A stretch of 64,000 bases of DNA from Polaribacter sp. KT25b (GTDB lineage Bacteria; Bacteroidota; Bacteroidia; Flavobacteriales; Flavobacteriaceae), in NCBI RefSeq assembly GCF_900105145.1, contig NZ_LT629752.1, positions 1,336,001 through 1,400,000 of the forward strand, read 5' to 3'. The translations under genes and the position numbers were made by a program. The notes beneath the pieces are model-generated. The model saw only the letters and a program-made list of their open reading frames with translations. It was not told where the DNA came from and ran no database searches. Every line of letters begins with the position of its first letter. Position 1 is the first letter of the stretch. Shown here piece by piece: positions 1 to 64,000 of this stretch.

Positions 1-127
1 AAATTCTAGAGGAATTAAAGACATAGAAAGTTCTACAGTAACAGCAGAATTTGGAGGTAAATTTAAAGAAAAGGAAACGAAAAGAGAATTTTTAGAGTAT
101 CTTAAAATGAATACAAAATTCGAGTAG
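1..127 (+). CDS. C-terminal fragment of an unknown protein
   Basis: An open frame runs in from the window edge (phase: codons start at base 2) and stops at TAG 125-127, giving 41 residues rich in Lys and Glu that end in KMNTKFE. There is no recognisable motif and the start lies outside the window. A strong hairpin terminator follows 36 bases later, which supports this being a real gene end. No function can be assigned. Confidence 0.6.
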   Translation, partial: NSRGIKDIESSTVTAEFGGKFKEKETKREFLEYLKMNTKFE

Positions 128-162
128 ATTTCGTTTTTATAAGTTGATAAACTTAAAATATT

Positions 163-198
163 AAAAAATCCGTTTAGAATCTCTAAACGGATTTTTTT
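163..198 (+). terminator. Rho-independent terminator
   Basis: Perfect 11-bp stem (168-178 with 182-192, arm ATCCGTTTAGA), 3-nt loop, A-run before and T-run after. It ends the upstream partial gene. The same stem recurs at 4504-4540. Confidence 0.85.
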
Positions 199-223
199 AT
201 GCAAAATTTTATGTAAAATATAC

Positions 224-335
224 TTTGTATGGTTTTTGTATGGATTATTTTAATATTAAAACAACAAAGTGCTTTTTTGTATGGTTTATGTATTAGTGGT
301 TTAACGTGTTGAAAATGAAATGAGTTCTATATTTG
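224..335 (+). promoter_or_regulatory. Promoter and repeated operator-like motifs of the laminarinase gene
   Basis: The 9-mer TTTGTATGG occurs at 224-232, 235-243 and 276-284. The 18-bp blocks 224-241 and 276-293 match at 17 of 18 positions and start 52 bp apart, about five helical turns. Downstream is a candidate Bacteroidota promoter: TTG at 309-311, a 16-bp spacer (one short of the usual range) and a -7 box TATATTTG at 328-335. The start site would lie only about 10 nt before the ATG at 351. The repeats could bind a polysaccharide-responsive regulator; that is inference. Confidence 0.45.
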
Positions 336-350
336 AGAAAACTAAATTTT

Positions 351-3300
351 ATGTATAAAACAAAATTAACTAAACTACTTTTTTTAGTATTCATAACATT
401 TTCATTTTCCAATTTTGCACAAACCGTTCAAGCAGGAAATGGAAGTTATACTAAAACTTTTCCAGGAACAGATGTTGCTGGTAGAAATGGGTATCCATCA
501 GGTGCGCCACAATTAACTGGCAATGCAGCAGGAAAACCTGTACCAACAAATGATTGGTGGTCTAAATTACTAAAAGAAGATCATGCAGATAATTTATTTA
601 ATTATCCTATGACTTTAAAAACCACAAATAATGGTTTAATTGTAACCTATATTCCATCTGGAGTTATTGGCGATTCTGCACCAATTGAAGTAAAACTGTC
701 TGGTTTATCCACAACAAAAACCACCGTTTCTGATTATTCTGATTGGACAGTAACCATGAATTGGAAAGATGCTAATCATGAATTAAAAACAACAGCAGGA
801 ATTGGAATGCCTTTTTTATATTTTGAAAAGGATGCTGATGATATTGTAGAAATTAAAGTAAATTCTGGTACAGCAACCATTAATAACGAAATGCTAATTA
901 TAGAAAATGCTACAAGTGGAGCAGATTTTGTTTTTTATGCGCCTTCAGGCAGTTCTTGGGTAAATTCTGGCAGTACTTTTACATCAACATTAAACGGAAA
1001 AGATTATTGGTCTATGATAATGTTGCCTCAAAATACATCAAATGTAACTACTTCAGCACAAGAATTTAAAAAATATGCCTATGTTTTTCCTACAAATTCA
1101 GAAACTTCTTGGGTTTATAATGAAACATCATCTAAAGTAACAACAACGTTTAATGTTACTACTGATGTAAAAGAAGGTACAGAAACAGACATGTTATTGG
1201 GTTTATTGCCTCATCAATGGAATAATTTATCAGCAATTTCTGCAACGCCAAATGAGGCAACTTATAGCTCAGTAAGAGGTGCTTTAAAAATGTTAAAAGG
1301 AAATACTTTTTCAGTAGAAAATACATTTAAAGGTATTTTGCCAACGTTACCATATTTAGCAAATTATAGTGAAGGTTTTAGTGCTGCTGCTTTAGATAGT
1401 AAAATTGCTCAAATTGAAAATGATGGTTTAGCAACTTGGACAGATTCCTATAACGAAGGGCAAGTTATGAATCGTTTAATTCAAACGGCAAGAATTGCAG
1501 ATCAAACAGGCAATATTGCTGCAAGAGATAAAATGATTGCAACTGTAAAAGAACGTTTAGAAGACTGGTTGTCTTTTGAATCTGGAGAAAAAGCATTTCT
1601 TTTTTATTACAATACTGAGTATTCTACTTTAATAGGTTATCCTGCAGGTCATGGACAAGATTCTAATATAAATGATCATCATTTTCATTGGGGATATTTT
1701 ATTCATGCCGCAGCTTTTATGGAGCAATTTCAACCAGGTTGGATGAATCAATGGGGAGAAATGATAAATCTTTTAGTGAGAGATGCAGCTTCATCAGACA
1801 GAAATGATGACACGTTTCCTTTTTTAAGAAATTTTAGTCCGTATGCAGGTCATAGTTGGGCAAATGGATTTGCCTCTTTTCCACAAGGAAATGATCAAGA
1901 ATCAACATCAGAAAGTATGCAATTTGCATCTTCTTTAATTCATTGGGGAACGATTTCAAACAACAAAGAAATTAGAGATTTAGGAATTTATATTTACACA
2001 ACAGAGCAAACTGCCATTGAGGAATATTGGTTTGATGTTTATGAACGCAATTTTTCTAGTTCGCAACAATATAGTTTAGTGTCTAGAATTTGGGGAAATT
2101 CTTATGATAATGGTACTTTTTGGACTTCAGATATTGCTGCTTCTTATGGTATAGAAATGTACCCAATTCATGCAGGATCTTTTTATTTAGGTCATAATCA
2201 AACGTACGCACAAAAATTATGGGATGAAATTTCTCAAAATACAGGGGTTTTAAATCAAGAAAATAATGATAATTTATGGCATGATACCTATTGGAAATAT
2301 TTATCAATGATAAATCCACAAGAAGCTGTAAATCTTTACAATGCGTATCCTGATAGAAATTTAAAGTTTGGTATTTCTGATGCTCAAACATATCATTGGT
2401 TGCACAGCGCAAATGCTTTGGGAGTTGTAGATGCAACGATTACTGCAGATTATCCAATTGCAATGGTTTTTAAACAAAATGGAGAAACTACGTATGTTGC
2501 TCATAATTATACCAATTCAGAAATTATTGTTTCTTTTTCTGATGGATTTCAATTAACAGTTCCTGCGCGTCAAATGATTACGAATAAAGATGTTTTAATT
2601 TATGGAGTTATAAGCTCAGATTTTAATCAAGCGTATGCAAATGGAAGTGTAAATTTATCAGTAGCAACAACAGGAAGTGGAATTACAAAAGTTGAATTTT
2701 ATGATGGAACAACTTTAATTGGTACAAAAACGGATGCTCCATATAATTTTAAAGCAGAAAATTTAGTACTTGGTGTACATGGTATGTATGCAAAAGTTTA
2801 TGAAAATACGAATTTTAATGTAACCAATATTGTACAAATTCAGGTTGGTGAACAAGTACCTTTTTTAGACACAGCTTTTACAATTCCAGGAAGTATTGAA
2901 GCAGGAAATTATGATAAATTTGAAGGCGGAGTTGGGCAAAATATTTCTTATGTTGATGTTTCTCAAAATAATGAAGGTGATTTTAGAACAGATGAATATG
3001 TAGATGCTGCAATGGATAATACAGAAGGAAATACAGTGGGTTGGATTTCTGCTGGCGAATGGTTAGAGTATTCAATTGATGTGCAAACTTCTGGTAAATA
3101 CAATGTAGATGTACGTTTTGCTTCTGGTAATTCTAATGGAGGAGGTCCTTTTTATTTTGAGATTGATGGTAAAAAAATTAGCTCAGATATTAATTTGACT
3201 TATACAAGTGATTGGTCTAGTTGGCAAACTAAAACCGTAAATGACATTGAGTTTACAAAAGGAAAACACATTTTAAGAGCAGTTTTTGTAAATGGAGAAT

Positions 3301-4484
3301 TTAATTTAGCAAAAATGGATTTTACATACGCAGCTCCTTTAGATTATATGCCTCCAGTTGCAAATGCAGGAAATAATGTTGTTGTTATTTCTCCAGAAAC
3401 AACTGCAACTTTAGACGGTTCTTTAAGTAATGATCCAGAAGATGAAACAATTACGTTTTTATGGGAACAAATTTATGGTCCATCAATAATTAATTTTAAT
3501 GATACTACTTTAGAATCTCCATCAATATCAAACTTAGAAAAAGGTATTTACAAATGTAAGCTAACGGTTAGTGATGGCACTTATTCTGCAAATAGTTTTG
3601 TGTTGGTTATTGTTCAAGATAATGCGAATGCAAGTCCTACAATTTCAATTACATCACCATCAAACAATAATTCTTTTTCTGTAGGAACAGCAATAAATAT
3701 TACAACTTCTGCTGCAGATTTAGATGGAACAATTACAAAAGTTGAGTTTTACGATGGTAACACAAAAATTGGTGAAGATACCACGGCACCTTTTTCTTTT
3801 AATTGGACAAATGCTACCGTTGGCGCTCATGAAATAAAAGCAATTGCTATAGATAATGAAGCTGCACAAACTACTTCTCTAAGTATAAATATTACTGTTA
3901 ATGAAGTAAAAGAATGTACAGAAACATCAAATGATGCACAACAAGGTTCTTTTTCTACAGGTTATACTGCTACTTTTGAAACGATAGGAACAAGCGTAAA
4001 AATAACTTTTGAGTTGTTAGATACAGATAGAGTAGGAGTTGTTGCTTATTTATGGAAAGAATCTCCTTTTGGTGAAACGCAAATGGAAAGTGTTTCTGGA
4101 TTAAAATTTACAAAAACCATTGGTGGTTTAACTCAAGGAGAAACTATTTCTTATGGATGTAAATTTGCTTTTGCAGGTGGTTTAGCAGTTACAAAATATA
4201 TCAATTATAAAGTTGGTGATAGTTGTGGTTCTTTAAATACTACTGATGTTAATTTAAATGATGAAATAATTGTGTATCCAAATCCTGTTAAGAATACACT
4301 TTTTATAAAATCAAACTCTGTTGATATTTCAAAAATTGAAATTTACTCAACGTTAGGAAGTATGGTTAAAAAAGCTACAAATAATTTTAACAGCATTCAA
4401 GTAGAAGATTTATCTAAAGGATTGTATCTAGTTAAAATTTATACTGATAAAACAGCAATCACTAAAAAGTTTATTAAAAATTAA
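351..4484 (+). CDS. Secreted modular GH81 endo-1,3-beta-glucanase (laminarinase) with CBM6 and T9SS sorting domain
   Basis: Likely hydrolyses laminarin-type beta-1,3-glucan outside the cell. Order in this 1377-residue protein: signal peptide (about 1-25, ending SNFAQ); GH81 catalytic region (about 50-750) with the family blocks NDHHFHWGY (about 445) and GNDQESTSESMQ (about 520); an Ig-like module (about 760-835, VEFYDGTTLIG); CBM6 (about 845-980, GEWLEYSIDV); PKD-like module (about 1000-1090); a second Ig-like module (about 1095-1185); an unassigned beta-rich module (about 1188-1295); C-terminal T9SS type A sorting domain (YPNPVKN, about 1310-1377). I chose ATG 351 because an in-frame TTG at 333 would sit inside the -7 box. 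No SusC/SusD genes adjoin it in this window. Family assignment is from visible motifs. Confidence 0.9.
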   Translation: MYKTKLTKLLFLVFITFSFSNFAQTVQAGNGSYTKTFPGTDVAGRNGYPSGAPQLTGNAAGKPVPTNDWWSKLLKEDHADNLFNYPMTLKTTNNGLIVTYIPSGVIGDSAPIEVKLSGLSTTKTTVSDYSDWTVTMNWKDANHELKTTAGIGMPFLYFEKDADDIVEIKVNSGTATINNEMLIIENATSGADFVFYAPSGSSWVNSGSTFTSTLNGKDYWSMIMLPQNTSNVTTSAQEFKKYAYVFPTNSETSWVYNETSSKVTTTFNVTTDVKEGTETDMLLGLLPHQWNNLSAISATPNEATYSSVRGALKMLKGNTFSVENTFKGILPTLPYLANYSEGFSAAALDSKIAQIENDGLATWTDSYNEGQVMNRLIQTARIADQTGNIAARDKMIATVKERLEDWLSFESGEKAFLFYYNTEYSTLIGYPAGHGQDSNINDHHFHWGYFIHAAAFMEQFQPGWMNQWGEMINLLVRDAASSDRNDDTFPFLRNFSPYAGHSWANGFASFPQGNDQESTSESMQFASSLIHWGTISNNKEIRDLGIYIYTTEQTAIEEYWFDVYERNFSSSQQYSLVSRIWGNSYDNGTFWTSDIAASYGIEMYPIHAGSFYLGHNQTYAQKLWDEISQNTGVLNQENNDNLWHDTYWKYLSMINPQEAVNLYNAYPDRNLKFGISDAQTYHWLHSANALGVVDATITADYPIAMVFKQNGETTYVAHNYTNSEIIVSFSDGFQLTVPARQMITNKDVLIYGVISSDFNQAYANGSVNLSVATTGSGITKVEFYDGTTLIGTKTDAPYNFKAENLVLGVHGMYAKVYENTNFNVTNIVQIQVGEQVPFLDTAFTIPGSIEAGNYDKFEGGVGQNISYVDVSQNNEGDFRTDEYVDAAMDNTEGNTVGWISAGEWLEYSIDVQTSGKYNVDVRFASGNSNGGGPFYFEIDGKKISSDINLTYTSDWSSWQTKTVNDIEFTKGKHILRAVFVNGEFNLAKMDFTYAAPLDYMPPVANAGNNVVVISPETTATLDGSLSNDPEDETITFLWEQIYGPSIINFNDTTLESPSISNLEKGIYKCKLTVSDGTYSANSFVLVIVQDNANASPTISITSPSNNNSFSVGTAINITTSAADLDGTITKVEFYDGNTKIGEDTTAPFSFNWTNATVGAHEIKAIAIDNEAAQTTSLSINITVNEVKECTETSNDAQQGSFSTGYTATFETIGTSVKITFELLDTDRVGVVAYLWKESPFGETQMESVSGLKFTKTIGGLTQGETISYGCKFAFAGGLAVTKYINYKVGDSCGSLNTTDVNLNDEIIVYPNPVKNTLFIKSNSVDISKIEIYSTLGSMVKKATNNFNSIQVEDLSKGLYLVKIYTDKTAITKKFIKN

Positions 4485-4503
4485 AAAATAATTTTAGGAA
4501 TAA

Positions 4504-4540
4504 AAAAATCCGTTTAGAATTTCTAAACGGATTTTTTTTG
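4504..4540. terminator. Bidirectional terminator between convergent genes
   Basis: Stem arm ATCCGTTTAGA with A-run on the left and T-run on the right, so both strands give a U-tract. It lies between the stops of the laminarinase (plus) and the small exported protein (minus). The stem is identical to that at 163-198. Confidence 0.85.
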
Positions 4541-4541
4541 T

Positions 4542-4940
4542 TTAATAGATTTCATATTTCAGTTGTAATTTAGCAACTTCAGTTTCAAATTTAAATTGAA
4601 TTTTAGACATTGCTAATTGATGTTCTCCTTGTGTTTCTGCAATTTCTATTTCGTATTTACTATTAACCTTAGAGACTTCTTTATTGTATTTATTATGGTA
4701 TAACATAATTTTCAAATTACTAGAACCATATTTTTCTTCTAATTCGCTTAATTCTGTTTTAGCTTTATATGATAGTTTGTTTATTTTCTGTGTGGTAAGA
4801 TAGTTTAAACTATCTGTTTTTGTTTTAACTAAATATTCTAAAGTAGTATACTCTTTTTTAAATTTCAACATTTTTTTTGATTGAGAATAACCAAAAGAAG
4901 AAATCAATAATAAACAGATAATTAGGGAAAATTTTTTCAT
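4542..4940 (-). CDS. Small exported protein of unknown function
   Basis: 132 residues starting MKKFSLIICLLLISS, a clear signal peptide cut near GYSQ. The open frame extends 11 codons upstream, but the ATG at 4940 puts the signal peptide at the true N-terminus. The mature part is Lys/Glu-rich, with heptad-like Leu/Ile spacing that suggests one or two coiled coils. No catalytic motif was recognised. It is probably periplasmic. It is monocistronic between two hairpin terminators, with secA upstream on the same strand. Confidence 0.7.
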   Translation of the reverse strand: MKKFSLIICLLLISSFGYSQSKKMLKFKKEYTTLEYLVKTKTDSLNYLTTQKINKLSYKAKTELSELEEKYGSSNLKIMLYHNKYNKEVSKVNSKYEIEIAETQGEHQLAMSKIQFKFETEVAKLQLKYEIY

Positions 4941-4973
4941 AGCAGGAAATTTAAAGATGCTACTAAAATACAA

Positions 4974-5010
4974 AAATCTGTTTAGAAAATGTCTAAACAG
5001 ATTTTTTTTA
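4974..5010 (-). terminator. Terminator of secA
   Basis: Stem arm AAATCTGTTTAGA with its complement TCTAAACAGATTT and flanking A/T runs. It lies 29 bp past the secA stop on the minus strand. It is a close variant of the hairpins at 163-198 and 4504-4540. Confidence 0.8.
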
Positions 5011-5038
5011 CTTTTTTCTTATTAAAAGTGGATGCTTT

Positions 5039-8000
5039 TTAGTTATTCACCAAAACCCATTCTCCTTTTTCAATTAAAGGAATAGCTTGTTTAAATTTAA
5101 CCTCTTTTTGCTCGCCACTCATTACATTTTTAATGGTAACTTTTTCATTTCTACCAATTTTTGGTTGATCTCTTACAATTGTTTCAACAGGTTCTTGTGG
5201 TTGCTTTTTAGAGTTTTGAATAGCTTGTTCTGTAGAGTTTTGAACATCAGCTTTGCTGGTATTTAAACGCTCTCTTTTTTGACTTCTAGCTTCAGAAATT
5301 TGATCTCTATTTTGTTCTGGTAATTCACCTTTAAACAAGAATGATAAAACCTCTTTATTAATTTCATCAACTGTTTTCTTAAACAATTCAAAAGCTTCAA
5401 ATTTGTAAACCAATAAAGGATCTTTTTGCTCATAAGATGCATTTTGTACAGAATGTTTTAATTCATCCATTTGACGTAAATGATCTTTCCAGTTTTCATC
5501 AATAATTGCTAAAGTAATGTTCTTTTCAAAATCTGTAACTAAGCTTTTTCCTTCACTTTCATAAGCCTCTTTTAAGTTGGTGACTACTTGTAAAGATTTC
5601 GTTCCGTCTGTAAAAGGAACTACAATTCTTTCATATCTATCGCCTTCATTTTCAAAAACATCTTTAATTACAGGGAAAGCTAAAACTGCATTTCTTTCAA
5701 TTTTACTCTTGTAATGTGCACTTACAACATCATATAATTTATCAGTTAATTCTTTTTCTGATAATTTCTCAAATTCTTCTTTTGTAAAAGGAGAAGTTGT
5801 AGAAGAAAAACGAATCAATTCAAATTCAAAATTTTGAAAATCTTTTACAGGTTTATTACTGTTGATGATAGATTCGCAGGTATCATAAATCATGTTTGCA
5901 ATATCTACTTGTAAACGTTTTCCGTCTAAAGCATTACGTCTTCTTTTGTAAACAAAAGAACGTTGTGCGTTCATGATATCATCATATTCTAACAAACGTT
6001 TACGAATACCAAAGTTGTTTTCTTCAACTTTCTTTTGTGCTCTTTCAATAGATTTGGTAATCATAGAATGCTGAATTACTTCACCTTCTTTTAAGCCCAT
6101 TCTATCCATCATTTTGGCAATTCTGTCAGAACCAAATAAACGCATTAAATTATCATCTAAAGCTACATAAAACTGAGTAGAACCAACATCACCTTGTCTT
6201 CCTGCACGTCCTCTTAACTGTCTATCTACACGTCTAGAATCATGTCTTTCTGTACCAATAATTGCTAAACCACCAGCTTTTTTAACTTCATCTGTAAGCT
6301 TAATATCTGTTCCACGACCAGCCATGTTTGTTGCAATCGTTACAATACCAGGTTTACCAGCTTCTGCAACAACATCTGCTTCACGTTTATGTAATTTTGC
6401 ATTTAAAATATTATGTGGAATTTTACGCATTTGTAACATTCTACCCAATAATTCTGATATTTCTACAGAAGTTGTACCAACCAAAACGGGTCTGTTTTGC
6501 TCAACTAATTTTACAATATCTTCAATAACTGCGTTGTATTTTTCACGTGCAGTTTTGTAAACTAAATCTTCTTTATCATCTCTTTGAATTGGTTTATTTG
6601 TAGGAATTTCTACAACATCTAATTTGTAAATTTCCCATAATTCACCAGCTTCTGTAACAGCAGTTCCTGTCATTCCAGAAAGTTTTCTGTACATTCTAAA
6701 GTAATTCTGTAAAGTTACCGTTGCAAAAGTTTGAGTTGCGTCTTCAATTTTTACATTTTCTTTCGCTTCAATTGCTTGGTGTAATCCATCAGAATAACGA
6801 CGACCATCCATGATACGTCCCGTTTGTTCATCAACAATCATTACTTTATTATCCATTACAACATACTCAACATCTTTTTCAAAAACAGTATATGCTTTTA
6901 AAAGTTGATTCATTGTATGAATACGCTCACTTTTGATGCTAAAATCTTTGTATAATTCTTCTTTTTGAGCTGCTTTTTCTTCTGATGTTGTATCAGCAGT
7001 ATCAATTTGACCAATTTTTACACCAATATCTGGTAAAACAAAGAAGTTATCATTTTCTGTTTTTTCTGATAGAAGAGCAATTCCTTTATCAGTTAAATCA
7101 ATTTGATTATTTTTTTCTTCAACAACAAATAACAAATCTTCATCAATTTCTGGCATCAACTTATTGTTGTCTGCCATGTAATAATTTTCTGTTTTTTGTA
7201 AAATTTGTTTGTTACCTTCTTGTGATAAAAATTTAATTAAGGCTTTATTTTTAGGTAAACCTCTGTAAACTCTTAACAATAGAAAACCTCCATCTTTTGT
7301 ATTTCCGTCTGCAATTAATTTTTTAGCTTCTGCTAAAACACCAATTAAGTGTTTGCTTTGTAAGGCAACTAAATCTGCAACTAAAGGTTTTAAATCGTTA
7401 AATTCATGTCTGTCTCCTTGCGGAACAGGACCAGAAATAATTAACGGAGTTCTAGCATCATCAATTAAAACAGAATCTACTTCATCAATAATTGCATAGT
7501 TTGGCGGTCTTTGTACTAAATCGTCTTTAGAACTTGCCATATTATCACGTAAATAATCAAAACCGAATTCGTTATTTGTTCCGTAAGTAATGTCTGCATT
7601 GTATGCTTTTCTACGAGCATCAGAATTTGGTTGATGATAATCAATACAATCTGTAGAAAGGCCGTGAAACTCAAAAATTGGTCCCATCCAAGCTTTATCA
7701 CGTTTTGCTAAATAATCATTTACAGTAACAAGGTGAACTCCATTTCCTGTTAAAGCATTTAAATAAACGGGTAAAGTAGAAACCAATGTTTTTCCTTCAC
7801 CAGTCATCATTTCTGCAATTTTACCTTGGTGTAAAACAGAACCACCAATTAATTGCACATCATAAGGAACCATGTCCCAAGTAACAGGTTTACCTGCTGC
7901 ATCCCAAGAATTTGCCCAAAAAGCTTTGTCGCCTTCTAAAGTAACATTATCTCTTTCTGCAGATAATTCTCTATCAAAAGGAGTTGCAGTAACTTCAATT

Positions 8001-8380
8001 TCTTCATTTTCTTTAAAACGTTTTTCAGTTTCCTTAATTACAGCAAATGCTTCTGGCATAATTTGTAATAAGGTTTCTTCAGAAACTTTATAAGCTTCGT
8101 CTTTTAACGTATCAATTTCAGAATAAATATCTTCTTGTCTGTCAATATCAGCATTTTTAGCTTCATCTTCTAAAGTGGTTATTTTAGAATCAAATTCTTT
8201 AGTTGCAGCTTTAATTTTATCTTTAAATTCTTGCGTTTTTGCCCTTAATTCGTCGTGAGAAAGTTTAGAAATTTCTGTTTCAAACTTTCTTACTGCTTCA
8301 ACTATTGGTTGTAAAATTTTTAAATCTTTTTGTTGTTTGTCACCCACAAAAAGTTTTATAACTGAATCTAAAATGCTCAT
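5039..8380 (-). CDS. secA: Preprotein translocase ATPase SecA
   Basis: Motor ATPase that drives unfolded preproteins through SecYEG at the inner membrane. Visible: Walker A GEGKT at 194-198, the Walker B/DEAD-type block [14 protein letters not shown], the helicase block GTTSVEISE, and the AGRGTDIKL and GRAGRQGD motifs of the second nucleotide-binding fold. At 1113 residues it is some 200 longer than the E. coli protein, with extra charged sequence near residues 55-100 and an enlarged preprotein-binding region (about 320-460), as is usual in this phylum. The C-terminus ends in a short segment ([10 protein letters not shown]) and lacks the Cys-rich zinc tail that binds SecB in proteobacteria. 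It is transcribed alone from the minus strand. Confidence 0.97.
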
Positions 8381-8484
8381 TGTATTATTTGGTTTATAAG
8401 CTAAAATATAGCTTTATTATTTTACTGTATATCAAGTTTTTAAAAACTCGAAAAAAAATATTTTATTCTAGTCAAAAAGAAAAC

Positions 8485-8514
8485 AAAAAAAAAGCCTCTT
8501 TAGAGACTTTTTAT
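8485..8514 (-). terminator. Terminator downstream of the DUF2795 gene
   Basis: On the minus strand: a stem with AGTCTC pairing to GAGGCT across a TAAA loop, followed by nine T. It lies 17 bp after the stop of the DUF2795 gene. Confidence 0.7.
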
Positions 8515-8530
8515 ATTTTTATTATTTTAT

Positions 8531-8752
8531 TTAGTATTCATCCTCGTTCCAAAGATAATCATCTTCTGTAGGATAATCTGGCCAAATTTCAACAATTGAA
8601 TCGTATGCATCACCTTCATCTTCCATATCTTGTAGGTTTTCTACTACTTCTAACGGCGATCCAGTTCTAATTGCGTAATCTATTAACTCGTCTTTGGTTG
8701 CTGGCCAAGGTGCATCTGCTAAATAAGATGCTAATTCTAATGTCCAATACAT
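8531..8752 (-). CDS. DUF2795 family protein
   Basis: 73-residue acidic protein. The segment LADAPWPATKDELIDYAIRT is the short helical DUF2795 module, in which the conserved Tyr/Pro-rich part is followed by a helix ending in LEVVENLQ. The tail is rich in Asp/Glu (DEGDAY, NEDEY). The family is widespread and small, and its function is not known. Short length, good codon use and its own terminator support a real gene. It is separated from secA and from the adenosyltransferase by about 100-150 bp. Confidence 0.85.
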   Translation of the reverse strand: MYWTLELASYLADAPWPATKDELIDYAIRTGSPLEVVENLQDMEDEGDAYDSIVEIWPDYPTEDDYLWNEDEY

Positions 8753-8845
8753 TTCTTAATTGTTTAATTTTGTGCAAAAATAATTTTTTTACTCAATTAC
8801 GCAAGTCTTTTTTAAGAAATATAACATAATAAAAAAAGAACTTCA

Positions 8846-9418
8846 CTATTTTTTTTCGGGAATCCACTTAATTTCCTCTACTAGTAGGTCTTTAGACAAC
8901 TTTCGTGCCAACACAAAAAGAAAGTCAGAAAGTCTGTTTAAATATTTTAAAATGTCAATATTTAAAGTTTCTTGGTCATTTAGCTCTACAGATAAACGTT
9001 CTGCGCGTCTACAAACACATCTTGCAATGTGACAAAATGACACAGCTTGATGTCCTCCAGGTAAAATAAAATGAGTCATTTGAGGAAGTTCTGTTTCCAT
9101 TTTATCAATTTCATTTTCCAAAAAAAGAATAGAATTTTCATCAACTTTAGGAATATTTAATCTCTCTTTTCCGTTTTTTAATGTTTCTTTTTCTGGCGGA
9201 GTTGCCAACATACTTCCTAATGTGAATAATTCATTCTGAATTATCAACAAAGTTTCTTTAATAGCACTGTTAATTTCTTGGTCTTTTATTAAGCCAACAT
9301 AAGAATTTAATTCATCTACAGTACCATAACTTTCTATGCGTAAATTATATTTTTTTACTCTTGTGCCACCAAATAATGCTGTAGTTCCTGCATCGCCGGT
9401 TTTTGTATATATTTTCAT
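8846..9418 (-). CDS. Cob(I)yrinic acid a,c-diamide / cob(I)alamin adenosyltransferase, PduO type
   Basis: Transfers the 5'-deoxyadenosyl group of ATP to cob(I)alamin in the cytoplasm, making adenosylcobalamin. The N-terminus KIYTKTGDAGTTALFGG is the ATP-binding signature of the PduO class, and the segment CVCRRAERLSVEL carries the conserved Arg residues near the active site. The length of 190 residues is normal. No other B12 synthesis genes are visible, so it probably serves salvage of imported corrinoid. Adenosylcobalamin is also the cofactor expected for the CarH-like regulator at 28.6 kb. Confidence 0.93.
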   Translation of the reverse strand: MKIYTKTGDAGTTALFGGTRVKKYNLRIESYGTVDELNSYVGLIKDQEINSAIKETLLIIQNELFTLGSMLATPPEKETLKNGKERLNIPKVDENSILFLENEIDKMETELPQMTHFILPGGHQAVSFCHIARCVCRRAERLSVELNDQETLNIDILKYLNRLSDFLFVLARKLSKDLLVEEIKWIPEKK

Positions 9419-9462
9419 TTAAATGAGTTTCAAAGTTCGTGAATAAGCAAAGTTACAAAGTT

Positions 9463-9957
9463 TTAAACTCTTATATTAAAATGTTCTTTAACTTGTTCTT
9501 TTCTAAAGAAAATTAATCCAAAATAATATAAATCAATGCTTACTGTTGCTTTTTTATTTTTGATGATTTTTCGCCATTTTAGAGTTGTTTCTTTTTGCTG
9601 ATAAATTCCGTGAACAACAATAATATGTTTTGAGTTTAAAGTATTTAATTCTGATATTTTTATTTTACCTATTAAATTGATAAATAGTATTTTAAAGTTA
9701 TTATCAGAATTAGAACTAAAAGTTTTAAAATCAGAATAAATTTCATCAATTTTAAAATAGGAAACAATTTTTGAGAATACTTTTTTTTCTTTTTTAGAAA
9801 GCTTTTTAAGTGCTGAATATTCTTTAAAATCAAGTACTTTATTTTCTTTTTTATACAATCCTTTGGTAACAAAATCATACACAAAAGGAGAGTGAACTCC
9901 ATGCTGATTTGTAGCTCTTAAAAGAAATTTAAGGCGTGAAATAGTTTTATAAAACAT
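9463..9957 (-). CDS. Internally shortened SAM-methyltransferase relative, probably inactive
   Basis: The 164-residue product starts with RATNQHGVHSPFVYDFV and ends with FGLIFFRKEQVKEHFNIRV, which I recognise as the two ends of a class I methyltransferase-like family common in Flavobacteriia, usually about 240 residues. The middle, where the Gly-rich SAM loop and the acidic residue should be, is missing or replaced by a Lys/Asn-rich stretch. The reading frame is intact. Its start overlaps the hutI stop by one base, so it is translationally coupled to hutI. It is likely a degenerating gene or a non-enzymatic remnant. Confidence 0.6.
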   Translation of the reverse strand: MFYKTISRLKFLLRATNQHGVHSPFVYDFVTKGLYKKENKVLDFKEYSALKKLSKKEKKVFSKIVSYFKIDEIYSDFKTFSSNSDNNFKILFINLIGKIKISELNTLNSKHIIVVHGIYQQKETTLKWRKIIKNKKATVSIDLYYFGLIFFRKEQVKEHFNIRV

Positions 9958-11192
9958 TAAAATTTGTTTCCGTTAATATATACTTCATCAATTAAATTTG
10001 ACCCAAAACTGTAAGGAATAAATCCGTAGGAAGGTATTTCTTTGGTGATGAAAAAGTTTGCTAATTTTCCTTTTGTAATACTTCCAACTTTGTTGGATAG
10101 ATTCATGGCAAAAGCGCTGTTTATTGTTGCAGCATTAATTGCTTCTTCTGGTGTCATTTTCATTTTTATACAAGCAGTTGCAACAACAAAATTCATGTTT
10201 CCAGATGGCGTTGAACCAGGATTGTAATCAGTTGCCAAAGCCAAAGGTAAATTTGCATCTATAATTTTTCTTGCTGGCGTAAACGGAATTCCCAAGAAAA
10301 AAGAACAGGAGGGAAGGGCAACAGGCATTGTTTCTGATGCTTTTAATTGCGCTAAATCATCATCAGATAAAACCTCTAAATGATCTACAGATAAAGCGTT
10401 GTGTTTTGTGGAAATTGCAATTCCGCCAATACTATTAAATTGATTTACATGCACTTTAGAAATTAAATTATATTTTTTTGCCGCTGATAAAATTCGATCT
10501 GTATCATCCACAGAAAAATAACCAACTTCACAAAAAACATCTACAAAATCGGCTAAATTTTCTGATGAAATTTTTGGCAACATTTCATCAATAATTAAAT
10601 TGATATATCCTTCTTTATTATGTTTAAATTCAGTTGGAATTGCGTGAGCTCCTAAAAAAGTTGCTTTGATAGGAATGTTGTAATTTTCTTTGAGTTTTTT
10701 AATTACGCGTAACATTTTAAGTTCTGAATCCAAAGTTAATCCGTAACCAGATTTTATCTCAATAGCACCAGTTCCTAAAGCAATTACTTCGTTTAATCTT
10801 TTTGCAGATTGTTGGTATAACTCTTCTTCTGAAGTTGCTTGTAATTTTTTAGCTGAATTTAAAATTCCACCGCCTTTATTCGCAATTTCTTCATAAGATA
10901 AACCTTTAATTCTGTCTACAAATTCTTGTTCTCTGTTGCCAGCAAAAACAATATGTGTATGTGAATCACACCAAGTTGGTAAAATCATTTTACCAGCACA
11001 ATCGATGATTTCATCCGCAGAAAAATTGGGAATTTCATCCATCAAACCAAAATCTTTAATTATATTGTTTTCTATCAATAAAAAAGCATTTTTTAAAGTA
11101 GGTAAAATGTTCATTTTTGTACCTGAAACTTTTTGTACAGAAGCTTCTCTAACTTGAATTAATTCTTTTATATTAGTGAATAATTTTGTCAT
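9957..11192 (-). CDS. hutI: Imidazolonepropionase
   Basis: Third step of histidine degradation: hydrolyses 4-imidazolone-5-propanoate to N-formimino-L-glutamate in the cytoplasm. The 411-residue amidohydrolase shows the metal ligands HTH in CDSHTHIVFAG, a later His in LGAHAIPTEF, HVNQF, and Asp in ALATDYNPGS. The start MTKLFTNIKELIQV fits the family. Other hut genes are not in the window. The DinB gene is divergent with only a few bases between the starts, so the hutI promoter must lie inside the 5' part of that gene, or the DinB start is further in. Confidence 0.95.
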   Translation of the reverse strand: MTKLFTNIKELIQVREASVQKVSGTKMNILPTLKNAFLLIENNIIKDFGLMDEIPNFSADEIIDCAGKMILPTWCDSHTHIVFAGNREQEFVDRIKGLSYEEIANKGGGILNSAKKLQATSEEELYQQSAKRLNEVIALGTGAIEIKSGYGLTLDSELKMLRVIKKLKENYNIPIKATFLGAHAIPTEFKHNKEGYINLIIDEMLPKISSENLADFVDVFCEVGYFSVDDTDRILSAAKKYNLISKVHVNQFNSIGGIAISTKHNALSVDHLEVLSDDDLAQLKASETMPVALPSCSFFLGIPFTPARKIIDANLPLALATDYNPGSTPSGNMNFVVATACIKMKMTPEEAINAATINSAFAMNLSNKVGSITKGKLANFFITKEIPSYGFIPYSFGSNLIDEVYINGNKF

Positions 11193-11197
11193 AAAAA

Positions 11198-11749
11198 ATG
11201 ATTAAATTAATGGTAACAAACATACATAAATCTATTGAAATGATTCCAGAAAACGAGTACGCATCTTATTACAAACAATACATTCAACTTATTGAAAATA
11301 ATAATAAATCTATTATTGAAAACTTAATTGATTCTCAAAAAGAATTTGATGCTGTGTTAAGAAATGTTCCATCAAAAAAACAAAATTTTGCATACGCAGA
11401 AGGTAAATGGACATTAAAAGAATTGATACAACATATTATTGATACTGAGCGTGTTTTTAATTACCGAGCGTTGTGTTTTGCTAGAAACGACCAAACTTCT
11501 TTGCCAGGTTTTGATCAAGATTTATTTGCAAATAATTGCAATGCTAACACAAGAGATTACGAGGATTTATTAGATGAAATGTCCGTTTTAAGAAAAAGTA
11601 CTATTTTGCTTTTTAAAAGTTTTTCTGATGAAGTTTTTTTAAGAATTGGTGTTGGTTCTGGAAACAAAATGTCTGTTAGAGCCTTAGGATATTTATATTC
11701 TGGGCATCAAATTCATCACTTAAATATTATAAAAGAGCGTTATTTGTAA
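11198..11749 (+). CDS. DinB-family protein
   Basis: 183 residues with the DinB/YfiT four-helix fold pattern. The putative metal-binding histidines are in LKELIQHIIDTERVF and in SGHQIHHLN near the C-terminus. Members act as metal-dependent thiol S-transferases or are of unknown activity; nothing here fixes the substrate. The start is uncertain. ATG 11198 leaves 5 bp to the divergent hutI start, while in-frame ATGs at 11210 and 11240 (MIPENEYASYY) would leave room for promoters, and 11240 fits the family N-terminus best. Confidence 0.85.
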   Translation: MIKLMVTNIHKSIEMIPENEYASYYKQYIQLIENNNKSIIENLIDSQKEFDAVLRNVPSKKQNFAYAEGKWTLKELIQHIIDTERVFNYRALCFARNDQTSLPGFDQDLFANNCNANTRDYEDLLDEMSVLRKSTILLFKSFSDEVFLRIGVGSGNKMSVRALGYLYSGHQIHHLNIIKERYL

Positions 11750-11787
11750 GTTTTTTTAAAAACTACTTTTTTCATGAACAATTACGT

Positions 11788-12882
11788 ATGAAATTTACAT
11801 TAGGTATAGAAGAAGAATATCAAGTAATAGACCCAGTTACTAGAGAATTAATTTCTCATGATCAGCAAATTGTAATTAATGCATCTCAGGTTTTAAATGA
11901 CCAAGTTAAGGCAGAGATGCACGAAGCTGTTGTGGAAGTTGGTACAAATATTTGTTATGATATTAAGGATGCTCGTGAGCAAATTACGCATTTACGTAAA
12001 TCGATTTCTACGTTTGCTAATGATTTAGGTTTTAAAATAGGAGCCGCAGGTACGCATCCTTTTTCTAAATGGGAAACACAGTTAATTACGCCAAATCCAC
12101 GTTATGATGAAATTATAACCGAATTACAAGATGCAGCCAGATCTAATTTAATTTTTGGTTTGCATGTTCATGTGGGAATTGAAGATAAAAATATGGCAAT
12201 GCATATTGTAAATGCCATGCGTTATTTTTTACCACATTTATATGCGTTGTCTACAAATTCACCTTTTTGGGAAGGTAGAAATACAGGTTTTAAATCGTAT
12301 AGATCTAAAGTTTTTGATAAGTTTCCACGAACAGGAATTCCGGGTGTTTTTGATAATTACACCCAATATGAAAACTATGTAAATCTTTTGATGAAGACAA
12401 AATGTATAGATAATCCTAAAAAAATATGGTGGGATATTCGAATACATCCTGTTTTTCCAACAATTGAAGTTAGAATTTGTGATGTGCCATTGACTATCGA
12501 TGAAACTGTTTGTATTGCTGCATTAATACAAGCTTTAGCGGCTAAATTATATAAATTAAGAACTCAAAATTTAAACTTTATGATTTATCATAGAGCGCTT
12601 ATTAATGAAAATAAATGGCGAGCAGGACGTTATGGGATTGACGGAAAAATGATAGATTTTGGTTTAGAAAAAGAAATGGAGACAAAATTTTTAATGCGAG
12701 AAGTTGTAGAATTTGTTGATGATGTTTTAGATGAATTAGGTTCAAGAAAAGAAGTAGAATACGTTTTTGAAATATTAAAAAACGGAACAGGAGCAGACAG
12801 GCAACTTAAAGTTTTTGAAGAAACGAAAGACTTAAAAAAAGTAGTAGATTTTATTACAGAACGAACTATTTTAGGTTTATAA
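11788..12882 (+). CDS. GCS2-family carboxylate-amine ligase (YbdK-like)
   Basis: Predicted ATP-dependent ligase of the glutamate-cysteine ligase 2 superfamily, joining a carboxylate to an amine. The 364-residue protein opens with the family signature GIEEEYQVIDP; GLHVHVGI and a late Arg-rich strand EVRICD supply metal and nucleotide ligands. The substrate is unknown: E. coli YbdK has only weak glutamate-cysteine ligase activity. It is followed after 12 bp by a glutamine amidotransferase and then an ATP-grasp enzyme on the same strand, so the three probably act on one product. A weak A/T hairpin lies between DinB and this gene. Confidence 0.9.
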   Translation: MKFTLGIEEEYQVIDPVTRELISHDQQIVINASQVLNDQVKAEMHEAVVEVGTNICYDIKDAREQITHLRKSISTFANDLGFKIGAAGTHPFSKWETQLITPNPRYDEIITELQDAARSNLIFGLHVHVGIEDKNMAMHIVNAMRYFLPHLYALSTNSPFWEGRNTGFKSYRSKVFDKFPRTGIPGVFDNYTQYENYVNLLMKTKCIDNPKKIWWDIRIHPVFPTIEVRICDVPLTIDETVCIAALIQALAAKLYKLRTQNLNFMIYHRALINENKWRAGRYGIDGKMIDFGLEKEMETKFLMREVVEFVDDVLDELGSRKEVEYVFEILKNGTGADRQLKVFEETKDLKKVVDFITERTILGL

Positions 12883-12894
12883 TTTTTTGATTAA

Positions 12895-13713
12895 ATGAAA
12901 AGAGAAAAATTAAAATTAGCCATTTTAGATATGAATAACGACGAGCCAAATCAAGGTTTGCGTTGCATTAAAGAAATTGCTGATTTTTTTAGTAGCGAAG
13001 TAGATATTACAGTTTTTAATGTTAGAGCGAAGCAAGAAATCCCAGATATTTCTTTTGATATTTATATTTCAAGTGGTGGTCCAGGAAGTCCTTTAGAAGA
13101 AGAAAATTGGAGAAAACCATATTTATATTTAATGCAGCAACTTTGGGATCATAATATTAAAAGTTTGGGTTCTAAAAAACATGTATTTTTTATTTGCTAT
13201 TCTTTTCAAGTGATGTGTAATTATTTTGGATTGGGAGAAATAAAATTGAGAAAAAGTACTTCATTTGGAGCTTTACCAATTCATAAAACTAAAAAAGGAT
13301 TGAAAGACCCAATTTTAGACGGATTAAACGATCCGTTTTATGCTGTAGATTCTAGAGATTGGCAATTGATTCAACCAAATTTAAAAGTTTTTAAAGAACG
13401 AGGAGCATCAATTTTGAGTTTAGAAAAAATAAGAACTCATATAAAATTAGAGCGCGCAATTATGGCTGTTCGTTTTTCTGATGAATTTATTGGTACACAA
13501 TTTCATCCAGAAGCAGATCCAATAAGTATGAAAGTTTATTTTTCTTTAGAAGAAACAAAACAGAAAATAATTAAAAATTTTGGTGAAACAAAATATAATC
13601 AATTAATGGATACAATTGATGATCCTGATAAAATAATTATGACCTATAATACTGTTTTACCAAAATTTATAACTACAGCAATTCGTAATATTAAACAACC
13701 CATACATTCTTGA
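12895..13713 (+). CDS. Class I glutamine amidotransferase (GMP synthase-like)
   Basis: Predicted to release ammonia from glutamine or to hydrolyse a gamma-glutamyl bond. The triad is complete: nucleophile Cys101 in FFICYSFQVM, and His204 and Glu206 in TQFHPEAD. An oxyanion strand SSGGPGSP lies at about 59-66. Length is 272 residues, with about 50 extra at the C-terminus (EETKQKIIKNFGE, then a basic tail). No synthetase domain is fused, so the ammonia acceptor must be another protein, most likely a neighbouring ligase. It begins 12 bp after the GCS2 gene and ends 6 bp before the ATP-grasp gene. Confidence 0.88.
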   Translation: MKREKLKLAILDMNNDEPNQGLRCIKEIADFFSSEVDITVFNVRAKQEIPDISFDIYISSGGPGSPLEEENWRKPYLYLMQQLWDHNIKSLGSKKHVFFICYSFQVMCNYFGLGEIKLRKSTSFGALPIHKTKKGLKDPILDGLNDPFYAVDSRDWQLIQPNLKVFKERGASILSLEKIRTHIKLERAIMAVRFSDEFIGTQFHPEADPISMKVYFSLEETKQKIIKNFGETKYNQLMDTIDDPDKIIMTYNTVLPKFITTAIRNIKQPIHS

Positions 13714-13719
13714 TTTTAG

Positions 13720-14922
13720 ATGATCGATAAAAATAGAAGTCTTTATAATGAACAGTTTACCGAAGAAAAATATCAAAATTTTCTTCAAGAAATAACTAAC
13801 GAATTTAAATGTGTTCCTAAATTTAGAGTATCAGAAACGCCTGTTTTTATTCCTAAAGATTTAAAGGTTAAATTAATTGATGCTTGCACAGAAATTATGG
13901 CTGTAATCAATCAACCTAATTTTAAAGAATTAACAAATGGTGCTTTTTTTGACAAGAATACTATTGTGCCAAATGAGGATGACAATGCAAAATTTTTACA
14001 ATTAGATTTCGGAATTTGTAAAGATGAAAACGGGAATTTAGTGCCTAAGTTAATTGAATTACAGGGTTTTCCTTCTATTTATTTTTTTCAAGAATTGTTA
14101 GGTAGAAAGTATCGTAAACATTTTAAAAATGCAATTCCAGAAAATTATTCTCAGTTTGTAAACGGAATCACAAACCAAGAAAATCTAGAATTACTACGAC
14201 AAGAAATTGTTGGAGATACAAATGCAAAGCAAGTAATTTTATTAGAAATTGAACCTGAAAAACAAGCTACAGCAATTGATTTTTATGCAACTGCAGCAAA
14301 ATTAGACATTAAAGTTTTATGTATTTCTAAGCTGATTAAAAAAGGAAAAGCACTTTTTTATTTGGATGATGAAGGCAAAGAAATTAAAATTTTAAAAATT
14401 TACAATAGAATTATTTTTGATGAATTATTTCAAAGAGATGATTTAAAAAGAGAGTTTAATTTTTTAGATGAAGTTGATATCGAATGGATTGGTCATCCGA
14501 ATTGGTTTTACAGAATTAGCAAATACACAATGCCTTTATTAAAAGGAGAATTTGTGCCAAAATCGTATTATTTAAATGCTTTAAAAACAATACCTGAAGA
14601 TCTAGAAAACTATGTTTTAAAACCATTGTATTCTTTTGCAGGCGCAGGAGTTCAGATTCATGTAACTCGTAAAATGATTGATGAAATTACAAATACATCA
14701 AACTATTTATTGCAAGAAAAAGTTGTGTACGCTCCAATTATAAAAACCATGGATGAACCTGCAAAATGTGAAATTAGAATGATGATGTTGCATAATTCTA
14801 AAACTAACAAAACAGAAATCGTAAATAATTTAATACGATTAACCAAAGGAGAAATGGTTGGTGTTAAATACAATAAAGACAAAACTTGGGTAGGAGCAAG
14901 TACTGGTTTTTATGAGAATTAA
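13720..14922 (+). CDS. ATP-grasp / glutathionylspermidine-synthase-like ligase
   Basis: 400 residues. The segment VLKPLYSFAGAGVQIHV (about 306-322) resembles the nucleotide-binding loop of ATP-grasp enzymes. LLQEKVVYAP and CEIRMMMLHN followed by IRLTKGEMVGV fit the metal-binding strands, and LIELQGFPSIYFFQ in the N-terminal half resembles the glutathionylspermidine synthase type. It would activate a carboxylate as acyl phosphate and couple it to an amine. The third gene of a tight trio, it ends just before a small hairpin. The substrate is not known and the family call is tentative. Confidence 0.75.
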   Translation: MIDKNRSLYNEQFTEEKYQNFLQEITNEFKCVPKFRVSETPVFIPKDLKVKLIDACTEIMAVINQPNFKELTNGAFFDKNTIVPNEDDNAKFLQLDFGICKDENGNLVPKLIELQGFPSIYFFQELLGRKYRKHFKNAIPENYSQFVNGITNQENLELLRQEIVGDTNAKQVILLEIEPEKQATAIDFYATAAKLDIKVLCISKLIKKGKALFYLDDEGKEIKILKIYNRIIFDELFQRDDLKREFNFLDEVDIEWIGHPNWFYRISKYTMPLLKGEFVPKSYYLNALKTIPEDLENYVLKPLYSFAGAGVQIHVTRKMIDEITNTSNYLLQEKVVYAPIIKTMDEPAKCEIRMMMLHNSKTNKTEIVNNLIRLTKGEMVGVKYNKDKTWVGASTGFYEN

Positions 14923-14961
14923 ACCTGTTTGTATAAATATCACAGTTTTTAGATTTTTTAT

Positions 14962-14993
14962 AAAAAAAACTGACTTTTTAGGTCAGTATTTTG
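14962..14993 (+). terminator. Likely terminator of the ligase trio
   Basis: Stem ACTGAC (14969-14974) with GTCAGT (14982-14987), A-run before and ATTTTG after. The stem is short, so the call is moderate; it is well placed 40 bp past the ATP-grasp stop. Confidence 0.5.
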
Positions 14994-15057
14994 TTGATTT
15001 AATAGTAGGTTTTTTTATTGATTTTCACAAGATAGCTAGAAAACTAAAACATCATTA

Positions 15058-15185
15058 GCTAACTTTGTTCTATAAGCTTTGCTGCGTTGATTAAACAGTG
15101 AATTTACTAAATAAAACACGAATGCTGAAATTCCGAAGGAATTTCCAAAGTGAGCTATAACTAGCAATAAAGTTTACACGTTAGC
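15058..15185. repeat. Cassette-boundary hairpin element A
   Basis: 128-bp element bounded by GCTAAC (15058-15063) and its complement GTTAGC (15180-15185). Inside is a perfect 8-bp hairpin, GAAATTCC/GGAATTTC, with GAA loop (15127-15145). The layout matches element B (16287-16345) and element C (16920-16977), and the three elements alternate with two unrelated genes. Confidence 0.5.
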
Positions 15186-15194
15186 AAACGTTTT

Positions 15195-16244
15195 TTATTC
15201 TTTTATAAATCTAATTGAACTTCCATTTTCAAGTTTCAAGAAATAAATTCCACCTATTAGATTTTTAACATCAATTTTTTGGTTTTCATAAATACTTCCT
15301 TTTTTTATTTCTGCTCCTAAAATATTATAAATTTTGTAATTTTCTATTTTAGTTAACCCTGAAATTTGAAGAAAATTATTTGTTGGGTTAGGCGATGCTT
15401 TTAGATTATTAAATAAAGAAAAATTATCTATGGAGAGTGTGGCTAAATCAATTTTCGATATTTTATTACCAGTAAATTCATTAATATACATTTCATTTCC
15501 ATTAATTATTAAACCAGTAGGTCCAATTAATTCATTTACAATTTCTTTTATTGTTGGATTGCTTTCTGTAATGCTAATTCTAGAAATCTTATTTCCATTA
15601 AATTCTGCAATATATAAGTCATTTTCGTTGAGTGCTAATCCTGTTGGTGAACTCAATTCTGTTATAACATCAATAGCTGTTGGAGAACTATCTGTAATGT
15701 TAATTTTAGAAATTTTGTGATCTCCAGAATTAGCAATATATAAGTCATTTCCATTAAGTATCATTCCTTGTGGTCTATTTAAATCTGTTATAATATCAAT
15801 GGCTGTTGGAGAGCTGTCAGTAATATCAATTTTAGAAATTTTACCTCCACCAAGTTCTGCAATATATAAATCATTTCCATTTAGTAATATTTGTACAGGT
15901 CGGTTTAATTCAGTTACAACATCTATAGCTGTAGATGAATTATTGGTAATGTCAATTTTAGAAATTTTATTTCCATTAAGTTCTGCAATATATAGGTAAT
16001 TTCCAATAAGAATTATTCCCGATGGTCCATTTAAGTTTGTCACTACGTCGACGGCAACTGGCGAACTATTTGTAATATTAATTTTAGAAATTTTATTTCC
16101 GTCAAATTCAGCAATATATAGGTTGTCTCCGTCTATTTCTATAGCATTAGGGCTTGATAATTGTGTTATTACATCGATAGTTTGTGCAATGAGATTAATG
16201 TTGGTCAATAAAAATAATGTTGTTAAAAAGTAAATTTTTTTCAT
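15195..16244 (-). CDS. Secreted beta-propeller-like repeat protein with T9SS sorting domain
   Basis: 349 residues. Signal peptide MKKIYFLTTLFLLTN with cleavage near LIAQ, then about six repeats of roughly 41 residues (about 20-270), each with a core like LYIAELNGNKISKI followed by SSPTAIDVV. This resembles NHL/SMP-30-type propeller blades. The C-terminal 70 residues, SPNPTNNFLQISG to SIRFIKE, are a type A T9SS sorting domain, so it is probably exported and surface attached or released. No catalytic residues are evident. The repeats are near identical in DNA, indicating recent internal duplication. It sits between hairpin elements A and B. Confidence 0.8.
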   Translation of the reverse strand: MKKIYFLTTLFLLTNINLIAQTIDVITQLSSPNAIEIDGDNLYIAEFDGNKISKINITNSSPVAVDVVTNLNGPSGIILIGNYLYIAELNGNKISKIDITNNSSTAIDVVTELNRPVQILLNGNDLYIAELGGGKISKIDITDSSPTAIDIITDLNRPQGMILNGNDLYIANSGDHKISKINITDSSPTAIDVITELSSPTGLALNENDLYIAEFNGNKISRISITESNPTIKEIVNELIGPTGLIINGNEMYINEFTGNKISKIDLATLSIDNFSLFNNLKASPNPTNNFLQISGLTKIENYKIYNILGAEIKKGSIYENQKIDVKNLIGGIYFLKLENGSSIRFIKE

Positions 16245-16286
16245 AGTTTTGGGTTTAATGTTTGCTAGCGTGTTTGTTTATGGAAA

Positions 16287-16345
16287 GTTGCGGTTTTGTG
16301 TGCGAGGATTTTCCGTAGGAAAATCAGACGTAACAAAAAAGCAAC
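16287..16345. repeat. Cassette-boundary hairpin element B
   Basis: 59-bp nested inverted repeat. Outer arms are GTTGC (16287-16291) and GCAAC (16341-16345). The inner perfect arms are GATTTTCC (16307-16314) and GGAAAATC (16318-16325) with GTA loop. The core CCG-A-GG pattern is shared with element A. It lies upstream of the propeller gene on the minus strand. Confidence 0.5.
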
Positions 16346-16429
16346 CATCTTTATTTAAGTACTAATTTAGCGATTTTTTATAAATGGTGTTGCCTCAAAT
16401 AGCTGTTTTTTTATATTCATAATTTTGTA

Positions 16430-16620
16430 TTTTTAATTTTTCCAGTTTTTCAAAATTCAACTTTTGAGTGATTTTTCCACCAAGTTTTTAATTCAGAGTT
16501 TGTGTAAATTCCGCGATTTAGATTTTTCGCACTTTACTCAATTCCGCAAACTTGCTCAATTCAGATTTTGAGTAAGAATTCCATAATTTTATTTTTCGAA
16601 GTTTGAGTAGATTTTAAAAA
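16430..16620. repeat. Degenerate repeated leader sequence in the 16245-16622 gap
   Basis: This 378-bp gap has no gene. Besides element B it holds several degenerate copies of a unit like TTTTGAGTnnnnATTCC plus AATTTT-ATTTTTC (around 16463, 16530, 16565, 16605). A further related stretch follows the next gene start (16874-16915). Such AT-rich reiterated units are typical of accessory cassettes in this phylum. No promoter box of the TAnnTTTG type is convincing here. Confidence 0.4.
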
Positions 16621-16622
16621 GT

Positions 16623-16874
16623 CTAAACATTTTTAATGATTAGATATGCTCCCAAGATTATTGAAAATAAACAGTACATCCAATAATTATCAAGAGTCCT
16701 TATTTCATTTATTACATTTTCAGAATTAGAATCTAATTTTTTTCTTTCAGTAATTTTTAAGAAAAGTTTAATTCCTAATACAAACAAAATAAAACCTATT
16801 ATAACCAGATAATTTGTGATAATATAATCTAATAATAAATTTAAACCGTCTATAAAATAATCGTAATATCTCAC
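16623..16874 (-). CDS. Small two-helix membrane protein, unknown function
   Basis: 83 residues with two hydrophobic segments (about 17-38, LVIIGFILFVLGI, and about 64-82, MYCLFSIILGAYLII) and a charged loop between. No family was recognised. It lies alone between hairpin elements B and C in the accessory patch, on the same strand as the propeller gene. The DNA is AT-rich like its surroundings. An inner membrane location is inferred from hydrophobicity only. Confidence 0.6.
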   Translation of the reverse strand: MRYYDYFIDGLNLLLDYIITNYLVIIGFILFVLGIKLFLKITERKKLDSNSENVINEIRTLDNYWMYCLFSIILGAYLIIKNV

Positions 16875-16919
16875 TATTTTTTCAAATTTTATTTTTCAGA
16901 GTTTGATGGAGTACAGTTT

Positions 16920-16977
16920 TTGGCAACGTTATACTGAAATGATGTCGTTTTAATGAATTACATCACAAGTTAGCCAA
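16920..16977. repeat. Cassette-boundary hairpin element C
   Basis: 58-bp nested inverted repeat: outer TTGGC-AAC (16920-16927) pairs with GTT-A-GCCAA (16969-16977), inner TGATGT (16940-16945) with ACATCA (16960-16965). It has nearly the same length as element B and lies upstream of the small membrane protein gene. Confidence 0.45.
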
Positions 16978-17042
16978 GTTAGCATTTTTCAATAAATATT
17001 TCTATTAAAAAAAGCAAACATTAAAAACCCTTTTTTTTAAGC

Positions 17043-17070
17043 AAAAAAAAACCTCACTTTTGTGAGGTTT
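17043..17070 (-). terminator. Terminator of the guanine deaminase gene
   Basis: 9-bp stem AAACCTCAC/GTGAGGTTT with TTTT loop and, on the minus strand, a run of T. It begins 9 bp past the gene stop. Confidence 0.85.
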
Positions 17071-17078
17071 CAATTAAT

Positions 17079-17558
17079 TTAGTATTCAATTTTGTCTTGT
17101 TTTTCAGACCATTTTATAAAAGGTTCTAAAGCAATTTCTCTACCAATTTGTTCGAAAGGAATACTTCTTTTTTCGTAAGGCAACGGAATTTCGTTATAAA
17201 TAAATTCGTCGTCAAAACCAATATCAGCAGCATCTTTTTGATTGCTTCCATAATACACTTTGTCTGGTCTTGCCCAGTAAATTGCGCCTAAACACATTGG
17301 GCAAGGCTCGCAAGAAGTGTAAATGATACAACCATCTAACTGAAAAGATTCTAAATTTTTACAAGCATCTCTAATTGCAGTAACTTCTGCGTGTGCAGTT
17401 GGGTCGTTTGTAGAAGTAACTTTGTTATTTCCGCTACCAATAATTTTTCCGTCTTTTACAACAATACAACCAAAAGGTCCGCCTTCATTATTACTCATTC
17501 CTTTTAAAGCTGCTTTTACAGCCTCACTCATAAATTCTTCGTGATTATTCATCTTCAT
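17079..17558 (-). CDS. guaD: Guanine deaminase (cytidine-deaminase fold)
   Basis: Converts guanine to xanthine in the cytoplasm. The zinc site is intact: His56 and catalytic Glu58 in DPTAHAEVTAIR, Cys86 and Cys89 in SCEPCPMC. The blocks GGPFGCIVVKDGKI, LGAIYWARP and GFDDEFIY are much closer to Bacillus GuaD than to the tRNA adenosine deaminase TadA. The long C-terminal segment after GFDDEF fits the domain-swapped GuaD tail. 159 residues is the normal length. TadA remains a weaker alternative. It follows fumC on the same strand but is separated by a terminator. Confidence 0.85.
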   Translation of the reverse strand: MKMNNHEEFMSEAVKAALKGMSNNEGGPFGCIVVKDGKIIGSGNNKVTSTNDPTAHAEVTAIRDACKNLESFQLDGCIIYTSCEPCPMCLGAIYWARPDKVYYGSNQKDAADIGFDDEFIYNEIPLPYEKRSIPFEQIGREIALEPFIKWSEKQDKIEY

Positions 17559-17590
17559 TTTCTATTAGGGTGATTACTTCTTTTAGCTAA

Positions 17591-17619
17591 AAAAAGCTGC
17601 ATAATGTATGCAGCTTTTT
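17591..17619 (-). terminator. Terminator of fumC
   Basis: Perfect 13-bp stem, AAAAAGCTGCATA with TATGCAGCTTTTT, ATG loop. It lies 24 bp past the fumC stop and ends 33 bp before the next start on the minus strand. Confidence 0.85.
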
Positions 17620-17642
17620 AGATTCTGTAAAAATAATGTTTT

Positions 17643-19043
17643 TTATTTTAACGCTCCAATCATTTCTTCTGGTTTTACCCATTCGTCATATTGTTCTGGC
17701 GTTACATAGCCTAAACGTACCGCTTCTTCTTTTAAAGTTGTTCCGTTTGCGTGTGCAGTATTTGCAATTTCTGCAGCTTTATAATATCCTATTTTAGTAT
17801 TTAATGCAGTAACTAACATTAAAGAATTGTTTACTAATTCTGTAATTCTTGCATGATTAGGTTCTATACCTGCAGCACAATTTACATCAAAAGATTTACA
17901 AACATCGCCAATTAATTGCGCAGATTGTAAAACGTTTGAAGCCATTACTGGTTTAAAAACATTTAATTCGTAATGACCTTGAGCACCACCAATAGTAACA
18001 GCAACATCATTACCAATAACTTGTGCAGCAACCATTGTCATTGCTTCACATTGTGTAGGATTTACTTTACCTGGCATAATAGAAGAACCTGGCTCGTTTG
18101 CAGGAATTATGATTTCTCCAATTCCAGATCTTGGTCCAGAAGCCATCATTCTAATATCGTTTGCAATTTTATTTAAAGAAACTGCAATTTGTTTTAAAGC
18201 GCCATGCGTTTCTACTAATGCATCGTGTGCAGCTAAAGCTTCAAATTTATTTTCTGCAGTAACAAAAGGTAAACCTGTAAATTGTGCAATATATTTAGCA
18301 ACTAAAACATCATAACCTGCTGGTGTATTCATACCAGTACCAACTGCGGTTCCACCCAAAGCTAATTGAGATAAGTGCTCTAAAGTGTTGTTTAATGCTT
18401 TTAAACCGAAGTTTAATTGTGCAACATAACCAGAAAATTCTTGACCAAGTGTAAGTGGCGTAGCATCCATTAAATGCGTTCTACCAATTTTTACAACATC
18501 TTTAAATGCTTCTGATTTTGCTTTTAATGTATCTCTTAATTGTGTAATACCAGGAATTGTAGTTTCTACAATTTTTTTGTAAGCAGCAATGTGCATTCCT
18601 GTAGGAAATGTATCATTAGATGATTGCGATTTATTTACATCATCATTTGGTTGAATTACTTTTTCGCCTTCACCAATAATTTTACCAGCAAGTTCTTGTG
18701 CTCTGTTTGCAATTACTTCGTTTGCATTCATGTTAGATTGCGTACCAGAACCCGTTTGCCAAATTACTAAAGGAAATTGATCATCTAATTTACCTTCTAA
18801 AATTTCATCACAAACTTGTGCAATTAAATCTCTTTTTTCTGATGTTAAAACACCCAATTCGCAATTTGTATATGCTGCAGCTTTTTTAAGGTACGCAAAA
18901 CCGTAAATTATTTCTATTGGCATAGAAGATTCAGGACCTATTTTAAAGTTGTTTCTTGAGCGTTCTGTTTGTGCGCCCCAGTATTTGTCAGCAGGTACGT
19001 TTACTTGCCCCATTGTGTCTTTTTCAATTCTGTATTTTGTCAT
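17643..19043 (-). CDS. fumC: Class II fumarate hydratase
   Basis: Interconverts fumarate and L-malate in the TCA cycle. The 466-residue protein carries the fumarase/aspartase signature [13 protein letters not shown], plus [10 protein letters not shown], the active-site [11 protein letters not shown] and [16 protein letters not shown]. The open frame extends 7 codons upstream, but ATG 19043 gives the family start [13 protein letters not shown] minus-strand -7 box TAAATTTG at 19066-19073 lies about 25 nt before the start. It is iron-independent by family. Confidence 0.97.
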
Positions 19044-19206
19044 TTTGATTGTAATTTTATACAAACAAATTTACGAAAATAAAGGCGAACATATAAATAA
19101 CTAAAGTGATATTTGCACTATAAATTATAACTTTTTTTATGTTTTAAAAGTGCAAAAAATGTTAATATTTCTATAATTTGAGTAGGGTAAATGAAAAATA
19201 AATAAA

Positions 19207-19242
19207 TTTGATAGTAAAATTTAAAAATAAATATTATTTTTG
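19207..19242 (+). promoter_or_regulatory. Promoter of the 57-residue membrane protein gene
   Basis: TTTG at 19207-19210 and -7 box TATTTTTG at 19235-19242, with a 24-bp spacer (slightly long). The expected start is near 19249, about 23 nt before the ATG. Confidence 0.5.
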
Positions 19243-19271
19243 CGATTATAATTATTTACAAATACTTACAA

Positions 19272-19445
19272 ATGTTAGATTTTTCAGAATTTTCAGGATT
19301 AGTTTTATTCATGTTTATTTTTACAGCTGGTTTTTGGTTGTTAATTTTCTTATTAACATTTGTGGTTCCTTATTGGATAGGTGGTACAATTTGGGAAAAT
19401 ATGAAACTAAAAAAAGAAGCTAGAAAAGCTGCTGAAGGAAAGTAG
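19272..19445 (+). CDS. Small single-pass membrane protein
   Basis: 57-residue product starting MLDFSEFSGLVLF, with one long hydrophobic segment (about 8-38, ending FVVPYWIGGTIW) and a basic tail LKKEARKAAEGK at the cytosolic end. A good -7 box lies upstream and a very strong hairpin terminator 19 bp downstream, so it is an independent small transcription unit. A longer open frame in another phase over the same DNA has no such features. I recall similar short proteins in related genomes but know no function. Confidence 0.75.
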   Translation: MLDFSEFSGLVLFMFIFTAGFWLLIFLLTFVVPYWIGGTIWENMKLKKEARKAAEGK

Positions 19446-19463
19446 TTTTTAAACAAAATATAT

Positions 19464-19496
19464 AAAAAAATGCTCGCAATTTGCGAGCATTTTTTT
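19464..19496. terminator. Bidirectional terminator
   Basis: Perfect 16-bp arms (19464-19479 and 19481-19496), core TGCTCGCAA, with A and T runs giving U-tracts on both strands. It serves the 57-residue protein gene and the convergent outer membrane protein gene. Confidence 0.85.
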
Positions 19497-19502
19497 TGGA
19501 AT

Positions 19503-19585
19503 TGAATGAGTGCGTTAGGGATTGCAGTGGAAATCCTTTTGTGATAACAAAAGATTGCAGCGTAAAGCCCGTTAAAACGCCCAAA
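19503..19585. repeat. Dispersed repeat, copy 1
   Basis: Contains GCGTTAGGGATTGCAG, ATCCTTTTGTGATAACAAAAGAT (an internal hairpin) and GCGTAAAGCCCG in order. The reverse complement of 47990-48075 shows the same blocks (GCGTTAGCGATTGAAA, ATCCTTTT, AAAAAGAT, GTAAAGCGCG). It lies between a terminator and the stop of the outer membrane protein gene. GC content is clearly above the surroundings. Confidence 0.6.
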
Positions 19586-19591
19586 TTATTC

Positions 19592-22054
19592 CTAGAATTC
19601 ATCTCCGCCACCTTCTTCTCTTTCGCCAGAACCTCTTTTTTCTGGAGCTTTCTTTTGATTAAACCTGTAAGAAAAGTTTAAAGATACTTGACGTACTCTT
19701 CTTTGAAAAGTTTGATCTGTAATATTTGTAGGATTTTCTCTACTTGGCGCATACCCAGTAACATTATATTTTCTTGAGTTAAAAAGGTCGCTAACATTTA
19801 AAACTAAGGTTCCTTTGTCATTTAATATTTCTTTACTAAAAGCTAAATTTACAGAAAGAATGCCATCTACATCGCTTTGTGCTTCATTTCTAGCGCCTCT
19901 GTAAAAGATTCCTGTTTGCGATTGAATATCCCAAGGAAGTGTAATTTTTGCATCAAAACGTGTAAACCAAGAATTGTTTTTAGCATCAAAATTTTGAATA
20001 ATATTTGTTACATCATTTGTAATTGGATCTGTTACATTATAAGTATAATCTCCGTTTGTTTCAAATTGAAAAAAGTTAAAACTACCAGATAGTTTTACTT
20101 TATTACTAGCATTATAGTTGGCTGTAAACTCAAAACCAGCTCTGTCTTCTGATGCTAAATTAATTGGTTGTCTTACTAAAACGTTTGTTTCCTTACCGTT
20201 AATAATTCTAATTTCTTGGCTATTTACTCGTTCTATATCGTTTGTAGAATGTTGATAATAAATAGAAGAATTTAAGGTTAATTTACCCCATCTATTTAAA
20301 TATCCTAAATCGAAAGAGTTTGTATAAGTTGGATCTAAATCTACATTTCCTTTAAAAATAACAGTTTCACTTTCTCTGCTTTCAAAAGGATTTAAATAAT
20401 AAGATCTTGGTCTTCTTAACCTTCTGCTATAACCTAAAGTAAAACTTTGATCTTCTGTCATTTCATAACCGAAGTTTACCGTTGGAAAAAAGTTTGTATA
20501 ATTTTTAGTGTAGCTTTCACTTGTATTCACCAAATTGATATCAATGTTTGTCATTTCTGCTCTTACACCTAATAAATATGAAAATTTATTTATTTTACTT
20601 CCAAATTGTGTATAAAAAGCGTTTACATTTTGTTTGAATTCTAAATTATTAGAAGGATCATATCTTGGATCTAAATTTGGTGCATTTACTAAATAATCTG
20701 ATGTTAAGTCTTCAAAACTTCCTCGATAACCAAGTTCAAATTGCGAATTTTCTCCAATTGGTAAAACATAATCTGCTTGTAATAAGTTGTCTAGAGAAAG
20801 TTCGTCTGTAGTATTTGTTTCTGGATAAACATCTGTTATTATTGCAGATTGATTTTCTTTATTTGTACTGTGTTGTAAATCAACTGTTAATTTATGGCCT
20901 TTATCATTAAAGTTATTTGTATAATTTAAAGAAAATTGAAGTGTTTTATCTATTTCTGATTCATTTTGAATACGAGTAGAGTTGTTTAAATTATTTCCTA
21001 AAACATCAAAAGAACTAATGTTATTTGTAGATATATCTCTACCATCAGAATCTCTTACAAAAATAGTACCTGTAACAGAACTTTTTTTGTTTAAAAAATA
21101 CTCTAAACCAATGTTTGCGTTAAAGCTTTTTCTATTGTTGTTATTATCTCTATTTTCTATTCTTGTACTATCGATAACGGCATCTTTTAAATAAGTAATA
21201 TTAGAGTTGTAAACTCCTGGACTTGTATTATCGCTATAACCAAAATTTGAAAACAAATTTATTTTTTCTGATCTTAAATTTAAATTTACAGAAGTTTGGT
21301 AGTTTTTTGGGTCACCAACAGTAGCACTTACAGAACCATTAAAGCCAGTTGCATTTCCTTTTCTTAAAATAATATTTAAGATTCCTGCAGTTCCTTCAGA
21401 ATCATATCTTGCAGATGGCGAAGTAATAACTTCAATTCTTTCAATAGCATCAGAAGGCAACTGTTTTAAAGCATCTGCGCCACTTAAACCAACTAAAGCA
21501 GAGGGTTTACCATCAATTAAAATACGAACATTTTCGCTTCCACGTAAGCTTATTGCTCCTTCGGCATCCACATCAACAGAAGGCACATTATTTAAAACAT
21601 CAGCAGCATTACCACCTTTTACGGTCATGTCTTTACCAACATTATATATTTTTTTGTCTAAACGAATATCTACAGAAGATTTTTCTGCAATAACTACAAT
21701 TTCATCTAAACTGCTTTCGTCTTCTTCTAATTTTATAATTCCGTAGTTTTTATTTTCGGTAATTTCTTGTGCTAGATTTCTTTTTGTTTTAAAGGATATA
21801 TATTCAATACTAATATCATAAGTTCCTTTTGGGGTTTGTACAGAAAAACTTCCTTTTTCATCTGTAATTCCACCTGTAACTTTTTCTGTTTGTAAGTTTT
21901 TTAAAACGATGGTTGCGTATTCTAAAGGTTGATTTGTTTTTGCATCTATAACTGTACCTTTTAAAGTAACTGTATTAGGTTTTATTGGTTTTTGTGAAAA
22001 CAACAAAGTTGCCGAAAATAAGCAACAAAAAAGAAGCGTAATTTTTTTTATCAA
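19592..22054 (-). CDS. TonB-dependent-receptor-like outer membrane beta-barrel protein
   Basis: 820 residues. Signal peptide (1-20, LFCCLFSATLLFSQ); a carboxypeptidase-regulatory-like beta domain (about 28-110, LKGTVIDAKTNQPLEYATI); a plug domain (about 125-225, RILIDGKPSALVGLSG and IERIEVITSPSARYDSEG); then a barrel of the outer-membrane beta-barrel 3 type to about 790. An unusual Gly/Glu-rich tail follows the last strand. It has no SusD partner and stands alone, so a sugar role is not supported; small peptides or metal chelates are possible. The start gives the signal peptide directly. Confidence 0.88.
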   Translation of the reverse strand: MIKKITLLFCCLFSATLLFSQKPIKPNTVTLKGTVIDAKTNQPLEYATIVLKNLQTEKVTGGITDEKGSFSVQTPKGTYDISIEYISFKTKRNLAQEITENKNYGIIKLEEDESSLDEIVVIAEKSSVDIRLDKKIYNVGKDMTVKGGNAADVLNNVPSVDVDAEGAISLRGSENVRILIDGKPSALVGLSGADALKQLPSDAIERIEVITSPSARYDSEGTAGILNIILRKGNATGFNGSVSATVGDPKNYQTSVNLNLRSEKINLFSNFGYSDNTSPGVYNSNITYLKDAVIDSTRIENRDNNNNRKSFNANIGLEYFLNKKSSVTGTIFVRDSDGRDISTNNISSFDVLGNNLNNSTRIQNESEIDKTLQFSLNYTNNFNDKGHKLTVDLQHSTNKENQSAIITDVYPETNTTDELSLDNLLQADYVLPIGENSQFELGYRGSFEDLTSDYLVNAPNLDPRYDPSNNLEFKQNVNAFYTQFGSKINKFSYLLGVRAEMTNIDINLVNTSESYTKNYTNFFPTVNFGYEMTEDQSFTLGYSRRLRRPRSYYLNPFESRESETVIFKGNVDLDPTYTNSFDLGYLNRWGKLTLNSSIYYQHSTNDIERVNSQEIRIINGKETNVLVRQPINLASEDRAGFEFTANYNASNKVKLSGSFNFFQFETNGDYTYNVTDPITNDVTNIIQNFDAKNNSWFTRFDAKITLPWDIQSQTGIFYRGARNEAQSDVDGILSVNLAFSKEILNDKGTLVLNVSDLFNSRKYNVTGYAPSRENPTNITDQTFQRRVRQVSLNFSYRFNQKKAPEKRGSGEREEGGGDEF

Positions 22055-22151
22055 AACGAGTTGGTTTTATTTAAATTTAAGACAACAAATTTCCCTCTAA
22101 GTTTAATCTAACTTAGTTAAAGAAAAGTTAAAGAAATATGATAAAATAAAC

Positions 22152-22532
22152 TTAAATAATCGTTAAGATATTTTCTGATGGTCTACCAATAACTGCTTTG
22201 TTATTATTGATGATAATTGGGCGCTCAATTAACTTTGGGTTTTGAATCATAGCCAAAATAATTTCTTTGTCTGATAACTCTTTTCCTTTATAATTCTCTT
22301 TCCAGATTTTTTCGTTTTTTCTAACTAAATCAATAGGAGAGATGTTTAATAATTTAATAATTTCTGTCAATTCTTTTTCTGACGGAATTGCATCTAAATA
22401 TTTAATAATTTTAAATTCTTTTCCAGAATTTTCTAAAACTTCAACACCTTGTCTAGATTTAGAACAACGTGGATTGTGGTATATTTGAAGCCCCCTTTCC
22501 CCCAAAGGGGAGAACTTTTCTGTTTTGTCCAT
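22152..22532 (-). CDS. ArsC/Spx-family reductase-like protein with a repeat-derived N-terminus
   Basis: Thioredoxin-fold protein of the arsenate reductase (glutaredoxin type) family. IYHNPRCSKSRQGVEVLENSG carries the catalytic Cys of NPxCxxSR, and LIERPIIINNNKAVIGRP holds the conserved Arg/Pro strand. Homologues begin at the IYHNP strand; here 16 extra residues (DKTEKFSPLGERG) precede it, and their DNA is a GC-rich hairpin repeat. It may reduce arsenate with glutaredoxin or be a YffB-like protein of unknown role; no ars operon surrounds it. Confidence 0.8.
   Translation of the reverse strand: MDKTEKFSPLGERGLQIYHNPRCSKSRQGVEVLENSGKEFKIIKYLDAIPSEKELTEIIKLLNISPIDLVRKNEKIWKENYKGKELSDKEIILAMIQNPKLIERPIIINNNKAVIGRPSENILTII
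22486..22511. repeat. GC-rich hairpin repeat inside the 5' end of the ArsC-like gene
   Basis: A run of C/T ending in CCCCCAAAGGGG, giving a stem CCCCTTT/AAAGGGG. The composition is far from that of the gene around it. It encodes SPLGERG of the N-terminal extension in frame. Confidence 0.55.
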
Positions 22533-22615
22533 TTTATTTTTTTTAATTTTACCCTAGTTAATATATGTTATTCATAATGCTTTGTCTATGAGAGTGTTTC
22601 TTTCCTTTGGGAAGA

Positions 22616-23716
22616 TTAAGATGGGCTTTTCTTCTGCCCATTTAGCATTAAATATGCTTTTAAAAACGGATTTATATTTCCATCCATAACAGCATCTACA
22701 TTTCCTGTTTCGTGTGCAGTTCTTACATCTTTTACCAATTTATAAGGATGCATTACATAATTTCTTATTTGACTTCCCCATTCGTTTTTTAACTTATTTG
22801 CCTCAATATCATCTCTTGCAGCTTGTTGTTTTTGTAACTCAATTTCATACAATTGAGACTTTAACATTTTCATTGCAGTTGCTCTATTATCGTGTTGAGA
22901 ACGTGAATTTGAACATTGAATTTGAATTCCTGTTGGTTTGTGCGTTAATTGAACTTTTGTTTCAACTTTATTCACATTCTGACCTCCAGCACCACTAGAA
23001 CGCGCAGTAACAATTTCTATATCTGCAGGATTTACATCAATCTCTATAGAATCATCTGCAACAGGAAAAACATACACAGAACCAAATGTTGTATGACGTT
23101 TTGCATTAGAATCAAAAGGCGAAATTCTTACCAATCTATGAACGCCATTTTCTCCTTTTAACCATCCAAAAGCATAATCGCCTTCAATTTCTACAGTAAC
23201 TGTTTTAATTCCAACTGTATCTCCTGCTTGATAATTGAGCGTTTTTAATTTAAAACCTTGTTTTTCTGCCCACATTGTGTACATTCTAAACAACATTTCT
23301 ACCCAATCGCAACTTTCTGTTCCTCCTGCGCCAGCAGTAATTTGAATGGTTGCAGATAAAGAATCACCTTCATCAGACAACATGTTTTTAAATTCTATAT
23401 CTTCTAAAAAAGTACTTACTTTTTCAAATTGTTCTTCAATTTCTGCTTCATCAACTTCACCTTCTTTGTAGAATTCATACAAAACATTTACATCTTCATT
23501 TAATGTAATTGCTTTTCTATAATCTTCTACCCATTTTTTCTTAAAACGGAGTTCCTTCATTAAAACTTCTGCAGCTTTTGGGTCGTTCCAAAAATCAGGA
23601 TTCACCGTTTTTTCTTCGTCATTAGCAATTTCTATGAGTTTTTTATCAATCTCTAAATAAGATTTTAGTTTCTCAATTCTTGTAGCAATATCTTTAAGTT
23701 GGTCTTGTGTAATCAT
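22616..23716 (-). CDS. prfB: Peptide chain release factor 2
   Basis: Releases finished proteins at UGA and UAA. The 366-residue product has the codon-recognition tripeptide SPF in [14 protein letters not shown] and the catalytic GGQ in [16 protein letters not shown]. The reading frame is continuous through the position (around LKSYLEID, codons 17-24) where many bacteria have an in-frame UGA and a +1 programmed frameshift, so that autoregulation is absent. The C-terminus [16 protein letters not shown] is normal. It is alone on the minus strand, divergent from the metalloprotease. Confidence 0.97.
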
Positions 23717-23802
23717 AAGTTGTACAAAAATAAATGAATTTTTAGGATTTCAAGTTTTTAAAGCTGATAGTTATTTTATAGTTTTATAAAAAATATGTAA
23801 AC

Positions 23803-26223
23803 ATGAAAAATAAGCTACTTTTTTTACTATTTATTACGATTTCTTTTAACGGATTTTCTCAATTTTTTACTGAAAAAACAGGAAAAAATTTACAAAAAGG
23901 AATTTCAAAATATGAAGGGTATTTTACTTTTTATTATGATGATATTTCTGATAAAATATTTCTTCAAATTGAAAATTTAGATGCGGATTTTCTATATGTA
24001 AATTCATTATCCGAAGGAATTGGATCTAACGATATTGGTTTAGATCGAGGTCAATTAGGAGACGGAGTAGTAGTTCATTTTAAAAAGGCGGGGAATAAGA
24101 TTTTATTAATTCAGCCAAATCAAGATTATAGAGCAATTACCAAAAATAGTGAAGAAATAAAATCTGTAAAAGAAGCATTTGCTAAATCGGTTTTACACGG
24201 TTTTGTTATCAAGCAAGAAAAAAAAGGAATGTATTTAGTAGATGCAACCGATTTTTTTATGAGAGATGCGCATGGAGTTGCATCAAAATTAGCAAGAAAT
24301 AATCAAGGAAATTATAGCTTAGATAAAAGCAAATCTGCCTTTAATATTGAAAGAACAAAAGCGTTTCCTAAAAATGTTGAGTTTGATATTATGCTAACTT
24401 TTAAAGGTTCGCCAAAAGGATATAATATAAGAAGTGTAACTCCAAATGCTAGTTTGGTTACAGTTCATCAGCATCATTCATTTGTAGAATTGCCAGATAA
24501 TAAATACAAACCCAGAAAATTTGATACGCGTTCTGGAAGTTACGGAATGTCTTATTTAGATTATGCAACGCCTGTAAACGAGTCAATTACAAAACGCTTT
24601 ATTTACAGACATCGCTTGGAAAAGAAAAATCCAAATGAAGCAATTTCTGAAGCAAAAGAACCAATTATTTATTATTTAGATAGAGGAACTCCAGAACCAA
24701 TTCGCTCTGCATTATTAGATGGTGGTCGTTGGTGGAATCAAGCTTTTGAAGCAATTGGTTACAAAGACGCTTTTCAAATGAAGTTATTGCCAGAAGGTGC
24801 AGATCCGTTAGATATTCGTTATAATATGGTACAATGGGTACATAGATCTACAAGAGGTTGGAGTTATGGCGGAAGTATTTCTGATCCAAGAACTGGCGAA
24901 ATTATAAAAGGTCATGTTAGTTTAGGAAGTTTAAGAATTCGTCAAGATTTCTTAATTGCTCAAGCTTTGCAAGCACCTTATAAAAATAATGCTACGGATG
25001 ATGATTTTGCTTTACAAATGGCTTTGGCAAGAATTAGACAATTATCGGCGCACGAAATTGGACACACTTTAGGATTTGCGCATAATTTTGCTGCAAGTAC
25101 TGTAAATAGAAGTTCTGTGATGGATTATCCACATCCAAAGTTTACCTTAAAAGATGATAAAATTGATTTTTCTGATGCGTATGACACAAAAATTGGAGCT
25201 TGGGATAAAGTGATTGTTGCCTATTCTTATCAGGAATTTAAAGATGCTGAAAATGAGGATGAACAATTGAATAAAATTTTGATAAATGCCTATGAAAGTG
25301 GCTTAAAATATTTGTCAGATGCTGATGCAAGATCTCAAGGAAGTGCAAGTATTTCTGCTCATTTATGGGATAATGGAAACAATATTTATGATGAATTAAA
25401 CAATCTATTAAAAATCAGAAAAATAGCAATTGATAACTTTTCTACGGATAATATCAAATCAAATGAACCTTATTCTGTGTTGGAAGATGTATTTGTTCCG
25501 TTGTACTTTTTACATCGTTTTCAAACAGAAGCTGCTGTGAAAATTATTGGCGGTTTAGAATATAGTTATGCTGTAAAAGGCGGAAATCAAACAGTTGTAA
25601 AAAGAGTTTCTGGCGCAATAGAAAGAAAGGCTTTAGAAGCAGTTTTAAAAACAATTAATGTTGATGAAATTGCAATTCCGAAAGAAAAATTAGCACTTTT
25701 TCCACCAAGAGCTTTTGGTTATGGTAGAACTCGTGAATCTTTTAAAAGTGAGTTAGGAGTAGAGTTTGATGCGTTTTCTGCCGTTGAAACAGCAAGTGAA
25801 ATGACTTTAGGTTTATTATTAAATTCGCAAAGAGCATCAAGATTAATAGCGCATAAAAGTTTAGATAAAACTCAATTAGGTTTAGAAGAATTAATAGATG
25901 AATTAATTTTAAAATCCATCAGAAAAAGTTATAAAGATTCATATTATCAAGAGTTGCAAAATGTTATAAATAATCAAGTTTTACAGCAATTATTTGATTT
26001 GGCTAGTAATCAAAATCAATATAAACAAGTTAATGCAATTGTGTTTTTTAAATTGGATGAAATAAAATCAATTATTCAAAATAAAAAATCTAAAGGAACA
26101 CAGAAAATATATAATATTACAATGCTTAAAAAGATTGAAGATTTTATTAAAAATCCTACATCTTTCAAAAAAACAGAAGCACTAAAAATTCCAGATGGTT
26201 CTCCAATTGGTAATGATTACTAG
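23803..26223 (+). CDS. Exported zinc-dependent metalloprotease (DUF5117-type zincin)
   Basis: 806 residues with signal peptide (1-19, LLFLLFITISFNGFSQ). The N-terminal third (about 25-270) is the beta-rich region usual in this family, with FHKAGNK-like and VTPNASLVTVHQHHSF strands. The zinc site HEIGHTLGFAHNF begins at about residue 417 (HExxHxxGFxH), and SVMDYPHP supplies the Met-turn. The rest is helical. The family is common in Bacteroidota; substrates are not established. No T9SS tail is visible, so it is probably periplasmic. It is divergent from prfB and upstream of the threonine aldolase. Confidence 0.88.
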   Translation: MKNKLLFLLFITISFNGFSQFFTEKTGKNLQKGISKYEGYFTFYYDDISDKIFLQIENLDADFLYVNSLSEGIGSNDIGLDRGQLGDGVVVHFKKAGNKILLIQPNQDYRAITKNSEEIKSVKEAFAKSVLHGFVIKQEKKGMYLVDATDFFMRDAHGVASKLARNNQGNYSLDKSKSAFNIERTKAFPKNVEFDIMLTFKGSPKGYNIRSVTPNASLVTVHQHHSFVELPDNKYKPRKFDTRSGSYGMSYLDYATPVNESITKRFIYRHRLEKKNPNEAISEAKEPIIYYLDRGTPEPIRSALLDGGRWWNQAFEAIGYKDAFQMKLLPEGADPLDIRYNMVQWVHRSTRGWSYGGSISDPRTGEIIKGHVSLGSLRIRQDFLIAQALQAPYKNNATDDDFALQMALARIRQLSAHEIGHTLGFAHNFAASTVNRSSVMDYPHPKFTLKDDKIDFSDAYDTKIGAWDKVIVAYSYQEFKDAENEDEQLNKILINAYESGLKYLSDADARSQGSASISAHLWDNGNNIYDELNNLLKIRKIAIDNFSTDNIKSNEPYSVLEDVFVPLYFLHRFQTEAAVKIIGGLEYSYAVKGGNQTVVKRVSGAIERKALEAVLKTINVDEIAIPKEKLALFPPRAFGYGRTRESFKSELGVEFDAFSAVETASEMTLGLLLNSQRASRLIAHKSLDKTQLGLEELIDELILKSIRKSYKDSYYQELQNVINNQVLQQLFDLASNQNQYKQVNAIVFFKLDEIKSIIQNKKSKGTQKIYNITMLKKIEDFIKNPTSFKKTEALKIPDGSPIGNDY

Positions 26224-26244
26224 ATGCAAATTATACGAATTACT

Positions 26245-26285
26245 CTAATTTTACGAAAATAATTACTTGTAATAAGTAAAATTAG
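26245..26285 (+). promoter_or_regulatory. Nested inverted repeat upstream of the threonine aldolase gene
   Basis: Outer 10-bp arms CTAATTTTAC (26245-26254) and GTAAAATTAG (26276-26285) enclose a second palindrome ATTAC-TT-GTAAT (26262-26273). It lies 25 bp before the ATG, with no U-tract, so it is an operator or leader hairpin rather than a clear terminator. Confidence 0.4.
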
Positions 26286-26309
26286 TGTTTACAAAAAAGA
26301 ATAATAAAA

Positions 26310-27335
26310 ATGATAATAGATCTAATTTCTGATACAGTTACAAGACCAACAAAAGGAATGTTGGACGCAATGATAAACGCCAAAGTTGGCGATGATGTTT
26401 TTAAAATGGATCCAACAGTAAATAAGTTGCAAGAAAAAGCAGCTGCAATGTTTGGTATGGAAGACGCATTGTTTTTTCCTTCAGGAACAATGGCAAATCA
26501 AACAGCAATAAAATTGCATACGCAGCCTGGAGATTTGGTAATTTGTGATAAATATGCACATATTTATAATTATGAAAGTGGTGGAGTAGCCTTTAATTCT
26601 GGAGTTACTTGTAAGTTAGTAGATGGTGAAAGAGGAATGTTTACGGCTAATCAAATTGAAGAAATGGCAGCTGTACAACCCGAAATTTATTTGCCATATA
26701 CAAAATTAATTTGCATAGAAAATACTACAAATAAAGGCGGAGGTGCTTGTTGGGATTATGAAGAAATAAAAAAAATACAGAAAGTAGCTAAAAAAAATAA
26801 TTTAGGTTTTCATTTAGATGGCGCACGTTTATTTAATGCTTTAGTTGCAAAAAATGAAACTCCAAAACAATATGGAGCTTTATTTGATACAATCTCTATT
26901 TGTTTATCTAAAGGGTTAGGAGCGCCAATAGGTTCTCTTTTATTAGGTTCTAAAAAAGATATCAAACAAGCTTTAAGACTTAGAAAATTGTTAGGTGGAG
27001 GAATGAGACAAATTGGTTTTTTAGCTGCAGCTGGCATTTATGCTTTAGATAATCATGTAGAAAGATTGGCAGAAGATCATAAAAAAGCAAAAGAAATTGG
27101 AGAGGTATTAGCAGCTGTTTCTTATGTTACAAAAGTAGAACCGATTGAAACAAATATTGTTATTTTTTATGTTGATAAGAAAATTGGAGATTCAAAATTT
27201 ATCAAAAAAATGGAAGCTAAAAATATTTTGCTAACGCCTATGGGAGAAGGAAAAATAAGAATTGTTACTCATTTAGATTATACCAATAAAATGCATACAA
27301 TTTTATTAAAAGAATTAAAAAATATGAGCTTTTAA
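26310..27335 (+). CDS. Low-specificity L-threonine aldolase
   Basis: PLP enzyme that cleaves threonine/allo-threonine to glycine and acetaldehyde. The 341-residue fold type I protein opens LISDTVTRPTKGM; the cofactor lysine is in ISICLSKGLGAPIGS; FHLDGARLFNA carries the Asp that contacts the PLP ring; FFPSGTMANQ is the phosphate-side loop. The length is normal for the family. Its last codons and stop lie inside a 58-bp perfect palindrome that also covers the stop of the convergent gene. Confidence 0.93.
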   Translation: MIIDLISDTVTRPTKGMLDAMINAKVGDDVFKMDPTVNKLQEKAAAMFGMEDALFFPSGTMANQTAIKLHTQPGDLVICDKYAHIYNYESGGVAFNSGVTCKLVDGERGMFTANQIEEMAAVQPEIYLPYTKLICIENTTNKGGGACWDYEEIKKIQKVAKKNNLGFHLDGARLFNALVAKNETPKQYGALFDTISICLSKGLGAPIGSLLLGSKKDIKQALRLRKLLGGGMRQIGFLAAAGIYALDNHVERLAEDHKKAKEIGEVLAAVSYVTKVEPIETNIVIFYVDKKIGDSKFIKKMEAKNILLTPMGEGKIRIVTHLDYTNKMHTILLKELKNMSF

Positions 27336-27362
27336 AAGCTCATATTTTTTAATTCTTTTAAT
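27305..27362. terminator. 58-bp perfect palindrome acting as shared terminator of convergent genes
   Basis: 29-bp arms (27305-27333 and 27334-27362) with no mismatch and no spacer. The central stem ATATGAGCTTTT with its complement is flanked by A and T runs giving U-tracts on both strands. It contains the stop codons of both the threonine aldolase (plus) and the membrane protein (minus). Confidence 0.85.
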
Positions 27363-27996
27363 TATCTAATTTAGCTAATTCTTTGTAGTTTTTATATAAT
27401 TTACTAAGTAATATTCCATAAAGCAGTTTATAAAACAACCACAGAAATACTAATATAATAACCAATGCAATTACTTGACCAATAATTGTTATGGTTAGAA
27501 CGTGGTTAATATCCATTGTTAAATTTTCTGGATTCATAGTTTTCATTAAAGTATCGGTATCAGAAAACATTGTAATATTTACAATTATACTAATTAAAAA
27601 TACGATTGCTAAATTATAGACAACATAGTATTTTACAGATTTTCTAATTCCTAAAATGCTTTTTATTAATTTTTTAGTGTCATCTACAAGAGATATTCTT
27701 TTATAATTTCTGTAAAATAAAGAAAGAAAAGCAGCAATAATTAAATAATGAATTACAGTAAAAATATTAATAAAAGTCATTAAATTTAGATCTTTATATA
27801 TTTTATAAAAATCTTCTGGCATAAAAAAGTTTAAACCAGACCAAAGTACAAACTCTAAAATACCAATAATAAAAATCCATTTTACAATAGATGATGATTT
27901 TGAGTGGGCTAAATTATAAATTTCTTTAGCCGAGTATTTATTAGCATCTTCTGGTTGATTAGTCCATGCTTCTTTATATTTATCTAATAAATCCAT
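27358..27996 (-). CDS. Four-helix membrane protein partnered with a sigma factor
   Basis: 212 residues. A soluble N-terminus (1-35, LLDKYKEAWTNQPEDANKY) is followed by hydrophobic segments at about 38-58, 70-95, 125-145 and 165-192, and a short basic C-terminus. It starts two bases after the stop of the sigma factor gene, so the two are co-translated. By position it may be a membrane anti-sigma factor or sensor, but no anti-sigma domain is recognisable and the Asn/Trp-containing N-terminus is all I can point to. The same pair is common in Flavobacteriia. Confidence 0.8.
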   Translation of the reverse strand: MDLLDKYKEAWTNQPEDANKYSAKEIYNLAHSKSSSIVKWIFIIGILEFVLWSGLNFFMPEDFYKIYKDLNLMTFINIFTVIHYLIIAAFLSLFYRNYKRISLVDDTKKLIKSILGIRKSVKYYVVYNLAIVFLISIIVNITMFSDTDTLMKTMNPENLTMDINHVLTITIIGQVIALVIILVFLWLFYKLLYGILLSKLYKNYKELAKLDN

Positions 27997-27998
27997 AT

Positions 27999-28493
27999 TT
28001 ATGGGTTTAAAATATTCTTTAATTTTTCTTTTGCTCTGTTCATTTTTACTCTGGCATTTACAGATGAAATACCTAAAGTAACAGCAATTTCTTTATAAGG
28101 TTTGTCTTCTAAATACAAAAAGATCAATGCTTTTTCAATATCATTTAATTGATGAATTGCTTTATGCAAAGACGCTAATTGTTTTTCCTCTGTATCATCA
28201 TAAGTAGTAGCTTTAATCTTATAAGAAAAATCGCTAATATCTTGTGTTTTTACAGTTCTTGTAGATTTTCTATATAAAGAAATTGCAGTATTTAAAGCAA
28301 CTCTATACATCCAAGTACTAAATTTTGAATCTCCTCTAAACTTCGGATAGTTTTTCCAAAGTTGAATGGTTATTTCTTGAAATAAATCTTTATGAGCGTC
28401 ATTATTTGTAGTATACAGTCTACAAATTTTATGAGCTATATTTTGATTTTGTTCAAAGTCTGATAAAAATTTAGTCTCTAAATCTTTTTGCAC
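27999..28493 (-). CDS. ECF-type RNA polymerase sigma factor
   Basis: 164 residues. Region 2 includes LFQEITIQLWKNYPKFRGDSKFSTWMYRVALNTAI (about 36-70), matching the -10 binding helix. Region 4 is the HTH YLEDKPYKEIAVTLGISSVNARVKMNRAKEKL (about 125-160). It directs transcription of an unknown regulon and is co-transcribed with the membrane protein that follows. A minus-strand -7 box TACTTTTG at 28527-28534 and a 12-bp palindrome in the short leader suggest how it is expressed. Confidence 0.93.
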   Translation of the reverse strand: MQKDLETKFLSDFEQNQNIAHKICRLYTTNNDAHKDLFQEITIQLWKNYPKFRGDSKFSTWMYRVALNTAISLYRKSTRTVKTQDISDFSYKIKATTYDDTEEKQLASLHKAIHQLNDIEKALIFLYLEDKPYKEIAVTLGISSVNARVKMNRAKEKLKNILNP

Positions 28494-28505
28494 TATTAGG
28501 TTGGT

Positions 28506-28534
28506 TAGTTTAAACTATTAGTAGCGCAAAAGTA
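28506..28534 (-). promoter_or_regulatory. Sigma-factor gene promoter with leader palindrome
   Basis: On the minus strand the -7 box TACTTTTG (28527-28534) predicts a start near 28520. The perfect palindrome TAGTTTAAACTA (28506-28517) follows in the leader, before the ATG at 28493. No good -33 TTG is present, which would fit an activator or an alternative sigma. Confidence 0.45.
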
Positions 28535-28562
28535 TAAAATGTTACATTTTTCTTGAAATATA

Positions 28563-28591
28563 TTTGTAATAAAATAATTTTACTAAATTTG
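28563..28591 (+). promoter_or_regulatory. Promoter of the CarH-like regulator gene
   Basis: TTTG at 28563-28566, a 17-bp spacer, and a consensus -7 box TAAATTTG at 28584-28591. The predicted start near 28598 leaves about 15 nt before the TTG start codon at 28613 and excludes earlier starts. Confidence 0.65.
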
Positions 28592-28612
28592 TTGAACACA
28601 AAAAGGATAAAA

Positions 28613-29506
28613 TTGAACAAAATTAAAGAGGAATTTACTATTAAAGATCTTGAAAATATTTCTGGAATTAAAGCTCATACAATTCGAATTTGGGAAAAGC
28701 GGTATAATTTATTAGAACCAAAACGAACAAAAACAAATATAAGGTTTTACAATTCAGACGATTTAACGAAGCTTTTAAATATTGCATTATTAAACAACAA
28801 TAACTTTAAGATTTCTAAAATTGCAGAAATGTCTGATGAAGATATTGTTTTAAAATCTAGAGAATTAGCTTTTGAATCGGCAACTAATGATGAAGCAATA
28901 AATAATTTTAAAATAGCAATGTTTCAGTTTGATAAAATTCTTTTTAATAATTCTTACAACACCTTATTACACAAAAAAACGTTTAGAGAAATCTTTAAAG
29001 AAGTCTTTTTGCCATTTTTAAATCAAATAGGTTTATTATGGCAAACAGAAACTTTACTACCTGCACATGAGCATTTTATTTCAAATTTAATTTCTCAAAA
29101 AATACAATTAAATACAGAAAAGCTTCAATACAATATTAATGATACAAATAAAATGTATGTATTGTTTTTACCTGAAAATGAAATTCATGAATTAGGACTT
29201 TTGTACTTAAATTACGAATTGGTTCTTAGAGGTTTTCATACAGTGTATCTTGGACAAAGTTTACCTTTAAATAATTTAAATTATTTTTTTAAAAACAATA
29301 AAGAAATTTGCTTTATTACGTCTTTAACAATTCAACCTTATGATGATAAAATTGAAGATTATTTCAATGAGATTAATGACTTAATGAGCAATTCTAAAAA
29401 TAAATTTATAGCAACAGGAAGAAAGGTTAATAATGTTAGTCACCTTAAATTAAATACTAATATTCAATTATATAATTCTATTTTAGATCTGTTAAAAGTT
29501 TTATAA
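28613..29506 (+). CDS. CarH/LitR-like MerR-family regulator with B12-binding domain
   Basis: Likely light-responsive repressor using adenosylcobalamin. 297 residues from TTG 28613 (the frame extends upstream, but the promoter lies there; no ATG precedes the HTH). N-terminal MerR HTH at about 8-60 (IKDLENISGIKAHTIRIWEKRY). The helical cap has the W-x9-EH motif of CarH (Trp143, Glu153-His154), which sits over the cofactor. The Rossmann-like domain has ENEIHELG, an ExHxxG version of the B12 motif, with His192 as candidate cobalt ligand. It lies 71 bp before crtI on the same strand. Function is inferred from motifs and context. Confidence 0.88.
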   Translation: MNKIKEEFTIKDLENISGIKAHTIRIWEKRYNLLEPKRTKTNIRFYNSDDLTKLLNIALLNNNNFKISKIAEMSDEDIVLKSRELAFESATNDEAINNFKIAMFQFDKILFNNSYNTLLHKKTFREIFKEVFLPFLNQIGLLWQTETLLPAHEHFISNLISQKIQLNTEKLQYNINDTNKMYVLFLPENEIHELGLLYLNYELVLRGFHTVYLGQSLPLNNLNYFFKNNKEICFITSLTIQPYDDKIEDYFNEINDLMSNSKNKFIATGRKVNNVSHLKLNTNIQLYNSILDLLKVL

Positions 29507-29535
29507 ATTTAATTTTATATATATAATTGTATTAT

Positions 29536-29571
29536 TTTTGTTTAAATATTTCATACTTTTGTTAAACAAAA
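29536..29571 (+). promoter_or_regulatory. Operator overlapping the crtI promoter
   Basis: Perfect 10-bp inverted repeat TTTTGTTTAA (29536-29545) / TTAAACAAAA (29562-29571) with 16-bp spacing. The -7 box TACTTTTG (29554-29561) lies between the arms, against the right one, and the crtI ATG is at 29578. A repressor bound here would block the promoter; the CarH-like protein encoded just upstream is the obvious candidate. Confidence 0.6.
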
Positions 29572-29577
29572 TAAAAA

Positions 29578-31044
29578 ATGAAGAAGAATATTCATATTAT
29601 AGGTTCTGGTTTTTCTGCTTTAGCAGCTTCTTGCTATTTAGCAAAAGAAGGCTATGATGTTACTGTCTTAGAGAAAAATGATACTTTAGGAGGAAGAGCA
29701 AGGCAATATAAAAAAGATGGTTTCACTTTTGATATTGGTCCTTCTTGGTATTGGATGCCTGATGTTTTTGAACGTTTTTTTGCTGATTTTGGTAAAAAAC
29801 CTTCTGATTATTATATTTTGGATAAGTTAAATCCTGGATATGAAGTTTATTTTGGAGAAAATGATTCCGTAAAAATTTCAAGTGAATTAAAAGAAATTTA
29901 TGATTTATTTGAAAAAGAAGAAAAAGGAAGTGCAAAATATTTAAAAGAATTTTTAAATTCAGCAAAATCTAATTACGATACTGCCATAAAAGATTTGGTG
30001 TATCAACCAGGAGTTTCACCATTAGAGTTGGTAAACACAACAACGATTGCTAGAGTTTCTCAGTTCTTTTCAACGATAAGAAAACAAGTTAGAAAGAATA
30101 TAGAAAGTTCTAGATTAATCAAAATTTTAGAATTTCCTGTTTTGTTTTTAGGAGCAAAACCAAATAATACACCAGCTTTTTATAATTTTATGAATTATGC
30201 AGATTTCGGACTTGGAACTTGGCATCCAAGAGGAGGAATGTATAAAGTTATTGAAGCAATGGTTTCTTTATCAGAAAGTTTAGGAGTAAAGTTCAAAACA
30301 AATTCTAATGTTGAAAAAATAATTACTGATAGTTCTAATAATGTAATCGGTTTAAAAGTTAACGGAGAAGAAATTAAAACAAATTTGGTTTTAAGTGGTG
30401 CAGATTATCATCACACAGAAACATTATTAGATGATAATGTAAAACAATATTCAGAAAAATATTGGGATAAAAAAACGTTTGCTCCATCATCATTGTTGTT
30501 TTATGTTGGTTTTGATAAAAAAATAGAAAATGTAAGTCATCACACACTTTTCTTTGACACAGATTTTGATGCACATGCAAAAGAAATTTATGACAATCCG
30601 CAATGGCCAACAGATCCACTTTTTTATGCAAATTTTACATCAATTACCGATAAAACATCAGCACCAGAAGGAAAAGAAGCTGGGTTTTTCTTGATTCCTT
30701 TAGCGCCAGGAATTGAAGATACAGAAGAACTTAGAGAAGAATATTTCCATAAAATTATGGATCGTTTTGAGAAATTAACAAATCAAGAAGTAAAAAAATA
30801 CGTGTTGTTTAAAAAGTCATTTTGTGTAAATGATTTTAAAAGCGAATACAATTCTTATAAGGGAAATGCATACGGAATGGCAAATACACTTTTACAAACT
30901 GCTTTTTTAAGACCAAAAATAAAAAGTAGTAAAGTAAAAAATTTGTATTTTACAGGTCAATTAACAGTTCCTGGTCCTGGAGTTCCGCCAGCTTTGATAT
31001 CAGGAAAAATTGCATCAGAATTAATTTTTAAAAATCAACAATAA
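29578..31044 (+). CDS. crtI: Phytoene desaturase
   Basis: FAD-dependent desaturase turning phytoene into lycopene at the membrane. The dinucleotide-binding start is HIIGSGFSALAASCYLAKEGYDVTVLEK (residues 4-31), then LGGRARQY and the CrtI-type GPSWYWMPDVFE. The C-terminal carotenoid signature is GQLTVPGPGVPPALISGKIASE. Length 488 is normal. It is the first gene of a four-gene operon with 1-bp gaps or overlaps. An operator-like inverted repeat covers its promoter. Confidence 0.97.
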   Translation: MKKNIHIIGSGFSALAASCYLAKEGYDVTVLEKNDTLGGRARQYKKDGFTFDIGPSWYWMPDVFERFFADFGKKPSDYYILDKLNPGYEVYFGENDSVKISSELKEIYDLFEKEEKGSAKYLKEFLNSAKSNYDTAIKDLVYQPGVSPLELVNTTTIARVSQFFSTIRKQVRKNIESSRLIKILEFPVLFLGAKPNNTPAFYNFMNYADFGLGTWHPRGGMYKVIEAMVSLSESLGVKFKTNSNVEKIITDSSNNVIGLKVNGEEIKTNLVLSGADYHHTETLLDDNVKQYSEKYWDKKTFAPSSLLFYVGFDKKIENVSHHTLFFDTDFDAHAKEIYDNPQWPTDPLFYANFTSITDKTSAPEGKEAGFFLIPLAPGIEDTEELREEYFHKIMDRFEKLTNQEVKKYVLFKKSFCVNDFKSEYNSYKGNAYGMANTLLQTAFLRPKIKSSKVKNLYFTGQLTVPGPGVPPALISGKIASELIFKNQQ

Positions 31045-31045
31045 T

Positions 31046-31888
31046 ATGAAAGAATTATTTGACAGTGTTTCTAATGATTGCAGTAAGTTGGTTACTAAAA
31101 AATACAGTACTTCTTTTTCGTTGGCGGTAAATATGTTGTCACCAAAAATTAGAACGGATATTTATAATATTTATGGTTTTGTTCGTTTTGCTGATGAAAT
31201 TGTAGATACTTTTCATGAGTATAATAAGGAACTTTTAATGGAACATTTTGAAAGAGATTATTATCTTTCAAAAGAACATGGAATAAGTTTAAATCCTATT
31301 TTAAATTCTTTTCAACAAACAGTAAATAGATATAAAATTCCGGATGAAATGGTGCAAGCTTTTTTAAAAAGCATGAAAGCCGATTTATTTAAAACAGAAT
31401 ATCAAACCAAAGAAGAATATGACGCATACATTTATGGTTCTGCAGATGTTGTTGGTTTAATGTGTTTAAAAGTTTTTGTTGATGGTGATGATAAAAGGTT
31501 TGAAGAATTAAAAGATGCTGCAATGCGTTTAGGTTCTGCTTTTCAAAAAGTAAATTTTTTACGCGATTTAAAAGATGATTTTGAAGTGTTAAATCGTTCT
31601 TATTTTCCAAATGTAGATTTAGGAAAATTAGATGCTACTTCAAAGCAATTGATTATTGATGAAATTGAAGCAGATTTTGATTATGCTTATAAAAATGGAA
31701 TTCTTAAATTGCCTGTTGAAGCGAAGTTTGGCGTTTATATGGCATACAGATATTACAGAAGGTTATTAAAGAAGTTAAATAAAGTTCCATCAGAAAAAAT
31801 TATGGATACTCGAATTCGAATTTCTGATCCAATGAAAATTAATCTATTAGCAAGAAGCTACGTAAAATATAAATTAAATATTATTTAA
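31046..31888 (+). CDS. crtB: Phytoene synthase
   Basis: Condenses two geranylgeranyl diphosphates to phytoene. The 280-residue protein has both Asp-rich magnesium motifs, RFADEIVDTF (about 47-56) and VNFLRDLKDDFE (about 168-179), and the start KKYSTSFSLAV typical of the squalene/phytoene synthase family. It begins one base after the crtI stop and its own stop overlaps the crtZ start by one base, so translation is coupled. Confidence 0.97.
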   Translation: MKELFDSVSNDCSKLVTKKYSTSFSLAVNMLSPKIRTDIYNIYGFVRFADEIVDTFHEYNKELLMEHFERDYYLSKEHGISLNPILNSFQQTVNRYKIPDEMVQAFLKSMKADLFKTEYQTKEEYDAYIYGSADVVGLMCLKVFVDGDDKRFEELKDAAMRLGSAFQKVNFLRDLKDDFEVLNRSYFPNVDLGKLDATSKQLIIDEIEADFDYAYKNGILKLPVEAKFGVYMAYRYYRRLLKKLNKVPSEKIMDTRIRISDPMKINLLARSYVKYKLNII

Positions 31889-32337
31889 TGATGTACATAT
31901 TTATTACACTTGGTGTTTTTTTATTGATGGAAGGCGTAACTTGGTGTACACATAAATTTGTAATGCATGGTTTTGGTTGGTATTTGCATGAAGATCATCA
32001 TCAACCAAAATACCAAGGAGTTTTTGAAAAAAATGATGCTTTTTTTGTCGTTTTTGCAACTCCAAGTATTTTACTTTTTTACTTTGGTACATATACATCA
32101 CATACGTATTTATTTTTTATTGGACTCGGAATTCTGTTTTACGGAATTGCTTATTTTTTAGTGCATGATGTTTTAATTCATCAGCGTTTTAAATGGTTTA
32201 AGCACACAAATAATCGTTATTTAAAAGGATTGAGAAAAGCACACAAAATTCATCATAAGCATTTAGGAAAAGAAGAAGGAGAATGTTTTGGAATGTTATT
32301 TGTGCCTTTTAAATACTTTAAAAAACCAAAAATATAG
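31888..32337 (+). CDS. crtZ: Beta-carotene hydroxylase
   Basis: Di-iron membrane hydroxylase adding the 3 and 3' hydroxyls that turn beta-carotene into zeaxanthin. The 149-residue protein holds the His clusters HKFVMHG, HEDHH, LVHDVLIHQRF and KAHKIHHKH, with hydrophobic segments at about 3-20, 50-75 and 78-95. It overlaps crtB and the cyclase by one base at each end (stop TAG sharing G with a GTG start). Confidence 0.95.
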   Translation: MMYIFITLGVFLLMEGVTWCTHKFVMHGFGWYLHEDHHQPKYQGVFEKNDAFFVVFATPSILLFYFGTYTSHTYLFFIGLGILFYGIAYFLVHDVLIHQRFKWFKHTNNRYLKGLRKAHKIHHKHLGKEEGECFGMLFVPFKYFKKPKI

Positions 32338-33011
32338 TGTTTCTATATCTGCTTTTAAATCTTGGTTCTATTAGTATTCCGCTTTTATATTCTTTCGAGA
32401 AAAAAATGCGATTTATAAAACATTGGAAAGCAGTTTTTCTTTCATTAATAATCGTTTCCATCTTTTTTTTAATTTGGGATGCTATTTTTACAGCAAATGG
32501 AGTTTGGGGTTTTAATCCAGATTATCACTTAAATTTCTTGCTTTTTGGAATGCCAATTGATGAGTGGATGTTCTTTATCTGCATTCCGTATGCGAGTATC
32601 TTTATTCATTATTCTTTAGAATATTTTAAACCTAATTTGCTAATTTCAGAAAAGATAACAAAGTTGATTACAGCTTTTTTTATACTGATTTTATTGCCTG
32701 TAATTTTTATGAATACAGACAAAGCTTACACTTTAGTAAATTATAGTTTTCTCGTTTTTGTTTTGTTGATGGGTTTTTTCTTTGGAATAAAACATTTACA
32801 AAGGTTCTATATTTCTTTCCTTATCATTTTAGTTCCTTTTTTTATTGTCAACGGAGTTCTTACAGGAACTGGAATCGACGAACCTGTTGTTTGGTATAAC
32901 AACGCAGAAAACCTTGGTATTCGTTTGTTAACAATTCCTATAGAAGATATTGGTTATGCTTTTACCATGATTTTCGGTAATGTTTTGTTGATTGAGAAGT
33001 TTAAGAAATAA
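32337..33011 (+). CDS. Lycopene beta-cyclase, fused CrtYc-CrtYd type
   Basis: Closes the beta-rings of lycopene. The 224-residue, six- or seven-helix membrane protein shows the two related halves of the heterodimeric-type cyclases: PIDEWMFFICIPYASIFIHY in the first and PIEDIGYAFTMIFGN in the second. It starts with GTG at 32337, overlapping the crtZ stop, which fits translational coupling. With crtI, crtB and crtZ the expected end product is zeaxanthin; no ketolase or proteorhodopsin-related blh gene is present here. Confidence 0.9.
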   Translation: MFLYLLLNLGSISIPLLYSFEKKMRFIKHWKAVFLSLIIVSIFFLIWDAIFTANGVWGFNPDYHLNFLLFGMPIDEWMFFICIPYASIFIHYSLEYFKPNLLISEKITKLITAFFILILLPVIFMNTDKAYTLVNYSFLVFVLLMGFFFGIKHLQRFYISFLIILVPFFIVNGVLTGTGIDEPVVWYNNAENLGIRLLTIPIEDIGYAFTMIFGNVLLIEKFKK

Positions 33012-33037
33012 TCAACAATAATAGAGAATAGTTTAGG

Positions 33038-33068
33038 TTGCTTCTAAATTAAAAATAAGCTAACTTTG
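33038..33068 (+). promoter_or_regulatory. Promoter of the P-type ATPase gene
   Basis: TTG at 33038-33040, a 20-bp spacer and a consensus -7 box TAACTTTG at 33061-33068. The predicted start near 33075 gives a leader of about 90 nt to the ATG at 33164. Confidence 0.6.
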
Positions 33069-33163
33069 TTATACTTACTGAGCTTTATCAGAATTAAAAT
33101 GCCATATTATTAAAGTTAAAAACAACTCTAAAATACTGGTTATTAGTCTAAAATAATTTAATA

Positions 33164-35668
33164 ATGTCTGTCAATAATTTCAATATAAAAGGATTGAATA
33201 ATGATCAGGTAATTGCTGCCAGAAAAAAATATGGTAAAAATAGTCTAGACTATAAGAAAGAAAATAATTTCTTAGATGCTATTAAAACATTGGCAAAAGA
33301 GCCTATGGTTCTTCTTTTGTTAGCAGCATCTCTTATTTATTTTATCAGTGGAAGAACTGATGATGCAATCTTTTTGGCTTCTGCCATAATTCTTGTTTCT
33401 ATTATTTCATTATTCCAAGATTCAAGAAGTAGAAATGCACTACAAAAACTAAAAAAACTCTCTCAACCACATTGTAAAGTCATTAGAAATGGAAAGATAG
33501 TAGAGATTAAAAGCGAGGATCTTGTTGTTGGAGATCGTTTAATTGTAGAAGAAGGAACTTCAATTACTGCAGATGGAATTATTGTTCATTCTAATGATTT
33601 TTCTGTCAATGAATCTACGCTAACAGGAGAATCTATGTCAGTTTTTAAAGACAAAGACAAAAAAGACAATCTAATTTTTAGAGGAACAACTGTAACCAGT
33701 GGTTTAGCAATTGCTACCATAACTAATATTGGTAACGAAACTAAATTAGGTGAAATAGGTAAAAGTTTAGGGAGTATAAAAGAAGAAAAAACACCTCTAG
33801 AATTGCAAATAACTAACTTTGTAAAGACAATGGTTATTGCAGGAACAATTGTCTTTCTGGTGGTTTGGGCAATCAATTATTTTCATTCTCACGATTTATT
33901 AGATAGTCTACTTAAAGCTTTAACTTTAGCGATGAGTATTTTACCAGAAGAAATTCCAGTAGCATTTACTACGTTTATGGCAATTGGTGCTTGGCGATTG
34001 ATGAAAATGGGAATAGTGGTAAAGCAAATGAAAACAGTAGAAACATTAGGAAGTGCTACTGTAATTTGTACAGATAAAACAGGAACTATTACTGAAAATA
34101 AAATGAGTTTGGCAAAGGTGTTTTCGCTGAATTCTGATAGAATAGTTTCTCCTAAAGAAGCTAATGAGGATGAAAAAATATTAATAACTCTAGCAATGTG
34201 GGCTAGTGAACCTATTCCGTTTGATGCAATGGAAATATCATTACACCAAGTTTACCAAGATTTCCAAGAACAAGATGAACGTCCTAATTTTAAGCTAATA
34301 CACGAATATCCACTTGGTGGAAAACCGCCTATGATGACGCATATTTTTGAAAATAATTCAGGTAAAAGAATTATTGCGACAAAAGGTGCTCCAGAAGCAT
34401 TAATTGCAGTTTCTAATTTAACGAATGTTGAAAAGGATAAAATTAAAAATGAAATTCAAACGATTACATCTCAAGGATATAGAGTTTTAGGAGTTGGACA
34501 AAGTGATTTTAAAGGAACTGATTTTCCTAAAACACAGCAAGAATTTAAGTTTAACTTTAAAGGAATCGTTGCTTTTTATGATCCTCCGAAAAAAAATATC
34601 AATAAAGTATTTGAAGACTTTTACAAAGCAGGAATATCAGTCAAAATTATAACTGGAGATAATGCAGCAACTACTACAGCTATTGCAGAGCAAGTTGCTT
34701 TTAAAGGTTTTGAACATAGTATTACTGGTGATGAATTGATGCAGTTATCAGAAAAAGAGCTAGAAGAAAGTGTGATGACCACAAATATTTTTACTAGAAT
34801 GTTTCCTGAAGCAAAATTGAGAATTATCAATGCATTAAAAGCAAAAAATCAAATTGTAGCTATGACTGGAGATGGCGTAAATGATGGTCCTGCTTTAAAA
34901 GCTGCTCATATTGGTATTGCCATGGGAAAAAAAGGAACTGAAATAGCGAAACAAGCAGCTTCTTTGATATTAGTGGATGATGATTTATCAAAAATGGTTA
35001 CTGCAATTGCCATGGGTAGAAAAATATATACCAACTTAAAAAAAGCCATTCAATACGTTATATCTATTCACATCCCGATTATTCTTACTGTTTTTATTCC
35101 GCTTGCTTTAGGATGGATTTATCCAAATATACTTTCTCCAGTTCACATTATATTTCTAGAAATAATTATGGGACCAACCTGTTCTATCATATTTGAGAAT
35201 GAGCCAATGGAAAAAAATACAATGTCTCAGAAACCAAGACCATTTACCACCACTTTTTTTAATTGGAATGAGCTTACTACAAGTATCATTCAAGGTTTGG
35301 TAATTACAATTGGAACTTTGTTTGTTTATCAATATGCAGTTTATATGTTGTATGATGAAGCGCTAACAAGAACAATGGTATTTACAGTATTAATTACTGC
35401 TAATATTTTTTTAACACTGGTAAATAGATCTTTTTATTATTCAATCTTCACTACCCTAAAATATAAAAACAACTTGGTTTTACTTATAATTTCGATTACA
35501 ATTATAATTACAGGATTATTGCTTTTTGTACCTAGTTTGACGACTTTCTTTGAATTTAAGAAACTTAATTTTTCTCAGTTAGTAATTTGTATCGGAATAG
35601 GTTTTGTTTCTGTTATTTGGTATGAATTTGTAAAAATAAAAACTAGATTAAAAAGTAATAAAATATAG
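33164..35668 (+). CDS. P-type cation-transporting ATPase (P2-like)
   Basis: Inner membrane ATP-driven cation pump. 834 residues: N-terminal cation ATPase domain (about 5-60); actuator loop with TLTGES (about 151-156); membrane segment 4 with LPEEIPVAF; phosphorylated Asp304 in DKTGT; nucleotide-binding KGAPE; hinge GDGVND from Asp570; six C-terminal helices. The segment-4 sequence PEEIP differs from the PEGLP of calcium pumps and has no CPC, so it is not a heavy-metal P1B pump. Calcium, manganese or another cation is possible. It stands alone behind its own promoter. Confidence 0.9.
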   Translation: MSVNNFNIKGLNNDQVIAARKKYGKNSLDYKKENNFLDAIKTLAKEPMVLLLLAASLIYFISGRTDDAIFLASAIILVSIISLFQDSRSRNALQKLKKLSQPHCKVIRNGKIVEIKSEDLVVGDRLIVEEGTSITADGIIVHSNDFSVNESTLTGESMSVFKDKDKKDNLIFRGTTVTSGLAIATITNIGNETKLGEIGKSLGSIKEEKTPLELQITNFVKTMVIAGTIVFLVVWAINYFHSHDLLDSLLKALTLAMSILPEEIPVAFTTFMAIGAWRLMKMGIVVKQMKTVETLGSATVICTDKTGTITENKMSLAKVFSLNSDRIVSPKEANEDEKILITLAMWASEPIPFDAMEISLHQVYQDFQEQDERPNFKLIHEYPLGGKPPMMTHIFENNSGKRIIATKGAPEALIAVSNLTNVEKDKIKNEIQTITSQGYRVLGVGQSDFKGTDFPKTQQEFKFNFKGIVAFYDPPKKNINKVFEDFYKAGISVKIITGDNAATTTAIAEQVAFKGFEHSITGDELMQLSEKELEESVMTTNIFTRMFPEAKLRIINALKAKNQIVAMTGDGVNDGPALKAAHIGIAMGKKGTEIAKQAASLILVDDDLSKMVTAIAMGRKIYTNLKKAIQYVISIHIPIILTVFIPLALGWIYPNILSPVHIIFLEIIMGPTCSIIFENEPMEKNTMSQKPRPFTTTFFNWNELTTSIIQGLVITIGTLFVYQYAVYMLYDEALTRTMVFTVLITANIFLTLVNRSFYYSIFTTLKYKNNLVLLIISITIIITGLLLFVPSLTTFFEFKKLNFSQLVICIGIGFVSVIWYEFVKIKTRLKSNKI

Positions 35669-35670
35669 GC

Positions 35671-36396
35671 TTAAAAATAAATTTCTACCATTTTCCTCCA
35701 ATATCTAGCTCTATGAGCTTCTTCGTTCCATATATATAAATTATAAGGAACTCCTTTTTCTTTTAAAATATCAGATAGTTTTAAATTACTTTCTAAAAAA
35801 GAATCTTCTTTTCCGATTGCTATAATATCCAATTTAGTTATTTCTGAAATCAAATCTGAATCTTTCAAGTTTTTTAAATATTGATTTGGCATGTTGAAAT
35901 ACACAAAATCATTATGAAAACCATTTAGCAAATCTTTAAAATCGCCGCTAGATTTTGTAAGATCGTAACGTCCGCTCATTCCTACAACTTTAGTAAATAA
36001 ATCTGGATGACGAAAAGCAATATTAACAGCATGATACGCGCCCAAACTACATCCTGCAGAAACAACATTTTTGTTTGAGTTTATTAAATTAGCAAGTGGT
36101 AATACTTCTTCTATAACATAATTTTCATATTGAATATGTCTATAAATACGATATCCAGGATCCTTAAAACTATTATAAAATGATTCTAAATCTACACTAT
36201 CTACACAAAAAACCTGTAATTCTCCATTTATAATTTTTTGTTTTAGTGCAGATATAATTTCCCAATTTTCATAATCGAAAAAGCGTCCCATTCTAGGAGG
36301 AAAAAACAATACTTTAGTGCCAGCATAGCCAAATATAAGAAGTTCCATTTCTTTTTCAAGATGCTGACTATACCATTTATGATATTCTCTTTTCAT
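35671..36396 (-). CDS. Esterase-like alpha/beta hydrolase
   Basis: 241 residues in the putative esterase (EstD/FrsA-like) group. The nucleophile elbow is AGCSLGAYHAV (GxSxG with the Ser near residue 120), an acidic residue lies in AIGKEDSFLE, and the late His in NEEAHRARYWRKM. There is no signal peptide, so it is cytoplasmic. ATG 36396 (MKREYHKWYS) is preferred over an upstream TTG. Its stop faces the P-type ATPase stop across two bases. It follows an SGNH hydrolase gene by 28 bp and is probably co-transcribed. The substrate is unknown. Confidence 0.85.
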   Translation of the reverse strand: MKREYHKWYSQHLEKEMELLIFGYAGTKVLFFPPRMGRFFDYENWEIISALKQKIINGELQVFCVDSVDLESFYNSFKDPGYRIYRHIQYENYVIEEVLPLANLINSNKNVVSAGCSLGAYHAVNIAFRHPDLFTKVVGMSGRYDLTKSSGDFKDLLNGFHNDFVYFNMPNQYLKNLKDSDLISEITKLDIIAIGKEDSFLESNLKLSDILKEKGVPYNLYIWNEEAHRARYWRKMVEIYF

Positions 36397-36424
36397 GAAA
36401 AACAATTTTTTTTAAGGTACTGTT

Positions 36425-37045
36425 TTAAAACATTTTATGTAGTATTTTTTTGGGAAATATTTCTGGATGTTTTTTAAGTGCTTTTGTTAATAATTGGTAA
36501 CCTAAAGAATTAAAATGTAAACCATCTTCTTCAAAATATTTACCATCAGGATTTCCTTTTTTATCCAATAATAAATCGTAAATATTTACAAAATAACAAT
36601 CATCATCATTATATAATAATTGTTTTATTTTATGATTTGTATAATGAATACTTTTTAGCAAATAACTACGTGCAATACTCGGTTTTATAGAGATAAAGGT
36701 GCATTTTATATTTCCGTATTTTGTTCTAATTTTTAGTAACAAATTTTCTAAAAATAAGATTACTTCTTCTGGATGTCTTCCATCAGCTAAGTCGTTGTCT
36801 CCAGCATAGATTATAATAGCATCAATTTCTTTTATGTTTTCAAAAACACGATCAAAGAACCAAGCACATGCTGCTAAAGTAGAACCTCCAAAACCTAAGT
36901 TTACGGGATTATGTTTTCTAAAAATAGTCGTTAATTCTTTCCAAGAAGTAAATGTAGAACTACCATAAAAAATCAATTTTGGATCATATTCTAATTCTTG
37001 AATTTGATTTTCTAATCGCTCTAAATCTGGATGAAACCAAAACAT
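36425..37045 (-). CDS. SGNH/GDSL-family hydrolase
   Basis: 206 residues with the four SGNH blocks: Ser in IFYGSSTFTSW, Gly in LGFGGSTLAA, Asn in YAGDNDLADGRH, and the Asp-His pair in EEDGLHFNSLGY. This is probably a cytoplasmic esterase or acetyl-hydrolase, as no signal peptide is seen. It is the first gene of a two-gene minus-strand unit with the alpha/beta hydrolase. The pair may deacylate a common substrate, but nothing shows which. Confidence 0.9.
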   Translation of the reverse strand: MFWFHPDLERLENQIQELEYDPKLIFYGSSTFTSWKELTTIFRKHNPVNLGFGGSTLAACAWFFDRVFENIKEIDAIIIYAGDNDLADGRHPEEVILFLENLLLKIRTKYGNIKCTFISIKPSIARSYLLKSIHYTNHKIKQLLYNDDDCYFVNIYDLLLDKKGNPDGKYFEEDGLHFNSLGYQLLTKALKKHPEIFPKKILHKMF

Positions 37046-37406
37046 GAAGGAATATTTTTTTAAGATTAATAGATAAATATAAAATTTTAAATATTAAAAA
37101 GGCATACATCAGTAATAAAATAAATTTCTTTGGATTTTTTAACTCTTTAATATTAGTAAATCATATATTATAAATACAGCTACTTTCTGTATTTAATTGA
37201 GCTAAAAGAGTTTATAATTTATACTTTATTTTGATTATTAGTTAGTTACATTTATTTATTGAAAGTTGTTTATTATTATTTTTTGATTGATGAAATTTAA
37301 GTTAATATATAATTTATTTTTTTTTGTATAAATGTAAGTTCATGTTTTTTTATCGTCTACACAATGTATAATTTTGTATTAACTTATAAAAATATAGATA
37401 CAATAA
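37046..37406. other. 361-bp divergent intergenic region
   Basis: Very AT-rich gap between the SGNH hydrolase (minus) and the phosphoesterase (plus). No credible gene lies in it. The only clear signal is a plus-strand -7 box TAATTTTG at 37369-37376, about 30 bp before the phosphoesterase ATG; no TTG is found at the right distance upstream, so that promoter may need an activator. Confidence 0.5.
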
Positions 37407-38192
37407 ATGAAATATATTAGAATACTATTACTGAGTTTTACGCTTGTTCTTATGGCTTGCGATCATCCTTTCGAATTTAGTGTTTATGAAGCAAATGTAA
37501 AAAGCGGACAACGAAATACTACCGAAAAAAACTTAAAATTATTAGAGGATATTACAATTAATACTAAAGAATTTAAATTCGCTTTTATTTCTGATGTGCA
37601 TTTTTTTTATGATCAATTAAGAACTGTAATTGAAGATATAAATAAAAGAGATGATATTAAATTTGTAATCTTTGGCGGTGATATTGCAGATCAAGCATTA
37701 TTAAGAGAATATGAGATTTTTTATGATATGATGGAAGATCTTAAAAAACCTTACTTAACTGTCATTGGAAATCATGATTATAATAATAATGGAGAAATCA
37801 TTTATAAAAAAATGTTTGGGGATTATAATTATTCTTTTGATTTTAATAACAACAAGTTTGTACTTTTTGATGATATCGTTTGGGAAAGTGAAAAGGAGTT
37901 AGATTTTGATTGGTTAACATCGCAATTAAAAGGAAATGAAAGTTATAATCAAGTATTTGTAATTACTCATATTCCTCCTTATGGAGATCAATTTGATGAT
38001 GAATTAAGAGAAAAATATCGTTCTATAATGTCAGAATATAAAGTTCCATTGTCTATTCACGGCCATACACATAGTTTTAATTACGAACAAGGTGAAGTCA
38101 GTTATTTAACTGCACCTGCTGTTAAAGCGAAGGCATATAATATTGTTTCGGTAGAGGATAAAGGTTTTAGTGTTGAATTGATAGAATTATAA
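37407..38192 (+). CDS. Lipoprotein metallophosphoesterase
   Basis: Calcineurin-like phosphoesterase on the periplasmic or outer membrane side. 261 residues with lipobox LVLMAC (Cys near residue 18). Metal-binding blocks in order: ISDVHFF, FGGDIADQA, IGNHDYNN, ITHIPPYGD and HGHTHSFN. The substrate is unknown: phosphodiesters, nucleotides or lipid A-type phosphates are possible. It is followed after 5 bp by a gene for an exported beta-rich protein, so the two probably form an operon. Confidence 0.88.
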   Translation: MKYIRILLLSFTLVLMACDHPFEFSVYEANVKSGQRNTTEKNLKLLEDITINTKEFKFAFISDVHFFYDQLRTVIEDINKRDDIKFVIFGGDIADQALLREYEIFYDMMEDLKKPYLTVIGNHDYNNNGEIIYKKMFGDYNYSFDFNNNKFVLFDDIVWESEKELDFDWLTSQLKGNESYNQVFVITHIPPYGDQFDDELREKYRSIMSEYKVPLSIHGHTHSFNYEQGEVSYLTAPAVKAKAYNIVSVEDKGFSVELIEL

Positions 38193-38197
38193 ATTAG

Positions 38198-38794
38198 ATG
38201 AAAATTAGAAAAATATTTACACTACCTATATTATTGTTATTTTTTAACAATTCTTTTGCTCAAGAAGCAGTTTCAGTTAAAGAAAAATCTTGGTATGTGC
38301 CAGATTATGTAAAAGCACAATTTGCAGGAAATATTGGTCTTGTATCTGTAGGTGCTGGTTATCAATTGTTTAATAGGGTTTTGTATACGGAATTATTATA
38401 TGGATTTGTGCCAAAATTTGCATCTAGAGCAGATAATATACATTTAATTACAATTAAAAATACGTTTCCTATTTATAGAAAAGAAATAGGTAAAAACTTA
38501 ACAATAACACCAATTGCTGGTTTTGCAACAACTTTAGATATTGGTACAAATACATTTACAACTTTGCCAAGTAAATATCCAGATGGTTATTATGTGCCTA
38601 CTGCTGTTCATTTTACACTTTTTGGTGGCGCTTTAGTTCATAAAGATTTTAAGAAACCAAAACTTTTTAAAGGAGTTGATTTTTATTTGGAATTCGGAAC
38701 TGTAGAAACGTATTTATGGTATGCACTTACGTTAAAAGAAGTTAGTGTCCTAGATGTTTTTAGTGCCGATATTGGTGTGAATTTTTATTTTTAA
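38198..38794 (+). CDS. Exported beta-rich protein, probably outer membrane
   Basis: 198 residues with signal peptide (1-21, LPILLLFFNNSFAQ). The mature part has alternating hydrophobic/aromatic strands (GNIGLVSVGAGYQLF, LYTELLYGFV, NLTITPIAGFAT, VHFTLFGGALV) and ends in an aromatic residue, VFSADIGVNFYF, as outer membrane barrels do. No family name is assigned. It is translated 5 bp after the lipoprotein phosphoesterase and followed by a strong terminator, so the pair is one unit and may act at the same membrane. Confidence 0.75.
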   Translation: MKIRKIFTLPILLLFFNNSFAQEAVSVKEKSWYVPDYVKAQFAGNIGLVSVGAGYQLFNRVLYTELLYGFVPKFASRADNIHLITIKNTFPIYRKEIGKNLTITPIAGFATTLDIGTNTFTTLPSKYPDGYYVPTAVHFTLFGGALVHKDFKKPKLFKGVDFYLEFGTVETYLWYALTLKEVSVLDVFSADIGVNFYF

Positions 38795-38812
38795 AATAGC
38801 ACATAATAATTT

Positions 38813-38847
38813 AAAAAGCCCAAATTCATTATGAATTTGGGCTTTTT
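38813..38847 (+). terminator. Terminator of the phosphoesterase operon
   Basis: Perfect 17-bp arms around a single base (38813-38829 and 38831-38847), core GCCCAAATTCAT, with T-run after. It also serves as a possible minus-strand terminator for the argH relic next to it. Confidence 0.85.
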
Positions 38848-38865
38848 AAATTTATAATTAATAGT

Positions 38866-38950
38866 TTACTTAGAATGCATTTCTGAAATTTTATCCAGAG
38901 ATAAATTATAAATACTACAAATATTAAATTGTTATTTTCTAAATCTAATT
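38866..38950 (-). pseudogene. Relic of the 3' end of an argH copy
   Basis: The DNA aligns almost without gaps to the 3' end of argH at 39623-39705. Read on the minus strand it gives SIYNLSLDKISEMHSK and a stop; argH ends SIHNLSLDKIAEKYPK and a stop. Upstream codons are broken by a stop and similarity fades beyond about 85 bp. It is too short to be functional. It lies 670 bp downstream of the intact argH, with a VOC gene between them. Confidence 0.75.
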
Positions 38951-39006
38951 AGAAAGTGTTTATTTGAAGTTATGCTTCAATTTTTAGCGAAATTTATCTA
39001 AAAAAA

Positions 39007-39429
39007 TTATTCATATAAATACTTATCTTCATTTTTTTCTGATAAATATTCTACCAATTCCCACTCAAAACCTGCGTTATCAAAATAGTAAATTCTTTTT
39101 CTAAAGGTTTCTTTTGGAGTATCAATTCCTTTTTGATAACCAGATTTTATTAGCTTTTTTTCAATTTTATCAATATTATTTACCACTAAACCAATATGAT
39201 TAAATCCGTAATTAATATATGTTTGATTTGGTTTTATTGGATGAGTTGCAATAGGTGCTTCTTGCAACGCAAAGTAGAATTCATCATTACCAATATGCAT
39301 CCATCTTTTATCATTTATAGGTTTTTCATCTTTTTTAATTTTAAAATCTGGAGCAATAATTTGAAGGAAAGAAACAGCTGCATCAATATCAGGAACTGTA
39401 ATATTTACGTGTTCAATTTTTGTGATCAT
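39007..39429 (-). CDS. VOC-superfamily (glyoxalase-fold) protein
   Basis: 140 residues with two beta-alpha-beta-beta-beta units: IEHVNITVPDIDAAVSFLQ at the start and FNHIGLVVNNIDKIEKKL in the second half. Metal ligand candidates are His5, Glu/His in the strand HIGNDEFYFALQE, His in NHIGL and Glu in FEWELVEYL. Function within the superfamily (lyase, dioxygenase, resistance) cannot be told. Its neighbours are argH upstream on the same strand and the argH relic downstream; co-transcription with argH is unlikely because a terminator intervenes. Confidence 0.85.
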   Translation of the reverse strand: MITKIEHVNITVPDIDAAVSFLQIIAPDFKIKKDEKPINDKRWMHIGNDEFYFALQEAPIATHPIKPNQTYINYGFNHIGLVVNNIDKIEKKLIKSGYQKGIDTPKETFRKRIYYFDNAGFEWELVEYLSEKNEDKYLYE

Positions 39430-39543
39430 AATTACTATTTTGTAGCAATCTAAAAAATATTAAAAACGAATTGGATTGATTTTGATTATAAATATTGATA
39501 TTTCTATTGGTAACTTCTATTTACTAACAATAAGATATAAAAA

Positions 39544-39579
39544 AAGTTTGGATTTCTGTTTAGGTAGGAATCCAAACTT
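39544..39579 (-). terminator. Terminator of argH and the arginine cluster
   Basis: 11-bp stem AAGTTTGGATT / AATCCAAACTT (39544-39554 and 39569-39579), with a U-rich tail on the minus strand, 43 bp past the argH stop. Confidence 0.75.
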
Positions 39580-39621
39580 AAATGAATTTATATTATATAA
39601 AATTGATCTTAAAGTAACGTT

Positions 39622-40896
39622 TTACTTCGGATATTTCTCTGCAATTTTATCCAAAGATAGATTGTGAATGCTACCAACATGCGTATGTTGTTTTCCTAAA
39701 TCTGGCTTGTAAGTTCCTGCTTGTACTTGTCCACCAATTTTTTGATACGCTTCTCTAAAACTCATACCTTCAACAACTAAATTATTGATGCTGTCAACCG
39801 TAAATAAATATTGATATTTCTCGTCATTCAAATCGATATCTTTTACAATTACTTGCTGAATAGAATAATTAAAGATGTCTAAAATATCTTTTACATCTTC
39901 AAAAGCATTGATTATATTTTCTTTTAATAATTGAAAATCTCTGTGATAACCTGTTGGTAAATTATTGGTAATCATGACCATTTCTGTGTGTAAAGCCTGA
40001 ATTTTATTACATTTTCCACGGATTAATTCAAAAACATCAGGATTTTTCTTGTGTGGCATAATGCTACTTCCTGTTGTTAATTCATCTGGAAACGTAATAA
40101 AACCAAAATTCTGACTCATATACAAACAAACATCCATTGCAAAACGAGACATTGTGTTACACAATCCGCCTAAAGCTGATGCGATTGAACGTTCACTTTT
40201 TCCTCTGCTTAATTGTGCAGCAACCACATTGTATTTTAAAGTAGCAAAATTTAATTCTTTGGTTGTTAATTCTCTGTCGATAGGGAAGGAGCTTCCATAA
40301 CCCGCAGCAGAACCTAAAGGATTTTGATCAACCACTTTTGCAACAGCATTTAACATATACACATCGTCAATTAACAGTTCTGCATACGCAGAAAACCACA
40401 ATCCGAAAGATGAAGGCATTGCAACTTGTAAATGTGTATAACCAGGTAAAAGGCTTTCTTTGTGAGTTTCAGCTAAACCTAAAAGTGTATCAAAAAGTGT
40501 TTTTGTTTTATCATTTATAATTGATAAATTCTCTTTATAATACAATTGTAGAGCAACTAAAACTTGATCATTTCTGGAACGAGCAGTATGAATTTTCTTA
40601 CCAACTTCTCCTAATTTATTGGTTAATTCCCATTCAATTTTAGAATGTACATCTTCAAAAGATGCTTCAATAATGAAAGTTCCGTTTTCAATATCTGATG
40701 CTAATTCTTCTAAGCCACTTTTTAAATCTTTTAATTCATCAGCAGTAATAATACCAATAGATTCTAGCATAATTGCATGCGCTAAAGAAGCTTGAACATC
40801 ATATTTTGCAATATGCATGTCAATTTCTCTATCATTACCAACTGTAAAAAGTTCTATTTGTTTGTCTATTGAAAATCCTTTATCCCACAACTTCAT
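39622..40896 (-). CDS. argH: Argininosuccinate lyase
   Basis: Last step of arginine synthesis: argininosuccinate to arginine and fumarate. 424 residues; superfamily signature GSSIMPHKKNPDVFEL, plus HTARSRNDQV, GYTHLQVAMPSSFG and NPLGSAAGYGSSF. The C-terminus KIAEKYPK is the part found again as a relic at 38.9 kb. It is the last gene of the arginine cluster on the minus strand, separated from the deacylase gene by a palindromic repeat. Confidence 0.97.
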   Translation of the reverse strand: MKLWDKGFSIDKQIELFTVGNDREIDMHIAKYDVQASLAHAIMLESIGIITADELKDLKSGLEELASDIENGTFIIEASFEDVHSKIEWELTNKLGEVGKKIHTARSRNDQVLVALQLYYKENLSIINDKTKTLFDTLLGLAETHKESLLPGYTHLQVAMPSSFGLWFSAYAELLIDDVYMLNAVAKVVDQNPLGSAAGYGSSFPIDRELTTKELNFATLKYNVVAAQLSRGKSERSIASALGGLCNTMSRFAMDVCLYMSQNFGFITFPDELTTGSSIMPHKKNPDVFELIRGKCNKIQALHTEMVMITNNLPTGYHRDFQLLKENIINAFEDVKDILDIFNYSIQQVIVKDIDLNDEKYQYLFTVDSINNLVVEGMSFREAYQKIGGQVQAGTYKPDLGKQHTHVGSIHNLSLDKIAEKYPK

Positions 40897-40913
40897 AATT
40901 TTTATATTTTGTT

Positions 40914-40985
40914 GTCATTGCGAAGAATGAAGCAATCTCATTTATTTTAAGTGAGATAACTTCGTCATATCTTCCTCGTTATGAC
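40914..40985. repeat. REP-like palindromic element, diverged copy
   Basis: Starts GTCATTGCGAAGAATGAAGC and ends in a partly matching complement ending CGTTATGAC. It is a degenerate relative of the perfect element at 42865-42928, placed in the argH/argE-like gap. Confidence 0.7.
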
Positions 40986-40997
40986 TTTTAGTTATAT

Positions 40998-41035
40998 TAT
41001 TTTTTTAAACAATTACACGATTCAACAATTCAACG
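40998..41035. repeat. AT-rich dispersed motif overlapping the end of the deacylase gene
   Basis: Contains TTTAAACAATTACACGATTC and AACAATTCAAC, matching the arms of the inverted repeat at 49158-49224. It supplies the last eight codons and stop of the argE-like gene (ELLNRVIV). Confidence 0.45.
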
Positions 41036-42072
41036 TATATTTTAATTCCTTCTTCAATTTCTGCAAGATAAATAAATTCATTGGCAGAATGAGATCGTGT
41101 GCTATCTCCAGGTCCTAATTTTAAAGATTGACAACTTAACACAGATTGATCTGACAATGTTGGTGAACCATAGGTTTCTCTTCCCATTGCAATTCCTGCT
41201 TTTACTAAATCGTGATCTGTAGAAATAGAAGAGGAGTTTAATCGTAAACTTCTAGGTGTAATTTTTGTACAAGGAGATTGTTCTTGTAAAATAGTTGCAA
41301 TTTCTTGGTTAGAATATGCATCATTTACACGAACATCTACCACTAAATTTGTATGAGCAGGCACAACATTGTGCTGTTTGCCAGCGTTAATTTGTGTTAC
41401 TGTCATTTTTACATCACCTAAGGCAACAGAAGGTTTCTCAAATTTGAAATCTTTAAACCATTGTAAAACTTCAATTGAATTGTAAATTGAATTGTTATTA
41501 TTTGGATGCGCAGCATGACTTGGAGTTCCTTCTATAACCGCATCAAAAACTACCAAACCTTTTTCTGCAACCGCTAAATTCATTAAAGTTGGTTCGCCAA
41601 CAATGGCAACATCAATATGAGGAATAATTGGCAACATACTATTTAATCCATTTGGGCCACTATTTTCTTCTTCTGCAGAAGCCACAATTACTAAATTGTA
41701 TTTTAGGTTTTCTTGAGCGTAAAAATTAGTAAAAGTTGCTATTAGAGAAACCAAACATCCACCAGCATCATTAGAACCTAAACCATATAATTTGCCATCT
41801 TCTACAATTGCTTTTAACGGATCGTTTGTATACGCAGTATTTGGGTGAACTGTGTCGTGATGAGAGTTTAGCAACATTGTTGGTTTGCTTTCATCAAAAT
41901 ATTTATTAGTTGCCCAAATATTGTTTTTTGTTCTTTTAAAAGGGATTTCATTTTCAATAAACCAACCTTCAATAAGTTTTGCTGTGTTTTCTTCTTCTTG
42001 TGAAAATGATTGCGTTTCAATCAAATTTTTTAAGAGAGAAATTGCATTTTCTGTTAATTTTTCGATATTCAT
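41005..42072 (-). CDS. M20-family acyl-ornithine/acyl-citrulline deacylase (ArgE-like)
   Basis: Removes the acyl group (acetyl or succinyl) from the acylated intermediate of arginine synthesis in the cytoplasm. 355 residues; di-zinc ligands in NSHHDTVHP, LGSNDAGG, the catalytic/bridging SAEEENSG, VGEPT and the late His in STRSHSANEF. The dimerisation domain is at about 175-280. It starts two bases after the argB stop, so the two are co-translated. Deacylation of acyl-citrulline is expected, because the carbamoyltransferase here acts on acyl-ornithine. Confidence 0.9.
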   Translation of the reverse strand: MNIEKLTENAISLLKNLIETQSFSQEEENTAKLIEGWFIENEIPFKRTKNNIWATNKYFDESKPTMLLNSHHDTVHPNTAYTNDPLKAIVEDGKLYGLGSNDAGGCLVSLIATFTNFYAQENLKYNLVIVASAEEENSGPNGLNSMLPIIPHIDVAIVGEPTLMNLAVAEKGLVVFDAVIEGTPSHAAHPNNNNSIYNSIEVLQWFKDFKFEKPSVALGDVKMTVTQINAGKQHNVVPAHTNLVVDVRVNDAYSNQEIATILQEQSPCTKITPRSLRLNSSSISTDHDLVKAGIAMGRETYGSPTLSDQSVLSCQSLKLGPGDSTRSHSANEFIYLAEIEEGIKIYVELLNRVIV

Positions 42073-42074
42073 TT

Positions 42075-42851
42075 TTATAATGTAATAGTTGTAAAATTAT
42101 CGTTTTCTTTTGTTAACATTGAGGTATTTCCAATATTTACTCTTGATACACCGTTGTTTAAAGCATCAAAGCAATTGTCTAATTTAGGAATCATTCCATC
42201 AGTAATAATTTTATCCACTAATAATTTTTGATAAGTTTTAGAATTGATAACTTTTACCACTGAATTTTTATCATTAAAATCTCTTAAAACACCATTCAAT
42301 TCAAAACAAAAATAAATGGATGTTTCATAGATTTCGCTCATGCCAACTGCAATTGTACTTGCAATTGTATCCGCATTTGTGTTTAATAATTGTCCATTTC
42401 CATTGTGTGTTATTGCACAAAAAACTGGTGTAAAATCAGCTTTAATTAATTTATCAATAGAATTATGAGCTATTTCTTTAACATCACCAACAAAACCAAA
42501 ATCGACTTCTTTTACAGGTCTTTTTTCTGATTTAATACTGTTGATATCTGCACCAGTTAAACCAATTGCATCAATGTTTAAAGCTTGTAATTTAGCCACC
42601 ACATTTTTGTTGACTAAACCACCATAAACCATGGTAATTACTTCTAAAGTTTCAGCATCAGTTATACGTCTGCCATTTACCATTTTAGATTCAATTCCGA
42701 GTTTTGAAGCAATATGAGTTGCACGTTTTCCTCCTCCATGAACTAAAATTTTATGGCCTTCTAAATTAGAAAATAATTTTAGAAAATCATTTAATGAAGT
42801 TTCATCTTCAATAATATTTCCTCCAATTTTTATGATTGATAATTTTTCCAT
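42075..42851 (-). CDS. argB: N-acyl-glutamate kinase (ArgB)
   Basis: Phosphorylates N-acetyl- or N-succinyl-glutamate, the second step of arginine synthesis. 258 residues of the amino acid kinase fold: IIKIGGNIIE, LVHGGGKRAT, GLTGADIN, LLNTNADTIAS and DGMIPKLDN. The frame opens six codons earlier, but that ATG belongs to the palindromic repeat at 42865-42928, so ATG 42851 (MEKLSIIKIGG) is taken. It overlaps no neighbour and is followed 2 bp later by the deacylase gene. Confidence 0.93.
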   Translation of the reverse strand: MEKLSIIKIGGNIIEDETSLNDFLKLFSNLEGHKILVHGGGKRATHIASKLGIESKMVNGRRITDAETLEVITMVYGGLVNKNVVAKLQALNIDAIGLTGADINSIKSEKRPVKEVDFGFVGDVKEIAHNSIDKLIKADFTPVFCAITHNGNGQLLNTNADTIASTIAVGMSEIYETSIYFCFELNGVLRDFNDKNSVVKVINSKTYQKLLVDKIITDGMIPKLDNCFDALNNGVSRVNIGNTSMLTKENDNFTTITL

Positions 42852-42864
42852 TTTTCGTATATCA

Positions 42865-42928
42865 GTCATTGCGAGGCACGAAGCAATCTCTTTCTTAATA
42901 GGCAGATTGCTTCGTGCCTCGCAATGAC
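42865..42928. repeat. REP-like palindromic element, perfect copy
   Basis: 25-bp perfect arms (42865-42889 and 42904-42928) beginning GTCATTGCGAGGCACGAAGC, with a 14-nt loop. The stop of argF' abuts it at 42930. GC content is well above the neighbourhood. The GTCATTGCGAG sequence is a known type of dispersed bacterial palindrome. Confidence 0.9.
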
Positions 42929-42929
42929 G

Positions 42930-43868
42930 TTAGTTGTTTTCTAATATTTTTTTCAAAACAATTTGTGCTGCAAAAGTTCTGTTATTAGCTTGTTCAATAA
43001 CCAAAGAACTATCAGAATCTAAAACAGCATCTTCCACCACCACATTTCTTCTAACTGGTAAACAATGCATAAATTTTGCATCTCCAATTTTCTCTTTCGT
43101 AATCATCCAATTAGGATCTGTGTTTAATATTTTTCCATACTCATTATAAGAACTCCAGTTTTTTGTGTATACAAAATCAGCATCTTTAAAAGCTTGTTCT
43201 TGATTGTTATAAATAGGTGTATTTTTTGTTATTTCTGAATTTAAATTATATCCTTCAGGGTTTGCAATTACAAACTCCACATCCATTTTTTGCATCGCTT
43301 GCACAAAACTATTTGCAACAGCATGTGGCAACGCTTTTACATGTGGCGCCCAAGATAAAACTACTTTTGGTCTCTTTTTGGTTGCATTTTCAGAAATGGT
43401 AATTGCATCTGTTAAAGCTTGTAAAGGATGTCCAGTTGCACTTTCCATACTTACAATTGGTACAGAAGCAAATTGAACAAAAGATTTTAAAACTTGTTCA
43501 GATTCGTCTAATTCTTTGTCTGTTAAGGTTGGGAAAGCTCTTACAGCAATGATATCACAATATTGAGAAACCACTTGTGCAGCTTCTTTAATATGTTCTG
43601 CAGTAGTACCATTCATAATCGTTCCATCTCCAAACTCAATTCCCCAAGCATCACCAGAAACATTCATAACAATAGGATTCATGCCTAAGTTTAAAGCTGC
43701 TTTTTGTGTGCTTAAACGAGTACGTAAACTAGAATTAAAAAATAACATCCCTAAGGTTTTATTTTTTCCTAAATGATTATTGCTTAATGGGTTTCTTTTA
43801 ATTTCTTTGGCCTCTTGAATCCAATCATCAAGATGTTCTATGTCGTTTATAGATGTGTAATTCTTCAT
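42930..43868 (-). CDS. argF': N-acyl-ornithine carbamoyltransferase (probably N-succinyl, ArgF')
   Basis: Transfers carbamoyl phosphate to an N-acylated ornithine. 312 residues; the carbamoyl phosphate loop is FFNSSLRTRLS (residues 43-53) as in the acyl-ornithine group, with HCLPVRRN near the C-terminus. Residue 90, which separates succinyl- (Pro in B. fragilis) from acetyl-ornithine enzymes (Glu in Xanthomonas), is Ala in NGTTAEHI. Small residues at this site are reported to favour succinyl-ornithine, so SOTCase is likelier. It is followed by a repeat and argB. Confidence 0.9.
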   Translation of the reverse strand: MKNYTSINDIEHLDDWIQEAKEIKRNPLSNNHLGKNKTLGMLFFNSSLRTRLSTQKAALNLGMNPIVMNVSGDAWGIEFGDGTIMNGTTAEHIKEAAQVVSQYCDIIAVRAFPTLTDKELDESEQVLKSFVQFASVPIVSMESATGHPLQALTDAITISENATKKRPKVVLSWAPHVKALPHAVANSFVQAMQKMDVEFVIANPEGYNLNSEITKNTPIYNNQEQAFKDADFVYTKNWSSYNEYGKILNTDPNWMITKEKIGDAKFMHCLPVRRNVVVEDAVLDSDSSLVIEQANNRTFAAQIVLKKILENN

Positions 43869-43921
43869 ACTATATTAATCGTTTTTAGATGCAGAAAATT
43901 AATCCAACATCAACTTTCAAA

Positions 43922-44686
43922 TTATTTTATTTTTGTAAACGGAACCTGATTTTTAAATGCATTTGCAATAAAATTATCTTCTAAACCATTTACAATCCAT
44001 GTTTCTATATTAGCTTTTTTAGCCAAAGCAGCAGCTTCAATTTTAGATTGCATTCCGCCGCTTCCATGTGTAGATTTTGAGTTTACAACCTCGTTTAATA
44101 ATTCATTAAGATTATGAACCTCTAAAATTGTTTTTGGCTCGTTATTTTTGATGGATTCTTTTGTGTAAATTCCAAAAGTATTTGTTGCAATAATTAACAA
44201 ATCAACCTCTAATAAAGTTGCGGTTAAAGCAGCTAATTTATCGTTATCACCAAACTGAATTTCATCAGTTGCAACTGTGTCATTTTCGTTGATAATAGGA
44301 ATATAATTATTTTGCACCAAAACGTTTATGGTGTTCACAATATTGATTTTACTTTGATCTCTTTCAAAATCTGAATAAGAGAGCAAACATTGTGAAGTTA
44401 ACAAACCATATTCTCTAAAAATTTCTTGATAAATTCTAATTAAATGTGGCTGACCAATAGAAGCAAGTGCTTGTTTTACAAATACTTCTTCATGCTTACT
44501 TTCTAATTTCACAAACTGTTTTGCAACCGCAATTGCACCAGAACTTACAATAACAAATTCGCAAGTATCTTTTAATTTTGCAATTTGATTTGCAAGATCT
44601 TCTATTTTTCCTCTTGAAATATTATCGGTTTCTTTGGTAAGCGTATTTGAACCTATTTTTAGTAAAATTCGTTTCTTTTTTTGCAT
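43922..44686 (-). CDS. proB: Glutamate 5-kinase without PUA domain
   Basis: First step of proline synthesis. 254 residues, only the amino acid kinase domain: LLKIGSNTLT, VIVSSGAIAVA, PIINENDTVATDE, FGDNDKLAALTA and GSGGMQSKIEAA. The C-terminal PUA domain of the 367-residue E. coli enzyme is absent. Feedback by proline may still occur through the kinase domain. It lies between proA and argF' within the arginine cluster and shares the glutamate pool with it. Confidence 0.93.
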   Translation of the reverse strand: MQKKKRILLKIGSNTLTKETDNISRGKIEDLANQIAKLKDTCEFVIVSSGAIAVAKQFVKLESKHEEVFVKQALASIGQPHLIRIYQEIFREYGLLTSQCLLSYSDFERDQSKINIVNTINVLVQNNYIPIINENDTVATDEIQFGDNDKLAALTATLLEVDLLIIATNTFGIYTKESIKNNEPKTILEVHNLNELLNEVVNSKSTHGSGGMQSKIEAAALAKKANIETWIVNGLEDNFIANAFKNQVPFTKIK

Positions 44687-44697
44687 TGTGTTTCTTT

Positions 44698-44768
44698 TTT
44701 CAACTGTTTACTCTGACTGTAAACCGCGACTCTAATTTAGACTGTCAAATACGACTGAAAACTGTAAA
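44698..44768. repeat. Degenerate tandem ACTG-rich repeat
   Basis: Units such as CTGACTGTAAACCGCGACT, TAGACTGTCAAATACGACTG and AAAACTGTAAA recur at about 15-20 bp through the proA/proB gap. The pattern resembles short dispersed repeats of this family. No promoter or terminator is clear in it. Confidence 0.4.
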
Positions 44769-44772
44769 ATAT

Positions 44773-45969
44773 TTAACTTCTCACTTGTCCATTTCCATGA
44801 ACATACCACTTATTAGTTACCAAATGTTGCAAACCAATTGGTCCACGTTGGTGTAATTTATCTGTACTAATTGCTAATTCGCCACCCAAACCTAACTGAC
44901 CTCCATCTGTAAATCGAGTAGATGCATTATGATAAACTGCAGCAGTATCTACGTTTTCCATAAATAGTTTTGCTTCAGCTTCATTTTTTGTAATAATTAC
45001 TGATGAATGTCCACCAGAATAGGTATTAATCATGGTAATTGCAGCTGAGTTTGATTCAATTTCTCCAATCACAATTTTATAATCTAAAAATTCTTCGTAC
45101 CAAACTTCGTTTGATGAAATTTGTTCTAGTTGATGAGATTTTGATATAGTTTCATCACCCAAAACCTGAATCTTAGCTTCATTTAATTTTGATATTAATG
45201 TACTGATGAATTTATTTTTATTCGGTAAATTTTGATCAATTAAAACTTTATCAACAGCATTACAAGCAGATATTTTTGATTTTCCGTTTAAAATAACAGC
45301 AATCGCAATATCTAAATCTGCTTCTTTAGAAACATACACAAAATTATTTCCACGTCCGCTTATAATAACCGGACACGTAGCGTGTTGTTTTACAAAAGCA
45401 ATTAAACGTTCTCCACCACGAGGTACAATTAAATCTACTTTTTGAGTTGGTTTTTCTAAAAATGCTTGTGTTTCAGTTCTGTTAAATTGTAAATACTCAA
45501 CCCAATCTGTTGCTGCATAATGTTGTTTCAAAGCTTGATGCCATAATTCAACAATTTTTAAGTTAGAATTTAAAGATTCTTTTCCGCCTTTTAATAAAAT
45601 TTTATTTCCAGATTTAAAAGCAATTCCAGCAGCTTCAACAGTAACATCTGGTCTAGATTCATAAATAATTAAAACCGTACCAAAAGAAGCAGTTTTATTA
45701 TAAACTTGCATTCCATTATCATGCTTAAAACTAAAACGAACTAAACCTACAGGATCTTCTTGAGAAGCCAAATGTTTAGCAGCTTTAATCATTTCATCAA
45801 CTTTTGAATCATCAACTTTTAGTCTGTCAAACATAGAAATATCATCACCTTTATAAGCCTCTAAATCTTTTTTATTGATGTTAATAATTGTTGCTCTTTC
45901 TTGTTCTAAAAGCACTGCCATTGTTAGTAAAACAGCATTTCTAGTTTCTATGGATAATAAGGTATTCAT
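44773..45969 (-). CDS. proA: Glutamate-5-semialdehyde dehydrogenase
   Basis: Reduces glutamyl 5-phosphate to glutamate semialdehyde with NADPH. 398 residues of the aldehyde dehydrogenase fold: IYESRPDVTVEAAG, LLKGGKESLNSN, LIVPRGGERLI, the catalytic Cys in KISACNAVDKVL, and the C-terminal DGGQLGLGGELAISTDKLHQRGP. It is directly upstream of proB on the minus strand. Both proline genes are embedded between argD and argF'. Confidence 0.95.
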   Translation of the reverse strand: MNTLLSIETRNAVLLTMAVLLEQERATIININKKDLEAYKGDDISMFDRLKVDDSKVDEMIKAAKHLASQEDPVGLVRFSFKHDNGMQVYNKTASFGTVLIIYESRPDVTVEAAGIAFKSGNKILLKGGKESLNSNLKIVELWHQALKQHYAATDWVEYLQFNRTETQAFLEKPTQKVDLIVPRGGERLIAFVKQHATCPVIISGRGNNFVYVSKEADLDIAIAVILNGKSKISACNAVDKVLIDQNLPNKNKFISTLISKLNEAKIQVLGDETISKSHQLEQISSNEVWYEEFLDYKIVIGEIESNSAAITMINTYSGGHSSVIITKNEAEAKLFMENVDTAAVYHNASTRFTDGGQLGLGGELAISTDKLHQRGPIGLQHLVTNKWYVHGNGQVRS

Positions 45970-46042
45970 GGTTTTGGTTAATTGTTTTGGTTGATAATTT
46001 TATATTTTATAAACTTTTCAACTATCTAAAAATAAAACGAAA

Positions 46043-47173
46043 TTATTCATCTAAAGCATCTACTAAAGCTTCAAAAAATTGATCGATATGTTCTTTTTTG
46101 ATTGTTAAAGGAGGTAAAATTCTTAATAAATTTTTATTCATTGCTCCGCCAGTAAAAATGTGATACTCGTAAATTAATTTTTTACGTAAATCTCCTACTT
46201 CAAAATCAAATTCTAAACCTAGCATTAAGCCTTTTCCTTTAATATTTTTTATTTGAGGAATCGTTTTTGCAATTTTGATAAAATAACAAGACATTTCATT
46301 TACATTGTCTATCAATTTTTCTTCTTCAATTACTTTTATTACGGATAAACCTGCAGCGCAAGCTAAATGATTTCCTCCAAAAGTGGTTCCTAACATTCCG
46401 AATTTTGCTTCAATACAAGGATGAATTAAAATTCCTCCAATAGGAAAACCATTTCCCATTCCTTTTGCAATGGAAATTACATCTGGAGTTACATTATAAT
46501 GTTGAAAAGCAAAAAACTTACCAGATCTACCATATCCAGACTGCACTTCATCAGCAATAAAAAAAGTGTTATTAGCTTTACAAAGCACATCAACTTCTTC
46601 AAAGAATTCTTTAGTTGCTTCGTCTAAACCACCAACACCTTGAATAAATTCAACAATAACAGCACAAACATCTCCTTTTTCAAGTTCTGTTTTTACGGCT
46701 TCAATATCATTTAAATCTAAAATTGTAACTTTTTGTTGCGCGTTAATTGGCGCGATTATATTTTTGTTATCAGTGGCAGCAACAGCAGCAGAAGTTCGTC
46801 CGTGAAAACCATTTTTAAAAGCAATTACTCTAGATTTTCCTGTTTTAAAAGAAGCTAATTTTAACGCATTTTCGTTCGCTTCTGCACCAGAATTGCATAA
46901 AAATAGCTCATAATCTTTACAACCAGAAATCGTTTCTAACTTGTTCGCTAATTTAACTTGTAAAGGATTCTGAATTGCATTTGAATAAAAACCCAATTTT
47001 GAAACTTGCTTAGAAATTGCTTCTACATATTTTGGATGCGAATGACCAATAGAAATTACTGCATGACCTCCATACAAATCTAAATATTCTATTTTATTTT
47101 CATCATAAACATAAACACCTTTTGCTTTCACAGGTGTAACATCGTACAAAGGATAAACGTTAAATAATGGCAT
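46043..47173 (-). CDS. argD: N-acyl-ornithine aminotransferase (ArgD)
   Basis: PLP enzyme converting N-acyl-glutamate semialdehyde to N-acyl-ornithine. 376 residues of class III aminotransferase: FLCNSGAEANENALKLA, FKNGFHGRTSAAVAA, ADEVQSGYGRSGKFFAFQ, the PLP lysine in ISIAKGMGNGFPIGG, and GTTFGGNHLACAA. It starts 4 bp after the proC stop, so it is probably translated with it. Acetyl or succinyl preference cannot be read from the sequence. Confidence 0.94.
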   Translation of the reverse strand: MPLFNVYPLYDVTPVKAKGVYVYDENKIEYLDLYGGHAVISIGHSHPKYVEAISKQVSKLGFYSNAIQNPLQVKLANKLETISGCKDYELFLCNSGAEANENALKLASFKTGKSRVIAFKNGFHGRTSAAVAATDNKNIIAPINAQQKVTILDLNDIEAVKTELEKGDVCAVIVEFIQGVGGLDEATKEFFEEVDVLCKANNTFFIADEVQSGYGRSGKFFAFQHYNVTPDVISIAKGMGNGFPIGGILIHPCIEAKFGMLGTTFGGNHLACAAGLSVIKVIEEEKLIDNVNEMSCYFIKIAKTIPQIKNIKGKGLMLGLEFDFEVGDLRKKLIYEYHIFTGGAMNKNLLRILPPLTIKKEHIDQFFEALVDALDE

Positions 47174-47177
47174 GTTG

Positions 47178-47969
47178 TTAGTTTTTTATTTGGTTAATTT
47201 TATCAAAAGATTTATTAATTCCTTTTATTAAAGAAGAGCTTAAACCTTGATGTTCCATTTCGTTTAAACCTTCAATTGTGCAACCTCCGGGAGTTGTAAC
47301 TCTGTCTATTTCTGCTTCTGGATGTCTGCCAGATTCTTTTAATAAACTAGCGGCTCCAAAACAAGTTTGCATTGCTAATTTATGTGCAACATCTGCTTCA
47401 AAACCTAGTTGAATTGCGCCTTGAGTTGTGGCACGAATTAAGCGCATCCAAAAAGCAATTCCGCTTGCACAAATAACCGTTGCAGCTTGTAATTGTTCTT
47501 CCGGAATTTCCAATGAAACTCCTAAACTGTTAAAAATAGTTTGTGCTAATTCTACTTTTTCTTTTCCTTTAGTATTAGGAGAAAGACAGGTCATAGATTG
47601 ACCAACCGAAGCAGCAGTATTTGGCATTGATCGAATTATAAAATGATTTTCACCAACAATAGCTTCAATTTTAGCAATAGAAAACCCAGTAATAACAGAA
47701 ATTAAAACATGATTTTTATGTAAAAGTGGTTTTACGCTTGTTAAAATAGTTTCTAAATGTCTTGGCTGAACTGCAAAAATTAAAATATCAGAATTTTTAA
47801 TAGCTTCCGTATTATCAGAAGTTAAAATCACCTCGTTAAAGTCATTAAAATCTTTAATAGAATTGGTGTTTCTTTTCGTTAAATACAAAGAACTCACCAC
47901 TTTATTTTTCAATAAACCTTTGGATATAGATTGTCCTAAACTTCCTGCTCCAATAATTGCTACTTTCAT
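47178..47969 (-). CDS. proC: Pyrroline-5-carboxylate reductase
   Basis: Last step of proline synthesis. 263 residues: NAD(P)-binding start VAIIGAGSLGQSISKGLL, FAVQPRHLETIL, IRSMPNTAASVGQSM, and the C-terminal signature GRHPEAEIDRVTTPGGCTIEGLNEM. With proA and proB it completes proline synthesis inside the arginine cluster. It starts about 185 bp after argC in a gap that carries a dispersed repeat. Confidence 0.96.
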   Translation of the reverse strand: MKVAIIGAGSLGQSISKGLLKNKVVSSLYLTKRNTNSIKDFNDFNEVILTSDNTEAIKNSDILIFAVQPRHLETILTSVKPLLHKNHVLISVITGFSIAKIEAIVGENHFIIRSMPNTAASVGQSMTCLSPNTKGKEKVELAQTIFNSLGVSLEIPEEQLQAATVICASGIAFWMRLIRATTQGAIQLGFEADVAHKLAMQTCFGAASLLKESGRHPEAEIDRVTTPGGCTIEGLNEMEHQGLSSSLIKGINKSFDKINQIKN

Positions 47970-47989
47970 TTTTATTTTTTTTTTGGCGT

Positions 47990-48075
47990 TACCTAAAGGT
48001 CGCGCTTTACACTATATCTTTTTCTTCGTTCCTCAAAAAAAGGATGCCGTTTCAATCGCTAACGCGGGCTAGTAA
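47990..48075. repeat. Dispersed repeat, copy 2
   Basis: The reverse complement shares ordered blocks with 19503-19585: GCGTTAGCGATTG, ATCCTTTT, AAAAAGAT and GTAAAGCGCG. It lies in the 185-bp argC/proC gap, opposite in orientation to copy 1. The rest of the gap (48076-48154) shows nothing recognisable. Confidence 0.6.
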
Positions 48076-48154
48076 ATAATCAAGAACCATTTTCTTACTA
48101 TTATAATTACGAGGCAATCCTTTGGTAAATAAATCTTTGGCTATCGCCCTGCGA

Positions 48155-49138
48155 TTAAAAATAATTTGCTTTTAAATTCAATCCTAAGGTTTCTTTAAAG
48201 CCGTACATTAAATTCATATTCTGAATTGCTTGTCCAGAAGCTCCTTTCAATAAATTATCAATAGTACTTGTAATTAATAATTTATTGCCATGTTTTTCTA
48301 ATTGTACTAAACATTTGTTGGTGTTTACTACTTGTTTCATAAAAATGCTTTCATCAGAAACAAAAGTAAAAGCGGCATCTTTATAGTAGGTTTTATACAT
48401 TTTTTTCGCTTCTTCTAAAGTGCCATCAAACTTTGTGTAAGTAGTTGCAAAAATTCCTCTAGAAAAATCACCACGATTTGGCATAAAATTAATTTTAGAA
48501 TTAAAATTAGGTTGTAATTGATGTACAGTTTGATTAATTTCTCCTAAATGTTGATGATTAAATGCTTTATAATGAGAAAAATTATTATCTCTCCAAGTAA
48601 AATGTGTAGTTTCAGATAAAGAAGTTCCTGCGCCAGTTGCACCAGTTACAGCATTAATATGAACATCATTTTGTAACAAACCATTTGCAGCTAAAGGTAA
48701 AATTGCTAATTGTAAAGCAGTTGCAAAACAACCCGGATTTGCAATATATTTTGCGGTTTTTATAATTTCTTTATCCAATTCTGGTAAACCATAAACAAAG
48801 TCTTTTCCATCGAAATTTTTATCCGCAAGTAATCTAAAATCATTACTTAAATCAATGATTTTTGTAGTATCAGAAAAACTATTTTTGGCTAAAAAGGCAG
48901 TTGAATTTCCATGACCTAAACATAAAAACAACACATCAACATCAGCATTAATTTCGCTTGTAAAATTGATTTCTGTATCACCAATTAAATCTTGATGTAC
49001 TTTATACAATTTATTGCCAGCATTAGAAGTGCTATATACAAAATTGATATTTGTTTCAGGATGATTTAGCAATAATCTAATTAATTCTCCTGCTGTATAA
49101 CCTGCGCCACCGATAATTCCTATTTCTAAATTCTTCAT
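48155..49138 (-). CDS. argC: N-acyl-gamma-glutamyl-phosphate reductase
   Basis: Third step of arginine synthesis, NADPH-dependent. 327 residues: GIIGGAGYTAGELIRLLLNHP, LCLGHGNSTAF, the catalytic Cys in IANPGCFATALQLA, and FMPNRGDFSRGIFATTY. Its length and the short gap after PGCFAT fit the family type 1. It is between argG and proC on the minus strand; an AT-rich inverted repeat separates it from argG. Confidence 0.95.
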   Translation of the reverse strand: MKNLEIGIIGGAGYTAGELIRLLLNHPETNINFVYSTSNAGNKLYKVHQDLIGDTEINFTSEINADVDVLFLCLGHGNSTAFLAKNSFSDTTKIIDLSNDFRLLADKNFDGKDFVYGLPELDKEIIKTAKYIANPGCFATALQLAILPLAANGLLQNDVHINAVTGATGAGTSLSETTHFTWRDNNFSHYKAFNHQHLGEINQTVHQLQPNFNSKINFMPNRGDFSRGIFATTYTKFDGTLEEAKKMYKTYYKDAAFTFVSDESIFMKQVVNTNKCLVQLEKHGNKLLITSTIDNLLKGASGQAIQNMNLMYGFKETLGLNLKANYF

Positions 49139-49157
49139 TCTTCAAAATTGTTTAAAA

Positions 49158-49224
49158 GTTGAACTGTTTAATCGTGTAAAAGTATGTTCTAAAACTTAGC
49201 CATTGCACAATTAAACAATTCAAC
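49158..49224. repeat. Imperfect inverted repeat in the argG/argC gap
   Basis: Arm GTTGAACTGTTTAATCGTG (49158-49176) pairs with CACAATTAAACAATTCAAC (49206-49224) with two mismatched positions in 19. The loop is 29 nt. Related sequence occurs at 40998-41035. Confidence 0.6.
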
Positions 49225-49245
49225 AATTATTCGTTTACACAAATT

Positions 49246-50421
49246 TTATTTATTTACTTGTTGATATATTTTATTCTGATTTCCTAAAATTTTGATAAAG
49301 CCTTTAGCATCATCAGCAGTCCAAGCTTTATTTTCTTCTCCATACGTACTAAATGCACTAGACATTAAATCGTGATCAGAAATAATTCCATCTAAAGAAA
49401 AATGATAAGGTTTTAAAGAAACGACAACATTTCCAGATACCATTTTCTGAGAACTTTGTAAAAAAGCTTCAGTATCTCTCATTACAGGATCTAAATATTG
49501 ACCTTCGTGTAAATGCATTCCGTAAAAACTAGACAAATATTCTTTGTGTTGTAATTGCCATTTTGTTAGGGTGTGTTTCTCTAACAAATGATGTGCTTTT
49601 ACTGTAATTAAAGCAGCTGCAGCTTCAAAACCAACTCTTCCTTTTGTTCCAACAATTGTATCACCAACATGAATGTCTCTACCAATTGCAAATTTTGAAG
49701 CGATATTATTTAAGTTTTCAATATTGATTTCAGGTTTGTTTTCTTCTCCATTTAAAGCAACAAATTCGCCGTTTTTAAAAGTCAAAGTAACTTTTTCTTC
49801 ACCTTCTTTTTCTAATTGAGAAGGATATGCTTCATTAGGTAAAGGAAGTTCAGACTTTAAAGTTTCAACGCCACCAACACTTGTTCCCCAAAGGCCTTTA
49901 TTTACAGAATATTTAGATTTTTCCCAAGGCATATCAATTCCTTCAGATTTTAAGTATTCTATTTCTTCTTGTCTTGTTAATTTTTGATCTCTAATTGGCG
50001 TAATAATGTTGATGCCTGGCGCCAAAGTTTGAAAAATCATATCAAAACGTACTTGGTCATTTCCTGCACCAGTACTTCCATGCGCAATATATTCTGCACC
50101 AATACTTTTAGCATATTCAACAATTTCTATTGCCTGAATAATTCTTTCAGCACTTACAGAAAGTGGATATGTACTGTTCTTTAATACGTTTCCAAAAATT
50201 AAATACTTTACTACTTTATTATAAAAAGTAGAAACAGCATCAATATTTTTATAAGTAGAAACGCCCATTTTATAAGCATTACTTTCTATATGTTTAATTT
50301 CTTCTGTTGTAAAACCACCTGTGTTTACACTTACAGCGTGTACTTCATATTCTTTTGATAAACTTACGGCACAATAAGAAGTGTCTAAACCGCCACTATA
50401 TGCAATTACTAATTTTTTCAT
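49246..50421 (-). CDS. argG: Argininosuccinate synthase
   Basis: Joins citrulline and aspartate with ATP. 391 residues: PP-loop VIAYSGGLDTSYCAVSL at the start, AHGSTGAGNDQVRFD, and KGLWGTSVGG. The N-terminal ATP pyrophosphatase fold is followed by the multimerisation domain. Its start overlaps the stop of the preceding GNAT gene by 4 bp, so translation is coupled. Confidence 0.96.
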   Translation of the reverse strand: MKKLVIAYSGGLDTSYCAVSLSKEYEVHAVSVNTGGFTTEEIKHIESNAYKMGVSTYKNIDAVSTFYNKVVKYLIFGNVLKNSTYPLSVSAERIIQAIEIVEYAKSIGAEYIAHGSTGAGNDQVRFDMIFQTLAPGINIITPIRDQKLTRQEEIEYLKSEGIDMPWEKSKYSVNKGLWGTSVGGVETLKSELPLPNEAYPSQLEKEGEEKVTLTFKNGEFVALNGEENKPEINIENLNNIASKFAIGRDIHVGDTIVGTKGRVGFEAAAALITVKAHHLLEKHTLTKWQLQHKEYLSSFYGMHLHEGQYLDPVMRDTEAFLQSSQKMVSGNVVVSLKPYHFSLDGIISDHDLMSSAFSTYGEENKAWTADDAKGFIKILGNQNKIYQQVNK

Positions 50422-51035
50422 TTTTTTTCTTTTTTTAAGAATAAACTTTGTTTTATATGTTTTAGTCTTTTAAAAACATTTTCTTTAACTTCTTTTGGAT
50501 CTTCAGTAATTTTATTATTCGGATCATATAACATGCCTGTACATAGGCACATTTTTCTTTCTGTTCTTGTTAAGACATCATAGTTTCTACAAGTTTTGCA
50601 TCCATCCCAAAAACTTTGATCGTCTGTTAATTCAGAAAAAGTTACAGGTTTGTAACCTAATTCTGTATTTAGTTTCATAACAGCTAAACCAGTTGTTATA
50701 CTAAATACTTTTGCATCTGGAAACTTTGTTCTAGAATGATTAAAAATTACTTGCTTAATTAGTTTTGCTAATCCTATATTTCTATAATCTGGATGTACAA
50801 TTAAACCAGAATTGGCAACAAATTTTCCATGTCCCCATTTTTCTATGTAGCAAAATCCTGCAAATTTATCACCATCTAAAGCAATAACAGCATTACCGTT
50901 TTCCATTTTAGTGGCAACGTATTCTGGTTTTCTTTTTGCGATACCTGTTCCTCTAACCTGAGCAGCGTCTTCTATGGTTTTACAAATAATATCTGCGTAA
51001 ACAGTATGTGATTTGTTAGCAATTACAATTTCCAT
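50418..51035 (-). CDS. GNAT-family acyltransferase, probable N-acylglutamate synthase of the arginine pathway
   Basis: First gene of the arginine cluster. 205 residues with the GNAT fold: acyl-CoA loop at VHPDYRNIGLAKLIKQV (about 77-93) and the strand FAGFCYIEKWGHGKF. A Cys-rich segment, WDGCKTCRNYDVLTRTERKM, and CLCTGM follow (about 141-165), which could bind a metal or serve as a sensor. Classical ArgA and ArgJ are absent from the window, so this is the best candidate for acylating glutamate with acetyl- or succinyl-CoA. The 4-bp overlap with argG supports that. It lies behind a leader of about 325 nt with an Arg-rich small ORF. Confidence 0.8.
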   Translation of the reverse strand: MEIVIANKSHTVYADIICKTIEDAAQVRGTGIAKRKPEYVATKMENGNAVIALDGDKFAGFCYIEKWGHGKFVANSGLIVHPDYRNIGLAKLIKQVIFNHSRTKFPDAKVFSITTGLAVMKLNTELGYKPVTFSELTDDQSFWDGCKTCRNYDVLTRTERKMCLCTGMLYDPNNKITEDPKEVKENVFKRLKHIKQSLFLKKEKK

Positions 51036-51157
51036 TGCATTGAATTTTTTATTTTATATAAGTTGTTGTTTGTTTTTTTGAAAGTAGAATCGGACTCACC
51101 TAAATTCCATAATAGTTTATACACCCAAAGGGCGAATAATAAAACTGCGTCGTACAT
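51023..51157 (-). CDS. Candidate small hydrophobic ORF overlapping the GNAT start
   Basis: 44-codon open frame from ATG 51157, starting MYDAVLLFALWVYKLLWNLG, whose stop TAA lies 12 bases inside the GNAT gene in another frame. The first 20 residues could form one membrane helix. It has no arginine codons. The overlap could couple its translation to that of the GNAT gene. The frame is short enough to occur by chance, so this is a candidate only. Confidence 0.35.
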   Translation of the reverse strand: MYDAVLLFALWVYKLLWNLGESDSTFKKTNNNLYKIKNSMQWKL

Positions 51158-51270
51158 TGTTATTGTTTAAAATAACTAAAGGTTGTAAGTAAGTTTTGTA
51201 AGAAAGATTCACGATAAAAAAATAAAAGGATAAATACTATAATAAGTTGTCTTGTTGCTAAAGTAAAATA

Positions 51271-51345
51271 TTAGCGACGGCGGTTGCGCAAGCGCAAGCT
51301 GGGAACTATTGTAGTACATAATTTATTTCTTCTTGAAGTAATCAT
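51271..51345 (-). CDS. Arginine-rich leader peptide of the arginine cluster
   Basis: 24-codon ORF, ATG 51345 to TAA 51271-51273. It begins MITSRRNKL and ends VPSLRLRNRRR: Arg at positions 5, 6, 18, 20, 22, 23 and 24, so 7 of 24 codons and the last three in a row. The five late codons are CGC, CGC, CGC, CGT and CGC, GC-rich codons that stand out in this AT-rich region, where AGA is usual. The stop directly follows the run. A -7 box lies about 23 bp upstream. About 235 nt separate its stop from the GNAT start. A ribosome starved of Arg-tRNA would stall here, the classic design of an attenuation leader. Confidence 0.8.
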   Translation of the reverse strand: MITSRRNKLCTTIVPSLRLRNRRR

Positions 51346-51367
51346 GGTGCTAAAGTATATATATTTT

Positions 51368-51375
51368 CAAAAGTA
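51368..51375 (-). promoter_or_regulatory. -7 box of the arginine leader promoter
   Basis: TACTTTTG on the minus strand, giving a start near 51361 and a 5' leader of about 15 nt before the Arg-rich ORF. No TTG lies at the usual distance upstream. About 325 nt of leader RNA would precede the GNAT gene. Confidence 0.5.
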
Positions 51376-51686
51376 TTATCATAAGTGTACCTTTTTTTTG
51401 TAAGTTTTATCAAATTTTAACAAAATTGGGATTTGAGTTGAAAATTAATCAACAGAATTCTTAAATAATCGTTTTTTGATAACATATAAATTGATAAACA
51501 CGTTGTTTTTTATGAAAATTAAAAACTTGTCAAAAAAAACAAAGTATTCTTTTAGTTTAATAATTTAAAGTCAGTTGTGTTTTTATCTAAAAAAAAAGTT
51601 ATTTAAATGAAAATCAGTAAGTTTGTTTTTAAAAGAACATCAGAAATCATGTTTTTTATAAATAAGTTAGTAGTAAAAAATAAAAA
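51376..51686. other. AT-rich gap upstream of the arginine leader
   Basis: 311 bp between the nnr stop and the arginine leader promoter. No gene, clear terminator or known riboswitch is seen; several poly-A/poly-T tracts and TAAA-rich stretches are present. Transcription from nnr could in principle run on into the leader. Confidence 0.4.
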
Positions 51687-53174
51687 TTATTCAGTTTCAA
51701 TTTTTAGATAATTGATAATATCCGAAGCAATTAAAGCGTTTTCTCCTTTTTGTTCGTCTGCATAATCTCCTGCTTTTCCATGAAAATACACACCAATTAA
51801 AGCTGCTTTAATAGGAGGGTAACCTTGCGCTAATAAGCCAGTAATTATTCCTGTAAGAGTATCACCACTTCCACCAGTTGCCATTCCTGGATTTCCAGAA
51901 ATATTAAAAAAAAGTGTTCCTTCTGGATTACAAATACATGTATTTGCACCTTTTAAAACAACAATACATTCATGTTCTTTTGCAAGCTGTTTTTGTTTTT
52001 CAAAACATTCTATAGTAGTTTTCCATGTGCCAACAAATCTTTCAAATTCTTTTGGATGTGGCGTTAAAACTGCGTTTTTTGGTAATATATTTAGTAATTC
52101 TCTATTTTCAGAAATAATATTTAAAGCATCAGCATCAATAACTAATGGAACTTTTGTTGATTCAAAAAGTTGTTTTAAAACTTCTTTTGTAGCATCCTTT
52201 TTTCCAATTCCCGGTCCAATTCCAATGGAATTGTAAGAAGAAATATCTGGTAATTCAGAAATATATTTTTTCTTTTTATCAGTTAAACACATTGCTTCTG
52301 GTGTAGAAATTTGCAAAATATTATATCCACAATTTGGAATGTATGTTGTTAAAAGTCCGGAGCCAGCTTTTAAACAAGCTTGAGAAGCCAAAACTGCGGC
52401 TCCGATTTTACCATAAGAACCTGCAATAATTAAGGCATGACCAAATGTTCCTTTATGTGAATGTTTTTCTCTTTTTTTTACACTTTTAGAAATTGTGCTA
52501 TCTAAAACAAAATTATTGGTTGGTAATTTTTGAATAAAATCTTCATCTAAACCTATGTTTATTACTTTCCAGTTTTTAATATATTGGTTACTTTCTTGAA
52601 AGAAAAAAGATAATTTTGGTCTTTGAAAACTAATTGTAAGATCAGACTTTACAATAAAATCAGAATCAGGTAATTGATTGCAATATAAACCAGAAGGAAT
52701 ATCAACAGAAAAAACATGTTTTTTTACTTCATTTATGCTTTTAATAGTTTTTGCAGCTAAACCTTCAACTTTTCTAGTTAAGCCAGAACCAAAAATAGCA
52801 TCAATAATTATGTCAAATTTGTTAAAATCAAACAAATCATCTTCAGATTTTATAATTGTAACTTCTTCTAGTTTATTAAAATTGGTTTTACAATCGAGAG
52901 AAAGATTATTAGCTGTTTTTATTAAAATTGCTTCTGCAAGATAGCCTTTAGCTTGTAATATTCTTGTAATTGCAAAACCATCTCCACCATTGTTACCAAC
53001 TCCGCAAATAACTACAATTTTTGAATAGTTATAAATATTTTTATGAATAGCATTTACAAAAGAAAGAGAAGTTCTTTCCATTAATTTTAAAGAAGAAATA
53101 CCTTCTTTTTTAATCGTATAATTATCGGTTTCTTTTGTTTGATTTGCCGATATTATTTTTTTTAGATCGAACAA
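51687..53174 (-). CDS. nnr: Bifunctional NAD(P)H-hydrate epimerase / ADP-dependent NAD(P)H-hydrate dehydratase
   Basis: Repairs hydrated NADH and NADPH. 495 residues with both domains: the N-terminal YjeF epimerase (about 1-215, VICGVGNNGGDGFAITR, IIDAIFGSGLTR, SVDIPSGLY) and the C-terminal ribokinase-like dehydratase (about 225-495, SYGKIGAAVLASQA, GIGPGIGKKD, DADALNI, VLTPHPKEFERF, GNPGMATGGSGDTLTG). It is a monocistronic-looking housekeeping gene, divergent from the DUF2141 gene. Confidence 0.95.
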   Translation of the reverse strand: MFDLKKIISANQTKETDNYTIKKEGISSLKLMERTSLSFVNAIHKNIYNYSKIVVICGVGNNGGDGFAITRILQAKGYLAEAILIKTANNLSLDCKTNFNKLEEVTIIKSEDDLFDFNKFDIIIDAIFGSGLTRKVEGLAAKTIKSINEVKKHVFSVDIPSGLYCNQLPDSDFIVKSDLTISFQRPKLSFFFQESNQYIKNWKVINIGLDEDFIQKLPTNNFVLDSTISKSVKKREKHSHKGTFGHALIIAGSYGKIGAAVLASQACLKAGSGLLTTYIPNCGYNILQISTPEAMCLTDKKKKYISELPDISSYNSIGIGPGIGKKDATKEVLKQLFESTKVPLVIDADALNIISENRELLNILPKNAVLTPHPKEFERFVGTWKTTIECFEKQKQLAKEHECIVVLKGANTCICNPEGTLFFNISGNPGMATGGSGDTLTGIITGLLAQGYPPIKAALIGVYFHGKAGDYADEQKGENALIASDIINYLKIETE

Positions 53175-53368
53175 AATTTAAGTTTTTAAGACAGATTAAA
53201 GTTACACTTTTTTTATCAAGATACTTGCTTTTTGATTCAAAATAGTATCGAATTATACTCGTAATTACAATTCATCCTAAAAAAAATACAACTCGGTATT
53301 CTTTAATTTAAAAAACGATGGTTGCGTTGCATCTTTGTACCATCATTAACCAATAAAAACAAAATATT

Positions 53369-53785
53369 ATGAAATTCTTAGTAGCAATTATAGTAACAGC
53401 AGTATTGTTTTTTTCTAACAAAATAACTGCACAAGAAAATGTAAGTATTACAGCAACAGTTGTAAATGTAACATCTGATGAAGGTAAAGTAAGTTTTGCT
53501 TTATTTGATAAAGAAAATTTTAGAATAAAATCTTTACAAAGTGTTTTATCAGAAATTAAAGAAGGAAAAAGTATGGTTTCTTTTACTGATATTCCAAGTG
53601 GTGAATATGCAATTATTTGTTTTCATGATAAAAATGAAAATAATAAAATGGATTTTGCAACAAACGGAATGCCTTTAGAAAATTATGGAGCATCAAATAA
53701 TGTGATGAATTTTGGTCCACCTAAATATGAAGATGCTAAATTTGTAGTTGCTGATAAAAATGTATCTTTAGAAATCAGATTTTAA
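53369..53785 (+). CDS. DUF2141 exported protein
   Basis: 138 residues with signal peptide (1-20, AIIVTAVLFFSNKITAQ) and a single beta-sandwich DUF2141 domain: VSFALFDKENF, FTDIPSGEYAIICFHDKNENNKMD and the family GMPLENYGASNN plus FGPPKYEDAKF. The DKNENNKMD stretch resembles a calcium-binding loop. Function of the family is not known; a periplasmic or surface location is expected. It precedes the kinase gene by 30 bp, so co-transcription with the signalling cluster is possible. Confidence 0.88.
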   Translation: MKFLVAIIVTAVLFFSNKITAQENVSITATVVNVTSDEGKVSFALFDKENFRIKSLQSVLSEIKEGKSMVSFTDIPSGEYAIICFHDKNENNKMDFATNGMPLENYGASNNVMNFGPPKYEDAKFVVADKNVSLEIRF

Positions 53786-53815
53786 TAAGTTTCTTTATAA
53801 TTTCAATTCCAAAAA

Positions 53816-55177
53816 ATGACATCATCAAATTCAAGTTTTTTAAATGTAATAAAAAAAGATGCTATAGTTTGCACTAAACTAACTGTAGTACTTGGTGTCT
53901 TTTTTATTATTGTAAATCAGCAGTTTAGTGTGGTAGGAATGGCGTATGTGTTTTTAATTTCTGGTATGTATTCATTTGTTTTAGGGCTTGGAAATGGAGT
54001 TATTAATGAATATTTAAATACAAAATGGGATTGGGTTAAAGAGACCAATAAAAGAGTTTGGGGCGGAATTATAGCTACAGTTTTATACACCGTTTCTGCA
54101 GTTTTAGTAATTCATTTTATTCAATATATATTACTTTTCGGGCACGATATTAATAATTTTTTTAAAGGAGAATTAGTTTGGATCCATTTAATTACTATAA
54201 TTTTTTCGTTAGGAGTTGCAGCTTTTTTTCACGCCAGAGGTTTTATGGTAAACTGGAAATTAGCAATGACGCAAGAAACTACAAAACAAGAAATTGTAGC
54301 TAAAACAGAAACCGCAAAATTTGAGTCGTTAAAAAGTCAAATTGATCCACACTTTTTATTTAATAGCTTAAATGTTTTAACGAGTTTAATTGGCGAAAAT
54401 CCTGCGCAAGCAGAAAAATTTACTACAAAACTATCTAAAATTTACAGATATGTTTTAGAGCAAAGAAACAAAGATTTAATAACGCTTACAGAAGAATTAA
54501 AGTTTGCAAAAACCTACATGGAATTGCTAGGAATGCGTTTTGAAGACGCTGTAAAGTTTAATATTCCTGATGCAGTTAGCAATCCAGATTTAAAGATTGT
54601 ACCTCTTTCTTTGCAACTTTTGTTAGAAAATGCAGTAAAACACAATGTGGTTTCATCATCTAAACCATTAACGATTCATATTTACGAAAAAGATGATTAT
54701 TTAATAATTGAAAACAACATCAATCCGAAAGAAGCAATTGGTAAAAGCACCAAAGTTGGTTTGCAAAATATTGCTGATAGATATGGATTAATAACACCAA
54801 AAGGTGTAAAAATAGAAAATAATAACAAAACTTTTAAGGTGAGTTTACCTCTCTTAATTAAAATGGAAAATAGTATGTATCAAGATAATTTAGAAAATAG
54901 CAAATACGTAAAAGCAGTTGAAAGAGTAGAAAAATTAAAAGAATTTTATCAAAATTTAGCATCTTATTGCTTGGTAATTCCTTTTTTAATTTTTATAAAT
55001 TTAAGATTTTCACCAGGATTTCATTGGTTTTGGTTTCCAATTTTTGGATGGGGAATGGGATTAATTTTTCACTTTTTAGAAGTAAATAATTATAATATTT
55101 TCTTAGGTTCTAATTGGGAAGAAAGAAAAATTAAAGAAATGATGGATAAAGAAAATAAACACAAAAATTACAGATAA
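53816..55177 (+). CDS. LytS-like sensor histidine kinase with C-terminal 2TM domain
   Basis: 453 residues: four hydrophobic segments (about 18-40, 43-62, 82-104, 118-138), a short linker, the His kinase domain with phospho-acceptor His near 178 in QIDPHFLFNSLNVL, and a GHKL ATPase region (LLLENAVKHNVV, VGLQNIADRYG). After KMENS the chain continues into a full 2TM domain (about 364-453, VEKLKEFYQNLASY to NWEERKIKEMM) like the four proteins that follow. Its stop overlaps the next start by one base. The partner regulator is encoded at 56.5 kb. Confidence 0.93.
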   Translation: MTSSNSSFLNVIKKDAIVCTKLTVVLGVFFIIVNQQFSVVGMAYVFLISGMYSFVLGLGNGVINEYLNTKWDWVKETNKRVWGGIIATVLYTVSAVLVIHFIQYILLFGHDINNFFKGELVWIHLITIIFSLGVAAFFHARGFMVNWKLAMTQETTKQEIVAKTETAKFESLKSQIDPHFLFNSLNVLTSLIGENPAQAEKFTTKLSKIYRYVLEQRNKDLITLTEELKFAKTYMELLGMRFEDAVKFNIPDAVSNPDLKIVPLSLQLLLENAVKHNVVSSSKPLTIHIYEKDDYLIIENNINPKEAIGKSTKVGLQNIADRYGLITPKGVKIENNNKTFKVSLPLLIKMENSMYQDNLENSKYVKAVERVEKLKEFYQNLASYCLVIPFLIFINLRFSPGFHWFWFPIFGWGMGLIFHFLEVNNYNIFLGSNWEERKIKEMMDKENKHKNYR

Positions 55178-55494
55178 TGGAACCTAATTTTACAGAAGAA
55201 CAAAGATATATTCTTGCTAAAAAAAGAGTTGAAAAGATTAGTAAGTTTTACAAACATTTAGCAGTTTATATTGTGGTAAATATATTTTTATCAGCAATTT
55301 TTATTGTGGGTGATATAAATGATGGAGATACTTTTAATGAAGCAGTTTTTAATTATCATAATTATAAAATTTGGTTGTTTTGGGGAATCGGAATTGTTTT
55401 TCAAGCATTAAATACTTTCGGTTTGACTTTATTTATGAATAAAGATTGGGAGCAGAAAAAAATTAAAGAATACATGAACGACAAAAAAATATAA
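55177..55494 (+). CDS. 2TM-domain protein 1
   Basis: 105 residues of the 2TM domain family: a basic amphipathic start (AKKRVEKISKFYKHLAVYIVV), two membrane helices (about 26-47 and 66-88) with the Trp-rich turn KIWLFWGIGIVFQA between, and the family ending KDWEQKKIKEYM. It starts with ATG sharing its first base with the kinase stop. Function is unknown; placement suggests a membrane partner of the kinase. The central loop NDGDTFNEAVFN differs from the other copies. Confidence 0.88.
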   Translation: MEPNFTEEQRYILAKKRVEKISKFYKHLAVYIVVNIFLSAIFIVGDINDGDTFNEAVFNYHNYKIWLFWGIGIVFQALNTFGLTLFMNKDWEQKKIKEYMNDKKI

Positions 55495-55497
55495 AAA

Positions 55498-55785
55498 ATG
55501 GAAGCGAATAATGTACAGCAAGAGCGTTATTTAAGGGCTCAAAAAAAAGTAAAAGCTATAAAAGGTTTTTACACACATTTAACAATATATTGTATTGTAA
55601 TTCCTATCATTATTTATGTAAACTTAACTTTTGAGCCCCATTTTCATTGGTTTTGGTTTTCTACTTTAGGTTGGGGTACAGGTTTGTTTTTTCATTGGTT
55701 GGGAGTTTTTGGTTTTAATTTATTAGGATTTGGAAAAGACTGGGAAGACAAGAAAATTAAAGAATTTATGAACGAAAATAAGTAA
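55498..55785 (+). CDS. 2TM-domain protein 2
   Basis: 95 residues, the shortest copy, with YLRAQKKVKAIKGFYTHLTIY, helices at about 24-42 and 53-75, the aromatic turn HFHWFWFSTLGWGTG and the end KDWEDKKIKEFM. That turn is nearly the same as in the kinase-fused copy (HWFWFPIFGWGMG), so this gene and the kinase domain are the closest relatives in the array. It starts 3 bp after the previous stop. Confidence 0.88.
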   Translation: MEANNVQQERYLRAQKKVKAIKGFYTHLTIYCIVIPIIIYVNLTFEPHFHWFWFSTLGWGTGLFFHWLGVFGFNLLGFGKDWEDKKIKEFMNENK

Positions 55786-55789
55786 GAAA

Positions 55790-56125
55790 ATGGAATCGGA
55801 TTTTAGACAAGAGCAAAGTTATTTAAGGGCTAAAAAGAGAGTGAAAGCTATTAAAGGTTTTTATGTTCATTTAATTGTGTATGTTTTGGTAAATATTTTT
55901 ATTAGTGCAATTATTATTTTCGGATTAATGCAAAATAATTATTCATTTTCTGATGCAATAACTAATTTTGGAGTAGTTTCTACATGGCTTTTTTGGGGAA
56001 TAGGAATGTTTTTTCATTGGTTAGGAGTTTTCGGTTTTAAATCTTTTGGATTAGGAAAAGACTGGGAAGAAAGAAAGATTAAAGAGATGATGGATAAAGA
56101 TAATAAGTTTACTAAAAACTTTTAA
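55790..56125 (+). CDS. 2TM-domain protein 3
   Basis: 111 residues: YLRAKKRVKAIKGFYVHLIVY, helices at about 24-45 and 64-84, turn TWLFWGIGMFFHWLG and end KDWEERKIKEMMDKDNK. The first half matches copy 2 and the loop and turn resemble copy 1, as if the array grew by duplication and recombination. It starts 4 bp after the previous stop. Confidence 0.88.
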   Translation: MESDFRQEQSYLRAKKRVKAIKGFYVHLIVYVLVNIFISAIIIFGLMQNNYSFSDAITNFGVVSTWLFWGIGMFFHWLGVFGFKSFGLGKDWEERKIKEMMDKDNKFTKNF

Positions 56126-56129
56126 AAAT

Positions 56130-56447
56130 ATGGAAAACCTCACTGAAAAAAAAATGATAAGAGCAAAACAAAAAGTGGAAGATATTAAAAAATTCTATAA
56201 ACATCTAGTCTCATATATATTAGTAAATTTGTTTTTAACTTTTGTTTGGAGTTTTTCTTTCAAACTTTTTGGAGATTTTATTGTAAGTAATCAATTTGAT
56301 GAAGATGGATTTAAGTATATTCCTTTTTGGTTAATTTGGGGAATTTTCTTAGTATTTGATGCTCTTAAAACGTTTGATATTCTTAATTTTCATGGAAAAG
56401 ATTGGGAAGAAATAAAAATTGAAGAATTTATGAAAGAAGAAAAATAA
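56130..56447 (+). CDS. 2TM-domain protein 4
   Basis: 105 residues, the most diverged copy: MIRAKQKVEDIKKFYKHLVSY, helices at about 27-48 and 66-86, turn FWLIWGIFLVFDAL and end KDWEEIKIEEFMKEEK. It begins 4 bp after copy 3 and ends 66 bp before the response regulator gene. The short gap that follows contains a CCAACAA tandem repeat (56488-56510). Confidence 0.85.
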   Translation: MENLTEKKMIRAKQKVEDIKKFYKHLVSYILVNLFLTFVWSFSFKLFGDFIVSNQFDEDGFKYIPFWLIWGIFLVFDALKTFDILNFHGKDWEEIKIEEFMKEEK

Positions 56448-56513
56448 TTACAAAGTTACATAGTCGTGAAGGCGCATTTTTTTTACCAACAACCAACAAC
56501 CAACAACAAAACA

Positions 56514-57269
56514 ATGAACGTATTAATTATTGAGGATGAAAAGCCAGCTGCAAGAAGATTAAGTAGAATGTTAGCAGCTTTAGATATTGAAGCAAAACAA
56601 ATGTTACATTCTGTTGAAGAGTCTTTAAATTGGTTGCAAAATAATGAACATCCTGATTTAATATTTTTAGACATTCAACTTTCTGATGGTTTATCCTTTG
56701 AGATTTTTGAAGAAATTGAAGTAAAATCTGCTATTATTTTTACAACAGCTTACGACGAATATGCGCTAAAAGCCTTTAAATTAAATAGTGTAGATTATTT
56801 GCTGAAACCTTTAGATGAGGACGAATTAAAAGTTGCTGTAGATAAGTTTAAAGAAAATCAACCAAAACAATCGGATGTGCAGGTAAATATTGATGATATT
56901 AGAAAGTTATTGATCAATCCTGTTGATAGAAAGTTTAAAAAGCGTTTGTCAATTAAAGTTGGTCAACATATAAAAATTATTCCTATTGATGATATTGAGT
57001 GCTTTTTTAGTGAAAATAAATCAACCTACATTCACACTTTAGAAAAGCGAAATCATTTGCTAGATAATTCTTTAGAAAATTGGGAAGAGCAACTAAATCC
57101 AGAACATTTTTTTAGAGTAAATAGAACTTTTATTGTGCATATAAATGCCATTAAAGATATTATCTCATACACAAATTCTCGATTAAAATTAATTTTAAAC
57201 TCTTATTCTGAAACAGAAATTATTGTGAGTAGAGAGCGTGTAAAAGATTTTAAAAGTTGGATTGACTAG
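56514..57269 (+). CDS. LytTR-family response regulator
   Basis: 251 residues: receiver domain (1-115) with Asp53 in IFLDIQLSDG as phospho-acceptor, acidic pocket in IIEDEKPAARRL, Thr/Lys in FTTAYDEYALKAF and LLKPLDEDEL; LytTR DNA-binding domain (about 150-248, LSIKVGQHIKIIPIDDIECF, FRVNRTFIVHINAIKDI). ATG 56514 is preferred over an upstream GTG because it begins directly with the receiver strand MNVLIIEDE. It is the cognate partner of the kinase at 53.8 kb. Confidence 0.95.
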   Translation: MNVLIIEDEKPAARRLSRMLAALDIEAKQMLHSVEESLNWLQNNEHPDLIFLDIQLSDGLSFEIFEEIEVKSAIIFTTAYDEYALKAFKLNSVDYLLKPLDEDELKVAVDKFKENQPKQSDVQVNIDDIRKLLINPVDRKFKKRLSIKVGQHIKIIPIDDIECFFSENKSTYIHTLEKRNHLLDNSLENWEEQLNPEHFFRVNRTFIVHINAIKDIISYTNSRLKLILNSYSETEIIVSRERVKDFKSWID

Positions 57270-57296
57270 TTTGTATTATTAAATAAAAAACAAAAT

Positions 57297-57830
57297 ATGA
57301 CTTTATTAGAAGCGCAAAAAGACATGAGAAATTCTTATTTTGGTGGAGCTCCTGGAGCTTTCGTATCAGGATTTGTTTGGTTAGCCTCAGGAATTACTGC
57401 CTTAATAAATACACAAAAAATAAGTGTATTAGTCTTCTTTTTCGGAGGAATGATAATTCATCCTTTAGGAATGGCATTATGTAAAGCTTTAAAACGATCA
57501 GGAAAACATAAAAAAGAAAATCCTTTAGCTAATTTAGCTTTAGAAAGTACAATTCTATTATTTATTGGTCTTTTTATAGCATACTCTATACTTCAAATTC
57601 AAGCCAATTGGTTTTTTTCTATTATGATTTTAATTATTGGTGCACGATATTTAATATTTAACTCTCTTTATGGAAATAAAATATATTGGATTTTTGGAGC
57701 AGTTTTAATTTTAGCAGGGGTATTAGGAATATTATTTAGTAAATATTTTTATTTGATAGTAATTGTTGGCGGAATAATTGAAATTATATTTTCATTAATT
57801 ATTTTTTATTTAGAGAAAAAAACAAAATAA
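57297..57830 (+). CDS. Multi-helix membrane protein, DUF7010-like
   Basis: 177 residues with about six hydrophobic segments. The N-terminal LEAQKDMRNSYFGGAPGAFVSGFVWL and FFGGMIIHPLGMALCKALKRSG are conserved family-like blocks. No catalytic residue was recognised and the role is unknown. It begins 27 bp after the response regulator stop and may share its transcript. Confidence 0.75.
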   Translation: MTLLEAQKDMRNSYFGGAPGAFVSGFVWLASGITALINTQKISVLVFFFGGMIIHPLGMALCKALKRSGKHKKENPLANLALESTILLFIGLFIAYSILQIQANWFFSIMILIIGARYLIFNSLYGNKIYWIFGAVLILAGVLGILFSKYFYLIVIVGGIIEIIFSLIIFYLEKKTK

Positions 57831-57949
57831 AACTAGTTATTTTTCTCTAAATTAAGGCTAACTTGTTGTTTTTAATGTAGTTATTTTTTGGTGATTATAC
57901 AGAAAATTTCTATGAGTATTTCCAAGCAAATTGAGTCAGAAATTAAATC

Positions 57950-58191
57950 GACTGTTTTGATTTTTCTAAAATTGAAAATTATAAAGAATCTTTTATGGTA
58001 GAAGTAGCTTAGAAGATTCAAATACTTGACTCAAATACTATTTATTGTTTTATAGTTTTTAATATGGAACTTATTTGAATTCTAAAGAAAGTGATTTTGT
58101 GATTAATCAATATTTAACTGTTTTAAAATCAGATTTATATAGAATATATTTTTTAGAATGCGTAAAAGAGTTTAAAAATTGGATTGGCTAA
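57950..58191 (+). pseudogene. Degenerate coding remnant in a 505-bp gap
   Basis: The gap 57831-58335 has no intact gene. From about 57950 protein-like segments appear in shifting frames, interrupted by stops: DFSKIENYKESFMVEVA, then KIQILDSNTIYCFIVFN, then ESDFVINQYLTVLKSDLY and LECVKEFKNWIG ending at TAA. The last 12 codons resemble the end of the response regulator (RERVKDFKSWID plus stop), which may be chance or a duplicated end. The source gene is not identified. Confidence 0.4.
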
Positions 58192-58335
58192 CTTAGTTGT
58201 TTTTAGTATTAAATTTAAATTACCAATAACAATTTAACTTTTTTCTAATTGTATTTTCTATAACTTCGCCAACTAATTTTATACAATAATTGTGCTTAAT
58301 TTAGTTTGATATTGTATTCTTTAAAAAATTACTAC

Positions 58336-59754
58336 ATGAAAAATAGATTCATTTTCTTATTAACAATACTTCTTTTAATTACCGGGTGTTCTAAAAATGA
58401 ACAGATTAAGATTGTTACATCCGAAGAAAAAAATCTAACTATATTTTTTATTAATGATCAACATGGTCAATTAGATAATTTTTCTAAAATTAAACATATT
58501 ATAGATTTAGAAAAGCAAGAAACAAATGTTTTAACAGTTTGTAGTGGCGATATTTTTTCTGGAAATCCGGTTGTAGATAATCATCCGCAGAAAGGTTTTC
58601 CTATGATTGATCTTATGAACCGAGTTGGATTTGATGTTTCTGTACTTGGAAATCACGAATTTGATTATGGAGAATTAATATTAACAGATAGAATGAGTCA
58701 AGCTAATTTTGATTGGGTTTGTGCTAATGTAGATATGTCAAACTCTAGTATTCCAGATCCTTTTGAATATAAAACATTAAGTGTTGAAGATATAAAGGTT
58801 ACTTTTTTAGGTTTGGTAGAAACCAACGGAAGTGATACACAAACAATTCCATCAACACATCCTTGGAGAGTTCAAAATCTTAGTTTTGAACGACCAGAAA
58901 GTGTAATCACTCAATATGCAGATATTAAATCGAAAGAAGATTCTGATGTATATATAGCTTTAACGCATCTTGGTTTTAACACAGATTCTCAAATTGCTGA
59001 ACAATATCCTTATTTTGATTTGATTATTGGAGGTCATTCTCATCAGGAAATAAATACAACAATTAATAACATTCCAATTTTTCAATCTGGAGCTAATTTA
59101 AATAATCTAGGAAAAATAGAATTGACAATTAAAGACAAAACTGTACAAGAAATAAATTATGAATTGATAGATTTAAATGCTTACTCTAAATATGATGCAG
59201 ATTTAAAAGCAATTATCGACGATTATAATGATTTGCCTTATTTAAATGAAATTATTGGTTTTTCTCATTTGTATCATTATAAATCTCAAGTTGGTTGTTT
59301 TTATACGGATGCTTTAAAAGGAGCTATGAATGTTGATGTTACTTTTCAGAATACTGGTGGCGTTCGTTCTACGTTAAATGAAGGAGATATTACAAATAGA
59401 GAGATTTTTGAAATTTCTCCATTTAACAACGGAACCGTTATATATGAAATGACTGTTGCTGAAATTAAAAATTTTCTAAAAGGCGCTGGTTCTGGTTTTT
59501 ATTTTTCTGGAATTAATATTGAGCAAAATGGAAATTATATAGAAATTAAAGATTTAAATAATAACACAATTCCAGATGCTACTATTTTAACTATTGGTAC
59601 AAATGATTATATTCCAGCAGTTTATGAAGATTATTTTCCAGCTAATGGAAAGGTACAATTGTTAACAGCAGCAGAAACAATATTATCTTACTTAAACAAT
59701 TATAACGATCAAGTTAATTACCCAAATTGCAATCATTATTTTAGATATCAATAA
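58336..59754 (+). CDS. 5'-nucleotidase/UshA-like lipoprotein
   Basis: 472 residues from ATG 58336, which places the lipobox LLITGC correctly; an upstream in-frame start at 58306 would add ten residues. The metallophosphatase domain (about 35-275) has FFINDQHGQL, SGDIFSGNPV, LGNHEFDYG, LTHLGF and GGHSHQE; the C-terminal nucleotidase domain (about 295-455) has NTGGVRSTL and ISPFNN. Likely periplasmic-facing hydrolysis of nucleotides or related phosphate esters for uptake. It is monocistronic. Confidence 0.9.
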   Translation: MKNRFIFLLTILLLITGCSKNEQIKIVTSEEKNLTIFFINDQHGQLDNFSKIKHIIDLEKQETNVLTVCSGDIFSGNPVVDNHPQKGFPMIDLMNRVGFDVSVLGNHEFDYGELILTDRMSQANFDWVCANVDMSNSSIPDPFEYKTLSVEDIKVTFLGLVETNGSDTQTIPSTHPWRVQNLSFERPESVITQYADIKSKEDSDVYIALTHLGFNTDSQIAEQYPYFDLIIGGHSHQEINTTINNIPIFQSGANLNNLGKIELTIKDKTVQEINYELIDLNAYSKYDADLKAIIDDYNDLPYLNEIIGFSHLYHYKSQVGCFYTDALKGAMNVDVTFQNTGGVRSTLNEGDITNREIFEISPFNNGTVIYEMTVAEIKNFLKGAGSGFYFSGINIEQNGNYIEIKDLNNNTIPDATILTIGTNDYIPAVYEDYFPANGKVQLLTAAETILSYLNNYNDQVNYPNCNHYFRYQ

Positions 59755-60003
59755 AACCAAAGTTCCTTACTTTTTTTAATTGATTATAATTCTAATTTTG
59801 CACTTTTTAAAGAAACAGAAATTATAGTACCTATAAAGCATTTAAACATTTTAGGAGTTGTATTTAGTAATGTGTTAATTTAAATTTAAAGCAAACATAA
59901 AACGTAATATTTTGTGTTTAAACTTATTTTCTTATAAATTCGCTTGCTTCTAAAATAATTTATAACGACGTTTTGTCTTCGTTATTCTTACCGAAAATAA
60001 AAA

Positions 60004-60519
60004 ATGAAAAAAGTAATAATATTCTTAGTTGTAGTTTCTTTTATGAACTGTAGTAATAATGATAACGATTCTGAAAATGAAGTAGCTATTAATCTAGTAA
60101 CAGGAATTAATTTAGTAGACACTTTTGGTTCTAAAACTGGTGAATTAGGAAATCCTAATAAATTTAATAACAATAACTTTGTTTTTTACCCAAATCCATC
60201 TGTTGATTTATTAAATATAAAATCAGTAGAAAAAATTTCGAAAATTTGGATAACTTCTGCAAATTCTTCTAAGAAATATCTACAAACTGATTTTAATTCG
60301 ATATTAAATTCTGATTTATATATTGAAGACGAAATAGAATCTAATGCAAAATTAAAATTTATCGACTTAAATTCATCTGAAATAAAAATAGATTTGATTA
60401 GTTTAGAGATTGGTTATTACAGAGTTTTTGTGAAGATAAATGAAAGTATATATTGGGAAAATATTTTTGTAGGTGTTAATAATGCAGAAATAGATGATTT
60501 AATAAATTACTGGAAGTAA
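60004..60519 (+). CDS. Small lipoprotein, unknown function
   Basis: 171 residues with signal peptide and lipobox VSFMNC (Cys near 17), followed by Ser/Asn/Asp-rich linker. A segment FYPNPSVDLLNIKSVEKIS in the middle resembles the start of a T9SS sorting domain (YPNP...L.I), but another 110 residues follow it, so it is not a normal C-terminal signal; a diverged or extended version is possible. Strongly Asn/Ile-rich. No neighbours suggest a role. Confidence 0.65.
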   Translation: MKKVIIFLVVVSFMNCSNNDNDSENEVAINLVTGINLVDTFGSKTGELGNPNKFNNNNFVFYPNPSVDLLNIKSVEKISKIWITSANSSKKYLQTDFNSILNSDLYIEDEIESNAKLKFIDLNSSEIKIDLISLEIGYYRVFVKINESIYWENIFVGVNNAEIDDLINYWK

Positions 60520-60627
60520 TAACTTTATGTGGCTTGTTTCTTTGCTTTTTTAATATAAAAGACTTAAATCAAAACCTAGTTATTCATTAAAAATTAAAAA
60601 CTTTCATTTTTTACTCAATAATAAACC

Positions 60628-60678
60628 TAACTTTGCACCTTCTTAAAAAAAAAGGCAATTGCTTTTTAGTAGCAATTG
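60628..60678 (+). promoter_or_regulatory. nrnA promoter -7 box and leader hairpin
   Basis: -7 box TAACTTTG at 60628-60635; no TTG upstream. The leader then contains a perfect 7-bp stem CAATTGC (60656-60662) / GCAATTG (60672-60678) ending 15 bp before the ATG at 60694. Confidence 0.45.
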
Positions 60679-60693
60679 TACAAAAAACAATCC

Positions 60694-61698
60694 ATGAATA
60701 TTTACAAACAAATTGAGGCAGAAATTAAAGCTGCTTCAAATATCGTTATTACAGCACACAAATCTGCCGATGGAGATTCCGTTGGTTCCTCTTTAGGATT
60801 ACTTTATTTTATAGAAAAATTAGGAAAAAAAGCAATGGTTTGTCATCCTGATAAAGCACCAGATTTTTTAGATTGGTTAGATACTTCTGCTATTATTTTA
60901 ATGGATGAAAATCCGGAAGAAGTAACATCAGAAATGCAAAAAGCAGATTTAATTTTCTCTTTAGATTACAATGCAACCAATAGAGTAGGACCAGAAATGC
61001 AAGTTTTATTAGAAGAAGCAACTTGTAAAAAGATTATGATTGATCATCATTTAAATCCTGATGAGTTTCCTACAATTACAGTTTCGGAAACTACAGCATC
61101 TTCAACATCTCAATTAATTGTAGATTTAATAGAACAATCTGGCCATTTAGAGTTGTTGGACGAAAAAATAGGAACGCCTTTGTATTTAGGTATTTTAACA
61201 GATACTGGAAGTTTTAGATTTAATTCTGTAAAACCAAGAACGCACGAAGTTTTAGCCAAAATTTTAGCAGCAGGTGTAGAACATCATTTAATTCACGAAA
61301 AATTAAGCGACAATAATACAGAAACTCGTTTGCGTTTACAGGGGTATGCAATGAGCGAAAAATTAGAAATTTTATACGATCACAATGTGGCAATTATTTC
61401 TTTATCTAAAGAAGAACTAGCAAAATATCAATATAAAAAAGGAGATACAGATAGTTTGGCAAACTTGGTTTTATCTATAAAAGGAATGAAAGCTGCGATT
61501 GTTTTTACGGAAAGAGACGGAATTATGAAAATTTCTTTCCGTTCTAAAGGAGCAGAAAATGCAGTAAATTTTTTAGCTAAAGAACATTTTAACGGTGGAG
61601 GTCATGCAAATGCTTCTGGTGGAATGAGCGATTTAACTGTTGATGAAACTTTAGAAAAGCTAAAAGGATTGATTCCTGAATATTTTCCAAAAGGATAA
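60694..61698 (+). CDS. nrnA: DHH-family oligoribonuclease / pAp phosphatase (NrnA)
   Basis: Degrades nano-RNA and dephosphorylates 3'-phosphoadenosine 5'-phosphate in the cytoplasm. 334 residues: ITAHKSADGDSVGSSLG, FSLDYNATNR, the DHH motif in IMIDHHLNPDE, LGILTDTGSFRF, and the DHHA1 end HFNGGGHANASGG. ATG 60694 is preferred over an upstream TTG at 60676 that falls in the leader hairpin. It ends before a strong terminator shared with the convergent operon. Confidence 0.93.
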   Translation: MNIYKQIEAEIKAASNIVITAHKSADGDSVGSSLGLLYFIEKLGKKAMVCHPDKAPDFLDWLDTSAIILMDENPEEVTSEMQKADLIFSLDYNATNRVGPEMQVLLEEATCKKIMIDHHLNPDEFPTITVSETTASSTSQLIVDLIEQSGHLELLDEKIGTPLYLGILTDTGSFRFNSVKPRTHEVLAKILAAGVEHHLIHEKLSDNNTETRLRLQGYAMSEKLEILYDHNVAIISLSKEELAKYQYKKGDTDSLANLVLSIKGMKAAIVFTERDGIMKISFRSKGAENAVNFLAKEHFNGGGHANASGGMSDLTVDETLEKLKGLIPEYFPKG

Positions 61699-61713
61699 GA
61701 ATTGTTTAAACAT

Positions 61714-61756
61714 AAAAAAAGGTGCTAACTTTATTATAAAGTCAGCACCTTTTTTA
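61714..61756. terminator. Terminator between nrnA and the convergent operon
   Basis: 12-bp arms GGTGCTAACTTT (61721-61732) / AAAGTCAGCACC (61738-61749) with one mismatch, flanked by A-run and T-run, so it works on both strands. Confidence 0.85.
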
Positions 61757-61773
61757 TTTATTGTATTATAAAG

Positions 61774-61938
61774 CTATTCATCCTTCTTTTTAGGTTCTCT
61801 TTTTGCGTCTTTAAGCGCTTGCATTAGCATCCATTCTATTTGTCCGTTTGTAGAACGAAACTCATCTGCAGCCCATTTTTCAACGGCTTTCATCATATCT
61901 TCATTTATGCGTAAAGCAAAAGCTTTTTTCTTTGCCAT
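61774..61938 (-). CDS. Arc/CopG-like ribbon-helix-helix protein
   Basis: 54-residue product starting MAKKKAFALRINEDMMKAVE: a beta strand (KAFALRI) then two helices (EDMMKAVEKWAADEF and TNGQIEWMLMQALKDAK), the layout of Arc-type DNA-binding dimers, followed by a Lys/Glu tail. It starts one base after the stop of the hydrolase gene, so it is co-translated as the last gene of the operon. It may repress its own operon, but no operator was identified. Confidence 0.8.
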   Translation of the reverse strand: MAKKKAFALRINEDMMKAVEKWAADEFRSTNGQIEWMLMQALKDAKREPKKKDE

Positions 61939-61939
61939 G

Positions 61940-62845
61940 TTATTTTTTTACAAATTCAACAATTGTTGTAATTAGTTTTTCTGATAAAGGAAAATTAGCT
62001 GAATAATAAGAAGCTAAATTGTCTTCCTCTTTTTCTATGTTTTTTAAAACGTGATTCATATTTTTAATAATAACCAATTCTGCATTTGGTTTTGCATTTT
62101 TCAAGTTTTCTGCATCTTCAATTTTAACTTGTAAATCTTTATCGCCATTTATAATTAAAGTAGGAATCGTAATTTTTTTAATTTCTTCTGTAGGATTTAT
62201 TTGCATCCATTCGTATAAAAATTCTTGATTTTGTTTTGCAAAAATACTGATCAAAAACGGATTTACAGTTTCAATTTTTCCTTTCGCTTTTAAAGTGTCA
62301 AATTGCTGTTGAGCAGCTTCTCCTAAAGTAGGATTATTTTTACCAATTTGTTTTACAATCGTTTTATCAATCGTTTCTCCGGCACCTGCAAGAGAAATAT
62401 ATTTATCAATATTTTTTGACGCCAACATAGCAATTAAAGAACCTTGACTATGACCAATTAACGTGATTTTTGTAAAACGTTTGTCTTTTTTAAAATGATT
62501 TACAATTACATCAATATCTAAGGCAAAATCAGTAAATTTTGTATCTTTTAAATACTTGCTATTATTTTTATTGGCTGTTCTCTTATCAAAACTAAAAAAA
62601 GCGATGTTTTCTTTGTTAACTGCTTCTCTAAATTGTTGAATATAATTTGGTTGATTTCCGTTTCTATCAACAACACCAGAACCGTGAACCCAAATAATTA
62701 AAGGTGCATTTTCCTCAGAGAAAGTTAAAGTTCCAGGAAGTTCAATTGCATCGTTCTTAATTGTAATTTCTTCGGATTTTATTTGCCCGAAAGAAACTAA
62801 AATTCCGAAAATGGAAACGATTAGGTAGGTAATAACTCGTATCAT
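61940..62845 (-). CDS. Exported alpha/beta hydrolase
   Basis: 301 residues with signal peptide (1-20, YLIVSIFGILVSFGQ). Oxyanion strand LIIWVHGSGVVDRNG, nucleophile elbow LIGHSQGSLIAM (GxSxG, Ser near 137), acidic residue in INGDKDLQVK, and His in KNMNHVLKN. It is probably periplasmic; the substrate is unknown, perhaps an ester or short peptide. Its start overlaps the preceding gene by 4 bp and the following gene starts 1 bp after its stop. Confidence 0.88.
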   Translation of the reverse strand: MIRVITYLIVSIFGILVSFGQIKSEEITIKNDAIELPGTLTFSEENAPLIIWVHGSGVVDRNGNQPNYIQQFREAVNKENIAFFSFDKRTANKNNSKYLKDTKFTDFALDIDVIVNHFKKDKRFTKITLIGHSQGSLIAMLASKNIDKYISLAGAGETIDKTIVKQIGKNNPTLGEAAQQQFDTLKAKGKIETVNPFLISIFAKQNQEFLYEWMQINPTEEIKKITIPTLIINGDKDLQVKIEDAENLKNAKPNAELVIIKNMNHVLKNIEKEEDNLASYYSANFPLSEKLITTIVEFVKK

Positions 62846-63366
62846 ATTATTTTATTTTGATAGGTTTCTAAAACACTTTTTGCTTCAGCTTCTTTTAGTG
62901 TTCCTATAAGTAATTTATTTCCGTTTTTAAATTCAAGTTGAATACCAATATCACCAGAAATGTTCAATGCTTTTCCTTTGCCTTTATTGCCAAAAAAGCC
63001 ACTTCTAAAACCCCAACCACCAAATTCTGAAAGAGGTAAATAAGTTCTAACTCTTGCTGCTTTTATTTCTGACCATTTAATAGTTTTTAAAGAAAAATGA
63101 ATAGGATAAAACTGATAATGAATCCCAATTTCATCAATTTTTGTGGTTAATTTAAAGAGGAAAATCAGAATTGAAAAACACAACATTACAAAGGTGAATA
63201 CGAGTAATCCAGTATCAGACATTGGTTGATCTCCAAAAGGTTTTTTTAAAAATATTTGCTGTACAATTCCGTAAATTCCAAAACAAAGTGGACCAATAAG
63301 AGCAATTATCAGAATAATTATTAGCCAACTTTGCGTAAAACGTTGTTCTTCTTTAAATACTTTCAT
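62842..63366 (-). CDS. Membrane protein with a PH-like C-terminal domain
   Basis: 174 residues: two hydrophobic segments (about 14-37 and 53-72), then a beta-rich domain (about 75-174; TTKIDEIGIHYQFYPIHF, TIKWSEIKAARVRTY, LEFKNGNKLLIGTL) that resembles bacterial PH-type domains. A Gly-rich loop GWGFRSGFFGNKGKGKA is typical of the small membrane protein group this resembles. Function is unknown. It overlaps the hydrolase gene by 4 bp and starts one base after the DUF4177 gene. Confidence 0.75.
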   Translation of the reverse strand: MKVFKEEQRFTQSWLIIILIIALIGPLCFGIYGIVQQIFLKKPFGDQPMSDTGLLVFTFVMLCFSILIFLFKLTTKIDEIGIHYQFYPIHFSLKTIKWSEIKAARVRTYLPLSEFGGWGFRSGFFGNKGKGKALNISGDIGIQLEFKNGNKLLIGTLKEAEAKSVLETYQNKII

Positions 63367-63367
63367 T

Positions 63368-63526
63368 TTAGCGGTTTTTTTCTCTTTCTAAAACAATATT
63401 TGACCAGTTTGGAGCAATATTTATTACATTCCAACCTTCTCTTGCATACTGATTTAAATTGTCTTCCATGCTTTGTAAACGATTTCTAAAACTTAATTTT
63501 GGTTGTACTACTTTATATTCTTTCAT
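63368..63526 (-). CDS. DUF4177 small protein
   Basis: 52 residues starting MKEYKVVQPKLSF, with a helix DNLNQYAREGWNVINIAP and the ending SNIVLEREKNR. This is the DUF4177 pattern (a strand with YKVV, a helix ending EGW plus hydrophobic pairs, a last strand ending in Arg). Function is not known. It is 27 bp downstream of the SPFH gene and one base upstream of the next gene in the operon. Confidence 0.8.
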   Translation of the reverse strand: MKEYKVVQPKLSFRNRLQSMEDNLNQYAREGWNVINIAPNWSNIVLEREKNR

Positions 63527-63553
63527 GTTAATTTTATTTTTTGTTAACTGAAT

Positions 63554-64000
63554 TTAATGACTTAAAGTTCCTGCATTTACAACAGGCGAAGCTTCTTTAT
63601 CTCCACATAAAATAACTAATAAATTACTAACCATTGCAGCTTTTCGTTCTTCATCAAGTTCAACAATTTGTTTTTTATTTAGTTCATTTAGCGCCATTTC
63701 TACCATTTCAACTGCACCCTGTACAATTTTATGTCTTGCAGCCACAATTGCAGTTGCTTGTTGTCTTTTTAACATAGCAGAAGCAATTTCTTGCGCGTAC
63801 GCTAAATAACCAATTCTAGCTTCTAAAACTTCAATTCCTGCAATCGATAAACGTTCGTCAATTTCTTTTTCTAAAGCTTCAGAAACTTCATTTACGCTAG
63901 AACGTAACGTAATATCTTCATCGTGGCCTTCATCAGCAAAATTATCATAAGGATACATACTAGCTAATTTTCTAACAGCTGCATCTGTTTGTACACGTAC
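63554..64000 (-). CDS. SPFH-domain (band 7) protein, C-terminal part
   Basis: The frame stays open to the window edge, so the N-terminus is missing; an internal ATG at 63958 is not the true start. Visible (148 residues): VRVQTDAAVRKLASM, EALEKEIDERLSIAGIEVLEARIGYLAYAQEIASAML and RQQATAIVAARHKIVQGAV, the SPFH strand and the long helical region, then a C-terminus ending VNAGTLSH. Such proteins form membrane-associated oligomers and scaffold membrane microdomains. It is the first visible gene of the minus-strand operon that runs down to the ribbon-helix-helix gene. Confidence 0.88.
   Translation of the reverse strand, partial: VRVQTDAAVRKLASMYPYDNFADEGHDEDITLRSSVNEVSEALEKEIDERLSIAGIEVLEARIGYLAYAQEIASAMLKRQQATAIVAARHKIVQGAVEMVEMALNELNKKQIVELDEERKAAMVSNLLVILCGDKEASPVVNAGTLSH

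What the first reader, a model, noticed from the sequence alone, without database searches (positions are those of the whole stretch)
51271..51345. Arginine-rich leader peptide ahead of the arginine biosynthesis cluster
The minus-strand ORF has seven Arg in 24 codons, five of them in the last seven, directly before the stop, and uses CGC/CGT in DNA where AGA dominates. It lies behind a -7 box and upstream of the GNAT-argG-argC-proC-argD-proA-proB-argF'-argB-argE-argH cluster. This is the layout of trp/his-type ribosome-mediated attenuation, but with arginine and in Bacteroidota, where I know of no described case. I see no canonical intrinsic terminator between it and the GNAT gene, so the read-out may be Rho, RNA folding over the GNAT start, or transcript stability rather than a classic attenuator.
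Basis: partly seen in the sequence, partly recalled or inferred. Interest (0 to 1): 0.88.

Follow-up and report, generated by a model that had tools for sequence, protein, structure and literature searches.

The report
Arginine-codon leaders before flavobacterial arginine genes
Many flavobacteria that seem to lack the usual arginine repressor carry, just before their arginine-making genes, one or two tiny arginine-rich reading frames and conserved RNA hairpins that probably let ribosomes measure arginine supply, without the terminator that such switches usually end in.

Summary
The 24-codon ORF is real and conserved; the window is Polaribacter. Of 130 Flavobacteriaceae GNAT-arg loci, 121 have an Arg-rich short ORF upstream, against 10 of 130 on the other strand. 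Other genera have ORF2 alone.

ORF2 runs into two hairpins. hp1 holds the last Arg codon in its 5' arm and usually the stop codon in its loop. hp2 is a covarying stem with a near-invariant GGUGNGUCC tip. A covariance model of hp1+hp2 strongly hits 123 of 199 family genomes, all with argG; ArgR is found in 1 of 199. No Rfam family matches. Leader-end Arg codons are 93-97% CGN, mostly CGC, which is 1 of 112 Arg codons in sampled window genes. ORF1's early codons pair with the stretch just before ORF2's start.

No intrinsic terminator was found, though the same genome's his leader has one. Arg-tRNA sensing by leader translation is very likely. The read-out is inferred; Rho-type attenuation gated by hp1/hp2 is my best guess. 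New variant of a known kind.

The parts
51351..51359 (-). probable -7 box region (TATACTTTA) just before ORF1; a full TACTTTTG lies 30 nt before the ATG
   Evidence: TAnnTTT[A/G] within 30 nt of the ORF1 start in 86 of 105 loci, 79 of these at -12/-13; control 12 of 103. The window copy at -12 departs by one base.
51271..51345 (-). ORF1, the reported Arg-rich leader peptide, 24 codons
   Evidence: ORF1 found by script in 70 of 80 named loci and 105 distinct two-leader loci
51304..51332 (-). PL 5' arm: ORF1 codons about 5-14
   Evidence: own pairing -11.0 against -8.0 kcal/mol (sd 0.19) when arms are swapped between 105 loci; tile test z -7.9; coordinates
51284..51297 (-). small hairpin over ORF1 Arg codons (TTGCG CTTG CGCAA)
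   Evidence: in the fold of the window; weaker swap signal z -4.5 over 105 loci
51257..51275 (-). small hairpin at the ORF1 stop (GCTAA...TTAGC)
   Evidence: in the fold of the window; similar by eye in several relatives; not among the 20 top pairs of the swap test
51216..51246 (-). PL 3' arm, directly before the ORF2 start
51117..51212 (-). ORF2, second leader, GTG start, 31 codons, ends VRRSFIIRPLGV
   Evidence: In 105 two-leader loci the codon 30 or 31 places before the stop is ATG, GTG or TTG in 76, at most 6 at any other place from 20 to 44
51159..51176 (-). hp0, hairpin GTTATT...AATAAC inside ORF2 before its Arg codons
   Evidence: strongest covarying helix outside hp2 in the two-leader alignment of 49; swap test z -8.7 (two leaders), -4.1 (one leader)
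51122..51134 (-). hp1, CGCCC TTT GGGTG; 5' arm holds the last Arg codon of ORF2
   Evidence: 89.3% of cells paired, few double changes (2 loci CGCAC/GTGCG); the ORF2 stop lies between the arms in 144 of 195 loci, not in the window
51085..51109 (-). hp2, stem TGGAATT / GATTCTA with tip GGTGAGTCC (51092..51100)
   Evidence: 7 of 8 pairs change on both sides in 114 sequences; model R1
50418..51035 (-). GNAT, first gene of the operon
   Evidence: PF00583, 25.1 bits; no NCBIfam match
39622..50421 (-). downstream cluster: argG, argC, proC, argD, proA, proB, argF', argB, argE/dapE-family, argH-type

Best explanation
The region is an arginine-sensing control leader of the GNAT-argG operon. Shown by comparison: one or two Arg-rich leader ORFs with hairpins hp0, hp1 and hp2 stand before this operon in most Flavobacteriaceae that have argG. 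Inferred: the sensor is the translating ribosome. When charged tRNA-Arg is short it stalls on the rare CGN codons at the leader end; its footprint then lies on the 5' arm of hp1, hp1 cannot form, and the operon is expressed. When arginine is plentiful the ribosome reaches the stop codon and leaves, hp1 and hp2 fold, and expression falls. In window-like genomes ORF1 adds an upstream stage: a ribosome held on its early codons keeps the long stem PL open and frees the ORF2 start, while free passage lets PL close over it. The read-out is not an intrinsic terminator. I commit to factor-dependent (Rho-type) termination behind hp2, gated by hp1/hp2, at about 45% of its own; mRNA decay or a factor bound to hp2 come next. 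The confidence below is for arginine sensing by leader translation, not for the Rho step.
For: 121 of 130 loci have an Arg-rich ORF (10 of 130 on the other strand). Leader-end Arg codons: 381 of 409 (ORF1, last 8) and 615 of 637 (ORF2, last 9) are CGN, against 30 of 112 in window genes. Third positions differ most in the last nine codons of ORF2 (30- and 31-codon groups), not in the first twenty. hp1+hp2: 89 cells changed on both sides against 24 in shuffles, covariation 0.271 against 0.139, 0 of 500 shuffles as high. R1 strong in 123 of 199 family genomes, all within the 138 with argG. ArgR in 1 of 199, a partial hit at the cut-off. In G084 and G152 the first gene is another GNAT-like protein, yet the leader is intact. 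ORF2 stop to hp2 tip is 27-30 nt in 93 of 119. PL. No terminator; Rho encoded; 50 nt before GNAT have C 16%, G 6%, against C 12%, G 10.5% before 46 window ORFs. A his leader of classic form in the same genome shows that leader attenuation is plausible here.
Against: No expression, arginine-response or ribosome data. Shuffle and swap controls do not correct for shared ancestry. The whole window leader is no more stable than shuffles. 9 of 130 GNAT loci and 15 of 138 argG genomes lack the R1 element. In some Polaribacter loci ORF2 keeps only one or two Arg (L198, L204, L208, L224). In the window the ORF2 stop is not in the hp1 loop. No alternative pairing that would couple hp1 to hp2 was demonstrated, and no rut site was tested.
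Confidence: 0.8

Rival explanations
1. Same sensor, other read-out: ribosome position changes RNA folding so that the mRNA is cut or degraded, or the GNAT start is masked, as for speF orf34 or rbfL.
For: No terminator; hp2 is a compact conserved hairpin; speF orf34 uses RNase G and Rho (PMC6386406 abstract); rbfL acts on translation (PMC13009471 passages).
Against: For masking: the GNAT AUG is equally open with or without hp1 (0.31 and 0.32, 109 loci), and the first gene can be exchanged. For decay: nothing tested.
Confidence: 0.3
2. hp1/hp2 is primarily a binding site for a protein, for arginine itself or for ribosomal RNA, and the leader ORFs only tune it.
For: Near-invariant tip GGUGNGUCC, element confined to arg operons in this sampling. 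The tip can partly pair with the 16S tail GGAACACCU found in the genome (pairing judged by eye).
Against: The Arg codons and their CGN choice are kept next to hp1. Three genomes with GAUGNGUUC keep the inner stem pair, which speaks for a stem rather than 16S pairing.
Confidence: 0.15
3. The nascent Arg-rich peptide senses free arginine and arrests the ribosome, as in fungal arginine attenuator peptides (recalled).
For: Conserved RRP end in many ORF2 copies.
Against: Residues other than Arg vary widely. Where hp1 changes to CGCAC/GTGCG (G100, G007) the Pro is lost and the stem kept, so the Pro probably reflects hp1.
Confidence: 0.05
4. Chance Arg run in an AT-rich intergenic region.
For: Short ORFs are common: 463 of 12-40 codons in the window.
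Against: Conserved in position, codon choice and structure over much of a family.
Confidence: 0.01

Closest known systems
Ribosome-mediated amino-acid attenuators (trp, his, leu type; recalled) and the his leader of this same genome
   Same: Leader ORF rich in codons for the product amino acid, before the biosynthetic operon, close behind a promoter, with hairpins after it.
   Different: No intrinsic terminator here; CGN codons and a dedicated hairpin hp2; two leaders in tandem in window-like genomes; arginine.
orf34 leader of Salmonella speF (PMC6386406; abstract and section list seen)
   Same: Arg codons in a leader ORF sense arginine; read-out involves Rho and RNA folding.
   Different: Controls putrescine synthesis, not arginine synthesis; two consecutive Arg codons; RBS sequestration and RNase G reported there, not seen here.
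rbfL leader of Staphylococcus aureus (PMC13009471; abstract and passages seen)
   Same: Rare Arg codons make a leader ribosome pause when arginine is short.
   Different: Controls a biofilm regulator by blocking its RBS; AGA/AGG codons; repression on pausing.
Structured 5' regions of Flavobacterium psychrophilum (PMC9723704; section 19 and passages seen)
   Same: Same family; leader-peptide attenuation suggested before amino-acid operons; hisG and pheA elements named as conserved in other genera.
   Different: No arg leader named in the text seen; its supplements could not be read. Twenty genomes of genus g128 listed have no R1 hit.

Membership tests
Classic ribosome-mediated transcription attenuator | Leader ORF enriched in codons of the regulated amino acid | tested here: met
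Classic ribosome-mediated transcription attenuator | Stands before the biosynthetic operon of that amino acid | tested here: met
Classic ribosome-mediated transcription attenuator | Intrinsic terminator between leader and first gene | tested here: not met
   0 found in 50950..51700 in the window; in relatives judged by eye only
Classic ribosome-mediated transcription attenuator | Mutually exclusive RNA structures set by ribosome position | tested here: inconclusive
   hp0, hp1, hp2 and PL supported; no exclusive alternative shown
Classic ribosome-mediated transcription attenuator | Expression falls with amino-acid supply through leader translation | not testable with these tools
   needs experiments
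speF orf34-type Arg leader with Rho/RNase read-out | Masking of the downstream start by leader structure | tested here: not met
   AUG openness 0.31 and 0.32 in 109 loci
speF orf34-type Arg leader with Rho/RNase read-out | Rho-dependent termination before the first gene | not testable with these tools
   Rho is encoded; C over G before GNAT; no termination data
ArgR regulon | ArgR repressor in the genome | tested here: not met
   PF01316 in 1 of 199 family genomes, not the window's; 9 of 14 control genomes ring
Known Rfam element (T-box, riboswitch, Flavo-1 and others) | Covariance-model match over the leader | tested here: not met
   only a chance-level snoRNA hit, E 3.9; none at E<=1 in five relatives; the two Flavo-1 hits in the window lie elsewhere

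The most novel reading that the evidence does not exclude
A terminator-less class of attenuator with its own read-out element: hp2 is recognised by a dedicated factor or by the transcription machinery itself, and in window-like genomes two tandem leaders form a relay in which ribosome position on ORF1 gates ORF2 initiation through PL, giving a two-step arginine gate in bacteria without ArgR.
Probability: 0.35. Interest if true: 0.88.

Novelty: new variant of a known kind. Interest (0 to 1): 0.77.

Why it matters
How Flavobacteriaceae control arginine synthesis is open: ArgR is found in only 1 of 199 genomes sampled. A leader found across much of the family would fill that gap, give a new RNA motif (hp1/hp2) with an unknown reader, and offer a natural system for asking how ribosome position controls expression without an intrinsic terminator. 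The classic-looking his leader in the same genome makes a built-in comparison.

Tried and rejected
Rfam scans of the whole window, the leader and five relatives gave no family for it. R1 on phylum and order samples gave many weak hits (E about 1e-5 to 0.01); 21 of these and three sub-threshold hits of the own genome were looked at, and 22 of the 24 lie inside an open stretch of 100 codons or more (not L160, L171), so I take them as chance. L151 (G575, E 2.2e-5) does have an hp2-like tip by eye. Weak hits without a locus were not looked at. Of the weak family hits, two were read (G074 and the second hit of G075); G093 was not. The second GGTGNGTCC of the own genome has no obvious flanking stem. 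An anti-hp2 hairpin from the spacer before hp2 was considered from the sequence only. Early ORF2 codons may pair with the Arg region in one-leader genomes (z -4.6): weak. T-box likeness and 16S-tail pairing were not pursued beyond. Global fold energy was uninformative.

Rows dropped: A1 holds 114 of 130 loci. The script found an hp2 in 119; G119 and G137 were mis-picked, and G115, G061 and G177, with long spacers, were left out. One search used 112 of 117 loci. The pooled set is 195 of 210 loci; named and unnamed records may be the same genome, and only identical ORF1 copies were removed (110 to 105). In one search the ORF2 start was chosen as the NTG nearest 31 codons before the stop, which biases its length count; one search repeats it without that choice.

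Full report
WHAT IS THERE. On the minus strand the ORF at 51345..51271 reads MITSRRNKLCTTIVPSLRLRNRRR and stops 235 nt before the GNAT gene that heads argG, argC, proC, argD, proA, proB, argF', argB, an argE/dapE-family gene and an argH-type lyase. Seven of 24 codons are Arg, five of the last seven. Of 463 ATG ORFs of 12-40 codons in the window one has at least four Arg in its last eight codons. Named relatives show that the window is Polaribacter.

CONSERVATION. The GNAT protein was found in 131 of 199 Flavobacteriaceae genomes; one marginal hit (G173, E 7.9e-5) was dropped, leaving 130 loci with the window, whose upstream regions were all taken. Of these, 121 have an ORF with at least 3 Arg in its last 9 codons within 430 nt; on the opposite strand 10 do. 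There are two layouts: 49 loci with two leaders and 63 with one, five of the 117 left out. Window-like genomes have ORF1 and, 44-50 nt after its stop in 74 of 105 loci, ORF2. In those 105 loci the codon 30 or 31 places before the ORF2 stop is ATG, GTG or TTG in 76, and at most 6 at any other place from 20 to 44. That marks a real start: TTG in 46, GTG in 39, ATG in 20. Other genera have ORF2 alone, mostly with an ATG. Of 80 named loci, 70 show ORF1 by the script's criteria and 77 show the hp2 tip.

PROMOTER. TAnnTTT[A/G] lies within 30 nt before the ORF1 ATG in 86 of 105 loci (control 12 of 103), at -12/-13 in 79, and before the single leader in 36 of 57 (control 2). The mRNA may thus start almost at the leader AUG (inference). 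The window's own copy departs by a base.

CODONS. In 16 window genes 82 of 112 Arg codons are AGA/AGG and CGC is used once. In the last eight codons of ORF1 (105 loci) 381 of 409 Arg codons are CGN, 264 of them CGC; in the last nine of ORF2 (195 loci) 615 of 637 are CGN, 327 of them CGC. In the last nine codons of ORF2 third positions differ most; the first twenty show no such excess. Over the whole ORF1 the position counts show no clear third-position excess in the 24-codon group (6113, 7094, 6921) and a small one in the 23-codon group; among close pairs it is clearer. So Arg and its rare codons are kept while the rest drifts, which favours a codon (tRNA) sensor over an arrest peptide.

RNA ELEMENTS. 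hp1 (CGCCC, short loop, GGGTG) follows the Arg codons; the leader stop lies between its arms in 144 of 195 loci, though not in the window. hp2 follows, its tip 27-30 nt after the ORF2 stop in 93 of 119. Seven of eight hp2 pairs change on both sides in 114 sequences; the tip GGUGNGUCC is nearly invariant, and three genomes with GAUGNGUUC keep the inner pair. Whole structure: 93.2% of cells paired (shuffles 86.4), 89 cells changed on both sides (24), covariation 0.271 (0.139; 0 of 500 as high), pairs changed on both sides 8 (5.4; 2 of 500 as high), slid controls lower. Most of this comes from hp2; hp1 varies little. An alignment-free test that swaps arms between genomes finds hp2 in both layouts (z -10.7 and -9.6) and hp0 before the Arg codons (z -8.7 and -4.1), and in two-leader loci a long-range stem PL joining early ORF1 codons to the bases before the ORF2 start (-11.0 against -8.0 kcal/mol, sd 0.19; z -7.9). 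None of these controls removes shared ancestry, and the window leader as a whole folds no better than shuffles.

SPECIFICITY. The hp1+hp2 model hits its own genome once (54.8 bits; next 14.0). In the family sample 125 of 199 genomes match at E<=0.001, two only weakly, leaving 123; 121 of them have the GNAT. All 123 are among the 138 genomes with argG; 15 argG genomes lack it. The model was built from 114 of these loci, so its hits there are partly by construction; G084 and G152 were not in it. In 395 phylum and 296 order genomes, hits at E<=1e-11 occur only in this family (Infernal's stricter filters were used). In G084 and G152 the first gene is a different GNAT-like protein (G084: 25% identity over 128 residues, E 0.28; PF00583 above cut-off in G152, below it in G084), yet the leader is intact. 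The leader goes with the operon, not with that gene.

NO ARGR, NO TERMINATOR. ArgR (PF01316) is found in 1 of 199 family genomes, a partial hit at the cut-off, while 9 of 14 control genomes ring, a Bacteroides among them. No terminator-like site lies in 50950..51700. In the same genome, about 160 nt before hisG, a leader MTFIQFHHHHFYNCNQAI is followed by a hairpin and a T run (read by eye). So the classic form is available to this organism and the arg leader is built differently.

HOW IT MOST LIKELY WORKS. Shown: the parts, their conservation and pairing. Inferred: leader ribosomes slow on CGN codons when charged tRNA-Arg falls; a ribosome there covers the 5' arm of hp1; after normal termination hp1 and hp2 can fold. 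The narrow stop-to-hp2 spacing fits a ribosome-position gate. PL would add a step in which ORF1 translation controls access to ORF2. The GNAT start is equally open with or without hp1 (0.31 and 0.32, 109 loci) and the first gene can be exchanged, so a transcription or decay read-out is likelier than start masking. Rho is encoded and the 50 nt before GNAT have C 16%, G 6%, against 12% and 10.5% before 46 window ORFs: consistent with Rho, not proof.

COMPARED WITH WHAT IS KNOWN. It works like an amino-acid leader attenuator but fails that family's terminator feature, so I do not file it as a classic member. The nearest arginine cases seen are speF orf34 of Salmonella (PMC6386406, abstract and section list) and rbfL of S. 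aureus (PMC13009471, passages); neither controls arginine synthesis. For Bacteroidota, PMC9723704 (section 19; passages) reports clues for leader attenuation before amino-acid operons and names hisG and pheA elements; PMC7366714 (passages) mentions leader-like sORFs in Bacteroides. PMC8632094 and PMC4833913 (passages) showed nothing on this. Ten searches of the open-access library (one search listed 15 of 28 papers) listed no paper on an arginine leader in Bacteroidota. Subscription papers and supplements were not searched, and a 2010 survey by Lopatovskaya and colleagues was seen only as a reference.

Noticed in passing
G000:C1 about 160 nt before hisG (hisG match 1626942, +), locus L266: Histidine leader MTFIQFHHHHFYNCNQAI followed by AACCCGTTTG-AGCAAAT-CAAACGGGTT and a T run: a classic-looking his attenuator in this Polaribacter.
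   Followed up: partly
window 47994..48074 (-) and 19510..19578 (+): Two Flavo-1 RNA matches (RF01705), one between argC and proC inside the arg cluster.
   Followed up: no
window 50418..51035 (-); L262:954-1538; L263:1055-1648: The GNAT at the operon head is replaced in two genomes by an unrelated-looking GNAT-like protein at the same place, which suggests that it is the N-acylglutamate synthase step of the pathway.
   Followed up: partly
199 Flavobacteriaceae genomes: ArgR (PF01316) in only 1 of 199, a partial hit, while a Bacteroides control rings.
   Followed up: partly
L198, L204, L208, L224: In some Polaribacter loci ORF2 keeps only one or two Arg while ORF1 keeps its Arg codons, as if sensing had moved from ORF2 to ORF1.
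   Followed up: no
genus g128 genomes, e.g. G127: Twenty genomes of one genus listed have no R1 hit; G127 has the GNAT and argG but no leader.
   Followed up: no
window 51092..51100 (-); G000:C1:2858092-2858105: The hp2 tip AGGUGNGUCC can partly pair with the 16S rRNA tail GGAACACCU (5 bp plus 3 bp by eye); the tail sequence occurs once in the genome.
   Followed up: partly
G084, G152, G174 and one-leader loci: In one-leader genomes early ORF2 codons may pair with the Arg-codon region around hp0 (z -4.6).
   Followed up: partly
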